A model generated the notes under the pieces. That model saw only the letters and a program-made list of their open reading frames with translations. It had not been told where the DNA came from and searched no databases. Below, piece after piece: positions 1 to 40,208 of a stretch of DNA of 40,208 nucleotides. Made by a program: the position numbers and the translations under genes. The stretch is from a virus. The first letter of the stretch is position 1, and each line of letters opens with the position of its first letter. The stretch lies in IMG/VR virus record IMGVR_UViG_3300046810_000022, positions 1 through 40,208 of that record; one strand, given 5' to 3'.

Positions 1-137
1 AGATTTACGGTGTCATCGCTGATTCCCCGGAGGATGTAGTGAAAACTGAAGTAGGCGAGCGAACTCCTTCCACCAAGGGGATCCGCGGAACCGCTTCAGG
101 TTTCGAGTTCGAGATCGGCAGCGCGAAGGCGTCCTGA
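1..137 (+). CDS. C-terminal end of an unidentified gene (cut by window edge)
   Basis: An open frame enters from the left edge (first full codon at base 3) and stops with TGA at 135-137. The 44 visible residues end in FEFEIGSAKAS, with no membrane segment and no motif I recognise. A strong hairpin terminator follows within about 12 bases, which supports this being the true end of a transcription unit. It could be a host gene or a phage gene; nothing in the fragment decides. Confidence 0.55.
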   Translation, partial: IYGVIADSPEDVVKTEVGERTPSTKGIRGTASGFEFEIGSAKAS

Positions 138-148
138 CCTCAGCAACG

Positions 149-181
149 AAAGGCCCCCTGCCTTGTGGCGGGGGGCTTTCT
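149..181 (+). terminator. Rho-independent-type terminator hairpin
   Basis: GCCCCC at 153-158 pairs with GGGGGC at 171-176, flanked by AAAG on the left and TTTCTT on the right. It separates the gene ending at 137 from the regulator starting at 220. Confidence 0.8.
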
Positions 182-219
182 TCGTTCCCCACTACTACCG
201 CAGGCCGTACTCTCGAACC

Positions 220-1431
220 ATGGCAGAGCACCTGGGGGACCGCCTCGCACGGCTCCGACGAATGGCGACCCTGACCCAAGAGGGCCTGGCGGAACGTTCC
301 AGTCTGTCCGTGGACCTGATCAAGAAGCTGGAGCAGAAGCGGAAGCACTCCGCCCGGCTCCCCACCCTTCACTCCCTCGCCAAGGGCCTCGGCGTCGAGC
401 TGACCGCCCTCCTCGGCGACCCGCCCGGCGTCCCCTCCACCGGAGAGGTCGACCCGCCCGAGCTCGTCGCCCTGCGCCGCGCCGTGAGCCCTCCACTGTT
501 CATGCCGCCCGCCGAACCGAGCGACACCGAGCGCCTGACCGCACCCCTCCTGCGCCGGGAGATCTCGGACGCCTGGACGCTGTACCACGATGCCCACTTC
601 GGCCGCCTGATGGCACTGCTGCCCGGCATCATCACCGACGCCCGCTTCCTCGCCTCGGTGGGCAAGGTGGACGACCGGGCAGCCGGACAGGCGGCCCTCG
701 GCAAGGCGCTCCAGCTCGCCGGCCACCTCGCGATCCGCCTGGGCAAGGTCGACCTCGCCCTGTCTGCGCTGGAGCGCGCGATGAACGCGGCCGACCAGTC
801 CTCGGACCCCCTCCTCGCATCCATGGTCAGCAACTCGGTGGCCTGGAACTACCAGCGACAGAACCGGCTCGACGACGCCACGCACCTGGCTGTCTACGCC
901 GCCGACAAGGTGGAGCGGGAGCAGGAGGACACCGCGGAGAAGGTGCGGGTGTGGGGTGGCCTGGTCATGTCGGCTGCGACCAGCGCGGCACGCTCGGGGG
1001 ACTACGACACGGCCAGCGACATGATGACGACCGCGGAGGACGCCACCAAGCGGCTCTCCAAGCTGCCCCCGCCTGTCGACGGCAAGCTGGTGTCTGTCTT
1101 CAGCCGCTCCTCGGTCAGGATCGAGCGGGTACGCCTCGCCGTGCAGCATGCGCGGCCCGAGGAGGCCCTGCATCTCGCCAAGGGGATGCGGCTGAGTGCC
1201 GACACGCCCCCGTCGTGGCGTACGTGGCTGCTCTTGGATCTGGCGCGGGCGCACACCGACCTGGGCGACGCCGAGGGGGCCGTGAAGGCCCTCACAAAGC
1301 TCCGCGAGGTCGCTCCTGGCTGGATGTCCCACCACACCCTTGCCGTCGCGATCGTGAGCGATCTGTGGGCTGGGCCAGCGCGTCCTCCGGGGCTGCGGAA
1401 GCTCGCTGAGTTCCTTGGAGTGGCTGCGTAA
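220..1431 (+). CDS. XRE-type helix-turn-helix regulator with a long helical-repeat C-terminal region
   Basis: 403 aa. Residues 1-65 form an XRE/Cro-CI type HTH (GDRLARLRRMATLTQEGLAE, then SVDLIKKLEQ and a leucine-rich third helix). The rest is alanine- and leucine-rich helical sequence resembling TPR-like repeats (residues about 120-400). This architecture is common in Streptomyces chromosomal regulators that sense a ligand or peptide partner. The ATG at 220 is chosen because the HTH begins immediately after it; longer in-frame starts run into the terminator. It is followed by two small genes on the same strand. It could be a host gene flanking a prophage, a cargo gene, or a second phage regulator. 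The function is inferred from the fold only. Confidence 0.85.
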   Translation: MAEHLGDRLARLRRMATLTQEGLAERSSLSVDLIKKLEQKRKHSARLPTLHSLAKGLGVELTALLGDPPGVPSTGEVDPPELVALRRAVSPPLFMPPAEPSDTERLTAPLLRREISDAWTLYHDAHFGRLMALLPGIITDARFLASVGKVDDRAAGQAALGKALQLAGHLAIRLGKVDLALSALERAMNAADQSSDPLLASMVSNSVAWNYQRQNRLDDATHLAVYAADKVEREQEDTAEKVRVWGGLVMSAATSAARSGDYDTASDMMTTAEDATKRLSKLPPPVDGKLVSVFSRSSVRIERVRLAVQHARPEEALHLAKGMRLSADTPPSWRTWLLLDLARAHTDLGDAEGAVKALTKLREVAPGWMSHHTLAVAIVSDLWAGPARPPGLRKLAEFLGVAA

Positions 1432-1517
1432 GGCGCCAAAAGGGGGACGTTCCGTCCCTGTGATCTACCCCGCCCTCGCAAGAAGCTGTCGTGAGACGGA
1501 CGACATGAGGGGCTGGC

Positions 1518-1730
1518 ATGGCGAACACCGCGAGAGAGGCACTGTCCGAGGCGATCGATCAGTTCGGCCACGAGGGCAGGCTGCTCGTCTTCCATGACCC
1601 AGGCGACCCGTGTGGCACGACTGCGGAGGGGGCTGACCTCGCCCCGCACAGCGGGTTAGAAGCGCCGCGCTCCAAGCTGAGAGAGCAGGTCGCGAAGGCC
1701 AACGCCCGGAGTCGAGGGGAGATCCTGTGA
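1518..1730 (+). CDS. Small protein of unknown function
   Basis: 70 aa, beginning MANTAREALSEAIDQFGHEG, without signal peptide or membrane segment. A GAGGGG ribosome site lies 6 bases before the ATG. Its stop overlaps the GTG of the next gene by 4 bases, so the two are translationally coupled. It lies 86 bases downstream of the HTH regulator, with no terminator between, and is probably co-transcribed with it. I do not recognise the family. Confidence 0.7.
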   Translation: MANTAREALSEAIDQFGHEGRLLVFHDPGDPCGTTAEGADLAPHSGLEAPRSKLREQVAKANARSRGEIL

Positions 1731-1969
1731 GCGGTCCGGACACGATCGTCAGCCACGAGACGTGGACACTCACGCCTGACCGCGAACCCGACTCGGAGCC
1801 ACTGACGCACGCCATGCAGTGCGCCGTGTGCCTGGAGAAGTCCGACGACAGCGGGGAGTGGGAGGGGCCCCAGTCGTGGGCGCTGGAACACTCCGGGCGT
1901 AATCCGCTACACCTGACCTTCCGCGAGATCATCACGCGACCGTGGCGGACGTTCATGCACAACCCCTGA
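1727..1969 (+). CDS. Small Streptomyces-type CxxC/HxxxxxxH protein (DUF7848-like)
   Basis: 80 aa. The centre carries MQCAVC and the segment ALEHSGRNPLHLTFREI, then RPWR near the end. This pattern is common in small proteins encoded beside XRE regulators on Streptomyces chromosomes, which I believe are classed as DUF7848. The two cysteines and two histidines could bind a metal. GTG at 1727 overlaps the previous stop and has a GAGGGGAG ribosome site. With the two preceding genes it looks like a host-derived cassette. Function unknown. Confidence 0.7.
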   Translation: MSGPDTIVSHETWTLTPDREPDSEPLTHAMQCAVCLEKSDDSGEWEGPQSWALEHSGRNPLHLTFREIITRPWRTFMHNP

Positions 1970-2028
1970 GACGGGCCCTGTCCGAGCGTTGCTCCCCCGT
2001 GCCGCTTGGGCAGGGCCTCAAACGACAA

Positions 2029-2060
2029 AAGACCCCCCAGCCGTGAGGCCAGGGGGTCTT
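2029..2060. terminator. Bidirectional terminator between converging units
   Basis: A perfect 9 bp stem, AAGACCCCC at 2029-2037 with GGGGGTCTT at 2052-2060, stands between the + strand cassette ending at 1969 and the end of the leftward early operon at 2071. A-rich and T-rich flanks on each side suit termination both ways. Confidence 0.85.
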
Positions 2061-2070
2061 CGTCATGCCA

Positions 2071-4137
2071 TCAGCGGACCGGGCAGGCGCCGGTCGCGCA
2101 GTCCTCGTCCGTGCTGTCCTCGATCGAGGTCACGGCGTAGGTGTTGAACTCTTCCTCGGTGATCCGCTCGTACGGAGCCTGAGCTCGCGTGCCGTCTGGC
2201 ATCAGGGTCGTGCCCTTCAGCTCCGGCAGGAACGCCTTGATGATGTCGGCCGCCTCCTCGGTGGAGTACTTCCCCTCCGGGAAGTTCACGGTGAAGGAAA
2301 CCGCGTTGTCCGCGTACTCCGTCTGGTACATCGCCTGGAAGTTGAGCATGTCGTACAGGCTGACCTCGTCAGCCGACTCCACGATCTCCGAGTCGTAGCC
2401 CATGGCCTCGACCTCGGCGACCAGCTTCTCCTTGGTGGGGTAGGCCACGACCATCGTGTTGCCGGACTGGTCGTAGATGCACTTCTCGACCAGGTGACCG
2501 GCGTTCACCGCCTCCTGGACCATCGCGACCTGGGCCGGGTCGGTCATCGAGAAGCGGACGCGACGGTTGAAGTAGCGGGCGTAGATGGTGTGCACGCCCT
2601 CCGTGACGCCGGGCATCTTCGCGATCGAACCGGTCGGTGCCACGGTCGTCACCTTCACGGGCTCGGGGATGCGGCGGTCGAAGGCGTACTCGCGGGCCTG
2701 CTCGCGGACCGTGTCGTACCAGTCGTTGAGCAGGTTGCGGAACCAGTACGAGTGCGGCGCGTCGCTGTACCTGATGCCGTTCTTGGCGAGGAAGCCCTGC
2801 ACCCCGAGGTGGCCGACGCCGATGCGTCGCTCCGAGTGCATGATGCCGCGCTGCTCCTCGTCCGTCATGTCGCCGTACGTGGCCCGGATCAGGAAGCGCG
2901 TCATCAGCTCGTGCGCCCGCGTCAGCCCGGCCTGGTCGATCGGTCCGCCCTTCACCTTGGGGGCGAAGTGGTCGAGGTTGACGTGGCCGAGCACGCACGC
3001 ACCGGTCGGGGGGAGTGCGATCTCTCCGCATGGGTTGGTCGCGATGACCTCGTTGACCTCCCCCTCGTTGGAGTGCGAGGAGTTCCAGTAGCCGGGCTCA
3101 CCGTTGCGGAGCATCGCGCCGACCGCCAGCCCGTGGATCTCGACGGCCTCCGAGTGCCGGCCGTCCGTCACCTCGTTCAGCGCCTGGACGAACCGGTCGT
3201 CGATCTCGACGGAGATGTTCGTGGTCCAGTGCTTACTGCCGTCCGCCTTGCAGTTGAGGAAGTCGTGGATGAACGGGTCGTCCCAGCGCACGATCGACAT
3301 GCGGGCCGAGCGCCGGACGCCGCCCGAGACGACGCACTCCGCGATGGCGTGGTCGATCTCCATCGCCTCGGTGGGGGTGACGTGCTCACCCTTGGAGGCG
3401 GACAGGATGCGGCCTACCTCCTGGAGCATCCGAGCGAACGGGCCGGGGCCGCTGGCCGTGCCGCCGAACGTCTTCAGGCGCGAGCCCTTGCAGCGCACTC
3501 GGCTCACGTCGTAGACGCGGGCCTTGTGCTTCACTTCGCCGTCGCTCATGAACGTGTCGATCAGGTCGACGAGGGCGTCAGCCCATCCCTCGCGGGAGTC
3601 CTCGACCTCGAAGGCTCCGGCCCAGTCGGAGTCGTACTCCGTCGAGAGCAGGCCCGCGGCCTTCATCTCCTCGTAGTCCTGGTGCATCGGGTCGCACACC
3701 ACGTGGACGTCGAGCTCGCGGCGCGGGGCGCCGAACGGCTGGAGGTACTTGGAGCTGTAGTTGCCGCCGACCCCGCCGCCTTCCATCAGGCGCATGAAGG
3801 TGAACTCGAAGTGCCGGCTCAGCTCGTCTCCCCACGGGGCGACGTGGCAGTTGAACAGGTACTGGCGGCCCTTCACGCCCGTCGCCCACAGATGGCGCCC
3901 TGCGGGGATGATGGCGAACTGGTCCATGTAGGAGACCAGCTCGTCGCGTTCGGCCCGCACGTCGTCACTCCAGGCCGTCTCGTCGGTGCCGTGGACGAGG
4001 GCGAGGTTGCCGCGCGCTACGCGGCGGACGGTGTCGGGCCAGGTCTCCTTCGACCCGTCAGCCAGGGTCCGGGAGTACGTGCGGTTGTAGACGAGCTCGC
4101 CGGTCGGGCCGAAGGGAACGTCGAAGGTGTCAGTCAC
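2071..4137 (-). CDS. nrdJ: Class II (adenosylcobalamin-dependent) ribonucleotide reductase
   Basis: 688 aa. Reduces ribonucleotides to deoxyribonucleotides with a cobalamin-generated radical, supplying dNTPs for phage replication. Visible signatures are Cys97 in LFNCHV, the active-site loop NPCGE at 368-372 (thiyl Cys370, Glu372), the barrel segment TTVAPTGSIAKMPGVTEGVH and the C-terminal redox pair Cys680/Cys685 (CATGAC). The overall layout is that of single-chain bacterial and phage NrdJ. Starts at GTG 4137 with AAGGAGG ten bases upstream. Last gene of the early operon, preceded by an intergenic hairpin and an operator-like site, so it may also be controlled on its own. With the dCMP deaminase it forms the nucleotide-supply part of the operon. 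All catalytic residues appear intact. Confidence 0.93.
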   Translation of the reverse strand: MTDTFDVPFGPTGELVYNRTYSRTLADGSKETWPDTVRRVARGNLALVHGTDETAWSDDVRAERDELVSYMDQFAIIPAGRHLWATGVKGRQYLFNCHVAPWGDELSRHFEFTFMRLMEGGGVGGNYSSKYLQPFGAPRRELDVHVVCDPMHQDYEEMKAAGLLSTEYDSDWAGAFEVEDSREGWADALVDLIDTFMSDGEVKHKARVYDVSRVRCKGSRLKTFGGTASGPGPFARMLQEVGRILSASKGEHVTPTEAMEIDHAIAECVVSGGVRRSARMSIVRWDDPFIHDFLNCKADGSKHWTTNISVEIDDRFVQALNEVTDGRHSEAVEIHGLAVGAMLRNGEPGYWNSSHSNEGEVNEVIATNPCGEIALPPTGACVLGHVNLDHFAPKVKGGPIDQAGLTRAHELMTRFLIRATYGDMTDEEQRGIMHSERRIGVGHLGVQGFLAKNGIRYSDAPHSYWFRNLLNDWYDTVREQAREYAFDRRIPEPVKVTTVAPTGSIAKMPGVTEGVHTIYARYFNRRVRFSMTDPAQVAMVQEAVNAGHLVEKCIYDQSGNTMVVAYPTKEKLVAEVEAMGYDSEIVESADEVSLYDMLNFQAMYQTEYADNAVSFTVNFPEGKYSTEEAADIIKAFLPELKGTTLMPDGTRAQAPYERITEEEFNTYAVTSIEDSTDEDCATGACPVR

Positions 4138-4180
4138 TGGGTAAGTCCTCCTTGAAGTCTGATGTCTCTCACTGCCTGAA

Positions 4181-4206
4181 GGGGGCGGCCCGGATCGGCC
4201 ACCCCC
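4181..4206 (-). terminator. Hairpin upstream of nrdJ (attenuator candidate)
   Basis: GGGGGCGGCC at 4181-4190 pairs with GGCCACCCCC at 4197-4206, a 10 bp stem with one wobble pair when read on the - strand. It has no T run, so it may pause or partly terminate transcription into nrdJ, or act as RNA structure. An operator-like site lies directly upstream (4208-4222). Confidence 0.5.
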
Positions 4207-4207
4207 T

Positions 4208-4222
4208 GCGTCACTTGCACAC
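4208..4222 (-). promoter_or_regulatory. Stoperator-like site
   Basis: On the - strand it reads GTGTGCAAGTGACGC, co-directional with transcription, in the gap between the gene ending at 4231 and the nrdJ hairpin. Confidence 0.6.
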
Positions 4223-4230
4223 TCGCGCCG

Positions 4231-4617
4231 TTACAGCGGCCGACCAGTCAGCTCGCCCAGCACCACGATCAGGCGCTTCAGCGTGCCCGCGCTGTACGCG
4301 GCGAGGTCGGACAGCACCATGATCTGTGCCGCCGTCTCCTCCGCGGTCGGCGCCGGGTTGGCGAAGTACGCCAGGCTCAGGTCGATCCGCTCGTCGAGGT
4401 AGGGAATCGCCGCCTCGGCCTGGACTCGCAGCCCGTCGAGCGCCATGCGCTTGTCCCGACTGGCCAGCTCCTCCTCGCTGTAAGGGCGGGAGAAGACGGG
4501 CCCGTTGCGCCAGTAGTAGGTCAGGGTGGCGTCGTCCCAGAACTCCTTGTGGAACTCGGTCATCCCTGCCGGGGGCTCGACACCCTCGACCGGCTGCTCC
4601 GGTGCGGTCTCACTCAC
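4231..4617 (-). CDS. Unknown early protein
   Basis: About 128 aa. No membrane segment or known motif; the N-terminal third is Glu/Pro rich, followed by a stretch with FWDDATLTYYWRNG and a helical leucine-rich end. GTG 4617 is preferred: GGAGG lies 9 bases upstream, whereas the in-frame ATG at 4626 directly abuts that ribosome site. It overlaps the sigma region 4-like gene upstream by 8 bases. It sits between the split sigma pair and nrdJ in one operon. Function not assigned. Confidence 0.75.
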   Translation of the reverse strand: MSETAPEQPVEGVEPPAGMTEFHKEFWDDATLTYYWRNGPVFSRPYSEEELASRDKRMALDGLRVQAEAAIPYLDERIDLSLAYFANPAPTAEETAAQIMVLSDLAAYSAGTLKRLIVVLGELTGRPL

Positions 4618-4999
4618 TCTGCTCATCCTCCAACTGGTCGTATCCGTCGATGTACTTGTCGCCGTTCAGGTGGGCTGTCAGCTTGCCGACGCCTCGCTCG
4701 ACCCGGTAGCGAACGGCACGGCCGCTCACCTCCTGGAAGGCTGCGATCACGTCGTCGTGCTCGTCGAACGCGAAGCGGAGGAACACCGCCTGCCGCTCGG
4801 CGAGGGACAGGTCGGTGTGCTTCCACGCGTGCTTGATGTCCGCGATGTGCACGAAGAGCGGGCTGCCCTTCTTGGGGTCCTTGTGTCCGCGCGGCATGTC
4901 CGCGTCGGGGACCTGCTCGGCCTTCATGCCGTACGCCGCGTCGCCGTCCCAGACGGCTGGCAGGATGTGCTCGACGAGGGCTCGGTTGTAGCTGCTCAC
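4610..4999 (-). CDS. Sigma-70 region 4-like protein (half of a split sigma factor)
   Basis: 129 aa. Residues about 63-112 match the pattern of sigma region 4: an LSLAERQAVFLRFAF helix, a VIAAF segment in the place of the IAE..L helix, then a recognition-type stretch VSGRAVRYRVERGVGKL ending in LNG. The first 60 residues lack any region 2 sequence. Region 4 normally contacts the -35 box and the beta flap of RNA polymerase. GTG start at 4999 overlaps by 4 bases the stop of a gene encoding a region 2-like protein, which suggests that the two work as a pair, as SigO and RsoA do in Bacillus subtilis. It could instead be a stand-alone transcription modulator. The fold call is by eye. Confidence 0.65.
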   Translation of the reverse strand: MSSYNRALVEHILPAVWDGDAAYGMKAEQVPDADMPRGHKDPKKGSPLFVHIADIKHAWKHTDLSLAERQAVFLRFAFDEHDDVIAAFQEVSGRAVRYRVERGVGKLTAHLNGDKYIDGYDQLEDEQSE

Positions 5000-5358
5000 T
5001 CGGCCTCGCCGAAGGCTTCGGCGTTCGCCTCGTACGACACCTGCTTGCGAGCGTGCGATGCGTGCGTCCTGAACTTCGTCCGCAGGATGCGGTACCCCCG
5101 GTAATTCAGCACGCCTGCCGGGTTGTCCGCCTCGGCGATGACCTCGCGAACCATGCGGGGCCTCTCCGCGAACGCGACCAGGAGCTCCTGCTCCATGTCC
5201 TCGCGCTCGACCACGCCCTCGTAGTCACGGGCGAAGCTGTACGCCGCGCTACGTGCGGCTCCTGCTACGTCAGGGATCTCGATGACGGACCAGTCGACTG
5301 TCGCCTGCTCGGCCGTCTCGTACTCAGTCACCTCCAGGTCGGTGATCTGGATGCTCAC
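4996..5358 (-). CDS. Sigma-70 region 2-like protein (half of a split sigma factor)
   Basis: 120 aa. Residues about 35-115 resemble sigma region 2: FARDYEGVV, the acidic VEREDMEQELLVAF corresponding to the DAEDLVQEVF helix, then YRGYRILRTKFRTHASHARK in the place of the -10 recognition helices. There is no region 4. GTG at 5358 is chosen because GGAGG lies 10 bases upstream; the start overlaps the stop of the phosphoesterase gene by 4 bases. It probably binds the core polymerase clamp and recognises the -10 element together with the product of the next gene. Alternative: a degenerate regulator without promoter specificity. Confidence 0.6.
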   Translation of the reverse strand: MSIQITDLEVTEYETAEQATVDWSVIEIPDVAGAARSAAYSFARDYEGVVEREDMEQELLVAFAERPRMVREVIAEADNPAGVLNYRGYRILRTKFRTHASHARKQVSYEANAEAFGEAE

Positions 5359-6548
5359 TTGCTTACAACCTCCTTCACGGGCACACGCCCGTCCTTGGTT
5401 ACTGCGACGATCAGTCCGGGGGCTCCTCCCGAGCCTCTGCTGTGCCGGAACCACGTCGACTCGGACTCCATCGACGGCGCCTGGATGAAGGTCCGCGGGC
5501 CGTCTGCTTCGATCAGTTCGTGGTGCAGGTGGCCGGCGAGGAGGACGTCCGCCTGGTGCATGGCGGAGTCCTTGTTGAACGCCTGGCCCTTCCACCAGTC
5601 CCACTGCTTGCCTGGCCGGAATTGGTGGCCGTGGACGTGGGCGACGACGGTGCCCGAGCACTCGACGACGACGCTCAGCTCGTCCGTGTCGGGGACGAAG
5701 AACTCGACGTGGCCGAACCGGTCGGGGTTGAGGTCCGCTGCGTCCTTGACGGCGATCAGGGACTCGGTGTCATGGCTGTCGTCGTAGCGGGTCACGCCCT
5801 TGCCGGAGAACCGGACGGCCTCGCCGTGGTTGCCGGGGACGGCGACCATCGTGAGGCGGCTGCACTTCGGGGCGAAGAGCAGGAGCGCGTGGAGCATCAC
5901 CCGGCGAGTGAGGCGGATCTGCTCGTTCAGGGTGAGCGGGGTCCGCCACACGTTGGCGCCGCCCTGCGAGACGAAGCCTTCGATGTGGTCGCCAGCCCAC
6001 GCGATGTGGACGTGGGCGATGGAGAACCGGAGGCGGTACTCGTCGAGGAGGCGGGCCGCCTCGTTCAGGCACTCGACCGTGCGGCGGAGCGTTCCCTCGA
6101 CTCCGTCGCCGTCGATCTTGCCGAACTGCATGTCGCCGAGGATGACCAGGAAGGTGTGCTCGCCGGCCTGCTCGTCGCGTTCGAGGATCGGGCTGGAGTC
6201 GATGGCTGCCAGCAGCTCGTCGAGGCCCAGCTCCGAATCTGTCACAGTTGCACACTTGGTGCGAGCGAAGGAGAAGCGGGTGCTCACGCCCGTGTCCCCG
6301 TTGGCCATCGTCCACTCCGAGGAGCGGAAGCCGGTGACCGTCCACTCCGCAGGGTCCAGGCCCTGGTTGCGGAGCACGTCGGTCGCGGCGGACTCGGTCT
6401 GCTCGAAGGTCTCGGCCCGGACAGTCACGTCCGCGGCGTCGCCCTTGACCTCGATCTGCCGGGTGAAGTCCTTCTCGGGGTCCGTGGTCCTGGCCGCGAC
6501 CGTGGGGCCGATCGGCTTGGCGAGGAGTCCGTCAAGCAGCTCGCTCAC
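5355..6548 (-). CDS. Calcineurin-like metallophosphoesterase
   Basis: 397 aa. Five-part metal-binding signature in the correct order: GDMQFGK (138), GDHIEG (186), PGNHGE (238), HVHGHQF (304) and AGHLHH (338). The first 125 residues form a separate N-terminal domain without recognised motifs. Such enzymes hydrolyse phosphodiesters or phosphomonoesters; phage members are proposed to act as nucleases or nucleotide phosphatases, and the substrate here cannot be told. GTG 6548 has AAGGAGG seven bases upstream. It overlaps the HTH gene upstream and the split sigma genes downstream, all in one operon. Confidence 0.88.
   Translation of the reverse strand: MSELLDGLLAKPIGPTVAARTTDPEKDFTRQIEVKGDAADVTVRAETFEQTESAATDVLRNQGLDPAEWTVTGFRSSEWTMANGDTGVSTRFSFARTKCATVTDSELGLDELLAAIDSSPILERDEQAGEHTFLVILGDMQFGKIDGDGVEGTLRRTVECLNEAARLLDEYRLRFSIAHVHIAWAGDHIEGFVSQGGANVWRTPLTLNEQIRLTRRVMLHALLLFAPKCSRLTMVAVPGNHGEAVRFSGKGVTRYDDSHDTESLIAVKDAADLNPDRFGHVEFFVPDTDELSVVVECSGTVVAHVHGHQFRPGKQWDWWKGQAFNKDSAMHQADVLLAGHLHHELIEADGPRTFIQAPSMESESTWFRHSRGSGGAPGLIVAVTKDGRVPVKEVVSK
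6245..6255 (-). promoter_or_regulatory. Weak stoperator-like site inside the phosphoesterase gene
   Basis: Reads GTGTGCAACTG on the - strand, a variant of the dispersed motif with C in place of the conserved G after GCAA. Confidence 0.3.
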
Positions 6549-6762
6549 TGGAGCCTCCTTCCTGCCGAAGTGCTCGGCGGTATGTGCGGATGGTGGTGGC
6601 GGACACGTCGTGCCCGTGGATGCGCAGGATGGATGCGAGCCAGTCGGCCGAGGTCTGGCCGATCAGGTGGGGTACGAGGGCGTCTCGTTCCTCCAGGGTC
6701 AGAGCCGACCAGATGTCGATCAGCGTCGGGCCCGGCGTGCCGGGCAGTTCGGGGTAGGTCAC
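6532..6762 (-). CDS. Small helix-turn-helix type protein
   Basis: 76 aa. After a proline-rich start, residues 15-70 are all helical, with the segment DWLASILRIHGHDVSATTIRTYRRAL resembling the two helices and turn of a DNA-binding HTH, with Arg-rich recognition helix. Start GTG 6762 overlaps the previous stop region by 1-2 bases; its end overlaps the phosphoesterase start by 17 bases. Probably a small DNA-binding regulator or replication accessory protein. The HTH assignment is by eye. Confidence 0.65.
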   Translation of the reverse strand: MTYPELPGTPGPTLIDIWSALTLEERDALVPHLIGQTSADWLASILRIHGHDVSATTIRTYRRALRQEGGSSERAA

Positions 6763-6763
6763 T

Positions 6764-6952
6764 TCACACCGACCTGGTGATCGCGAGCTCGACGATCTCG
6801 ACGTCTTCCGGCCAGTCCGTGTGCTCGGTTCCGAAGTAGGCGAAGTATCCAGGGGAGTCGGAGTCGTACCGGCAGAACTTGGCCAGCACCACTTCGTGAC
6901 TCCCGCGCGGTACAACGTAGGCAAGTCGTCCATGCTTCAGTGCGACAGCCAC
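6764..6952 (-). CDS. Unknown small early protein
   Basis: 62 aa, beginning MAVALKHGRLAYVVPRGSHE, mostly predicted strand, no cysteine pairs beyond one Cys, no membrane segment. GTG start at 6952 immediately follows the TGA of the upstream gene. Tight packing with its neighbours supports a real gene. Not recognised. Confidence 0.6.
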   Translation of the reverse strand: MAVALKHGRLAYVVPRGSHEVVLAKFCRYDSDSPGYFAYFGTEHTDWPEDVEIVELAITRSV

Positions 6953-7141
6953 TCAGTCGAACACCCCCAACTCCGAGGCCCAGTACATCTGGACCAGCTC
7001 GAACGTCTCTTCCTTGGTGAAGCCCTCTTTGCGGAGGGATGCGCGCAGATCGCCCACGATGGAGGCGGCCCGCTTCGCGGCGGAGAAGTGATCGACGATC
7101 GGCTCGACGTCGGTGGCCTCCCACTCCTCTTCGGCGCTCAC
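6953..7141 (-). CDS. Unknown small early protein
   Basis: 62 aa, acidic and helical (MSAEEEWEATDVEPIVDHFS, then a KEGFTKEETFELVQ helix). The pattern of helices is like that of small actinophage proteins of unknown role. GTG 7141 overlaps the upstream stop by 4 bases and its own stop touches the next start. No assigned function. Confidence 0.65.
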   Translation of the reverse strand: MSAEEEWEATDVEPIVDHFSAAKRAASIVGDLRASLRKEGFTKEETFELVQMYWASELGVFD

Positions 7142-7473
7142 TGCCTACCGTCCAGGGCGACGGCCTGGTTGAGGGCGACGGCAGAGAGCTGAAGCAGCGC
7201 GTACCGCTGCTCGTGCTCGTAGCTGCCCAGGGCCTCGAAGGCGAGCGACAGGAGCAGGGCGTCGAACGTGCCCTTCTCGCCGTACTCCTTGCCCCACGCG
7301 GCCGAGCGCCGGTCGTGCGCCTCGATGCGGTCCTTGGGGGCCGGCTTCACGTCGTACTCGCCGAGGTGCTTCGCGGCCTGCTTCATGTCGGTGATGGCCC
7401 GCGCCATCGGGTCCGGCTTCCGGCCACCCTTCTTCGGTGCCTGCTCGGTGTCGACCGTCTCGGTCTCTGCCAC
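7138..7473 (-). CDS. Unknown early protein
   Basis: 111 aa. A charged N-terminal tail (TEQAPKKGGRKPDPMARAI) is followed by two or three helices with YGEKGTFDALLLSLAFEAL. No catalytic motif or membrane segment. It lies between the primase toprim gene and small genes of the same operon, with 2 bases separating it from the toprim stop, so a role in replication is possible but not shown. Confidence 0.7.
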   Translation of the reverse strand: MAETETVDTEQAPKKGGRKPDPMARAITDMKQAAKHLGEYDVKPAPKDRIEAHDRRSAAWGKEYGEKGTFDALLLSLAFEALGSYEHEQRYALLQLSAVALNQAVALDGRQ

Positions 7474-7475
7474 TG

Positions 7476-8138
7476 TCAGTCCTCCTTCTTCTGGACCAGG
7501 GAGAGCAGGTGCTCGGCCCCGTGTGCCATGTAGGTGTCGGTCACGTCAGCCCGCAGCCGTACCGCCTTGGCGGAGCGGAGCTGGCGTGTGATCTTGCCGG
7601 TGAGCTCGGCTCCCGCGTCGTCCGGATCGGCCCACGTCCACACGCGGTTGAAGCCAGCGAGCATCCTTCGGTGCCTGCCGAACCACATGTTGGCGCCGGG
7701 GATGGCGACCGCGTGGAGTCCGAGCTTGTTCAGGATGATGGCGTCGAGCTCGCCCTCGGTGACGTGGATCTCTTCGCCTGCACGGTGGACGGCCCCGACA
7801 TGGAACATGCGGGGGATGTCGTCCTTGATGGTGTTGTACTTGCCGTGGAAGTAGTCGCGGTGGTTGTGCTCGCTCAGGCAGCGGAACCGCACGGTGAGCG
7901 GCTGGCCGTCTCGACCGAGGTAGGGGATCGCGAGCATCCCTCGGTACTTCTCGTGTCCGGGTGCCGGGTCAGCGACGATGCCGAGCCGGAAGGCCAGCGC
8001 CTCGTCCCGCCCGATCCCTCGGGCCATCAGGTAGGACGCCGTCTCGGCCGTGAGGTGCGCCTGGTAGGTGGCTACGGCCTCCTCCAGCATCTCCTTCTGG
8101 GACGTCGAGAGCGGTGTGAGCGGTTCGTGCTCGGCCAA
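7476..8138 (-). CDS. Primase toprim subunit (DnaG-like catalytic half)
   Basis: 220 aa. Residues 50-115 resemble the RNA polymerase basic subdomain of DnaG (YRGMLAIPYLGRDGQ), and residues 125-180 are a toprim fold with the glutamate motif EGELDA at 128-133 and the metal-binding DPDDAG at 171-176. It lacks the zinc-binding domain, which is encoded by the gene 15 bases upstream. Together the two would make primers for lagging-strand synthesis. The nearby RecA-fold ATPase is a candidate helicase partner. No helicase domain is fused, unlike T7 gp4. Confidence 0.85.
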   Translation of the reverse strand: MAEHEPLTPLSTSQKEMLEEAVATYQAHLTAETASYLMARGIGRDEALAFRLGIVADPAPGHEKYRGMLAIPYLGRDGQPLTVRFRCLSEHNHRDYFHGKYNTIKDDIPRMFHVGAVHRAGEEIHVTEGELDAIILNKLGLHAVAIPGANMWFGRHRRMLAGFNRVWTWADPDDAGAELTGKITRQLRSAKAVRLRADVTDTYMAHGAEHLLSLVQKKED

Positions 8139-8153
8139 GCTGTTCTCCTCCTT

Positions 8154-8582
8154 CTACTTCCTCTTCCAGGCCGGCACGTAGCCGCCGCCTGGCTTCTGTC
8201 CGGGCTTCTTCGCTGCCCGGTGGCCGCCTCCGTAACGGCTGGTGTAGCTGTCCTGCTTGGCGACCGCGCCCTCTTCGAGGCCGTGCTCCTTGGCGTACGC
8301 CTTGGCCTGCTTGAAGTCGATCGCCTTGTTGAGCTGCATGTCGTGGTACTTCTCGATGAGGGTGAAGCTGTCTCCGCCGTTCGAGCAGGAGTGGCAGTTC
8401 CACAGGCCCTCGTCGAGCCGGTAGCTGAACGACGGTGTGTTGTCGTCGTGCAGTGGACACTTGGCCATGCCCGAGTTCCGCTGGTCGTTGAAGTCCACGT
8501 CGAAGTGGTGCATGACCGAGTCGAGCAGGGGCTTGCTGTCCGAACCGCCGCCCTGGTCGGCGTCGATGCGGTGGAACCTCAT
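8154..8582 (-). CDS. Primase zinc-binding (CHC2) subunit
   Basis: 142 aa. A CHC2-type zinc ribbon with Cys42, His45, Cys63 and Cys66 (KCPLHDDNTPSF then WNCHSCSNGGD) is the DNA-sequence-sensing part of DnaG-type primases. The tail is Gly/Lys rich and ends PAWKRK, probably flexible and DNA-binding. The toprim half is a separate gene just downstream. ATG 8582 lies in an ATGA overlap with the stop of the small gene upstream, and has GGAGGTGA in range. Confidence 0.85.
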   Translation of the reverse strand: MRFHRIDADQGGGSDSKPLLDSVMHHFDVDFNDQRNSGMAKCPLHDDNTPSFSYRLDEGLWNCHSCSNGGDSFTLIEKYHDMQLNKAIDFKQAKAYAKEHGLEEGAVAKQDSYTSRYGGGHRAAKKPGQKPGGGYVPAWKRK

Positions 8583-8731
8583 GGGTGCGTCACCTCCAGG
8601 GCCTCCTCGACGGCGAGGATCAGGGCCAGGTCGGAGTCGGGGTCTTCGATGTAGGCGAAGAACGCTTCCGTCTCGTCGTGCAGCGCATCGAGCTCGGCCT
8701 GCGTCATGTCCCAGCCCATGAACCCGATCAC
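8579..8731 (-). CDS. Very small acidic protein between nuclease and primase genes
   Basis: 50 aa (GTG start 8731, stop overlapping the primase ATG). Begins VIGFMGWDMTQAELDALHDE and continues as one acidic helix rich in Leu and Glu. It overlaps the neighbouring genes by 4 bases at both ends, and fills an otherwise empty gap in a tightly packed operon, which is the main evidence that it is real. An internal ATG at 8719 would give a 46 aa product. Function unknown. Confidence 0.7.
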   Translation of the reverse strand: MIGFMGWDMTQAELDALHDETEAFFAYIEDPDSDLALILAVEEALEVTHP

Positions 8732-9105
8732 TGCGGGTCCAGCCCGAGGTAGTCCTCGACGGTCGTGAGCACGAACGCCTTGCGCCAGTTCTTGCCGCGC
8801 CGCTTGACGACGACGATCGACTCGACGTCCTCCAGGTCCAGGCCGCGGTGCTTGGCGAAGTTCTCGCGCTCGACGATCGCCTCGCCGAGGAAGACGCCCG
8901 GCTCGAACTTGGCGTTCTTCGCCTCGATCACCAGGTACTTGCCGTCGCCCTCGCGGACGACCATGTCGCCCTCGTCCTCGGCGCCGGCCAGGCGAAGGGA
9001 CTCGACGTCGAACCCCTCGCTCCGCAGACCTTCACGCAGGTCGGTCTCCCACTGTGCGCCGACTCGCTTGTTGCGCTTGTTCCTCGCCGCGATGCTGTTG
9101 CTCAA
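8728..9105 (-). CDS. PD-(D/E)XK-type nuclease (Holliday junction resolvase-like)
   Basis: About 125 aa. The core motif is GDMVV (Asp47) followed by YLVIEAKNAKF (Glu61, Lys63), preceded by a basic N-terminus (ARNKRNKRVGAQWE) that fits the substrate-binding helix of phage resolvase-like nucleases. Probably cuts branched or replicating DNA. The start is uncertain: TTG 9105 gives a usable distance from GGGAGG, while GTG 9117 and 9114 lie on top of it. With TTG, an operator-like site sits exactly between the ribosome site and start codon. A leftward promoter lies just upstream (9158-9186). Confidence 0.78.
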   Translation of the reverse strand: MSNSIAARNKRNKRVGAQWETDLREGLRSEGFDVESLRLAGAEDEGDMVVREGDGKYLVIEAKNAKFEPGVFLGEAIVERENFAKHRGLDLEDVESIVVVKRRGKNWRKAFVLTTVEDYLGLDPQ

Positions 9106-9114
9106 CTTGCACAC
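9100..9114 (-). promoter_or_regulatory. Stoperator-like site over the nuclease start
   Basis: Reads GTGTGCAAGTTGAGC on the - strand, overlapping the translation start region of the small nuclease and about 45 bases downstream of the promoter -10 box. Confidence 0.6.
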
Positions 9115-9128
9115 CACCTCCCAGTAAT

Positions 9129-9146
9129 GCCGGGCGGATGCCCGGC
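9129..9146 (-). other. Hairpin in the 5' leader of the nuclease transcript
   Basis: GCCGGGC at 9129-9135 pairs with GCCCGGC at 9140-9146 around a 4-base loop. It lies at the expected 5' end of the transcript made from the promoter at 9158-9186, and may stabilise that RNA or affect ribosome access. Confidence 0.5.
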
Positions 9147-9157
9147 TGATGTTTGCG

Positions 9158-9186
9158 ACAGTATCACACTACGAACCAAGGCTCAA
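9158..9186 (-). promoter_or_regulatory. Early leftward promoter (TTGAGC-N17-TACTGT)
   Basis: On the - strand: TTGAGC (9186-9181), 17 bases, TACTGT (9163-9158), with the extended -10 context GTGTGATACTGTC. The same 12-base GTGTGATACTGT occurs at three + strand promoters near the right end (38009-38020, 38515-38526, 39657-39668), so this is a conserved phage promoter type. Confidence 0.7.
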
Positions 9187-10053
9187 CGCAACCTTGGTCG
9201 GCGACCACTCCTCGCCAGGCTTGGCCTGCGCCGCCTGGACGATGGCCCGCTTCTCCGCCTTCGCGAAGCGCGTGTACTCCGGCTGGCAGATCATCGTCGC
9301 GTAGCGGCCCGCGGTGGGGTCACACGGGCCCATGCGCTGCTTGATGCACGCCACGTTGTAGGCCAGCGAGGTCGGGTCCAGAGCCACGGAGAGCGAGAGC
9401 TCGGGCTTCTCGGACAGGCCGCCCTTGACCTGGTCGCGGGACGGGGGAGCCCAAGGGTTCGTCTTGGCTTCCCAGTTCTTGTCGCTCGCGTGGTGAAGGA
9501 TGATGACCGTTGCGCCCGTGTGGCGGGCGATCTCGGTGCAGCCCTGCATCACGGCCATCTGCTCGGTGTAGTCCGACTCGGCGCCCTCGAAGTCCATGAG
9601 GTTGTCGAAGACCAGGACTTCCGGGTACCGGTCCCACAGCTCGACGTACGCCTCCAGCTCCTCGTCGACCGAGCGCCAGGAGATGGGGGAGCCGAAGGAG
9701 AAGGTGATGTTCGAGTCGGCCAGCGCGTCGATGTACGCCTGCCTGTACTTGCCGCCCTCAGCCATGCCGGCCTCGACCATCTCGGTCGTGTCCCGCGTAG
9801 CCATGGAGGCGAGCCGGGACGAGGCGGTAAAGGCGCTCATGTCAGCGGAGAAGTACAGCGTCGGCAGGTTCATCTGTGCAACCCAGAAGAGGGCGAAGCC
9901 CGACTTCTGCGTACCGGATCGACCGGCCACCATGATGACCTCGCCGTGCCGGGGTCGAACGCCCATGGCGTACAGGTCGTCGAACGCCTCTACGCGCGGG
10001 AGTTCACGGCCGCTTGCAGCATGGAGCGCAAGGGACCTGCCTGGGGTGAGCAC
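9169..10053 (-). CDS. RecA/DnaB-fold ATPase, probable replicative helicase or recombinase
   Basis: 294 aa. A P-loop GRSGTQKS at 44-51 (unusual Gln before Lys), a second strand ending LYFSAD, and Walker B VLVFDNLMDF at about 146-155, followed by VIILHHASDK and a stretch with QVKGG, all in the order seen in DnaB/RepA-type RecA-fold proteins. It lacks the DnaB N-terminal domain, so it is closer in size to phage RepA-like helicases. GTG 10053 is chosen for AGAGGAG 8 bases upstream. Its start lies inside the end of the dCMP deaminase gene (64-base overlap). Confidence 0.8.
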   Translation of the reverse strand: MLTPGRSLALHAASGRELPRVEAFDDLYAMGVRPRHGEVIMVAGRSGTQKSGFALFWVAQMNLPTLYFSADMSAFTASSRLASMATRDTTEMVEAGMAEGGKYRQAYIDALADSNITFSFGSPISWRSVDEELEAYVELWDRYPEVLVFDNLMDFEGAESDYTEQMAVMQGCTEIARHTGATVIILHHASDKNWEAKTNPWAPPSRDQVKGGLSEKPELSLSVALDPTSLAYNVACIKQRMGPCDPTAGRYATMICQPEYTRFAKAEKRAIVQAAQAKPGEEWSPTKVALSLGS

Positions 10054-10445
10054 TGAGTGGACTCCTCTCGGTAGATGGTCTTCTTGATGCCGGACGCCTC
10101 GATCAGCGTCTGACAGGCCGGGCACGGCTTCCGGGTCACGTACAGCGTGGCGCCTGCCAGCTCGTACGGATCGGCGTGCTCGATGGCGTTGCGTTCGGCA
10201 TGCGTCGCGATGCAGTTCGCGTAGTCGCTGTCCGCCGCGATCTCGCCGTAGGACATCAGTCCTCGCGGGCAGTTGCCCGCACTCTCGCAGCCGGGGATAC
10301 CGGCGATGGCTCCGTTGTACCCAACGGCAAGGACACGATGCGTCCGGCTCAGGATCACGGCTCCGACCTTGGAGCGTGTGCAGTCGGCTCTCGTAGCCAC
10401 GACGTCAGCCATGGCCAGGGCCCACTCGTCCCAGCTTGGTCTCAC
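9990..10445 (-). CDS. Deoxycytidylate deaminase (dCMP deaminase)
   Basis: 151 aa. Zinc cytidine/deoxycytidylate deaminase fold with HAERNA (His82, catalytic Glu84) and PCPAC (Cys108, Cys111) as metal ligands. Converts dCMP to dUMP, feeding dTTP synthesis. No thymidylate synthase is visible in the window, so the host enzyme is presumably used. GTG 10445 follows GGAGGG by five bases. The last 21 codons overlap the start of the helicase-like gene. Confidence 0.9.
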   Translation of the reverse strand: MRPSWDEWALAMADVVATRADCTRSKVGAVILSRTHRVLAVGYNGAIAGIPGCESAGNCPRGLMSYGEIAADSDYANCIATHAERNAIEHADPYELAGATLYVTRKPCPACQTLIEASGIKKTIYREESTQCSPQAGPLRSMLQAAVNSRA

Positions 10446-10500
10446 TCGACCCTCCCTCCTGCGGGCTGGCGCCCGCGCATGTGCCTCCCTCCTTCTCGCA

Positions 10501-10515
10501 GCGACACTTACACAG
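10501..10515 (-). promoter_or_regulatory. Stoperator-like site
   Basis: Reads CTGTGTAAGTGTCGC on the - strand in the 75-base gap upstream of the deaminase gene; a C-to-T variant of the GTGCAAGTGTCGC form. Confidence 0.5.
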
Positions 10516-10520
10516 TCAGG

Positions 10521-10958
10521 TCAGTCGAAGTCGGGAGCGTCAGCGACAGCCTCCTCGGCCGCCTTCTCCCGCTTCTCGGCGTACGCGACGACCGCGTTGC
10601 GGACACCCGCGTCGGTCACCGGACGCCACACCCACGCCGGGTGCGCGCCGGGCTTCTTCGGGGGAACCTGCTCCAGGCGCACGATCGTGGCGCCACCGAC
10701 GATGGTCTCCAGGTCACGGGCGAGGATGGTCTGCTCGATCCTCTGGCCCTTGGTCACCTGCGGGGTGCCGGCCTGGAGGGCCGAGCCGTCCTGGAAGACG
10801 GTCACGTCCGCGAGGACGGAGTCCTTCGGGCCGTTCGGGGTGGGGCGCTGACGGTCGAACGAGTGGACCTCGATCAGGATGGCCGGCGCGGTGATGTTGT
10901 CCTTCGGCTTGAACCATCCGCCGCCCTGGACCGGGATGTCGATGAGGTTGAGAGCCAC
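10521..10958 (-). CDS. Possible ssDNA-binding or recombination protein
   Basis: 145 aa. Mostly predicted beta strands (PAILIEVHSFDRQRP, ADVTVFQDG, ATIVRLEQVPPKK) then a helical acidic tail ending ADAPDFD. A strand-rich core with an acidic Asp/Phe tail is reminiscent of single-stranded DNA-binding proteins, but no specific OB-fold motif can be pointed to. Its first residues (MALNLIDIPVQ) closely match those of the exonuclease encoded at 11668-12612 (MALNLLDIPQQ). Position among recombination genes supports a DNA role. The function is inference. Confidence 0.7.
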   Translation of the reverse strand: MALNLIDIPVQGGGWFKPKDNITAPAILIEVHSFDRQRPTPNGPKDSVLADVTVFQDGSALQAGTPQVTKGQRIEQTILARDLETIVGGATIVRLEQVPPKKPGAHPAWVWRPVTDAGVRNAVVAYAEKREKAAEEAVADAPDFD

Positions 10959-11032
10959 TGTGTTGATCTCCTTCGTTCGTTGCCCACGCGGGCAGTTACG
11001 TTGTGATGTGGGTTGCTGGTGCTGCGGTTGGA

Positions 11033-11518
11033 TCAGGCGGCGCTGAGCGCCTTGCCCTTCGCCTTCCAGGCCGCCATGACGGCGGGGTCGGCGAAGAAGG
11101 ACTGGTTCTCAGCCCAGAGCTTCTTCAGCTCCTGGACCGTGGTCTTCTTCTCGATCTCCCCGAGGATGTACGCGTTGGGGTCTTCCTTCGTCGGCTCTGC
11201 GACACTTGCACTACCCGGCCAGGGGGCGGACTGGGTGGCAGACGCAGCCGCCCACGGGTCGTCGGTCGGAGGCTTGGCCGGCTCGGTGGTCTCCTCCACC
11301 ACCGTGGCTCCGAGCGCCGTAGCGATCAGGCCCTTGCCGTGCGCGATCTGGGTCGCGTTCGTCACGACGCTGCTCAGGCTCAGGCCGACCTGCGTGGCCG
11401 GGTCCATCCCGAAGAAGTCGAGGATGTCCGCCCTGATCTCCATGGTCGTCCCGCGGAAGACCGCCCAGGTGGCGTCGTGCCCCTTGTCGTACTTGATCGT
11501 GACGCTCAGTTCACTCAC
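11033..11518 (-). CDS. Unknown early protein, possible recombination accessory
   Basis: 161 aa. N-terminal mixed domain (MSELSVTIKYDKGHDATWAV, residues 1-75), a Pro/Ala-rich linker with DDPWAAAS (80-110), then a helical C-terminal segment (VQELKKLWAENQSFFADPAV). A linker-separated short C-terminal helix pair suggests a protein-binding tail. It sits between the possible ssDNA-binding protein and the exonuclease. It has its own promoter (11555-11583) and contains an operator-like site. Not recognised. Confidence 0.7.
   Translation of the reverse strand: MSELSVTIKYDKGHDATWAVFRGTTMEIRADILDFFGMDPATQVGLSLSSVVTNATQIAHGKGLIATALGATVVEETTEPAKPPTDDPWAAASATQSAPWPGSASVAEPTKEDPNAYILGEIEKKTTVQELKKLWAENQSFFADPAVMAAWKAKGKALSAA
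11199..11211 (-). promoter_or_regulatory. Stoperator-like site within a gene
   Basis: Exact GTGCAAGTGTCGC on the - strand, identical to sites at 27181-27193 and (other strand) 13155-13167, and to the inverted copy at 37838-37850. Confidence 0.55.
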
Positions 11519-11554
11519 TGTGTTCCGTTCCCCTCTCTCTCGCTGTCGTTGTCC

Positions 11555-11586
11555 ACCGTATTCGATCTTCAGTCGGTGTGCAACCT
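11555..11586 (-). promoter_or_regulatory. Early promoter with operator over the -35 box
   Basis: On the - strand: TTGCAC (11583-11578), exactly 17 bases, TACGGT (11560-11555). The -35 lies in GGTTGCACACC, which is the dispersed motif in inverted orientation. It would drive the gene at 11033-11518 and those beyond. Confidence 0.6.
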
Positions 11587-11630
11587 TCGCTTACCTCGTT
11601 GTCTCCGGGGTTTCCCTCGTTGACGTAGTT

Positions 11631-11664
11631 CAACTTACACACTCTCGGAGTTGAAATCAACTCC
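11631..11664 (-). promoter_or_regulatory. Hairpin plus stoperator-like site after the exonuclease gene
   Basis: GGAGTTG (11647-11653) pairs with CAACTCC (11658-11664) just downstream of the exonuclease stop. It is followed on the - strand by GTGTGTAAGTTG (11642-11631), a variant of the dispersed motif. This puts a possible pause hairpin and a repressor site at the end of one unit, ahead of the promoter at 11555-11583. Confidence 0.5.
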
Positions 11665-11667
11665 AGT

Positions 11668-12612
11668 TCATGTGGCCTGCGTCACGAAGGGCTTCATCGC
11701 ACCCTTCGTCGAGCGTGCCTTGCGGATCGTGAGTGCAAGGTTCGCCAGCGCCCACCCGATGTTCAGGTCGACCCAGTACAAGTTACACACTCCGGTGCCC
11801 GCTGGCAAGTGCACGATGATGCCCCAGTCCTGGTTCACGGGAGGCAGCGGCGAGTAAGCGGCAGCCGCCTGCTCAGCCGAGAACTCCTGCTTCTTCCACG
11901 CCTTGAACGCCTTCTCGTCGTCCACGTCCACGGGGAACTGCTTGTGGTCGTACAGCTTGCCGCGCGAGTACACCGCGAGCTGCGACGCCATCTTCAGCTT
12001 GCCGTACTCGATCGTGCCGGTCTTCGTGTCCGTGATGAAGTTGCCTGAGATCGGCTTGCCGTCCGGGCCGGGCCCGTCGTAGTACGACAGCCGGTCGAAC
12101 GTGCCACCCACGGACAGCTCAGGCACCGCGACGAACTGCTCGATCGCGATGACCTTCAGCACGGACGTGGCCATCATGTACGCGGCCATGTCGTCGAGGT
12201 CCGCTCCCGAGATGGTCTTGGGGAGCGGCTCTCCACGGTCCACATACTCCGACAGGTCGTGTAGGTACGTGCCCTTGCGCGACTTGTCGTTCGCGCCGGC
12301 TGCGTCCTTGGCCTGCTCAGTAAGCGAGTTGAGCTTCCGCTTGTCGGAGGAGTCGTCCGGATCCAAGTCCCGCGCTTGCTCCAGCAAGTCGGGCCTGCGC
12401 GAAGAACCGAGCAACACCATCCGCCCTTGCCAGTCGATCAAGTTCGACTTGTCCTCGATGCAGTCGATGAACGTCGTGGTGCGGGTGTGTCCCTTCGGCT
12501 TGCCGCCGCCCTCGGGAACGATCAGCGGCCTGCTCCACCCGTCCCTTGGGACGGAGTGATTCGGATGTACGGGGCGTGCTTGCTGCGGTATGTCCAGAAG
12601 ATTCAGGGCCAC
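11668..12612 (-). CDS. PD-(D/E)XK exonuclease (RecB/Cas4-like)
   Basis: 314 aa. RecB-family nuclease motifs: KGTYLHDLSEY with His118, GTFDRL with Asp173, DTKTG with Asp195 and Lys197, and QLAVYSRG with Gln211/Tyr215. Enzymes of this family resect DNA ends for recombination or digest host DNA. N-terminal residues 1-11 match those of the protein encoded at 10521-10958. GTG 12612 has AGAGGAG 7 bases upstream. The upstream gene's frame runs on 296 bases into this gene. A variant of the dispersed motif lies inside it (11779-11790, GTGTGTAACTTG on the - strand). Confidence 0.85.
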   Translation of the reverse strand: MALNLLDIPQQARPVHPNHSVPRDGWSRPLIVPEGGGKPKGHTRTTTFIDCIEDKSNLIDWQGRMVLLGSSRRPDLLEQARDLDPDDSSDKRKLNSLTEQAKDAAGANDKSRKGTYLHDLSEYVDRGEPLPKTISGADLDDMAAYMMATSVLKVIAIEQFVAVPELSVGGTFDRLSYYDGPGPDGKPISGNFITDTKTGTIEYGKLKMASQLAVYSRGKLYDHKQFPVDVDDEKAFKAWKKQEFSAEQAAAAYSPLPPVNQDWGIIVHLPAGTGVCNLYWVDLNIGWALANLALTIRKARSTKGAMKPFVTQAT

Positions 12613-13138
12613 TCAGTTCTCCTCTGTTCGGGGGTGTGTGGACGGGGCCGGTGATCGGGGTCGGGTCTTCCTTGTGGGCGCCGTTGGGGGTGCCGTCAGG
12701 GGTGAAGACATCCTTCACCGCGTTTCCGTACTCTTCGCGGCTGTGGAGTGCCGGGCTCGGAAGTATGAGGGCGCCTGCAACGCAGGCCGCCAGGGCGAAC
12801 GTGCTGGCCGCGCGCTTGGCGATCGAGCGGGCCGGCCTCTGCTGAATGATGACGGGCTGTACGGCGTACTCAGCGATGGGGGCAAGGTAGATGCGGACGG
12901 TGCCGTCCTCCAGCAGCTCGGGCTCGCACTCGTCCTCGTCCAGTGGCTCCAGGCCCCGGCTCTTCGCCGCATCCAGGACGGTCCTCATGGCGCTGGCTTT
13001 GTGTCCCGGCCTTGCGTCGATGTGGAAGTCGTACTCCTCCTCGTCAACCGTGAGCGTGATCAACCGGTCCGGAGAGCTGAACTCCCCGCGCCATCCCCCA
13101 GGTGTAGTAGAAGTGCCCGCCCCCTTGTGGTTTTCCAC
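12317..13138 (-). CDS. Single-pass membrane protein, first gene of the early operon
   Basis: 273 aa if read to the first stop. Residues 1-105 are a soluble domain (LITLTVDEEEYDFHIDA), 112-128 a hydrophobic membrane segment (ASTFALAACVAGALILP), then a Pro/Thr/Ser-rich tail. GTG 13138 is set by AGGAGGG seven bases upstream. The frame has no stop until 12317, so the last 98 codons overlap the exonuclease gene, and that part has the Arg/Ala/His composition of an out-of-frame shadow. The protein may therefore end functionally near residue 175, or a frame change may have removed the original stop. It lies directly behind the main leftward promoter, so it is probably made first. Function unknown. 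Confidence 0.6.
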   Translation of the reverse strand: MENHKGAGTSTTPGGWRGEFSSPDRLITLTVDEEEYDFHIDARPGHKASAMRTVLDAAKSRGLEPLDEDECEPELLEDGTVRIYLAPIAEYAVQPVIIQQRPARSIAKRAASTFALAACVAGALILPSPALHSREEYGNAVKDVFTPDGTPNGAHKEDPTPITGPVHTPPNRGELSGPESSGHTAASTPRTSESLRPKGRVEQAADRSRGRRQAEGTHPHHDVHRLHRGQVELDRLARADGVARFFAQARLAGASAGLGSGRLLRQAEAQLAY

Positions 13139-13154
13139 TCGTAACCCTCCTTCT

Positions 13155-13167
13155 GTGCAAGTGTCGC
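13155..13167 (+). promoter_or_regulatory. Operator-like site in the leader of the early operon
   Basis: GTGCAAGTGTCGC on the + strand, so inverted relative to leftward transcription, about 12 bases downstream of the -10 of the early promoter and just before the ribosome site of the first gene. A bound repressor here would block initiation or escape. Confidence 0.6.
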
Positions 13168-13178
13168 TGAGGTGACCC

Positions 13179-13207
13179 ATACTGCACGAGCACTGGGTCA
13201 GTGTCAA
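13179..13207 (-). promoter_or_regulatory. Main early leftward promoter
   Basis: On the - strand: perfect TTGACA (13207-13202), 17 bases, CAGTAT (13184-13179). It precedes the early operon and lies between an operator-like site (13155-13167) and a pair of direct repeats (13245-13340). Confidence 0.65.
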
Positions 13208-13244
13208 GTCAAGTTTTGCAAGCTCTTCTAACAAAACCTTCACG

Positions 13245-13340
13245 TCCGGAGGGTAAGACTCCACAAGTGGGCACATGGTTGTACGCACCACGGAGATCCG
13301 GAATGTATGACTCCGCAACCGGCCGGATGGTTGCACGGAA
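13245..13340. repeat. Two imperfect direct repeats, 52 bp apart
   Basis: Copy 1 starts at 13245 and copy 2 at 13297. Both begin TCCGGA and share GTA.GACTCC.CAA..GG, then ATGGTTG.ACG. The 52 bp period is about five helical turns, so bound proteins would face the same side. They lie just upstream of the early promoter and beside the repressor-like gene, which makes them candidate operators or activator sites. Confidence 0.65.
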
Positions 13341-13390
13341 TGAACACAATCTTTGAAGTTTCAATCTACTGCCCCTACCCTGGGTACAGG

Positions 13391-13423
13391 AGAGCCCCCC
13401 GCAGTTCGGATGCGGGGGGCTCT
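13391..13423. terminator. Strong bidirectional terminator
   Basis: A perfect 13 bp stem, AGAGCCCCCCGCA (13391-13403) with TGCGGGGGGCTCT (13411-13423). It ends the transcript of the repressor-like gene and isolates it from the early operon. Confidence 0.85.
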
Positions 13424-13439
13424 GCTTGCGTCTGCCGGC

Positions 13440-13895
13440 CTACCGGTCGGCATTGGGGCGGGGTGTCGTCTTCTGCTTCGGGGCATGGATGAGGTCATCG
13501 TCGCCCTTCTGCCGCGGCACGTAGAAGAAGCCTTCCTCGGTGTCCGGGTCGTAGTGCACGACCGCGTTCTCCTCCTTCAGCATCTCCAGCCAGTTGGCCA
13601 GCCGGGACGTGTCCTGCTCGGTCAGCTCCTTGCCTGCACGGCGCCGAGCCTCTGCCCGGAGCATCGCCAGGGGGTAGGCCCAGCGGTGCTCCTCCTTCAC
13701 GAACCAGGGGATGAGCTCGTCATCCCGTACGATCCGCCGATCGAGACCCCGGCGTCGCCGGAAGTTCCCCCACATCGACGGAACCGTGTCGATGTTGTAC
13801 TTCCGTTTGTACTCCTTGATCATCCAGTCGTAGGTCCGACCTTCCTCGAACCAACGGATGACCTCCTGCTCATCCTGGATCTTCCGCTTACCCAT
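13440..13895 (-). CDS. Small DNA-binding protein, candidate immunity repressor
   Basis: 151 aa. Residues 7-53 look like a helix-turn-helix: a first helix EQEVIRWFEEGRTYDWMIKE, then NIDTVPSMWGNFRRRRGLDR with a very basic recognition helix. The rest is helical and acidic. Size, single HTH near the N-terminus and position between the lysis genes and early operon, isolated by its own terminator, fit a phage repressor such as the L5 gp71 type, which binds scattered asymmetric sites. ATG 13895 has AGGAGG 4 bases upstream. Binding to the dispersed GTGCAAGT motif is inference. The HTH protein at 220-1431 is the other candidate. Confidence 0.6.
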   Translation of the reverse strand: MGKRKIQDEQEVIRWFEEGRTYDWMIKEYKRKYNIDTVPSMWGNFRRRRGLDRRIVRDDELIPWFVKEEHRWAYPLAMLRAEARRRAGKELTEQDTSRLANWLEMLKEENAVVHYDPDTEEGFFYVPRQKGDDDLIHAPKQKTTPRPNADR

Positions 13896-14036
13896 GTGCC
13901 TCCTGACGTCGTTGTCACCATGTTCACTTCGTCGTGATCATGGTCAGTAACACTTCCACAGTAACCCAGCACAGTCAACAATGCACAGGTATCGTGGTGG
14001 TCACACCAACATTCACAGCGGGAGGGATGAGAGAGC
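13896..14036. promoter_or_regulatory. Divergent promoter region
   Basis: Lies between the leftward repressor-like gene and the rightward gene at 14037. On the - strand, TTGACT with AAGTGT 17 bases on (13957-13985) is a possible promoter. On the + strand, TTCCAC with AACAAT 17 bases on (13953-13981) is a weaker one. The two overlap, so use of one could exclude the other. No copy of the dispersed operator motif is present here. Confidence 0.4.
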
Positions 14037-14360
14037 GTGAAGCTGCAAGTGACCGCGTGCGACATTGACAAGAAGTTCCCCGCCAAGACTTACACCATCA
14101 CAGCGAGCGATGGTCGCAGTATCACAAAGGATCTGTGCGAGGAGCACGCCGAGCCCTTCGAGGAGTGGCTGGAAGAGGCGGAGGTCGTCGAGGAGGCCGA
14201 GCCCGTATGCGAGCCCGAGCCCGAGCCGAAGCCGGCCCCCGCACCGAAGGTCGTCAAGCAGGCGCCGGCCAAGCAAGCGCCAGCCAAGAAGGCGACAGCG
14301 CCTCGACGGCGACCGAAGATCGTCAGCCTGGAAGAGATCGAGAAGGCCAAGCAGAACTGA
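14037..14360 (+). CDS. Small Lsr2-like or zinc-type domain protein with basic tail
   Basis: 107 aa. Residues 1-45 contain the DGRSITKDLCEEHAEPFEEWL stretch, which resembles the dimerisation part of Lsr2-type proteins and of related actinobacterial proteins with a Cys..Cys/His ligand set (here one Cys at residue 8 and the CEEH group). Residues 50-70 are Glu/Pro repeats and the tail (75-107) is Lys/Pro/Ala rich like an H1-type nucleoid tail. Possibly a DNA-binding nucleoid or anti-silencing protein. GTG 14037 follows GGGAGGGATG. It is the only + strand gene in the middle of the genome, cut off by terminators on both sides, so it may be expressed in the lysogen. Confidence 0.7.
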   Translation: MKLQVTACDIDKKFPAKTYTITASDGRSITKDLCEEHAEPFEEWLEEAEVVEEAEPVCEPEPEPKPAPAPKVVKQAPAKQAPAKKATAPRRRPKIVSLEEIEKAKQN

Positions 14361-14372
14361 GACAAGAAGAAT

Positions 14373-14402
14373 GCCCCCGCCAGCCACAAGGCCAGCGGGG
14401 GC
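14373..14402. terminator. Bidirectional terminator
   Basis: GCCCCCGC (14373-14380) pairs with GCGGGGGC (14395-14402), extended by AGAAG and CTTCT outside. It ends the rightward gene at 14360 and the leftward late operon at 14408. Confidence 0.85.
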
Positions 14403-14407
14403 TTCTC

Positions 14408-14620
14408 TCATTCCGAGTCGGACTGCTCGACGAACCCGAACGCGGTCAGCGCCTGTATGACGAGCGCGACCTGCGGGTAGTCGGTGCCGAAGTAGGTGGC
14501 CAGGGACAGGGCCACGCCGACAGCGGCTGCGACCAGCCCGGCCTTGGACTTGTAGTTGGTGGGCAGGGCCCCGGCGATACGCGCCAGGCCCTTACTCGAC
14601 AGCTTCGCGTGCTTGCTCAC
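14408..14620 (-). CDS. Holin
   Basis: 70 aa. A short basic N-terminus is followed by two hydrophobic segments, AGLVAAAVGVALSLATYF and VALVIQALTAFGF, separated by a turn, and an acidic tail; this is the size and layout of a small phage holin that opens the membrane at lysis. GTG 14620 overlaps the endolysin stop by 4 bases with GGAGG upstream. Last gene of the late operon, followed by a terminator. The membrane protein at 15533 could share this role. Confidence 0.75.
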   Translation of the reverse strand: MSKHAKLSSKGLARIAGALPTNYKSKAGLVAAAVGVALSLATYFGTDYPQVALVIQALTAFGFVEQSDSE

Positions 14621-15513
14621 TTGATACCGGCCTCCTTCTGAAGCTCCTTGAAGCCGGACTTCCCGATGACCGGGTCGTACGACTTGCCCGCGGTGCGCAG
14701 GTGGGGGTTCTTGTTGTGGAACCGGGCGACCGCCTTCTGGGTCTCCGGGCCGTAGTAGGTGCTGTACGCGCCGGGGATCGGGCCGTAGCCCGCCTTGACC
14801 AGGAACTTCTGGAGATCCTTGACCTGCGCGTGCCGGGCACCGGGCTTGACGGCCGAGTTCAGGGCGACGATCTTCGAGACCGGCTTCGGGGCAGGCTTGG
14901 CAGGGGCCGGCGCGGGAGCCGCAGGCTTGCCCTTCTTCGCCTTGACCAGCTCGATGAGCCGCTTGATCGGGAAGTTGCCGGGGTCGCCGTGGTCGTTCTC
15001 CGGGACGTGCTGGTGACCGCAGATCCCCTTGAACGCGTTCCACTCGGCGAAGGACATGCGCTGCCCGCTCTTCGAGCCGTAGCTCGACGGGTAGCTCAGC
15101 CACGGCTTCGAGGTGGAGACGAGCGGTACGTCGTAGGTGTCGGTCAGCCAGTCGACCAGGTCGACCAGGCCCGCGAGGTCCGCGTCGTCAGCGCCGGGCC
15201 AGTACAGGCCGGGGCCACCCTTGGCGCAGGTGCCGACGAGCTCGATCTGGATGACGTTGAGGGTGTTGGTGTCGACGCCCCCCGCTGCGTTGACCAGGGC
15301 CCGAGCGGAGTGGTTGGCGTAGAAGTGCTGGTGCACCTCCTTGCCCTTGACGGTGAAGGTCGGCGCCGAGCCGCCCCCTCCGTAAGAGGGGAACGAGCCG
15401 CCCTCGGTGGTGTGGATGACGATGACGTTCGGGTGCGGCATGGTGTCGCCGGAGTACGCCTTGCCGAACCACTGGACGGTGGAGTTGCCTCCGGGGTAGA
15501 TGTGCGCGGTCAC
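14617..15513 (-). CDS. Endolysin: N-acetylmuramoyl-L-alanine amidase with peptidoglycan-binding domain
   Basis: 298 aa. Residues 1-185 form an amidase_2-type domain: VIVIHTTEGG (zinc His), VHQHFYANH, and ICGHQHVPENDHGDPG with the second zinc His and the conserved Asp. A Pro/Ala-rich linker (about 195-215) joins a peptidoglycan-binding_1 domain (220-298; QVKDLQKFLVKAGYG, YYGPETQKAVARFH). It cleaves the bond between muramic acid and the stem peptide. No signal peptide, so release depends on the holin. GTG 15513 has AAGGAG upstream. Confidence 0.9.
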   Translation of the reverse strand: MTAHIYPGGNSTVQWFGKAYSGDTMPHPNVIVIHTTEGGSFPSYGGGGSAPTFTVKGKEVHQHFYANHSARALVNAAGGVDTNTLNVIQIELVGTCAKGGPGLYWPGADDADLAGLVDLVDWLTDTYDVPLVSTSKPWLSYPSSYGSKSGQRMSFAEWNAFKGICGHQHVPENDHGDPGNFPIKRLIELVKAKKGKPAAPAPAPAKPAPKPVSKIVALNSAVKPGARHAQVKDLQKFLVKAGYGPIPGAYSTYYGPETQKAVARFHNKNPHLRTAGKSYDPVIGKSGFKELQKEAGIK

Positions 15514-15532
15514 GCTGTTCGTTCTCCTTCCA

Positions 15533-15916
15533 TCAGCCCGTGAGCTGCCGCACGGCAGCCACCACGGGGCGGGTGTCTTCGATGTGGTCGTCGAGGCGTT
15601 CGGCGACAGACAGTCGCTCGCGCCGTTCGTGGTTGATCTCGCTACGCAGGGCACACAGCTCTTCGCTGTGCCGCTCCTGGCCGTCGATGACGCGGTCGAT
15701 CCGGAACATCACGGCGTCGAGGTCGTCTCGCAGGTTCGTGCTGTGCGTGTTGGCAACGTGGTCACGCGCCACTTGCACGTTCTCGCGCACTTCGCTCATC
15801 GCGTTCGCCTGGCGCCGCATCATCTCGATGAGGACGCCGACGAGGGCGGCACACACGGTGCCGCCCGTCGTAACGAGCGCAACTTGCACACTGGGTTCCA
15901 TGGCCAGGATGGTCAC
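15533..15916 (-). CDS. Membrane-anchored coiled-coil protein (DUF2746-like)
   Basis: 127 aa. One N-terminal membrane segment (VQVALVTTGGTVCAALVGVLI, residues about 10-30), then a long charged coiled coil with HVANTHSTNLRDDLDAV. This arrangement and the NTHSTNLRDD motif match a family found beside lysis genes of many actinophages (DUF2746). A role in lysis control or as an accessory holin is likely but not shown. GTG 15916 has GGAGG upstream and overlaps the fibre gene stop. Two operator-like motifs lie within the gene. Confidence 0.8.
   Translation of the reverse strand: MTILAMEPSVQVALVTTGGTVCAALVGVLIEMMRRQANAMSEVRENVQVARDHVANTHSTNLRDDLDAVMFRIDRVIDGQERHSEELCALRSEINHERRERLSVAERLDDHIEDTRPVVAAVRQLTG
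15766..15778 (-). promoter_or_regulatory. Stoperator-like site within a gene
   Basis: Reads GTGCAAGTGGCGC on the - strand. Confidence 0.5.
15877..15891 (-). promoter_or_regulatory. Stoperator-like site (15-base exact form)
   Basis: Reads GTGTGCAAGTTGCGC on the - strand, identical to 29534-29548 and 30655-30669. The halves GTGCAA and TTGCGC form an imperfect dyad around G. Confidence 0.65.
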
Positions 15917-17187
15917 GACAGCTTGGCCTCCAGGCGGGCCAGGCGCGCTTCCAGATCGCTGATCTGCTTGGCCTGGCGCTGAACCACGGGAAGCAGGGCG
16001 ACGCCCAGGAGGTCGTAGCGCAGGGCGTCGATCTCCCCGTCCATGTACTGGACGATCCAGTTCAACCCGAGGTCGTGGGCCTCGTCAGCGATCAGGCCGA
16101 CCTCGCCCTTGCGGCCGGGACGGAGCTTGCCGGTCTCCTCGTCGACCTGGTCCTTGCGGTCGTAGATGACCGGCCGCATCTTCAGGACGGTGTCCGGGTC
16201 GATCTCGAAGTCCTGGATGTTCTCCTTGAACTTCCGGGCGGAGGTGTTCCGGCAGAAGGTGCCCGAGCCCTCGACCCACACCGCGTACCAGGTGCCGTCC
16301 GTCGCGGTGTTGGAGTACGGCTTCTTCGAGCCGTTCGCCCAGGAGATCGTGTCGCCAGACTCCAGGTAGCTGGAGTGGGAGTGCGAGCTCGGGGCGAAGG
16401 TCGACGGCTTCGAGGTGATCGAGGACCAGGAGTGCGAGTGAGTCGACGGCGCGAAGGTCGTGGGCTTGCCGGTGACGTCGTCCCAGTCGTGCGAGTGCGT
16501 GGACGGGGCGAAGGTGGTCGGCTTGCCAGTGATGTCGGCGTACGCGTGGCTGTGCGTGGACGGGGTGAACGAGGCCGGCTTGTTGGTCAACGTGTTCCAG
16601 TCGACCGCGGCGACCAGTGAGGTCCAGGCCGTGCCGTTCCAGAACTCCCAGGTGTTGGTCGACTGGTTGAAGCCGAGCCGGCCGATGCGCGGAGAGGAGG
16701 GCCGGGTGCTGGTGGTCCAGCCGCCGACCGTGTTCCCGAGGAACTGGCGCTCGCCCTGCACGGAGGCGGCAGAGATCGAGGTGACGCTGGCACCGACTGC
16801 GACCGTGGCCAGGCCGAACTCGTAGATGCCCGTGTCCGTCTGGGTCAGGGCGGGCGGAGTCGACGAGCCGGCCGTGCCGGTCTTGACTGCCAGGGTGATG
16901 GAGTTGGTTGCCGGGTCCAGCTTCAGGACCACGCGGTCAACTCGGGCGGTGGTGTTGGATGCCGCGACGGTCAGCACCTCGGTCGCCGTCGAGTAGATGG
17001 CGTGGCCGCGCACGATCGCGAAGCCGGAGCTGACCTTGACGGTCATGCCAGTGCCGTCCGCGTACGCGTAGAACGCGCTGCCTCCGACGCCATCGGCCAC
17101 GCCAGTGGACTGGAACTCCCGGAAGAGACGGGAGTAGTCGGACTCGGTGACAGCCGTGCTGTCGAAGGGGTAAGACGTGATCGCCAC
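15913..17187 (-). CDS. Tail fibre with S74 intramolecular chaperone domain
   Basis: 424 aa. N-terminal virion-attachment part (1-160), then four repeats of the type GKPTTFAPSTHSH (about 200-285) whose HSH groups resemble the metal-binding repeats of trimeric tail fibres. The C-terminal end (about 315-424) has SARKFKENIQDFE, GEVGLIADEAHDLG and a coiled-coil finish, the peptidase S74 chaperone that folds the trimer and then cuts itself off. The Ser of SARKFK is the expected cleavage residue. GTG 17187 has AAGGAGG seven bases upstream. Confidence 0.88.
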   Translation of the reverse strand: MAITSYPFDSTAVTESDYSRLFREFQSTGVADGVGGSAFYAYADGTGMTVKVSSGFAIVRGHAIYSTATEVLTVAASNTTARVDRVVLKLDPATNSITLAVKTGTAGSSTPPALTQTDTGIYEFGLATVAVGASVTSISAASVQGERQFLGNTVGGWTTSTRPSSPRIGRLGFNQSTNTWEFWNGTAWTSLVAAVDWNTLTNKPASFTPSTHSHAYADITGKPTTFAPSTHSHDWDDVTGKPTTFAPSTHSHSWSSITSKPSTFAPSSHSHSSYLESGDTISWANGSKKPYSNTATDGTWYAVWVEGSGTFCRNTSARKFKENIQDFEIDPDTVLKMRPVIYDRKDQVDEETGKLRPGRKGEVGLIADEAHDLGLNWIVQYMDGEIDALRYDLLGVALLPVVQRQAKQISDLEARLARLEAKLS

Positions 17188-17205
17188 TTGCTGGGCCTCC
17201 TTGGG

Positions 17206-17592
17206 TTACAGGACGAAAGCGCCGGAGCAGCGGATCGTCTCGCCTACTTCGATGCTGTATGTGTTCGTGGTCCGGATGGTGACCTCGCCGTTCGTCGTGA
17301 CGTCGCACTCGCCGTCCGCGTAGCCCGTCGAGTAGAGGGCGGTCACGGTGCGGGCCGGGCGGTATCCGTCAGGCAGGGTCGCGATGACGGTGTCGGCGAG
17401 GTTGTACGGGGCGGTTGCCCCCGCGTTGAACTTGGTCGTGACGGCCAGGTCGAAGCCGAAGGAACAGACTCCGTTGATCTTCCGGCCCTGGAAGTTGTTG
17501 ACGGTAACGCCCGCCCCCGGCGTCAGTCCTGACGTCACGACGGTCGTGACGACCGGGTCCGCGACCGGGGGCGGGTAGAGGGACGCTCCCAC
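17206..17592 (-). CDS. Minor tail or fibre-associated protein
   Basis: 128 aa, mostly beta strands (SFGFDLAVTTKFNAGATAPYN, TVIATLPDGYRPARTV), like small head-fibre or receptor-binding knob domains. Lies between two fibre genes. GTG 17592 has TAAGGAG with the 7-base TGTGCAA of an operator-like motif as its exact spacer, so the same bases serve translation and, perhaps, repressor binding. No specific family recognised. Confidence 0.75.
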   Translation of the reverse strand: MGASLYPPPVADPVVTTVVTSGLTPGAGVTVNNFQGRKINGVCSFGFDLAVTTKFNAGATAPYNLADTVIATLPDGYRPARTVTALYSTGYADGECDVTTNGEVTIRTTNTYSIEVGETIRCSGAFVL

Positions 17593-17600
17593 TTGCACAC
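17589..17600 (-). promoter_or_regulatory. Stoperator-like site between ribosome site and start codon
   Basis: Reads GTGTGCAAGTGG on the - strand, directly after GGAG and covering the GTG start of the gene at 17206-17592. Confidence 0.55.
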
Positions 17601-17603
17601 TCC

Positions 17604-19745
17604 TTACGCGATGGCCATGACCATCTGGTCGTGGTTGAGCTGGAAGTTGGCCTTCGTGATCGTGGTCGGCATCCCGGTCGTCCCCATCGTGATGCTGTTG
17701 AGGTAGGCGTTCCGGATGAACGCGGTCGACAGGTTGTGGAAGACCGACGTGTTGGTCGCCGCCTCGTTCTGCGCGTAGAAGTAGTAGAAGTCGGTGCTCA
17801 CACCGGCACTCATCTGGAAGGCGCCCCAGTACCGGCCGGGCTGCAAGGTGACCGACCCGGTGAGCGGGAAGGGCACGGCGCCAGCGTGCGAGCTCGCCTG
17901 CACGGTAGGTGCGCCCGACTCCTGACCGGCCGGCCCGACGTTCGACAGGCCCGCGGTCCCCGAGGTGGCAACCCGGCTGCCGCTCTCGTTGTAGATGCCC
18001 GCCCAGAAGCGAGCTGCCGGAACGGCCGTCGAGCCGGCCCAACCCGCGGCGAACACGAAGAGCTCGCTGACCGTGGTCGGCTCGGTGATGTTGAACCCTG
18101 CGAGGTAGGTGCGCCCGATCGTGATCGAGCGGCCAGTTGTTGGGGTGGCCAGCGTGCCCGGATCGACGGACCACGCCTGGAATCCGACCGACTGCGGGGT
18201 CCACTCGTTCTTCGCTACCGCCGCAGGTATCTGCGCGATCGGCAGGCGAGTCGTCGAGTCCAGCGAGGCGACGCCCGAGGCGGCAGCCTTCTGGCTCGTC
18301 GGGATGGCGCTGACATCGGCAGCCGTCAGGGAGACGGCGCCCGTCTTGGTGTTCACCGAGGTGACGGGAGCGGCCGGAGGGTTCTGGACGACGACGGTTG
18401 CGCCGTCGGCCTGCTTCACCTTCAGCACGCCACCCTCGACATACAGCACAGCGCCGGACGGAGTGGTCGTCGGGACCGTGGTGGCGTTGGCCATCGCCAG
18501 GACTGAGCCGGACGCACCACCGAAGGAGGCGGAGGCTCCGATGCGGAGGTTGTCCACCTGGCTCGTGCCGACTGACGTCAGCGCACCGCCGAGCGTCAGG
18601 GCGCCTGTTGCAGTGAGCGAGAACTTGTCGACGCCGTTGACCCGCATCACCTGAAGCCGGGCAGCCTGCCCCGAAGGGGAGTCGGTGACGATCGGGTTCT
18701 GGTTGATGTCCGCCGAGTTGACGACGAAGCCCTTCGCTGTGACGACGCCGGTCGTCGTGCCGTTCGCGTCGGTCGGTAGGGCGTTCACATCCGACGCGGC
18801 CAGGGCGACCACGCCAGTCTTGCCGTTGACGGAGGAGACAGCACCACCGCCACCACCGGCGCCGAGCTGGAAGACGGTGCCGTCTCCCTGCTTGACGTAG
18901 GCGACGCCACTCTTCGAGTAGAGGAAGGCGCCGCCCGTAGCGGTAGCCGGGTCGGCGGCGATGTCTCGCAGGCCAACCGCTCCGGCCGAGGTGACCTGGG
19001 CGGAGCCGTGGTGCGTCGTTGTGCCGAAGGTGATCGTGCCGTCCGACCGCCTGGCGTGGATGACGGTCTTGTTGAACGAGCCGTCGTCGTTGCGCGCGGA
19101 CAGGCGGAAGTCAGAACCGACAGCCGAGCCGGCCTCGGCGACGTCATCGACCTGGGCCTCCCAACGGCTGGCGCCATCGGTCAGCCAGCGGAAGACGCGG
19201 TAGTTACCGGCGGACTTGTCGATGCTCATGTACGTCGCGCTGAGCGTCGCGTTGGCCTTGCTCGGCAGCGACTCGACGACCTGGAACTTCTCGGCTCCGG
19301 ACGCGGTCTGCACCCACAGCTTGCCGGCCTTCGAGTAGAGCTGGGCGCCCATGCTGGTGGTGGGCGGGTCGGCCGTGATGTCTCGCGTACCGATGGCTCC
19401 GTTGACGCTGAGCTTCACGCCACCCTGCGAGCTGTCGGCGATGCCGATGGCGACCTGGCCCGTGGTCCGCGAGATCCAGATCGGATCGTTGATCTTCGTG
19501 GTGCCGTCGTCGGCGAAGGCTTCCACCCACAGGTCGGAGCCGTTGTTCGAGCCGGACTCCGTACCTGCCGAGCGGATCTTCCACCGCATCGACCCGTTCT
19601 TCTTGATGTCGATGTTCGGGTCGCCGGAGGTGTCGTTCACCGCCATCGAGCCAGTGAAGACCGGGTCGGACGGGATCGTGCCAGCCGGACCCTGCGGGCC
19701 CGTGAAGCCGGAGATGGCGGGCTCCGGGATTACGGAGAAGCCCAT
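17604..19745 (-). CDS. Large minor tail protein / tail fibre
   Basis: 713 aa. Begins with a short collagen-like GPQGPAG near residue 18. Contains repeated fibre modules: ITADPPTTSMGAQLYSK and IAADPATATGGAFLYSK, and twice the phage fibre motif SVNGKTGVV.LAASDVNALPT / SVNTKTGAVSLTAADVSAIPT. The last 200 residues look like a globular beta-rich receptor-binding tip with aromatic-rich segments. Probably binds the host surface. It overlaps its upstream neighbour by one base and is followed 11 bases later by the next tail gene. Confidence 0.85.
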   Translation of the reverse strand: MGFSVIPEPAISGFTGPQGPAGTIPSDPVFTGSMAVNDTSGDPNIDIKKNGSMRWKIRSAGTESGSNNGSDLWVEAFADDGTTKINDPIWISRTTGQVAIGIADSSQGGVKLSVNGAIGTRDITADPPTTSMGAQLYSKAGKLWVQTASGAEKFQVVESLPSKANATLSATYMSIDKSAGNYRVFRWLTDGASRWEAQVDDVAEAGSAVGSDFRLSARNDDGSFNKTVIHARRSDGTITFGTTTHHGSAQVTSAGAVGLRDIAADPATATGGAFLYSKSGVAYVKQGDGTVFQLGAGGGGGAVSSVNGKTGVVALAASDVNALPTDANGTTTGVVTAKGFVVNSADINQNPIVTDSPSGQAARLQVMRVNGVDKFSLTATGALTLGGALTSVGTSQVDNLRIGASASFGGASGSVLAMANATTVPTTTPSGAVLYVEGGVLKVKQADGATVVVQNPPAAPVTSVNTKTGAVSLTAADVSAIPTSQKAAASGVASLDSTTRLPIAQIPAAVAKNEWTPQSVGFQAWSVDPGTLATPTTGRSITIGRTYLAGFNITEPTTVSELFVFAAGWAGSTAVPAARFWAGIYNESGSRVATSGTAGLSNVGPAGQESGAPTVQASSHAGAVPFPLTGSVTLQPGRYWGAFQMSAGVSTDFYYFYAQNEAATNTSVFHNLSTAFIRNAYLNSITMGTTGMPTTITKANFQLNHDQMVMAIA

Positions 19746-20050
19746 CAGGCCGTCACCTCCACTCCGCTGATGAAGTACTGGCAGGTCGTCGTGTTGCCCT
19801 GGACCTTGACCGTGTCGCCCGCGTCCATCACCTGAGAGATGTCGAGGGTGAAGATGCCGTTACCGGGGAGTGAGGTGTTCGGGATGATCGCCAGCCCGTT
19901 GAGCTGGATCAGGATCGTCGCCGCGCTGGTGCCCGAGTTGGCCACCACGATGTTCGTCACGATCGTCGTCGTGCTCGACGGCACCGTGTAGACGGTCGTC
20001 AGCGTCGTCGAAGTGTTCCCTCTGGACAGGCGCTTCGGCGTGTTCGCCAT
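19745..20050 (-). CDS. Small minor tail protein
   Basis: 101 aa, Thr/Ser-rich beta structure (TTLTTVYTVPSSTTTIVTN), no Cys pair of note and no membrane segment. Small proteins of this kind between the tail-hub gene and fibre genes are common in actinophages and probably form part of the tail tip. GTG or ATG start region at 20050 follows the hub gene by 3 bases. Confidence 0.75.
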   Translation of the reverse strand: MANTPKRLSRGNTSTTLTTVYTVPSSTTTIVTNIVVANSGTSAATILIQLNGLAIIPNTSLPGNGIFTLDISQVMDAGDTVKVQGNTTTCQYFISGVEVTA

Positions 20051-20053
20051 CGC

Positions 20054-21268
20054 TTACCACACCCCCATGATTTGCATGATCTGATCGGACGGAGAGGAGC
20101 CGCCTCCCGTGGAGTTGGCCTCCAGGTTGGACAGGCGGGTCTCGGTGTTGGTCACGCGCTTGTTCAGCGCAGCGGATGCGTCGAAGCCGGTGGCATCACC
20201 GAGCAGGGCGCCGAGCTGGAAGCCGTCGCGGTTGGCCTTCAGGACGTAGCCGGTGACGGTGGACTTCAGCTCCTGGTCATCGACGATGACGACGAGGCTG
20301 TCGCCCAGCCCCCACTCCTTGCCGAAGCGGGCCTGGCTGTCCTCCATCGGTACGACCTGGACGTTGATCGCGGTGAAGCCCGCGTCGGTCAGCGCCTCGT
20401 CGCCGGCCTGCTGGAGCTCGGTCCAGTCGTCGGTGTTGCGCTGGTCGATGAACTGCTCGATGCGCCGGCCCCAGTCGGCCTCCGCGGCGATGGACTCGGC
20501 GTTGTCGACCTGGAGGAACTGGCGCTCCGTGAGGTCGCCTTGCCCCGCCACGATGGCGCGCGTGACGCCGGGCGGGGAGATGCCGACCTTCTGCCCGGAG
20601 AGCGTCCCGTTGCGGACGTCGAGCCGGACGAACGCCGTGCGGTCGGTGATGGCGTAGGTCTCGAAGACCAGGTTCGCCCCACGCTGCACGACACGGAAAC
20701 CGAGCTGGCCCAGCAGGGCGATCTCGGTGAGCAGGTTGCCCAGGATCGGGAAGCGGGCGGACTGGTTGATGATCGGTCCGCGGGCTCCGTCCGTGCCCAT
20801 GATGAGCCCCGTCTTGCGACGAGCGGCCGGAGCTGTCGGACCGATGTTGGCGTTGACATACGCGTGCATGACGGTCTCGACCTTGCCGGTGCGGACGTCA
20901 TGCGCCTCTGTCTGACTGGCGCCGTCCGGGTTGGACGGCTGTGGAAAGGCCAGCGCATCTGCAAGACAGACAGTGTCAGACACGCCCTCGAAGGAGACCG
21001 TCCCGTCCGGGTCGGTGGGGGTCGAAGAGAACTCCGACTTCACCATCGGCCCGGACAGCAAGACGTCGTCTGGCCCGGTCACGATGACCCCGGAGCCGGG
21101 CGTCCGCAGCGTGTCACACAGCGGATGCTCCGACGCCAGGGTCAGCGCCCATGAGCCGAGGTTGTTGAAGTTGTCCGTGAGTTCGAGGTCCAGTTCCTCG
21201 GGGCGGATGACGCCCCTGCGGACCAGGTTCTTGTCGCGCACCTCAACGGTGATGTCTTCCAGGCGCAC
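20054..21268 (-). CDS. Tail hub / Gp37-like minor tail protein
   Basis: 404 aa. Starts IEVRDKN-type strand pattern with ELDLELTDNFNNLGSWAL, then GSGVIVTGPDDVLLSGPM and later a long helical and strand region ending in a short coiled coil. This resembles the siphovirus ReqiPepy6 Gp37-like family, proteins of the tail tip that follow the distal tail protein. Start at 21268 immediately abuts the distal tail gene stop. Family assignment is by order and pattern. Confidence 0.8.
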   Translation of the reverse strand: MRLEDITVEVRDKNLVRRGVIRPEELDLELTDNFNNLGSWALTLASEHPLCDTLRTPGSGVIVTGPDDVLLSGPMVKSEFSSTPTDPDGTVSFEGVSDTVCLADALAFPQPSNPDGASQTEAHDVRTGKVETVMHAYVNANIGPTAPAARRKTGLIMGTDGARGPIINQSARFPILGNLLTEIALLGQLGFRVVQRGANLVFETYAITDRTAFVRLDVRNGTLSGQKVGISPPGVTRAIVAGQGDLTERQFLQVDNAESIAAEADWGRRIEQFIDQRNTDDWTELQQAGDEALTDAGFTAINVQVVPMEDSQARFGKEWGLGDSLVVIVDDQELKSTVTGYVLKANRDGFQLGALLGDATGFDASAALNKRVTNTETRLSNLEANSTGGGSSPSDQIMQIMGVW

Positions 21269-22126
21269 TCAGATCACCATCCACTTCCGGGGGTACCAGG
21301 AGCAGGTGATCTGCGAGGCGCTGGTGGTGTTCAACAGAGAGGCGGTCGCGGTGGACTCGCCCGGCTGGACGGTCCAGAAGCGTGGGGCAGTGTCCAACAG
21401 GTCGTACCGGTTGGCGCCGGTCTCGTCCACCACCGTCCCCTTGCGGGTGTCGACGATGAGCTTCTGTGAGGCACTGAGAGTGCCGTTCCACTTCAGCGTC
21501 TCGCCGTTGGGTGACGTCGCAGTGAAGTGGTCACCCGGACCACGGACCTCCCAGACCGGGTACGCCGAAGCGTCACCCGAGTTGAAGAGGTCGATGGAAC
21601 CGATCGCCTGCGAAGGGGCAACCTTCATCGTGACGAGGTTGGCGAGGAACGGGCTCGCCCCTGTGGCGCCGGAGATCGTACGCACCTGCTGCTGAGAGCT
21701 GGTGAAGTACGGGTCGCCGGCCCGCAGGGTGAGGACCGTCTGGAACTCGTTCGCGCCGACTGTGTCCTCGCCGTAGGTGTACTCGCCACCTCCGACGCGG
21801 TGAACCTCGGTCGACCACTTGACCCCGTTGCCCTCGTCGAGGATCAGGGAGCACCCCCCGGCCAGCACGAGTGCCAGCCGGGAGAGCTTGTCCTGAAGGT
21901 CTGCTCGGTCGAGCGCCAGGATCTCGATGGGGACGTCGATGTCTCTGGTCTGTACGCGGGTCCTGCGGAAGACGGCGCCGTCTCCGGCGCCTTCCAGCCA
22001 CTGGACCGAGACCGGGGGCAGGCCCAGGCCAGTCACACCGGACTTGGCCTGGAACCCCACCCCCTGCTCGTCGATCTCGTTGAGGTCGATCGTGTCCGCA
22101 CCGCTCACAAGCAGGAGCTTTGGCAC
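21269..22126 (-). CDS. Distal tail protein
   Basis: 285 aa, strand-rich, with LPPVSVQWLEGAGDGAVF and later RVGGGEYTYGEDTVG, the two-domain outline of Dit-like proteins that join tail tube to tip. It directly follows the tape measure gene, the standard position. The call rests on order and general pattern more than on a diagnostic motif. Confidence 0.8.
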   Translation of the reverse strand: MPKLLLVSGADTIDLNEIDEQGVGFQAKSGVTGLGLPPVSVQWLEGAGDGAVFRRTRVQTRDIDVPIEILALDRADLQDKLSRLALVLAGGCSLILDEGNGVKWSTEVHRVGGGEYTYGEDTVGANEFQTVLTLRAGDPYFTSSQQQVRTISGATGASPFLANLVTMKVAPSQAIGSIDLFNSGDASAYPVWEVRGPGDHFTATSPNGETLKWNGTLSASQKLIVDTRKGTVVDETGANRYDLLDTAPRFWTVQPGESTATASLLNTTSASQITCSWYPRKWMVI

Positions 22127-22131
22127 TTACT

Positions 22132-25100
22132 TCACCATCCCATCCTGGCTCGGTTCGCGGCGGCGAACAGATCCTCCTCGGAGCCGAGCGAGGAGCCGGG
22201 CGCCGCGTAGTAGTTGAGAGTCTTCGAGCTGCCCCCGTTCGAGGAGCCGTTGCCCAGGGCGCTGCCCACCGCGGATGCGATGTTGCGCGCCGTGGAGTTG
22301 GAGGTCGGACCCACGACCAGGGAGTCCTCCACCGCCTGAGCGATGTTGGACTTCTCGCCGACCACACCGAGAGAGAAGCCCTGCCCGAAGTACGAGCCGA
22401 GCTTCTTCGCAACCCGCGAGGGAGAGTGGATGCCGAGCGCCTTCTTGATGGCCTTGACCATCGAGTCAGCGATCTTCAGCATCTGCTTCTCGATCTTGTC
22501 GGCCTGCGATTCCAGACCCTTGACCAGACCCTCAGCCATGTGGATGCCGTTGTCGTACATCACCTGGCTTGCGGTCGCTCCGACCTTCCCGGCCGCGCTG
22601 GCGATCTCCTTCTCCAGCTTGTTGACCTGGTCGACGCCAGCCTTGCCCGCACCGAGGATCGCCTCAGCCGCATCCATGCCAGCCTGGGGGCCGGCCTGCG
22701 CGAGCTGATCGAACATCTCCGAGTTCAGGCCCAGCTTCTTCAGCTTGGCCAGCACGTCAGCGAAGTGCTTCGCCTGATCCCGAGCCTGCGTGAGCTGCTC
22801 GATGATCCCGGTGAAGCCGCCTTCCATGTTCGTGACGTTGGCGTCGTCGATGATCTTCTGCGCGATGTTCGCCGCGTAGTCGGCCTTCGCCGCCTTCAGG
22901 TCCGCGAGGGACTTCTTGGCGTCGTCGACCTTCTTCTTCAGCGAGTCGTACGAGGAGAGCAGCTTGTTGAGCTGCGCCTGGTCGGCCTTGACCTTGGCCG
23001 TCACCGACTTGCTCAGCTTGGCCTTGCCGATCAGACCGGTCAGATCCGTCAGGCTCTTCTTCACGTTGTCGAACTGCGACTCAAGGCCCTTGATCAGACC
23101 CTTGATGATCACAACACCGGCGTTGTAGAGAAGGACCTTGTCCTTGGGGAGCGGACCCTTCCAGTCGGTCAGCTTGTCGGTCAGGCTGCCGAGCTTGGAC
23201 TTGACCGAGCTGAACATCGACGTGATGCCGGAGATGAAGCCCTTGATGAGCTCCTTACCGGCAGAGAGCAGCGTCGAACCGAGCGAGCCCAGTGCGGACT
23301 TCGCCTTGCCGGGCAGCTCCTTGACCTTGGTGACGGCCTTGCCGATCCACTCGCCCACGGCGGAGACGAGCTTGCCCAGGCCGGTGACCGCCGCCGTCTT
23401 GATCGAGGACCAGGCGGAGGAGAAGAACCGGCCGATGGCCGCGAGTCCGTCAGTGACCAGACCGCGAGCGCCCGTGAAGAACACTCCGATGTAGCCGCGG
23501 ATCGCAGCGAAGGCTCCGGTGAAGACCTCACCGATCGCCTTCCAGGCGGACTTGAACAGGGCGCCGATGGCCTTGAGGCCCTTACCCGCAGCGCCGAGGA
23601 TGCCGACGTTCAGGAACACTTCCAGTGCGCCGAGGATCGTGTCCCAGACGCCCTTCAGCATCCCCTTGATGCCTTCCCAGAGCTGCTTGAAGCCGTCCTT
23701 GAAGGTGTCCCAGTTGCCGGTGAAGATGCCCTCGAACAGACCCCACCAGATCTTGAAGAAGCCGACGATGTAGTCGAAGACTCCGACGAAGAACTCCTTC
23801 AGTCCTTCGAGGACCAGGCCCACACCGTTGATCGCGGCGACGAGGGCGCCGGCCAGGATCTCGATGATGAACTGGAGCACCGGCACGAGGATCGGCATCA
23901 GGAAGTTGACGACCGCGAGCAGTGCCTGAAGGAACGGCTGGAGCGCCTCGACCACGCGAGAGATCGCGTCGGCCAGCGGAGGCAGTACGGACTGGATGAC
24001 CTCGGACAGCATCGGAAGCAGAGGCTGGATGACTGCCGTGATGATCTGGAGCGCGACAGCGATCACCGGCTGGAGGGCCGTGAAGATCGTGGTCAGTGCC
24101 GCAGACAGCACAGGCAGGATCGGGGCGAGTGCATCGATCAGGGCGGACGCCAGAGGCATCACCGCGGCGAGGATCTGACCGAAGATCGCAGCGATCGGAG
24201 GCAGGAGCGTACCGAGGAACTGGAACGCCGTACCGAGCAGGTCGCCGACGATCGGCACCATCTGCTCGATGATCGGAGCCAGCGCCTGGAACGCCTGCGT
24301 CAGCGCGCCGCCGAGGAGTTCGACGATCGGGATGAGCTGCGGAGCGAGCGTCGAGAAGGCGCTCGCGAGCGGGATGATCGCAGCCGAGACGAGCTGACCG
24401 AAGACCGGGAGCATCGCGGCAACGACCTGCATGATCGCGCCGAGCGCCTGGCCGAGCGGAGCCATCGCGGGAGCGAGGGCCTGCACTGCACCGAGCAGTC
24501 CGTCGAACATGGCCGAGATGCCCTCGGTGACAGCGGGCTGAGCGAGGGCCGAAGCCACCGCGTCGAGCGCCGTACCGATGATCTCGCCGGCCTTCGGGAG
24601 GACCGTCGTAAGCAGGGAGCCGAGCTCGATGAACAGGTTCTTGACTGCCGGCCCGGACGTCGTGGCGATGTTGTTCATCGCCTCGTGCGCAGCCTTGAAG
24701 ACGTCGGTCAGGCCGGACTGGAAGCCCTTGGAGTCGACCGTCTTGTGGATGCTGGCCAGTGCGTCGTTCAGCGTCCCGAGGGACGTACCGCCCGCCTCGG
24801 TCGCCGCACGGGCGACACCAGACAGGATGCCGTAGACGTTGTAGAGGACGCCGCCCAGATCCTTCAGGGCCTGGATGCCCTGGTCGATCTCGGCCTTGAT
24901 CCCGTTCTCGCCCTTGGCCTTCAGGAAGTCGGCGAACTGCTTGGAGATGTCGACGAACCACTGCGCGAGCTGCGGCAGGTAAGAGGTACCGACCTTGCCC
25001 AGCGTCGCGATGATGTCGGCGAACGCCTTGGTTCCACCGGTCGCGATGGTGATGGACGACGACAGGTCGGTGAACATCTGCCCCAGCGCGGGGGAGAGGG

Positions 25101-26127
25101 AGGAGCCGAGGTTCTTGGCGAAGGAGCCGAAGAAGCCGCCGAGTTCGGTGGCCGTGTCCGCCACGCCCTTACGGAACGCGGGGAGCAGGGAGTCGACCAT
25201 CTCCTTGATCGGAGCCTTGGCCTTCTCCCAGAAGTTCGCGCTGATCACGTTCTGGAGATCCGAGAGGGTCTGCTTGACCTCGGGGATGACCTTGTTGAAG
25301 TCCTTGAACGCGGCGATGGTGACGCCGAGTCCGACCGCGAAGCCACCCAGAAGTCCGGGAAGCAGGGCGACAGTTGGTCCGATCTGGGCCAGCGAAGCTG
25401 ACAGCGCGAAGAGGTTGCTCGCACCGGCAAGGCCAGCCGAAGCCAGGCCGGCCACGGCGGACGCAAGCGAACCGATGATCGGGACGCTCTTGTCGAGGTT
25501 CTTCAGGATGTCGCCGAACTTCTCGAAGAGGTTGTTCAGCACGCGGATGCCGGACAGGGCAGCGAGCGCGGTAGCCACCTTGGCGACAGCCGCGTTGTTC
25601 AGCTCGGGGACGATCGACACCGTGCGCGGCCGGGTCAGGACCGCGAGGCGAGCGGAGGTGGCAGCGCCACCGAGGGCGCTCATGTCCGGCTCGATCTTGA
25701 TCTTGAGCGGCGAGTTGTGGTCGCGCCAGTCGTTGAGATCGTCCGTCATCTTGCGGAGCGACTCGTCCGAGATCTTCAGGTCGACTGCACCCGCGTCGAG
25801 CTCGGACTGGAGCTTGACCTTGTCGCCGCTCTTGGCGCGGTTGGAGTACGCGCGGATCGCCTTGGCCAGCTCGCCGTTCATCGTGCTCGTGTCGATGCGG
25901 GTGTAGATCTTCACCTTGCGAGCGTCCGACTGGCGGTTGCGCTGGCTGATCTTGGAGATCTCGGTGAGGAGCTGACGCTCGAACCCGGCCATGTTCGGCA
26001 TGACCTGGACTTCGACCTTGAGCTTCTTCTCGTCCTTGGCGAGCTGATTCTCAGCCTTGCGTCGGAACTCACTGGTGTCCGGCAGGACGCGGACACTGAC
26101 GCGTCCGATGACCTGACCCTGGGGCAT
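22132..26127 (-). CDS. Tape measure protein
   Basis: 1331 aa, the largest gene. Begins with a basic coiled coil, then about 200 residues with two or three hydrophobic segments (near 215-290), a very long alternating hydrophobic helical stretch (about 530-800, rich in PLASAL, PIIEQMVPIVG type repeats), a Trp-rich part (FFKIWWGLFEGIFTGNW), and a C-terminal region with HSPSRVAKKLGSYF common in phage tape measures. It sets tail length and helps DNA entry. No peptidase or lysozyme domain seen. It follows the frameshifted chaperone genes. Confidence 0.93.
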   Translation of the reverse strand: MPQGQVIGRVSVRVLPDTSEFRRKAENQLAKDEKKLKVEVQVMPNMAGFERQLLTEISKISQRNRQSDARKVKIYTRIDTSTMNGELAKAIRAYSNRAKSGDKVKLQSELDAGAVDLKISDESLRKMTDDLNDWRDHNSPLKIKIEPDMSALGGAATSARLAVLTRPRTVSIVPELNNAAVAKVATALAALSGIRVLNNLFEKFGDILKNLDKSVPIIGSLASAVAGLASAGLAGASNLFALSASLAQIGPTVALLPGLLGGFAVGLGVTIAAFKDFNKVIPEVKQTLSDLQNVISANFWEKAKAPIKEMVDSLLPAFRKGVADTATELGGFFGSFAKNLGSSLSPALGQMFTDLSSSITIATGGTKAFADIIATLGKVGTSYLPQLAQWFVDISKQFADFLKAKGENGIKAEIDQGIQALKDLGGVLYNVYGILSGVARAATEAGGTSLGTLNDALASIHKTVDSKGFQSGLTDVFKAAHEAMNNIATTSGPAVKNLFIELGSLLTTVLPKAGEIIGTALDAVASALAQPAVTEGISAMFDGLLGAVQALAPAMAPLGQALGAIMQVVAAMLPVFGQLVSAAIIPLASAFSTLAPQLIPIVELLGGALTQAFQALAPIIEQMVPIVGDLLGTAFQFLGTLLPPIAAIFGQILAAVMPLASALIDALAPILPVLSAALTTIFTALQPVIAVALQIITAVIQPLLPMLSEVIQSVLPPLADAISRVVEALQPFLQALLAVVNFLMPILVPVLQFIIEILAGALVAAINGVGLVLEGLKEFFVGVFDYIVGFFKIWWGLFEGIFTGNWDTFKDGFKQLWEGIKGMLKGVWDTILGALEVFLNVGILGAAGKGLKAIGALFKSAWKAIGEVFTGAFAAIRGYIGVFFTGARGLVTDGLAAIGRFFSSAWSSIKTAAVTGLGKLVSAVGEWIGKAVTKVKELPGKAKSALGSLGSTLLSAGKELIKGFISGITSMFSSVKSKLGSLTDKLTDWKGPLPKDKVLLYNAGVVIIKGLIKGLESQFDNVKKSLTDLTGLIGKAKLSKSVTAKVKADQAQLNKLLSSYDSLKKKVDDAKKSLADLKAAKADYAANIAQKIIDDANVTNMEGGFTGIIEQLTQARDQAKHFADVLAKLKKLGLNSEMFDQLAQAGPQAGMDAAEAILGAGKAGVDQVNKLEKEIASAAGKVGATASQVMYDNGIHMAEGLVKGLESQADKIEKQMLKIADSMVKAIKKALGIHSPSRVAKKLGSYFGQGFSLGVVGEKSNIAQAVEDSLVVGPTSNSTARNIASAVGSALGNGSSNGGSSKTLNYYAAPGSSLGSEEDLFAAANRARMGW

Positions 26128-26130
26128 CGC

Positions 26131-26858
26131 TTACCTCCGCTTGGCGTTGAACTTGTTGTAGAGATCCGCCACGGAGACGCGGCGACCCTTCTTGCCCTCG
26201 CCCTTGTTCTTCTTCTCGGGCTTGGGGCGTGGCCAGAGCGGGATCTTGGGCGCCTTGCCCTTGCCCCACTGGCCGGTGGCTCTGGTGTTCTGGTTGATCG
26301 CGTCGAAGATGTCGGCCTGCATGTGGCGGTCAAGCCCCCAGCCGAAGTGGTCCCTGCCGCCCGACGCGAGGGCGATGGTGAGGGACGTGTCAGGAAGCCT
26401 CTGGACAAGAGCGAGGACAAGGGCCGGCGCGGGCCCCCGACCTGCGATCACCTCAGTGAGATCCACTCCGTAGTGGAAGAGCAGGTCGGGGTAGAGCCCT
26501 TCGCCGTACTTGTCGATCAGCTCTCCGAGGCCGAGGCTTCCCCCACCTGGGTGCCCTCGCTGTACGTCGCGAAGATCTGCGCCAGGACCGCGAGGTCGGA
26601 GCCGATCTCCGAGAGCAGCTTCTCGGCCGCCTTCTCGTTGTCGGCGACCAGGCGGATCGCGTCCGAGAGCACCTGCTCCTGGTCGACGTCGTCGCCGTCC
26701 AGCTTCTCCTGGATCTTCAGGAGCTCGGCGCGCTTCTCCTTCGGGAGGCGCAGGGGGTTGAGCAGTCGGACGACGAAGCCGTCGCCGAGCTCGATGTCAG
26801 TGGACCCGTACTTCGCTTCAGCGGCGGCACGGATGGAGTCGAGGGAGAAGTTGGCCAT
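26131..26858 (-). CDS. Tail assembly chaperone, long frameshifted product (gpGT-like)
   Basis: About 242 aa, made by a -1 ribosomal frameshift out of the short chaperone gene at the slippery run GGGGGAA (26544-26538). After slipping, the frame reads GELIDKYGEGLYPDLLFHYG then VDLTEVIAGRG and continues to a stop at 26131, ending in a Lys/Arg-rich tail. This tape-measure chaperone layout, two overlapping products just before the tape measure gene, is general in long-tailed phages. The frames on both sides of the run join without a stop, which strongly supports the shift. Confidence 0.88.
26517..26858 (-). CDS. Tail assembly chaperone, short product (gpG-like)
   Basis: 113 aa. Helical, with LLNPLRLPKEKRAELLKIQE and a second half VLAQIFATYSEGTQ typical of actinophage chaperones. 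ATG 26858 has GGAGG about 10 bases upstream. Most ribosomes stop at 26517; a minority shift at 26538-26544 to make the long form. Confidence 0.9.
   Translation of the reverse strand: MANFSLDSIRAAAEAKYGSTDIELGDGFVVRLLNPLRLPKEKRAELLKIQEKLDGDDVDQEQVLSDAIRLVADNEKAAEKLLSEIGSDLAVLAQIFATYSEGTQVGEASASES
26538..26544 (-). other. -1 ribosomal frameshift site GGGGGAA
   Basis: On the - strand GTG GGG GAA GCC: the tRNA on GGG can re-pair one base back on GGG. The position, 24 bases before the short-product stop, and the downstream open frame fit a programmed frameshift. Confidence 0.85.
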
Positions 26859-26915
26859 GGGGTTGCGGACCTCCAAGAAGTAGGGGAGAGGAGAGCGCGG
26901 ACCGTCGTGAGAAGA

Positions 26916-26969
26916 GCCCCGAAGGGCCCCCGGTGTGCGAGGAGGTCCGCACCACTTGCACACCGGGGG
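26916..26969 (-). terminator. Hairpins after the major tail gene, with a stoperator-like site in the loop
   Basis: CCCCCGGTGTGC (26927-26938) pairs perfectly with GCACACCGGGGG (26958-26969), and a second hairpin GCCC-CGAA-GGGC (26916-26927) follows on the - strand. GTGTGCAAGTGG of the operator-like motif (26963-26952) forms one arm end and the loop. Probably a partial terminator that lowers expression of the genes after the abundant tail protein. Confidence 0.7.
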
Positions 26970-26987
26970 AGATCAGATGAGCCCTGA

Positions 26988-27728
26988 TCAGGCAGCCGGG
27001 CCGGAGACCCAGGAGTCGCCATCCCAGCTCGCCGCGGAGGCGTCGCCGAGGACGACGTTCTGGCCCGTGGTCCAGGCCGAGGTCGGCGTAGCGATGACGG
27101 AAGCCAGCGCAGCCAGGTTGGCCGGAACGGTCGAGCCCTCCGGGGTGAAGGAGCCAGGCGTACCAGCGGTCGCACCGGTTGCGACACTTGCACCAAGCGG
27201 CGTGATCGCGTAGGTGTAGGTGTTCGAGCCGAAGGCCATCGGCTTCACGCCGATCGGCAGGCCGGCCAGCGACTCGGTGTCACCGAAGGACACGTCGTCA
27301 GCGCGGTAGATCTCGGCCTTGGGGGCGTAGAACGCGAAGTGGTTCTCGCCGTCCACGAACACCGCGAGGAACGCGGAGACCGTGGGGGTCGGCTCGGTCG
27401 GAACACCGACAGTGCCGTTCGGCAGGACCGGGGCGTTGGAGCCGTAGTACAGCTTCAGGCCGGGGACGTCGAACTGCTGGAGGGTGAAGGTCATCGTCTC
27501 GGTACGGGCCGAGTACTTGGTGCGCAGGCTCTTGTTCTGGAGCGTGCCGATGACCGTGGCCTCGCCGCCCTCGGAGGCGATCGAGAAGATGTCCTCCAGC
27601 GAGGTGTGACCGACGATCGACCAGGGAGAGGTCGGGACGAGCAGGTCTTCGGGGAGGTCGGTTCCGACCGGCGCCGTCAGGTAGTTGCCGGAGCCGATGA
27701 CGAGGGTGGCGTTGTCGTTCAGTGCCAC
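26988..27728 (-). CDS. Major tail protein
   Basis: 246 aa. Beta-rich tube protein with TMTFTLQQFDVPGLKLYYG and FAFYAPKAEIYRADDVSF, then a C-terminal add-on (VIATPTSAWTTGQNVVLGDA, ending SWDGDSWVSG) of the sort that decorates tail tubes. Position just before the chaperone genes and followed by a strong hairpin support the call. Contains one operator-like site (27181-27193). Confidence 0.88.
   Translation of the reverse strand: MALNDNATLVIGSGNYLTAPVGTDLPEDLLVPTSPWSIVGHTSLEDIFSIASEGGEATVIGTLQNKSLRTKYSARTETMTFTLQQFDVPGLKLYYGSNAPVLPNGTVGVPTEPTPTVSAFLAVFVDGENHFAFYAPKAEIYRADDVSFGDTESLAGLPIGVKPMAFGSNTYTYAITPLGASVATGATAGTPGSFTPEGSTVPANLAALASVIATPTSAWTTGQNVVLGDASAASWDGDSWVSGPAA
27181..27193 (-). promoter_or_regulatory. 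Stoperator-like site within the major tail gene
   Basis: Exact GTGCAAGTGTCGC on the - strand, same as 11199-11211. Confidence 0.55.
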
Positions 27729-27740
27729 GAAGTGTTCTCC

Positions 27741-28238
27741 TTACGGGATGGGGTACGGGCGGTTGCGCGGCTTGCGGATCTCGATGTCGTAGGTCGCTTC
27801 GTAGCGCCAGACACCAGTGGGAAGGTCCGCGTACTGGACCGGGCCGGTCGACGTCGCCCAGTCGGTAACCCGACGAGGAGCAGACGCGAGGTCGACCCGA
27901 GTGATGTGGCCGCGCGAGGGCACGACCTTCTGTGAGAGCCAGGCGTCGCGGATGACCACGCGCACGGCCTCGGAGAGGATCGCGGCGTCTTCGTCGCCAT
28001 CGGGGTCTTGACAGAAGACGTGCACCGCGACGCGGGCTGCGTCGAGGAATCGGGTGTCGCCCTGCCAGTTCCCGAAGGACGGGTCACGGCGAACGAGTAC
28101 GAGGGGGAACGTCTGATCCTTGGCGATCAGGGACTTGACCTGGATGCCAGGCAGTCCGTCGCGCAGGATCGCGAGCATCAGGTCTTCGACCGGGGAGAGC
28201 TCGGCGAGCGCCTTGATCTCCGGAGGGAGACCGGCCAT
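27741..28238 (-). CDS. Tail terminator protein
   Basis: 165 aa of mixed alpha/beta sequence (VEDLMLAILRDGLPGIQVKSL, then FPLVLVRRDPSFGNWQGD and ARVAVHVFCQD), matching the pattern of tail terminators that cap the tail tube. It lies directly before the major tail gene and overlaps the preceding gene by one base. The assignment is by gene order plus fold pattern. Confidence 0.78.
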   Translation of the reverse strand: MAGLPPEIKALAELSPVEDLMLAILRDGLPGIQVKSLIAKDQTFPLVLVRRDPSFGNWQGDTRFLDAARVAVHVFCQDPDGDEDAAILSEAVRVVIRDAWLSQKVVPSRGHITRVDLASAPRRVTDWATSTGPVQYADLPTGVWRYEATYDIEIRKPRNRPYPIP

Positions 28239-28693
28239 CAGCCTCTACCTCCTCCGCGCTTCTTGCGCGCCTTGATCTTGACCTTGCGCTTCTTGGGGCT
28301 GGCCTTCGGACCTTGCTTCTTCGGGAGGTGCGAAGCCTCTTCGAGGATGTGCAGGCCCTGCATCGCGCCGACCGTGTACTCGTCGATGACCTTTCCTTGG
28401 CCGTCGACCACTTCCACGTCGTAGGCGTTGCGGCCGAACTCGATCGACAGGGCCGAGTTCGAGTTGGTCTTGGCGTTGGTTCCGTTGGCGTCGGCGAGAA
28501 CGACGTAGGCGTCGATGTCACCCTTGGCGATCTCGATCTGGGCGACGCCCTCGACCTTGTGCTGGATCAGGAGCTCTTCAGCCCTGACCCCGATCTCGAA
28601 CGCGCGCTGGTCGACTTCCGCCTGCACCTCGGGGATGGAGGCGATGATCTCGCCCATGGTCTTGCCGTTGAGGCCCTTGTAGATGTAGGCCAT
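28238..28693 (-). CDS. Head-tail connection / tail completion protein
   Basis: 151 aa. Helical N-terminus (VDQRAFEIGVRAEELLIQHK), a strand region (YVVLADANGTNAKTNSNSAL, FGRNAYDVEVV), and a Lys/Arg-rich tail. The layout is that of the small HK97 gp10-like / DUF5403-type proteins at this position. The basic tail may contact DNA. Overlaps neighbours by one base at each end. Confidence 0.75.
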   Translation of the reverse strand: MAYIYKGLNGKTMGEIIASIPEVQAEVDQRAFEIGVRAEELLIQHKVEGVAQIEIAKGDIDAYVVLADANGTNAKTNSNSALSIEFGRNAYDVEVVDGQGKVIDEYTVGAMQGLHILEEASHLPKKQGPKASPKKRKVKIKARKKRGGGRG

Positions 28694-29034
28694 CAGCTCG
28701 GCCTCTCGCGCACGTCGATCGACCAGTGCCGAGTCCTGCGCTCGCCGTGGTGGTAGGCCGGCGGGGTCACGATGTCCCAGACCTTGCCCAGCATCTCGAC
28801 CCGCGACCAGAGCTCAACCCCTTCGAGGTTGGCGTCCACGATCATGCGGGTGATGTTGATCTGCTGCTGACCGGGAACCTCTGCTCGGGCCGAACGCTGC
28901 GGGATCAGCGCGCACCGGACCTGGTGTGGGCCGTCCGCGTCGGCGACGAGGATCTCGTTGCCGCGGTTGTCGGTGTGGTAGCGGCTCTTCCAGATCGTCG
29001 CCGGAACTCCCCGCCTACGCTGCATCGAGCTCAC
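28693..29034 (-). CDS. Head closure (stopper) protein
   Basis: 113 aa of mainly beta structure (HQVRCALIPQRSARAEVPGQ, VELWSRVEMLGKVWDIVTPP), which resembles SPP1 gp16-type stoppers that seal the portal channel. Overlaps the upstream connector by 4 bases. The call rests on order and size. Confidence 0.78.
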   Translation of the reverse strand: MSSMQRRRGVPATIWKSRYHTDNRGNEILVADADGPHQVRCALIPQRSARAEVPGQQQINITRMIVDANLEGVELWSRVEMLGKVWDIVTPPAYHHGERRTRHWSIDVRERPS

Positions 29035-29498
29035 CAGGGTTCCTCCTCATCCCGGTACAGCGGGAAGGGGGACTGGTCGGTGGGGACGTAGCTGGCACGG
29101 TGCCGGTAGCGCCGGATGTCGGAGCCCCAGGCGCTCACGCCGACCGACACGAGGCCGGGCCGCTTGCCGCCGATCTCCGCGAGGAGCTTCTGCTCGTCAG
29201 CGGTGAAGTAGACCGTGCCTGCGTTCTCGCCCTGGCTGTCGTTCCAGCCCAGGGTCTCGTCTCCCGCTCGGGACTGGGTGTAGCCCTGGGGGTTGTCCAT
29301 GAACCGCTTGCACGCCTTCAGGACCAGGGTCCGTACGAGGCGAGGGGCGGAGGCTGCGTCCGGCCAGTCACGGCCTACGTAGTAGACCGCGAGGTCGGAG
29401 GCGTCCTCCAGGGCTGAGGTCGCGATGCGCTCCTCGTCAGCGTCGAGCGTCCAGTCGAGGCGAGCCTTCAGCTCATCGAGTGTGGCGAAGTTCGCCAA
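29031..29498 (-). CDS. Head-tail connector (adaptor) protein
   Basis: 155 aa. Helical start with FATLDELKARLDWTLDADEE and RIATSALEDASDLAVYYVGR, as in gp6/gp15-type adaptors below the portal. TTG 29498 is the start, with AAGGAG 8 bases upstream. Follows the capsid gene. Confidence 0.82.
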   Translation of the reverse strand: MANFATLDELKARLDWTLDADEERIATSALEDASDLAVYYVGRDWPDAASAPRLVRTLVLKACKRFMDNPQGYTQSRAGDETLGWNDSQGENAGTVYFTADEQKLLAEIGGKRPGLVSVGVSAWGSDIRRYRHRASYVPTDQSPFPLYRDEEEPW

Positions 29499-29523
29499 GA
29501 TGGTTCTCCTTCACTCACGGGGA

Positions 29524-29556
29524 GGGGCGGGATGCGCAACTTGCACACCCCGCCCC
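29524..29556 (-). terminator. Hairpin after the capsid gene, with a stoperator-like site in its loop
   Basis: GGGGCGGG (29524-29531) pairs with CCCGCCCC (29549-29556). The loop contains the exact 15-base GTGTGCAAGTTGCGC (29548-29534, - strand). Probably a partial terminator or mRNA stabiliser behind the most abundant late product. Confidence 0.65.
29534..29548 (-). promoter_or_regulatory. Stoperator-like site (15-base exact form)
   Basis: GTGTGCAAGTTGCGC on the - strand, in the loop of the post-capsid hairpin. Confidence 0.65.
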
Positions 29557-29570
29557 ACTCAGCCGATGGA

Positions 29571-30617
29571 TCAGACGCCAGCGCCGTCAGCGGTACCGGC
29601 GACACCGGTGATCGCAGCGAGCTCGACCTGCGCGGCGTCGGGGCCGTCCGGGTCGGGCAGCACGTCAGCGGTCGCGTCCAGGTCCAGCTTGATCGCGCGG
29701 ACGAAGTGCTCGTACTGCGAGACGAACGCCTGGTTCGTGCCGGAGTCGACACCCAGGAGCTCGTCCTTGACGGAGCGGAAGCCCTTGTAGGTGTTGACCA
29801 CCGAGCGGTCGGTCAGGTAGTTCGCGTCGTAGTCCTGGATCCAGCGCAGGGCCACACCGTTGTGAGCGGCAGAGCCACCGGTCACCGAGGACGGGACGGA
29901 CGGGGCGCCGGTCGCGAAGATGAACGCGGAGCGGTGCATCGCGAACGCGGCGTCGGAGGGAACCTCCTGCGAGACGATGATGTCGAAGCCGAAGCGCCGA
30001 CCGATCGAAGCCTCACGCAGGGCGGAGACCGCCTCCTGCTCGCCGACGTTACCGGCGAGGTTGAGCTTGTCGTCCGTCAGGAGCGCGAGCTCCCAGCCGG
30101 AACCGACGAGGAGGACACGGCCCTCCAGCGGGACGCGGAACTTGTTCAGCACGTCACGGGCGCGGATCAGGGTGGCCCGCAGGTCACGGCCGGACAGGGC
30201 GCCGGCCAGGGTGACGGAGTAGTTCTCGTCGACCAGGGCGTCGACAGCCTGGCGCTCCAGGCCGCGACCGATCGCCTCGGTCTGCTTGGCCATGAGCTTG
30301 GCCCAGCCCGCGAGGTCGAAGTCGCGCTGCTCGTCGGTCAGCTTGACGGCCGAGTAGATGTCGCCACCGAAGGTGACGGCGACCGTCTTCTCGCTGTACT
30401 CGTCGAAGGTGATCGGAGCGGACCGCGCGTTGCGGAAGCCGTACGACCGGAAGGGCAGGACGCCCTCGACCTTGACGTTGATGGTGTCGTTCTTGGCGCC
30501 CTTGAACTGGTCGATGCCCTCGCGCTGGAAGAGCGCGGGGACGACGAGGGCCTGCTCCAGAGCGACCGCCGCGGTTGCGGCGATCTTCTCGGGCTTGACG
30601 ACGATGTGTTCAGCCAC
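29571..30617 (-). CDS. Major capsid protein
   Basis: 348 aa. HK97-fold type sequence of the P22 coat-like kind: AGWAKLMAKQTEAIGRGLER (spine helix), GRVLLVGSGWELALL, GFDIIVSQEVPSDAAFAMH and GVALRWIQDYDANYLTD. There is no long N-terminal delta domain; a separate scaffold gene is upstream. GTG 30617 has GGAG about 11 bases before. An operator-like site precedes the start and a hairpin follows the end. Confidence 0.9.
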   Translation of the reverse strand: MAEHIVVKPEKIAATAAVALEQALVVPALFQREGIDQFKGAKNDTINVKVEGVLPFRSYGFRNARSAPITFDEYSEKTVAVTFGGDIYSAVKLTDEQRDFDLAGWAKLMAKQTEAIGRGLERQAVDALVDENYSVTLAGALSGRDLRATLIRARDVLNKFRVPLEGRVLLVGSGWELALLTDDKLNLAGNVGEQEAVSALREASIGRRFGFDIIVSQEVPSDAAFAMHRSAFIFATGAPSVPSSVTGGSAAHNGVALRWIQDYDANYLTDRSVVNTYKGFRSVKDELLGVDSGTNQAFVSQYEHFVRAIKLDLDATADVLPDPDGPDAAQVELAAITGVAGTADGAGV

Positions 30618-30654
30618 GGGTTACTTACTCCGTTCGGTAGGGGAGGATCGGCGT

Positions 30655-30669
30655 GCGCAACTTGCACAC
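30655..30669 (-). promoter_or_regulatory. Stoperator-like site upstream of the capsid gene
   Basis: Exact 15-base GTGTGCAAGTTGCGC on the - strand. With two more bases, GTGTGC and GCGCAC can pair around AAGTT, so the site could also form a small RNA hairpin. Confidence 0.65.
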
Positions 30670-30685
30670 TTGCCAGAAGGGGTGG

Positions 30686-31213
30686 TCAGTAGCGACGGCT
30701 ACGGCGAGCGGCCTGGGCCGCCTTGACCGGGTCGAACTCGTCCGCGTCCTCTTCGGGGTCAAGACCCCCGGACAGGGACTGGGGCTGCGCGGGTGCGACG
30801 AGCTTCTGGAGCTCCTTCGCGTCGGCCTCCAGCTCCTCCTCGGTGGCGCCGGTAAGGCGCTTGGCGAGGACGGGCGGGAGCTCGTACTTCGCAGCCACGT
30901 TGTTGAGCAGGATGCTCCGCTCCAGCGTTTCGATCTGGCCCTTGAGCTCGGCGGTCGCCGCCTCGAACTCCTCGACGGTCTTGGCCGAGCTGAGCTTGGC
31001 CTCCGTCTCGCGGAGCTTGGTGCGGTAGTTGGCCGCCTCGGCGTTGGCGTCGGTCAGCTTCTTGCGAAGCACGTCGGACGGAACGCTCTCCTCGGTGGGC
31101 TTCTCCTCGGTCGAGGGGGTCTCGTCGCCCTTGGGGGTCTCGCCCTCCGGGGGCGTCTCGACGGTCTCTTCCGTGGTGGTCTCTTCGGTGCTGGGGGTTT
31201 CCTGCTCGGGCAC
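30686..31213 (-). CDS. Scaffold protein
   Basis: 175 aa. Acidic, Thr/Glu/Pro-rich N-terminal half with repeated ETPSTEE-type units, a coiled coil (LRKKLTDANAEAANYRTKLR to LERSILLNN), and a short C-terminal tail ending AARRSRRY that is positively charged and would bind the capsid. GTG 31213 is preferred to GTG 31219 because AGGAGG lies 7 bases away. Directly upstream of the capsid gene, as usual. Confidence 0.85.
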   Translation of the reverse strand: MPEQETPSTEETTTEETVETPPEGETPKGDETPSTEEKPTEESVPSDVLRKKLTDANAEAANYRTKLRETEAKLSSAKTVEEFEAATAELKGQIETLERSILLNNVAAKYELPPVLAKRLTGATEEELEADAKELQKLVAPAQPQSLSGGLDPEEDADEFDPVKAAQAARRSRRY

Positions 31214-31215
31214 TG

Positions 31216-32322
31216 TCACGCCTCCTGGACGCTCGATGTGGATCGCCGAGCCTCCTGGGCTGCGGCCTGCTGTTCTTGCCGGATGAACCGGCGCCAGGCG
31301 GACACAGCCGCCTTGCCGGAGAGGCCGCGCGTGACCTTGGGCCACAGCTCCTCGTACCGGCGATTCAGCTCGTACGTAGCCGAGCCGTTGTACTGCTCAC
31401 GCGTGAACACAGGCTCCGCGTAGCAGTGGCAGTTGTCGTGATACTTGTCGCCGTCCGCGAACTCAGCCGAGCTCTGCGAGCGGTAGACAGGACCGCGAGA
31501 GATGAGCATCGCGCACCACCCGCAAGGGGTTCCGGTGCGCGAGAGTCTGATGTAGCCGATGGCTCGCTTGTCACGCTGCATGTGGTTCCAGACCGTCGAG
31601 CGTCCACCGTTCATGGCGACACGCTCAGCGGCTGCGGCCTGGCGGGCGCCGGCCTCCCTGCGGGCTTCCTCGCGCAGCTTGTCGACATCGTCAGCGCTCC
31701 TGGCGCCGTCGATCGCGTCGACCTTCTTCTGGAGGTTGTTGGACCCAAGGGCTTCCAGCACGGTGCGGAGCTCCTGCTCCGCCTCCCGCTCGATCCGTTC
31801 CTCGGCATCCCGAAGGCTCGCGATCTCCTCGACCAGGATGCGGTCGAGGTCGTCTTCGCGAGCCTGGTCGGGATCGACCGTGGCCCCCTCGTCAGCTTCC
31901 CCAGCTTGGCCGGTCGCGGCCGACGAGGAGGAGTCCGAGGTGCTGGCCGGTGTGTCACTTGCGCGCCCCTCCTGGGGGCTCTCAGTGCTTCCGGTCAGCT
32001 CGGCGAACTCGCGCCGAAGTACGTCGATGGTGATGTACGTCGGCTCGGGGTGGTACGGATCTGCGACCGTGCTACCGGTCCGCAAGGCGCGAGCCAGGCG
32101 GTAGTAAGCACGGGCAAGGTCGCGGCTCTGGCGCCTACGCCCCATCACCAGCGTGATGGCCCGCCTCAACCAAGAGGCGGTGGTGGACGCCCGGCTTGTG
32201 GCCGGGACGTCCTCCCACAACGCAAGCGCCTCCTTGACGGTGCCTGCCCCGATCTGGGTCAGTGCCGTCTGGAACGCGATGGCAGCGCGATCAGCCTCAG
32301 CCTGTCGGGCTGGGCTTGTCAC
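31216..32322 (-). CDS. MuF-like minor head protein
   Basis: 368 aa. Central acidic linker (110-160), long helix (165-235), then the MuF-type core YIRLSRTGTPCGWCAMLISR with Cys267/Cys270, and KYHDNCHCYAEPVF with His295, Cys298 and Cys300, probably a zinc site. Such proteins bind the portal and may be ejected with DNA or help prohead maturation. GTG 32322 overlaps the portal stop by 4 bases. No toxin domain fused. Confidence 0.85.
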   Translation of the reverse strand: MTSPARQAEADRAAIAFQTALTQIGAGTVKEALALWEDVPATSRASTTASWLRRAITLVMGRRRQSRDLARAYYRLARALRTGSTVADPYHPEPTYITIDVLRREFAELTGSTESPQEGRASDTPASTSDSSSSAATGQAGEADEGATVDPDQAREDDLDRILVEEIASLRDAEERIEREAEQELRTVLEALGSNNLQKKVDAIDGARSADDVDKLREEARREAGARQAAAAERVAMNGGRSTVWNHMQRDKRAIGYIRLSRTGTPCGWCAMLISRGPVYRSQSSAEFADGDKYHDNCHCYAEPVFTREQYNGSATYELNRRYEELWPKVTRGLSGKAAVSAWRRFIRQEQQAAAQEARRSTSSVQEA

Positions 32323-33797
32323 GCGGCGACCACCTCACTGTCGGGCGAGGCGGTGATGCCCGTGTCGGGCGTCGCTCGGGTGAGGGCTGAAGCGAGCTGG
32401 CCGACGGAGTCGTCGTCCTCGGCCATCTGCTCCCAGTCCTCGTACTCGGTCTGGGTTACGCCGGGCACCCGCTTCCACAGGCCACGCTTCGGGATGCCGA
32501 GCTGGTCGGCGAGCTTGCCGAGAGCGTCAGCAGCCTGAGCCAGCGAGCGGGACTCCATGTCGCGCCACTGGACCTCGCCGGAGAAGTCGTCCGTCGCAGC
32601 CGTGTTGCCTTCGAGCTCGGCCGCCACGCGGAAGACGCGCTCCCAGGCTTCTCCGAAGATGGACTGGAACTCTGCGATCTTCCGGCTCAGTGCGGTCTCC
32701 GCGGCAAGTAGGGCTTCGGCGGACAGGTTGGCGATCTGGCCGAGCAGGTGGTGCGGCGGAGTCTGCGAGATCGCGGCGAGGTGCCGGATGCTCATGTCCA
32801 CCGAGTCGATCAGCGAGCCGATCGGACCCGCGGGCAGCGAACCGAATTTGACGTCGGGGTCCTCTGCGAAGAGGAAGCGCCGGGCGTTGTGGTTGATCGC
32901 GGCCGGGATCGGGTTACCCGCAGCGTCGAGCTTTGGCCGGCTGTCTACAGCCAGCGCGGGATCGGTGGTGACCTGGCCGTTCTCGTCCAGCATCTCCATC
33001 TGGAGAGGCGGCGCCATGCCGGTTGCGTACCGCACCTCGTGCGAGGTGTACGTCTGCGAGACGAGCAGGTCGAAGATGGTCTGGTTGATGCGGTTCTGGA
33101 GCGCGATCATCGGCTCGACCACGCCGACCGTGCGGCCTTCGAGGTCGACGGACGCAGCGAAGCGGGTGACCGGGCACTCGGTAGCGCCGTGCAGCTTGCC
33201 GCCTCCGACGCGGATCGAGTCAGCGTCGCCCTTCGCCTTGAAGGTGACCGCATACTCGCGCTTGCCGTCGAAGAGGCGGGCCTTGCCGAGGGCGTCACCC
33301 TTGGGCCAGGAGGTCACCGTCATCGCGGCGTACGGCGTCTCGTCGTTCGCGGGGTCCTCGAACAGGGCGGCCGTCCGCTTGGCGGACAGGCCCTTCGACA
33401 TCACGCCCCGCTTGGTCTTCTCCGTCAGTACGAAGGAGTGACCGAAGCCGAGCGCCCCACGGTAGACCGCGGCCTGGCGGGCATCCATGCGTGAACGCTG
33501 CCAGTGCTCCCACTGGGGGGTCGTCGAGGACGAAGCCTGCGGGAGGCCCGAGGCCGTGGTGCCCGGCCGGAAGCCGTCCACGTACAGGGCCTGGGCCGGC
33601 GTCCCGATCAGGAGTGGCATCCAGTTGGACACCGCCCGCTTCGCGAGCAGCTTGTACTCGTCGTCCGCCTGGGGCGGCATGTACGGGTCGTCGTGCTTGC
33701 CGTGGATGTAGCGGTCGATCCGCTCCAGCCGGTGCTCGTCACGATCGAGGATGGCGAGGAGTTCTTTCGCCAGCGATGCTGGGCTGGTGTCAGCCAT
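32319..33797 (-). CDS. Portal protein
   Basis: 492 aa. SPP1 gp6-type portal outline: an N-terminal helix with DRYIHGKHDDPYMPPQ, NWMPLLIGTPAQALYVDGF, a core with QNRINQTIFDLLVSQTYTSHE, and a stem/clip region followed by LLAAETALSRKIAEFQSIFG. Forms the DNA entry ring of the head. ATG 33797 has AGGTGG upstream. It follows the large terminase gene after a 34-base gap that holds an operator-like site. Confidence 0.9.
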   Translation of the reverse strand: MADTSPASLAKELLAILDRDEHRLERIDRYIHGKHDDPYMPPQADDEYKLLAKRAVSNWMPLLIGTPAQALYVDGFRPGTTASGLPQASSSTTPQWEHWQRSRMDARQAAVYRGALGFGHSFVLTEKTKRGVMSKGLSAKRTAALFEDPANDETPYAAMTVTSWPKGDALGKARLFDGKREYAVTFKAKGDADSIRVGGGKLHGATECPVTRFAASVDLEGRTVGVVEPMIALQNRINQTIFDLLVSQTYTSHEVRYATGMAPPLQMEMLDENGQVTTDPALAVDSRPKLDAAGNPIPAAINHNARRFLFAEDPDVKFGSLPAGPIGSLIDSVDMSIRHLAAISQTPPHHLLGQIANLSAEALLAAETALSRKIAEFQSIFGEAWERVFRVAAELEGNTAATDDFSGEVQWRDMESRSLAQAADALGKLADQLGIPKRGLWKRVPGVTQTEYEDWEQMAEDDDSVGQLASALTRATPDTGITASPDSEVVAA

Positions 33798-33813
33798 GCC
33801 TCACCACCTTTCT

Positions 33814-33829
33814 GGTCACACTTGCACAG
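33814..33829 (-). promoter_or_regulatory. Stoperator-like site between terminase and portal genes
   Basis: Reads CTGTGCAAGTGTGACC on the - strand. The GTGTGACC end recurs in the variant at 37124-37139. Confidence 0.55.
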
Positions 33830-33831
33830 GG

Positions 33832-35481
33832 TCAGATGAAGTAGCCACGGCCCGTACGCTTGCGGACCTTCTTGCCGCGCGTGCGCAGCTCGTACAGCGC
33901 CTCGTGCGCCAGCATCAAAGCGGCGTAGGCGTCGATCTTGCGGGGACTGTCCTTGCTCTCCTTGCCGAAGGAGATGCCGTAGTTGTTCGTCCGGCGCCGA
34001 GCGTTGAGCACGTGGCGGCGGAGAGTCAGGTCACCGTCATGGGCCAGCTTGGCGTCGAAGATGGAACGCATCAGGCGCTCGTGCGCCAGCGTCACCGTCT
34101 TCTGCGAACCACGCATGTCCCAGCCGATCGCGTCCTTACCGGAAGGCGAGGACACCGAAAGGCCGGCTCCGTACGTCTCGGACCAGTCGGCGATGTACGA
34201 CTCCCACAGCGCGACGTCGGCGAAGAACGCCTTCACGTCGAAGAGGCGGAACGCCTCATGCACCTCGGAGTCGACGTCCGAGCGAGGGACTGTCCAGTCC
34301 TCGCCCTTCGGTCCGTCCGGCTTCTCCCAGACACCGAGCACGAAGGCGCACATGTCCCGAACGCGCAGCGCGATCAGCGCTGTTGCGTCCGAGCTCTTGC
34401 CACCGTCGAACCCGAGGACGATCTCGTCGCCAGGCTTCAGCACCTTGGCCTCGTCGATCAGGGGATCCCACTCGGCCGGCCCGTAAATCGCGTCCTCTTC
34501 GGCCACGATTTGGTTGAGCCACATACGGCGAGAGCGGGACGGAGCGATCGTCGCGTCCATTACGGACTGGATGATCGAGTCGACGTTCAGCCAGACCGCG
34601 TCACCCCGGATCTTCGGGATGACGATGCGCAGCGCAAGCGCCGTCAGCGGGGTCTTGGCGTGAGCCTCGATCGAGTCGTACATGAACCCGATGTCGGCCA
34701 TGCGGCCTTCGAGGATCTTGTTGAACGACTCGCGCATCCGCTCGGCGACAGAGTCTTCGCCGGGCAGGTAAGCGTTGGTGATCGCCAGGTAACGGCTGTC
34801 CTGCTTGGTCGCGTTACCGTCGATCGTCTCGTACATCTTGTGGCCGTTGTTCCCGCTCACCCAGTGATGGGTCTCGTTGAGCAGGGTGAAGGTCGTTCGC
34901 TTACCTTCGAGCGCACGGTACGAGGAAGTCACTGCTTCAAGACGAGCCTTGCCGCCGTTGGCGCGGATGAGGACCGCGCCGTCCTTGACGTTGTACTTCG
35001 CCTTGAAGTGGTCCGTCATGAGCGACGGGATCAGGGCCATCGTGTTCGTCGTCTGCGACTGGTTGACGGCCGTAACCTGCACCCACGCCCGCGGGTGAGG
35101 AACGCCCACCGGCTCGCCGGCCTCGTCCCAGTGGGAGAAGCGCGACGGCCCAACGAGCTCGACGAGACACAGGACCGCAAGGAGCGGGTCCTTGCCCCAG
35201 CCCTTCATGCGCTGGAGTACGCCCTTGCGGTTGATGAACCGGCCCTTGTCGTCCACGGCGTACCAGTGCAGAACGAACCGGAGCTGCTCCCTGGTGAACT
35301 TCCAGGGGCCGCCGTTCTCCGCTTGCAGGTACTCCGCGGCCCACCCGGCGATCTGCCAGCCCAGGGTGCGCTTGGGCAGAACCCATGCGCCCAGGCTGTC
35401 CTTCTGCCAGGTCGGGCCGAGGAACGTAGGGGGGAGCTGTTCGATCTCTTCGGCTGTGAGTTCAGCCTGCTTCGGAGCCAA
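33832..35481 (-). CDS. terL: Terminase large subunit
   Basis: 549 aa. ATPase part with a divergent P-loop RMKGWGKDPL (91-100), Walker B and catalytic carboxylate LLNETHHW (200-207) and a following coupling region. The C-terminal RNase H-like nuclease has its first metal Asp in LGFDGGKSSDA (Asp359) and later DIALWES/ADVALWESYI and DAYAALMLAHEA. Cuts and pumps DNA into proheads. TTG 35481 has AGGAGG 6 bases upstream. Immediately downstream of the small subunit. Confidence 0.93.
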   Translation of the reverse strand: MAPKQAELTAEEIEQLPPTFLGPTWQKDSLGAWVLPKRTLGWQIAGWAAEYLQAENGGPWKFTREQLRFVLHWYAVDDKGRFINRKGVLQRMKGWGKDPLLAVLCLVELVGPSRFSHWDEAGEPVGVPHPRAWVQVTAVNQSQTTNTMALIPSLMTDHFKAKYNVKDGAVLIRANGGKARLEAVTSSYRALEGKRTTFTLLNETHHWVSGNNGHKMYETIDGNATKQDSRYLAITNAYLPGEDSVAERMRESFNKILEGRMADIGFMYDSIEAHAKTPLTALALRIVIPKIRGDAVWLNVDSIIQSVMDATIAPSRSRRMWLNQIVAEEDAIYGPAEWDPLIDEAKVLKPGDEIVLGFDGGKSSDATALIALRVRDMCAFVLGVWEKPDGPKGEDWTVPRSDVDSEVHEAFRLFDVKAFFADVALWESYIADWSETYGAGLSVSSPSGKDAIGWDMRGSQKTVTLAHERLMRSIFDAKLAHDGDLTLRRHVLNARRRTNNYGISFGKESKDSPRKIDAYAALMLAHEALYELRTRGKKVRKRTGRGYFI

Positions 35482-35492
35482 GGCTTACCTCC

Positions 35493-35927
35493 TCAGTCGG
35501 AGAGCCCGAGCTCCTGTCGGTAGTCCGCGATGGCGAGGACAGAGGCCGGCGTGGTCTCTTCCTCGGGCTCTTGCAGTTCGATGCGCACACGGCGCCGATC
35601 GCCCTCGGTCACCAGGAGGTTTCCGAAGGCGGAGTACAAGGTCTGTGCCATCTGCGCGGAACGCTTGCCCGACTTCTTGTAGTGGGACAGGTCATCGCAC
35701 AGGGCGAACGCCAGAGCCCAGTCGCTGTTCTGGTAGAAGTCGGCTTGGCCGGACGTCTTCAGCGAGTTGTAGAGCTTCGTGGCGATGGGGTGCCAGTCGG
35801 GGTCAGGTCGAGGGACCGTGACCTTCCGCATCTGGCCCTTCTTGGTCTCTTGCTCCTCAGAGCCTTTTCGCGACCGGGGGCGCGCGAGGTCTGATTCGCG
35901 ATTCGGGACGGGGCCTCGTGCGCCCAC
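35493..35927 (-). CDS. terS: Terminase small subunit
   Basis: 144 aa. Begins with the basic GARGPVPNRESDLARPRSRK stretch common in P27-type small terminases, then DWHPIATKLYNSLKTSGQAD and a helical oligomerisation region. Recognises the packaging site. GTG 35927 has a near-perfect AAAGGAGGTGA ribosome site. Lies 11 bases before terL. Confidence 0.88.
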   Translation of the reverse strand: MGARGPVPNRESDLARPRSRKGSEEQETKKGQMRKVTVPRPDPDWHPIATKLYNSLKTSGQADFYQNSDWALAFALCDDLSHYKKSGKRSAQMAQTLYSAFGNLLVTEGDRRRVRIELQEPEEETTPASVLAIADYRQELGLSD

Positions 35928-35940
35928 CGGTCACCTCCTT

Positions 35941-36201
35941 TCAGAGAAGAACGCTCAGTGCGTCCTTGAGTGAATCGCCAAGGAGGGCCCCAGTGAATCG
36001 GCTGATCTCCTTGCCATCCCGCTCGATCACGACGGTCGGAGTACTCGACACGTCGTAGGAGTCGGCCTTTGCGAGGCCGGCGAAAGTGTCTACGAGAACC
36101 GTCTCCGCCTCGACCCCGAGCTCGGCCAGCTCGCTCTTCAGGAGCGGACCGAACGAGCGACAGGGTCGACAGTGCGAAGACGTGAAGTACAGGACGTTCA
36201 C
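35941..36201 (-). CDS. Thioredoxin/glutaredoxin-like protein
   Basis: 86 aa. Thioredoxin fold with the redox motif CRPC (Cys11, Cys14), a strand TVLVDTFAG, and the cis-proline loop SSTPTVVIERDG. A phage thioredoxin could reduce the ribonucleotide reductase encoded at 2071-4137, though it is in the late operon. GTG 36201 overlaps the stop of the membrane gene; its ribosome site is weak, so coupling is likely. Confidence 0.85.
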   Translation of the reverse strand: MNVLYFTSSHCRPCRSFGPLLKSELAELGVEAETVLVDTFAGLAKADSYDVSSTPTVVIERDGKEISRFTGALLGDSLKDALSVLL

Positions 36202-36443
36202 ACCAGGCCGCCCGTCATGAAGTGGACGACGAGCCAGGCGAGGAACGCCAGGAGGGTGAAGCGGCGAAGCCGGAGCAAGCCGGTCGGCTGGCCTTTCGGG
36301 TAATTGCCGTTGCGGGCCGTACCGAAGATCCGCCAGACCTGCTCGGAGAGGGTGTCTCCGGGCTGCTTGCGCTTGAGGGCGATGCCCTCGATCACGATGA
36401 AGGCGCCAGCCCATGCGGCCCACGCGATCTCGAATCCGGTCAC
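36198..36443 (-). CDS. Small membrane protein
   Basis: 81 aa. Two hydrophobic segments, EIAWAAWAGAFIVIEGIAL at the start and LLAFLAWLVVHFMTGGLV at the end, joined by a polar loop with WRIFGTARNGNYPKG. GTG 36443 has AGGAGG 6 bases upstream. Function unknown; small two-helix proteins at this site are common in actinophages. Confidence 0.78.
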   Translation of the reverse strand: MTGFEIAWAAWAGAFIVIEGIALKRKQPGDTLSEQVWRIFGTARNGNYPKGQPTGLLRLRRFTLLAFLAWLVVHFMTGGLV

Positions 36444-36477
36444 CGATCACCTCCTGGTGGTGGATGCAGAAGTCTCG

Positions 36478-36502
36478 GGCCCCCGGTGGTGAGCCAGGGG
36501 CC
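36478..36502 (-). other. Hairpin between HNH and membrane genes
   Basis: GGCCCCCGG (36478-36486) pairs with CCAGGGGCC (36494-36502), with one wobble pair on the RNA. No T run. May limit read-through or protect the HNH message. The rest of 36444-36576 holds no open frame that I can support. Confidence 0.5.
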
Positions 36503-36576
36503 GGCGCCTCACCCGAGGAGAGGAGGGCTCGGGGGCGCACACGCTCGACAGGTTGGGAGGAACCCGGAGCGCGGTC

Positions 36577-36909
36577 TTACAGGAGGCCGGGGTGCTGCTC
36601 GGTGCGTCGGAACTTCTTCTCGATCGCACGCCGCTTGGCGCGTTGCGCCGCAGCACCCTCAGCTCCACTCTTCTTCCGGTGATGCCACGTGCACAGGGAG
36701 CGTAGGTTCCCCATGCTGTGGTCGTCGCCCGGCTTGATGTGGTCCACGTCGGTCGCGACCTCGTCGCAGCGTGCACCCGCTTCATTCAGCGCGGTACACC
36801 GACCTGCGTCTCGGCGCAGAACCCGGAGCCGAATCTTGGACCAGTCAGCCGGAAGGCGCGAGCGCCTGTCCGACCCTTCCCAGTTCGGCAACGTGATCAC
36901 CTCCGACAT
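36577..36909 (-). CDS. HNH endonuclease
   Basis: 110 aa. HNH fold with CTALNEAGARC zinc cysteines (38, 48), DVDHIKPG (His57), HSMGNLRSLC (Asn68) and TWHHRKK (His76/77). HNH genes next to terminase genes commonly assist cutting at the packaging site. ATG 36909 is used; upstream in-frame sequence is the control region. First gene of the late operon. Confidence 0.9.
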   Translation of the reverse strand: MSEVITLPNWEGSDRRSRLPADWSKIRLRVLRRDAGRCTALNEAGARCDEVATDVDHIKPGDDHSMGNLRSLCTWHHRKKSGAEGAAAQRAKRRAIEKKFRRTEQHPGLL

Positions 36910-37330
36910 GGAACGTTGAGCCCTCGGTGACGTCCTACCTGAAGAGGTAGCTGCCATGAGCTGTCAACCCGAGGGAGTCTCCGCAAGGAGTAAGGAGTAA
37001 GTAGCTTCGGTAAGCGAGGCCCGACAGGGCCTCCAGCCTGCTACTTCGTCTCTTCGTACTTACCCTTACACTTACTGGTGGCAGTTGATCTTGGTATTTG
37101 GAAGCACTTCTTCCTGTGACCGTGGTCACACTTACACAGTGAGGCTTCGAGGCTGGGCCGCCTGGCGGCGGCCACCAGGAAGTGAGGCGACGGCGAGGTA
37201 GCAGCCAGGGGCGAAGCGGCAAGGGCGCCCTGCCGGGCGCCACAGAGTAGAGCCACCTACGCCCTGGGGGCGCTGTCGCGCCCCGGTAATCCAGTGCCGG
37301 CTGTCAGTCCTACGGCTTACTGTTGCAGCC
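36910..37330. other. Gene-free region between the divergent late operon and right-end genes
   Basis: No open frame here looks coding. Contents: hairpin CTACCT-GAAG-AGGTAG (36935-36950), a TTGACA on the - strand without a good -10, hairpin GAGGCCC-GACA-GGGCCTC (37018-37035), a perfect inverted repeat TGTGACC-GT-GGTCACA (37115-37130), and two GC-rich hairpins, GGCGCCC-TGCC-GGGCGCC (37224-37241) and GGGGCGC-TGTC-GCGCCCC (37267-37284). The late promoter and the packaging site would be expected hereabouts, but I cannot point to either. Confidence 0.6.
37115..37139. promoter_or_regulatory. Palindromic operator candidate joined to a stoperator-like variant
   Basis: The inverted repeat TGTGACC-GT-GGTCACA (37115-37130) overlaps CTGTGTAAGTGTGACC on the - strand (37139-37124), a variant of the dispersed motif. 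It lies upstream of the late operon and could control it. Confidence 0.5.
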
Positions 37331-37525
37331 ATGGACAACGACACTGACCTCCGCTTCGCCCTCCAGATCTCCGGCACCGAGCTGGCCGAGACGCCTCCGC
37401 CCGCGGACTCCCCGCTCGGGATGCTGCGTCTCTTCGCCGATGCCAACCCTGGTGTGGTTCTGTCCGCTGGCCACGTCCGCCAGGCCCTGGCCGGCACTCT
37501 CGGCCTGCGCTCTGATCGACCCTGA
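37331..37525 (+). CDS. Unknown small protein
   Basis: 64 aa, beginning MDNDTDLRFALQISGTELAE, acidic with a helical LGMLRLFADANPG segment. Codon use (strong G/C third bases) looks coding, but no good ribosome site precedes the ATG. First candidate gene on the rightward strand, just after the hairpin pair. Not recognised. Confidence 0.5.
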   Translation: MDNDTDLRFALQISGTELAETPPPADSPLGMLRLFADANPGVVLSAGHVRQALAGTLGLRSDRP

Positions 37526-37756
37526 AACCGTGGCGCGATCTTGGCCGGTAAGACGTGGCGGTCGCCGCTCCCACCCACCGGGGGTCACCCCCCACCCCAT
37601 CCGGGCCCGTGCTACCCTCGCGCGCCCCGCTGCGCTGCCCGCTCGCGGCTCATCTCCCAGGGCATGCGGGAACGGGCCAGCGCGCCCCGGAAAGCCCTTG
37701 AGAACGGCTCTCAGAGCCACGGGAAACGTGCTCTGACCTGCAAGGCTTGACACAAG

Positions 37757-37773
37757 CTGTGCAAGTGGTGCAG
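37757..37773 (+). promoter_or_regulatory. Operator-like site
   Basis: Reads CTGTGCAAGTGGTGCAG on the + strand. It is 4 bases downstream of a TTGACA (37747-37752) that lacks a clear -10. Confidence 0.5.
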
Positions 37774-37837
37774 TCTTTGGCTCGTCGCCACAACGGGACG
37801 CACCGCAAGCCGCAAGGCAAGCGGGACGGGCCAGACA

Positions 37838-37873
37838 GCGACACTTGCACAACCGAGCGAAAGCCTGTAAGGT
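37838..37873 (+). promoter_or_regulatory. Rightward promoter with operator over -35
   Basis: TTGCAC (37845-37850), exactly 17 bases, TAAGGT (37868-37873). The -35 is part of GCGACACTTGCACAA, the dispersed motif in inverted orientation. Confidence 0.65.
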
Positions 37874-37983
37874 CGAGCTCAGCAAGGCAGCACAGCGGGT
37901 GGGTGAACCGGGATGTCGATGGTCCGGGGAACGGTTACCGAGTGGCGAACAGCGGCTCACCTGCACAGCGCATGCCGAGCACA

Positions 37984-38020
37984 GCACAACTTGCACAACC
38001 CGAAGCGAGTGTGATACTGT
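37984..38020 (+). promoter_or_regulatory. Rightward promoter with operator over -35
   Basis: TTGCAC (37991-37996), 18 bases, TACTGT (38015-38020) in the context GTGTGATACTGTC. The -35 lies in GCACAACTTGCACAA, again the inverted motif. It would transcribe the structured region that follows. Confidence 0.68.
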
Positions 38021-38025
38021 CGCTT

Positions 38026-38500
38026 CAGCAACACAGCAAGACACGAACTTGGTACGACGCACCGCTCGCGGTGTAGACGGTGACTGAGAGCGTGGATGAG
38101 CAGAGCGTGAGGGTCGGGTATCCGACGCAGTCCGATCGCCGAGTGACTCCGCTCCTCCAGCGAACGTTGGGGTACAGTGCCCCGCCTGTCAGGCCATCTG
38201 AGGCGCAGGCCCGGAGTTGTGGGATGCCACACGATTCCGGGGTGTCGGATGGTAGGTAGGTGGGATCCAGGGCCCAACTGTCCTCCCCGGACAGTCCGGA
38301 AACGGAACGCGCCGAACGGCGCGGGACACAGTCCGGAAGGAAGCAAGCGGGGAGGGCAGGCAGTACCGGTCCCGCAAGGGACCGGGGGAGTGCCGGTACG
38401 GGCTCCCACAAAGCCCCCTCGGGACCGCTCGCCAGTACGGGAGCGGGGCCCGTGCAGCGAACGCCAAGGGGGCGCAAGGTCCCTCCCGAACGGGAGGTTG
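38026..38500 (+). ncRNA. Candidate large structured non-coding RNA
   Basis: Downstream of a good promoter and without a supportable gene. Hairpins in order: CCAGC-GAAC-GTTGG (38157-38170), ACTGTCC-TCCCC-GGACAGT (38277-38295), TCCG-GAAA-CGGA (38295-38306), CGCGCC-GAAC-GGCGCG (38308-38323), CGGTCCC-GCAA-GGGACCG (38367-38384), CCGCTC/GAGCGG (38425-38446) nested in CGGGC/GCCCG (38399-38452), and CCTCCC-GAAC-GGGAGG (38482-38497). Three stems carry the same GAAC loop, two carry GNRA loops. Large ornate RNAs are known from phages (for example GOLLD), but I cannot match this to any class. Ends are approximate. Confidence 0.5.
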
Positions 38501-38526
38501 ACCGACACCGCAAGGTGTGATACTGT
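38498..38526 (+). promoter_or_regulatory. Rightward promoter (TTGACC-N17-TACTGT)
   Basis: TTGACC (38498-38503), 17 bases, TACTGT (38521-38526) in the conserved GTGTGATACTGT context. The spacer itself contains the small hairpin ACACC-GCAA-GGTGT (38505-38518). Drives the gene starting at 38549 and the ribozyme-punctuated operon. Confidence 0.75.
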
Positions 38527-38548
38527 AACAACAGAACGAACGGAGCGC

Positions 38549-38926
38549 ATGATGCACTACTGCTCGGACGGCGAGATCGCCACCCACTCCTACGCCACCG
38601 CCGGTGGTCGCACCGCTTACCTCTGCGCCTACTGCGCCAAGAACTTCGGATACCCGCAGTACCTGGTCGAGCTCGGCCGTAAGAGCTGGCGCAAGGAGTA
38701 CGGCTACCTGATCAGCGCGTTCGACGGGTCCGGCCTGGGCGACCCGGTCTCGGACGTCTGGCCCTTCGAGGGTGACCACGCCGAAGAGTGGCTGACAGTC
38801 CTCGGGTGCGAGGACCAGTACCTGCTCGCCGATGCGGCATGGGAGCCCTACCGGGCCCACCAGTCCATCTCCACCCTGACGTACGAAGCGACCAGGGTCA
38901 CCGTTCTGCCACTTGTGCAAGTGTGA
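38549..38926 (+). CDS. Unknown small protein with Cys ligands
   Basis: 125 aa. Cys5, Cys26 and Cys29 in the first 30 residues (YCSDG, then YLCAYCAKNFGY) suggest a treble-clef or ribbon zinc site; the rest is mixed, with FEGDHAEEWLTVLGCEDQYL. The ATG at 38549 lies 4 bases after CGGAG. An operator-like motif overlaps the stop (38912-38926), and the first hammerhead ribozyme begins 29 bases later. First gene of the rightward small-gene operon. Not recognised. Confidence 0.75.
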   Translation: MMHYCSDGEIATHSYATAGGRTAYLCAYCAKNFGYPQYLVELGRKSWRKEYGYLISAFDGSGLGDPVSDVWPFEGDHAEEWLTVLGCEDQYLLADAAWEPYRAHQSISTLTYEATRVTVLPLVQV

Positions 38927-38929
38927 CAA
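38912..38929 (+). promoter_or_regulatory. Stoperator-like site overlapping a stop codon
   Basis: CTTGTGCAAGTGTGACAA on the + strand, co-directional with rightward transcription; the flanking CACTTG makes a near palindrome. Confidence 0.55.
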
Positions 38930-38955
38930 GTGTGAGAGTGTAGCGACATCAACAA

Positions 38956-39007
38956 GGCGAAACCCCGAAAGGGGTCCGGCCAGGTGGTTCCTGGTCGCTG
39001 ATGAGCC
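38956..39007 (+). ncRNA. Hammerhead ribozyme 1 (type II, stem II open)
   Basis: Order: stem II 3' arm GGC (38956-38958), core GAAA (38959-38962), stem III CCCC-GAAA-GGGG, U38975 and C38976 (the GUC cleavage triplet), stem I CGGCCAGG with CCTGGTCG around TGGTT, core CTGATGA (38998-39004), stem II 5' arm GCC. All invariant core bases are present. Cleavage is expected after C38976. Both stems I and III are closed by loops and II is open, so this is the type II permutation. Lies between the stop at 38926 and the start at 39034. Confidence 0.88.
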
Positions 39008-39033
39008 AGCCTGCTCGAATCGAGGGAGACATC

Positions 39034-39168
39034 ATGAGCATCCAGCTCCGCAAGGGTGAGTCCGTGAACCTGAACCAGCTCGCTCGCCAGACGCCCCAGG
39101 AGAGCGTCCTGAAGGGCCTGCTCCGCAACGACCTTCGTGCCCTGGCTGCCCGGTTCGGTGGCCGGTGA
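39034..39168 (+). CDS. Very small protein between two ribozymes
   Basis: 44 aa, beginning MSIQLRKGESVNLNQLARQT and ending LAARFGGR. The first 15 residues resemble the start of TerD-type proteins (LxKGxxVxL), but the rest does not continue that fold. GGGAG lies 6 bases before the ATG. The ATG inside the ribozyme core at 39001 is in frame and would add 11 residues. Bounded by hammerheads on both sides. Confidence 0.65.
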   Translation: MSIQLRKGESVNLNQLARQTPQESVLKGLLRNDLRALAARFGGR

Positions 39169-39183
39169 GAAGGACGAGCTGAA

Positions 39184-39235
39184 GGCGAAACCCCTTCGGG
39201 GGTCCGGCCGGCTGGTAGCCGACCGCTGATGAGCC
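39184..39235 (+). ncRNA. Hammerhead ribozyme 2 (type II)
   Basis: GGC (39184-39186), GAAA, stem III CCCC-TTCG-GGGG, GUC ending at C39204 (cleavage), stem I CGGCCGGCT with AGCCGACCG around GGT (one C.A mismatch), CTGATGA (39226-39232), GCC. Compared with copy 1, several stem I pairs change on both sides (A-U to G-C, G-C to C-G) and the stem III loop changes from GAAA to TTCG. It begins 15 bases after the preceding stop. Confidence 0.87.
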
Positions 39236-39261
39236 AGCCTGCTCAATTCCAAGGAGTCACT

Positions 39262-39639
39262 GTGACGACATACGTGCACCCTGCTTCATGGCACGAGTAC
39301 ACCGCCGCCCTTGACTGGGCGAGGACGGGCAACCAGCGCATCGCCGATGCGACCAGTGAGCCCAAGGAGATGCCTCGCGGTGCGAGGTACTACCTGACCA
39401 ACGACTTCCAGTCCGGGTTCGGAGTGGCCAGCGACGGCACGCTGATCGGTCTGTTCTCGACGGTCAAGGGTCGCGGTGAAGACCTGGTCTGGGACGCGGT
39501 GACGCACAAGGGTGCGAGCAAGCTGGACTGCTTCGACGGGTTCCTGCCCGCCTACTACAAGCAGTTCGGGTTCGTCGAGACGGAGCGGGTCGCGAACTGG
39601 ACGGCGGGTGAGCCGGACGTGGTCTTCATGGCGCTGTGA
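39262..39639 (+). CDS. GNAT-like acetyltransferase
   Basis: 125 aa. The segment YYLTNDFQSGFGVASDGTLI, then LFSTVKGRGEDLVWDAVTHK and a final YKQFGFVETERVANWTAGEP resemble the strands and the C-terminal Y..GF.E motif of GNAT enzymes of phage origin. The acetyl-CoA loop is not canonical, so activity is uncertain. GTG 39262 has AAGGAG 5 bases upstream; ATG 39229 in the ribozyme core is also in frame (11 residues longer). Follows ribozyme 2. Confidence 0.7.
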   Translation: MTTYVHPASWHEYTAALDWARTGNQRIADATSEPKEMPRGARYYLTNDFQSGFGVASDGTLIGLFSTVKGRGEDLVWDAVTHKGASKLDCFDGFLPAYYKQFGFVETERVANWTAGEPDVVFMAL

Positions 39640-39668
39640 GTGTGCAACCTGCGCCAGTGTGATACTGT
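39640..39668 (+). promoter_or_regulatory. Rightward promoter with operator-like motif
   Basis: GTGTGATACTGT (39657-39668) with TACTGT as -10, preceded at 39640-39655 by GTGTGCAACCTGCGCC, a copy of the dispersed motif. The -35 is poor (GTGTGC at 17 bases), so it may need an activator or the phage sigma. No ribozyme separates the flanking genes here. Confidence 0.5.
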
Positions 39669-39692
39669 CACAACATCGAAAGGGGAGAGCGA

Positions 39693-39887
39693 GTGAGCAA
39701 GATCCAGGAACTGCTTCGGGCGGCAGCCGGGGGAGCGGTCATCGAGTGCAAGGTGCGGCCCGCGGAAGGGACGCGGGTGGTGTTCAGCCCCCGTGAGGAT
39801 CTGGGGCGAGACCCGCTGCCCTGGCTCCTGGAAGGCGAGCAGCACGACTGGGCCCGCTACCGGAGTCGGGAGGTGGGGGCGCGGTGA
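39693..39887 (+). CDS. Unknown small protein
   Basis: 64 aa, beginning MSKIQELLRAAAGGAVIECK. A helix, then short strands and a charged C-terminus (HDWARYRSREVGAR). GTG 39693 is preceded by GGGGAG at 9 bases. It has its own promoter at 39640-39668 and is followed one base after the stop by ribozyme 3. Not recognised. Confidence 0.65.
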   Translation: MSKIQELLRAAAGGAVIECKVRPAEGTRVVFSPREDLGRDPLPWLLEGEQHDWARYRSREVGAR

Positions 39888-39888
39888 A

Positions 39889-39942
39889 GGCGAAACACCC
39901 GTGAGGGTGTCTGGCCGGGTGGTTCCCGGTCACTGATGAGCC
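39889..39942 (+). ncRNA. Hammerhead ribozyme 3 (type II)
   Basis: GGC (39889-39891), GAAA, stem III CACCC-GTGA-GGGTG, GUC ending at C39911 (cleavage), stem I TGGCCGGG with CCCGGTCA around TGGTT, CTGATGA (39933-39939), GCC. The end pair of stem I changes from C-G to U-A and stem III gains a pair, both compensated. Confidence 0.9.
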
Positions 39943-39961
39943 AACCCAAGAGGAGCACGAC

Positions 39962-40093
39962 ATGGACGGATACAGCATCACCCCGGAGTACAGCGTCGAG
40001 GAGCTGGCCGAGTTGCTGGCCGAGCTGGAGTACGTCGAGCGGAGAAGGGTCCTGGAGCTGGCCGACAAGGTCGCGGCATCCCACTACGAGTAG
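39962..40093 (+). CDS. Very small acidic protein between two ribozymes
   Basis: 43 aa, beginning MDGYSITPEYSVEELAELLA and continuing as one amphipathic helix to ADKVAASHYE. AGGAG lies 7 bases before the ATG. It is flanked by ribozymes 3 and 4. Function unknown. Confidence 0.65.
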   Translation: MDGYSITPEYSVEELAELLAELEYVERRRVLELADKVAASHYE

Positions 40094-40096
40094 CAA

Positions 40097-40148
40097 GGCG
40101 AAACGCCCTCGGGCGTCTGGCCGGGTGGTACCCGGTCACTGATGAGCC
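40097..40148 (+). ncRNA. Hammerhead ribozyme 4 (type II)
   Basis: GGC (40097-40099), GAAA, stem III CGCC-CTCG-GGCG, GUC ending at C40117 (cleavage), stem I TGGCCGGG with CCCGGTCA around TGGTA, CTGATGA (40139-40145), GCC. It begins 3 bases after the preceding stop. Stem III differs from the other copies in sequence but keeps pairing. Confidence 0.9.
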
Positions 40149-40193
40149 AACCAAGCACGGCATCCACCAGTTACCGAGGCTGAAAGGCCCCAC

Positions 40194-40208
40194 ATGCAGA
40201 TCACCATG
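40194..40208 (+). CDS. Possible start of the next small gene (cut by window edge)
   Basis: ATG CAG ATC ACC ATG at the end of the window, after ribozyme 4 and a weak GAAAGG, by analogy with the earlier units. Only 5 codons are visible. Confidence 0.35.

What the first reader, a model, noticed from the sequence alone, without database searches (positions are those of the whole stretch)
38956..40148. Four type II hammerhead ribozymes punctuate a phage operon of tiny genes
Seen: four elements at 38956, 39184, 39889 and 40097 with every invariant hammerhead core base (CTGATGA, GAAA, GUC), closed stems I and III, and an open stem II. Stem I and III pairs and loops vary between copies with compensation. 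Each lies within 1-29 bases after a stop codon and before the next start. Known: type II is the stem-II-open permutation, recognised late and mostly in bacteria and metagenomes. Inferred: self-cleavage divides the polycistronic RNA so each message ends in the stem III hairpin and the next begins with the stem I hairpin, setting stability or unequal gene expression. The one junction lacking a ribozyme (39640-39692) has a promoter instead.
Basis: partly seen in the sequence, partly recalled or inferred. Interest (0 to 1): 0.93.

Follow-up and report, generated by a model that had tools for sequence, protein, structure and literature searches.

The report
Self-cutting RNAs between phage genes
A Streptomyces phage carries a small self-cutting RNA between most of the tiny genes of one operon, and close relatives carry an unrelated tRNA-shaped element in the same gaps, which suggests that cutting the message into single-gene pieces is the point.

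Summary
Confirmed. The window holds four type II hammerhead ribozymes at exactly the stated places, all on the + strand between genes. In map order Rfam RF02276 scores them 37.9, 36.3, 49.0 and 46.3 bits (cut-off 37). The window matches Streptomyces phages of the subfamily Arquatrovirinae. Of 13 such phages fetched, nine carry 8-12 hammerheads each (89 in all; 74 lie clear of annotated genes). Stems I and III covary. That clustered hammerheads may cut phage polycistrons was published in 2011 (PMC3088659), so that part is not new.

What appears new lies in the other four phages (Nerdos, Sujidade, Speedwell, Amela). No hammerhead was found there. Their junctions hold a uniform 40-nt tRNA-elbow mimic: 5-bp acceptor stem, D-loop-like GG linker, 6-bp T stem, TTCGAGN loop. 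Two tertiary-type pairs not used to select it form in 45 of 45 sequences, and a hairpin usually follows within 5 nt. By gene family the two devices precede the same genes (5 of 6 mimic families against 0 of 11; p 0.001). In two arms tested no Rfam family reached its cut-off, and paper searches showed no description.

Best reading: both cut the operon mRNA at gene junctions and leave a 5' hairpin on the next message. Cleavage is untested.

The parts
38956..39007 (+). type II hammerhead ribozyme 1; predicted cleavage 38976/38977
   Evidence: Rfam RF02276 37.9 bits; core scan
39184..39235 (+). type II hammerhead ribozyme 2; predicted cleavage 39204/39205
   Evidence: Rfam RF02276 36.3 bits, just under the cut-off of 37; core scan
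39889..39942 (+). type II hammerhead ribozyme 3; predicted cleavage 39911/39912
   Evidence: Rfam RF02276 49.0 bits; core scan
40097..40148 (+). type II hammerhead ribozyme 4; predicted cleavage 40117/40118
   Evidence: Rfam RF02276 46.3 bits; core scan
38549..38926 (+). small gene upstream of ribozyme 1 (start assumed at the in-frame ATG 38549; the longest ORF starts at 38177)
   Evidence: ORF list, sequence
39034..39168 (+). 44-codon gene between ribozymes 1 and 2 (start assumed at 39034)
   Evidence: ORF list, sequence
39262..39639 (+). 125-aa gene; probably the acetyltransferase of relatives, by position; PHROG 2563 (unknown function)
39657..39674 (+). GTGTGATACTGTCACAAC motif, promoter- or operator-like, in the junction without a ribozyme
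   Evidence: exact match to the motif GTGTGATACTGTNACAAC; TGATACTGT at the same junction in 6 of 9 hammerhead relatives, those without a ribozyme there; no sigma-70 match
38515..38532 (+). second exact match to the same motif, upstream of the first gene of the array
38930..38948 (+). degenerate copy of the same motif immediately before ribozyme 1
   Evidence: repeat family D3, 79%
39693..39887 (+). 64-aa gene between the motif and ribozyme 3
39962..40093 (+). 43-aa gene between ribozymes 3 and 4

Best explanation
The four elements are type II hammerhead ribozymes that cut a polycistronic phage mRNA at gene junctions. The upstream message would then end in the stem III hairpin, and the downstream message would begin with a 5'-OH stem I hairpin; in relatives the next annotated start lies a median 26 nt after the ribozyme. 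The purpose is most likely junction cutting itself, turning one operon transcript into single-gene messages with a defined, hairpin-capped 5' end. The reason is that related phages put an unrelated element, a 40-nt tRNA-elbow mimic suited to host RNase P and/or RNase Z and usually followed by a hairpin, in the same junctions. Shown: sequence, structure by covariation, position, and the two devices before the same gene families. Inferred: cleavage in the cell, RNase P/Z use, and the effect on stability or translation.
For: Rfam and core scans. Covariation on 110-111 elements selected by core bases and spacing only: stem I pair 1 is 93% paired against 42% after shuffling, with GC, CG and UA types; stem III pairs 2-5 are 85-88% against 46-62%. 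The loop I x 3'-tail pseudoknot scores 4.14 against 3.65 shuffled, maximum 3.85 in 200 shuffles. 89 ribozymes in nine annotated phages lie a median 16 nt after a stop codon and a tightly fixed 26 nt (IQR 23-29) before the next annotated start. They are inherited at their junction: similarity 0.767 at the same junction across phages against 0.682 at different junctions, p 2e-19 on non-independent pairs. The alternative device precedes the same gene families: 5 of 6 against 0 of 11, p 0.001; at the junction before the OCR/methylase-annotated gene, where Sujidade has the mimic, 8 of 8 comparable hammerhead phages have a hammerhead. In 66 array mimics the following 28 nt fold at -11.0 against -5.9 kcal/mol for their own shuffles. 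Clustered hammerheads from three bacteria cleaved ~2-kb polycistronic RNAs in vitro, and one set was active in E. coli (PMC3088659).
Against: No cleavage data exist for any of these copies. One copy is below Rfam's cut-off. Single-sequence folding misses stem I in two of the four. Stem II pairs 1 and 3 and stem III pair 1 hardly vary, so they add little. Junction occupancy is incomplete (16 of 86 longer gaps lack one), and five loci held carry both devices. 28 of 66 mimics also have some structure just upstream.
Confidence: 0.75

Rival explanations
1. The elements mark borders of exchangeable gene cassettes: short repeats that help small genes recombine in and out of the operon, with RNA cleavage of little importance.
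For: The genes are small and repeat-flanked; the other three window copies are 69-83% alike to the reference copy over 58 nt, without gaps.
Against: Repeats used for recombination should be conserved in DNA sequence, but stems I and III change on both sides while pairing is kept. Copies at the same junction in different phages are more alike (mean 0.767) than copies at different junctions of one phage (0.695), so they are not freely moved. An unrelated RNA fold precedes the same gene families in sister phages.
Confidence: 0.1
2. The ribozymes are regulated switches (ligand, protein or magnesium controlled) rather than constitutive scissors.
For: Regulation by self-cleavage is suggested for other hammerheads in passages of PMC3088659; glmS is the known case named there.
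Against: The same fold recurs before several different gene families.
Confidence: 0.08
3. The important products are the excised RNAs (linear or circular), not the mRNA ends.
For: Several phages have two hammerhead matches 1-2 nt apart in one junction, which would release an RNA of about 62-68 nt; circles were considered in PMC3088659.
Against: That paper looked for spliced or circular products and detected none. In the window each junction has a single copy. The alternative device is a different RNA.
Confidence: 0.05
4. The tRNA-elbow elements of the sister phages are tRNA decoys or protein-binding sites unrelated to mRNA cutting, so the shared junctions only reflect where spacer DNA happens to be long.
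For: Only sequence and covariation are known; neither an anticodon nor a canonical CCA end is present.
Against: In four phages they start 8-18 nt (IQR) after stop codons. They keep the D-loop/T-loop elbow that RNase P and RNase Z contact (PMC4810234, passages). In 66 array copies the first paired base downstream is 0-5 nt away in 62, and 50 fold clearly better than their shuffles.
Confidence: 0.2

Closest known systems
Hammerhead_II (Rfam RF02276)
   Same: core, open stem II, closed stems I and III, loop I x 3'-tail pseudoknot tendency as a group; matches above or within 1 bit of the cut-off
   Different: nothing essential; stem II is short (3 bp), and PMC3088659 calls short stem II common
Clustered prophage hammerheads (Perreault et al. 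2011, PMC3088659; one section read whole, other passages seen; figures and supplement not seen)
   Same: hammerheads flank single genes or short blocks in prophages; processing to single-gene mRNAs proposed; tandem sets cleave in vitro and one in E. coli
   Different: the largest set named in what I read is a triple; here 8-12 per genome in nine phages, often before the same gene families across genera, with a second unrelated device in sister phages; 'Streptomyces' does not occur in that main text
tRNA punctuation of mitochondrial transcripts by RNase P and RNase Z (mostly recalled; only abstract starts seen in the listing)
   Same: tRNA-shaped elements between genes would release individual mRNAs
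   Different: here a 40-nt element with no anticodon arm, repeated, in phage operons
mascRNA-menRNA (Rfam RF01684)
   Same: small tRNA-like RNA; four weak hits in the Nerdos and Speedwell arms, 21-27 bits
   Different: below the gathering score of 42.5; bacterial phage context
RiboJ-type hammerhead insulators of synthetic biology (recalled)
   Same: a hammerhead upstream of each gene gives a standard 5' leader
   Different: natural, type II, and inside one operon

Membership tests
Hammerhead ribozyme, type II | conserved core CUGANGA / GAAA / UH at the cleavage site | tested here: met
   all four window copies CTGATGA, GAAA, GUC
Hammerhead ribozyme, type II | stems I and III closed by loops, stem II open | tested here: met
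   covariation on 110-111 elements
Hammerhead ribozyme, type II | score over Rfam gathering cut-off (37 bits), copies 1, 3 and 4 (a curator's threshold, not a feature of the molecule) | tested here: met
   37.9, 49.0 and 46.3 bits
Hammerhead ribozyme, type II | score over Rfam gathering cut-off, copy 2 (39184-39235; a curator's threshold, not a feature of the molecule) | tested here: not met
   36.3 bits, 0.7 under the threshold; core and stems are complete
Hammerhead ribozyme, type II | loop I x 3'-tail pseudoknot in the window copies | tested here: inconclusive
   clear for the group (4.14 against a maximum of 3.85 in 200 shuffles), but single window copies score 3.5, 4.0, 4.0 and 4.0 with a shuffled mean of 3.65-3.84
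Hammerhead ribozyme, type II | self-cleavage at the predicted site | not testable with these tools
   needs transcription in vitro
tRNA (for the sister-phage element) | acceptor stem, T arm with TTCGA loop, GG in D-loop position | tested here: met
   covariation in 38 core-selected and 45 structure-selected copies; acceptor 5 bp and T stem 6 bp instead of the usual 7 and 5 (recalled)
tRNA (for the sister-phage element) | anticodon arm and decoding | tested here: not met
   11-nt linker only; ARAGORN reports 3 tRNAs in the four arms, overlapping 2 of the 33 scanned mimics and one TTCAAG variant
mascRNA-menRNA | score over Rfam gathering cut-off | tested here: not met
   best 26.9 against 42.5 bits
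RNase P / RNase Z substrate | cleavage at the acceptor stem ends | not testable with these tools
   inferred from the elbow features only

The most novel reading that the evidence does not exclude
Related Streptomyces phages punctuate the same operon junctions with two unrelated, interchangeable RNA-cutting devices: self-cleaving type II hammerheads, or a previously undescribed 40-nt tRNA-elbow mimic cut by host RNase P and/or RNase Z. Both leave the next gene's message with a 5' hairpin. The mimic also occurs in a gene gap of mycobacteriophage Rope and, mostly just after stop codons, in Gemmatimonadota, Hymenobacter, Kribbella and Actinocatenispora DNA, so junction punctuation by mini-tRNAs may be a general habit of mobile elements.
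Probability: 0.55. Interest if true: 0.92.

Novelty: new variant of a known kind. Interest (0 to 1): 0.8.

Why it matters
PMC3088659 (2011) left the function of bacterial and phage hammerheads unproven, and a 2023 paper (PMC10085705, passages) still calls the reason for ribozyme gene associations unknown. Finding an unrelated processing-type element in the same junctions of close relatives is natural-experiment evidence that the selected property is cutting the message between genes. It makes the question testable in laboratory phages (R4 against Sujidade) on laboratory Streptomyces. It also points to a structured RNA that Rfam 15 did not match at its cut-offs in the two arms searched, and it accounts for some small ORFs annotated over hammerheads.

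Tried and rejected
Other Rfam families in the window: only Hammerhead_II reached its cut-off. Sigma-70 promoter scan of 37000-40208: 0 promoter sites (0.4 expected) and 1 terminator-like site on the other strand (1.6 expected). Hammerheads in more distant relatives with about 41-44% terminase identity (BabyRay, Swann, Rosalind, Amyev, D29): 0 of 5. Start codon idea: the core CTGATGA contains an ATG, but only 3 of 89 elements have an annotated start there and in the window it is in frame with the next gene only for copies 1 and 2 among the three whose next gene lies inside the window, so I do not read it as a start site. Device switches: the best tree needs two changes, but one clade is not rejected (p-AU 0.066), so repeated switching is only suggested. 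Single-sequence folding is a weak test: z -1.8 to -2.9 for the four hammerheads and -1.0 to -1.9 for four mimics, with stem I missing in copies 2 and 3. Strict mutual exclusivity was rejected: five loci held carry both devices. The first gap scan missed three hammerheads that Rfam had found; they were added. One more in a VieEnRose gap (48132-48240), visible, stays uncounted. The gene-family test used the set.

Rows dropped before counts: near-identical elements (cut-offs); in the gene-family Fisher test, families with mixed or minority mimic use (4 of 21 by downstream gene, 6 of 21 by upstream gene). Many loci came from a pattern that fixes some stem bases on one side, and the pairing tests inherit that.

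Paper searches cover open-licence PubMed Central only; their listings showed no phage junction mini-tRNAs and no report of hammerheads in Streptomyces phages. Passages only were seen of PMC10085705, PMC7761336, PMC11536984 and PMC4810234; a term search of PMC8407740 found nothing.
Full report
OBSERVATION. The window is a 40,208-base virus record whose right end carries a + strand operon of small genes, cut off by the record's end. Rfam finds type II hammerheads at 38955-39015, 39888-39950 and 40096-40156 above the cut-off and at 39183-39243 just below it (36.3 bits). Copies start 29, 15, 1 and 3 nt after stop codons.

WHOSE GENOME. DNA and protein matches place it with Streptomyces phages of the subfamily Arquatrovirinae. 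Spernnie (Sentinelvirus) is closest among those listed: 86% identity over 71% of the right end, and 96.4% in the terminase. The order of ribozymes in Spernnie largely matches the window: ribozyme before the acetyltransferase, none right after it, then one after each of the next two genes. Two differences: Spernnie has a tandem pair at the first junction, and its second gene is longer.

ARRAYS IN RELATIVES. I fetched the early-gene arms of 13 such phages; nine have hammerheads. Rfam, run on whole records, finds arrays in Spernnie, Salutena, Caelum, Amethyst and Pablito and in BartholomewSD and VieEnRose, all credible hits on one strand. My scan of the arms adds Urza and R4. Merged counts, in the order Spernnie, Salutena, Caelum, Amethyst, Pablito, BartholomewSD, VieEnRose, Urza, R4, are 10, 12, 10, 8, 9, 11, 10, 10 and 9, in all 89. 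One Spernnie copy was found by my scan only. Of 86 gaps of at least 50 nt in these nine arms, 70 hold one; of 166 shorter gaps, 1 does (partly circular). Of the 89, 74 are intergenic and 15 overlap annotated ORFs, 6 of them in R4. In viral contigs found by a hammerhead pattern (58 stretches), I gave 29 of 58 loci to Rfam: 28 of 29 records match, 23 of them with 7-12 copies and 5 with 1-2. Some of these records are the same phages as above (by length, for example Amethyst). In 199 Streptomyces genomes 7 have a hammerhead II under strict filters, a lower bound.

STRUCTURE. Selecting by core bases and spacing alone gives 317-319 distinct elements; mononucleotide-shuffled DNA of the same loci gives 17 chance hits. 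In 111 representatives, stem I and stem III pairs change on both sides while staying paired: stem I pair 1 is 103 of 111 against 46.7 shuffled; stem III pair 3 is 96 of 111 against 51.1. Stem III pair 1 barely varies (97 against 91.5). Stem II pair 2 covaries (90 of 110 against 57.3), while pairs 1 and 3 do not exceed shuffles. Loop I and the 3' tail pair better than shuffled partners (4.14 against 3.65, maximum 3.85), fitting the pseudoknot described in PMC3088659. Against this, thermodynamic folding of single copies shows stem III in all four but stem I only in copies 1 and 4.

WHERE THEY SIT. The distance from ribozyme to the next annotated start is tight (median 26, IQR 23-29), while stop-to-ribozyme is loose (16, IQR 5-29). 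The element therefore seems placed with respect to the downstream gene. Copies at the same junction in different phages are more alike than copies at different junctions (0.767 against 0.682), so they descend with the junction.

THE SECOND DEVICE. Nerdos and Speedwell have no hammerhead by Rfam yet have comparable gaps. Reading those gaps revealed one uniform element: 5-bp acceptor stem, 11-nt linker (most often A-N-N-GGCA-N-N-C-A), 6-bp T stem, TTCGAGN loop, then acceptor 3' strand and usually ACT or ACG. Nerdos has 10, Speedwell 8, Sujidade 7 and Amela 8, and the nine hammerhead phages have 0; the same scan finds no hammerhead in these four. Of 45 gaps of at least 50 nt in the four arms, 32 hold one; of 46 shorter gaps, none. 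A covariance model (R1; two of its 45 training sequences come from these arms) finds no match in the window. Over 19 stretches from 14 phages it gives 35 matches: 34 in these four phages (33 at 55-70 bits and one Amela copy with a TTCAAG loop at 43.5) and one in mycobacteriophage Rope, with none in the nine hammerhead phages.

ITS STRUCTURE. The least biased test selects by GG.A..C and TTCGAG alone: 224 distinct copies (3 in shuffled DNA), 38 representatives. Acceptor and T-stem pairs are 84-95% paired, mostly well above shuffles. Linker 2 with linker 8 is 34 of 38 against 16.2; linker 9 with the last T-loop base is 33 of 38 against 21.7. On 45 copies chosen for intact stems those two pairs, which were not part of the choice, form in 45 of 45 with four pair types each; the stems' own 99-100% is circular there. 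The second pair joins the D-loop-like linker to the T loop, as in the elbow that RNase P and RNase Z recognise (PMC4810234, passages). In the Nerdos and Speedwell arms no Rfam family reached its cut-off; mascRNA gave 26.9 bits against 42.5. ARAGORN reports 3 tRNAs in the four arms, each using a mimic as its 3' part.

SAME JUNCTIONS. Among 21 gene families shared by both kinds of phage, 6 mostly have the mimic upstream in mimic phages; 5 of those 6 mostly have a hammerhead upstream in hammerhead phages. Of 11 that never have the mimic, 0 have a hammerhead (Fisher p 0.001; 4 mixed families left out). By upstream gene it is 4 of 6 against 0 of 9 (p 0.011; 6 left out). Where both flanking genes are mutual best hits, 9 comparisons start from a mimic: at the junction before the OCR/methylase-annotated gene Sujidade has the mimic and 8 of 8 comparable phages a hammerhead; the ninth (Nerdos-Spernnie, another junction) has the mimic against no gap. 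The phages are related, so these are not fully independent trials.

EXCLUSIVE, BUT NOT STRICTLY. Among the 13 fetched phages no arm has both. 0 of 29 hammerhead records match the mimic pattern. 0 of 26 multi-mimic records exceed the hammerhead cut-off, and one has 31.7 bits. That one (L198) looks like a real mixture: a full-core hammerhead directly after a stop codon and five mimics further down the same strand. Four more loci, which share a nearly identical mimic, also hold both, 3-4 kb apart on one strand (L133, L161, L179, L231). A tree of ten operon proteins needs two switches (95/95 support at the key branch), but a single clade is not rejected (p-AU 0.066).

CONVERGENT PRODUCT. In 66 representatives from loci with at least four mimics, the 28 nt beginning 2 nt after the acceptor stem fold at -11.0 kcal/mol against -5.9 shuffled (50 of 66 better by more than 2 kcal/mol); the next 28 nt do not (-3.05 against -3.69). 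The 28 nt upstream show a smaller excess (-5.9 against -4.3). In all 134 representatives the downstream values are -9.3 against -5.3 (83 of 134). The first paired base is 0-5 nt after the acceptor stem in 62 of 66. A cut at the 3' side of the mimic would thus usually leave a message starting with a hairpin, just as hammerhead cleavage leaves stem I at the 5' end. This is the strongest hint that what is selected is a hairpin-started single-gene mRNA. It is inference.

BREADTH OF THE MIMIC. Pattern matches occur in at least 120 viral stretches (the scan stopped at its limit; single hits were mostly not examined and some may be ordinary tRNAs) and in 14 genome stretches including Hymenobacter, Gemmatimonadota, Kribbella, Amycolatopsis and Actinocatenispora. 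In the four genome loci I looked at, 7 of 9 mimics start 6-9 nt after the stop codon of a plausible ORF (3 of 3 in L241, 2 of 2 in L244, 1 of 1 in L234, 1 of 3 in L247). In Rope it sits in a 96-nt gap. In 199 Streptomyces genomes 2 match R1, one of them the genome chosen as centre because it has the mimic.

THE GAP WITHOUT A RIBOZYME. 39640-39692 holds GTGTGATACTGTCACAAC. In the nine hammerhead phages the gap after the acetyltransferase gene (in Pablito the gene at the matching place) has TGATACTGT and no ribozyme in 6 (Spernnie, Salutena, Amethyst, Pablito, BartholomewSD, R4), and ribozyme without the exact motif in 3 (Caelum, VieEnRose, Urza); Caelum has TGATAGTGT beside two ribozymes. In the four mimic phages this junction holds a mimic, in Nerdos right behind a similar TGATACCTT motif. 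The motif may be a promoter or a repressor site; the sigma-70 scan does not recognise it.

NOVELTY. Type II hammerheads, their clustering in prophages and the processing hypothesis are published (PMC3088659; one section read whole, other passages seen). PMC10085705 (passages) notes that hammerheads and twisters share gene neighbourhoods for unknown reasons. New here, as far as my searches go: the 8-12 copy arrays in Arquatrovirinae, and a covarying mini-tRNA before the same gene families in sister phages. The library lacks most subscription papers, so priority is not certain.

VERDICT. Its mechanism is the best available and gains comparative support, but it is not new by itself. The two-device finding lifts the interest. 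Cleavage remains to be shown for both devices.

Noticed in passing
Spernnie MT701594 45572-45632 and 45634-45700; BartholomewSD MK460245 50514-50578 and 50581-50647; also G035, G037, G041, G044, G050: Two hammerhead matches lie 1-2 nt apart in several phages and would release an RNA of about 62-68 nt.
   Followed up: no
R4 JX182370 (L249): Six of nine hammerheads lie inside annotated small ORFs, and two annotated genes begin at the ATG of a ribozyme core.
   Followed up: partly
L102 9315-9407 (-); L250 8163-8245 (-) and 11674-11764 (-): ARAGORN builds a tRNA-Arg (two) or tRNA-Trp (one) that uses a mimic as its 3' part; the tRNA-Arg annotated within the matched stretch of Endor2 may be the same error.
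   Followed up: partly
L198 (viral contig), 7439-7491 and 8469-10502: One strand carries a full-core hammerhead (31.7 bits, under the Rfam cut-off) after a stop codon and then five tRNA-elbow mimics.
   Followed up: partly
window 9152-9169 (-), 38009-38026, 38515-38532, 39657-39674: Repeated GTGTGATACTGT motif, possibly the phage's promoter or repressor site.
   Followed up: partly
L234, L241, L244, L247: tRNA-elbow mimics in Hymenobacter, Gemmatimonadota, Kribbella and Actinocatenispora DNA, 7 of 9 just after stop codons; whether these are prophages was not checked.
   Followed up: no
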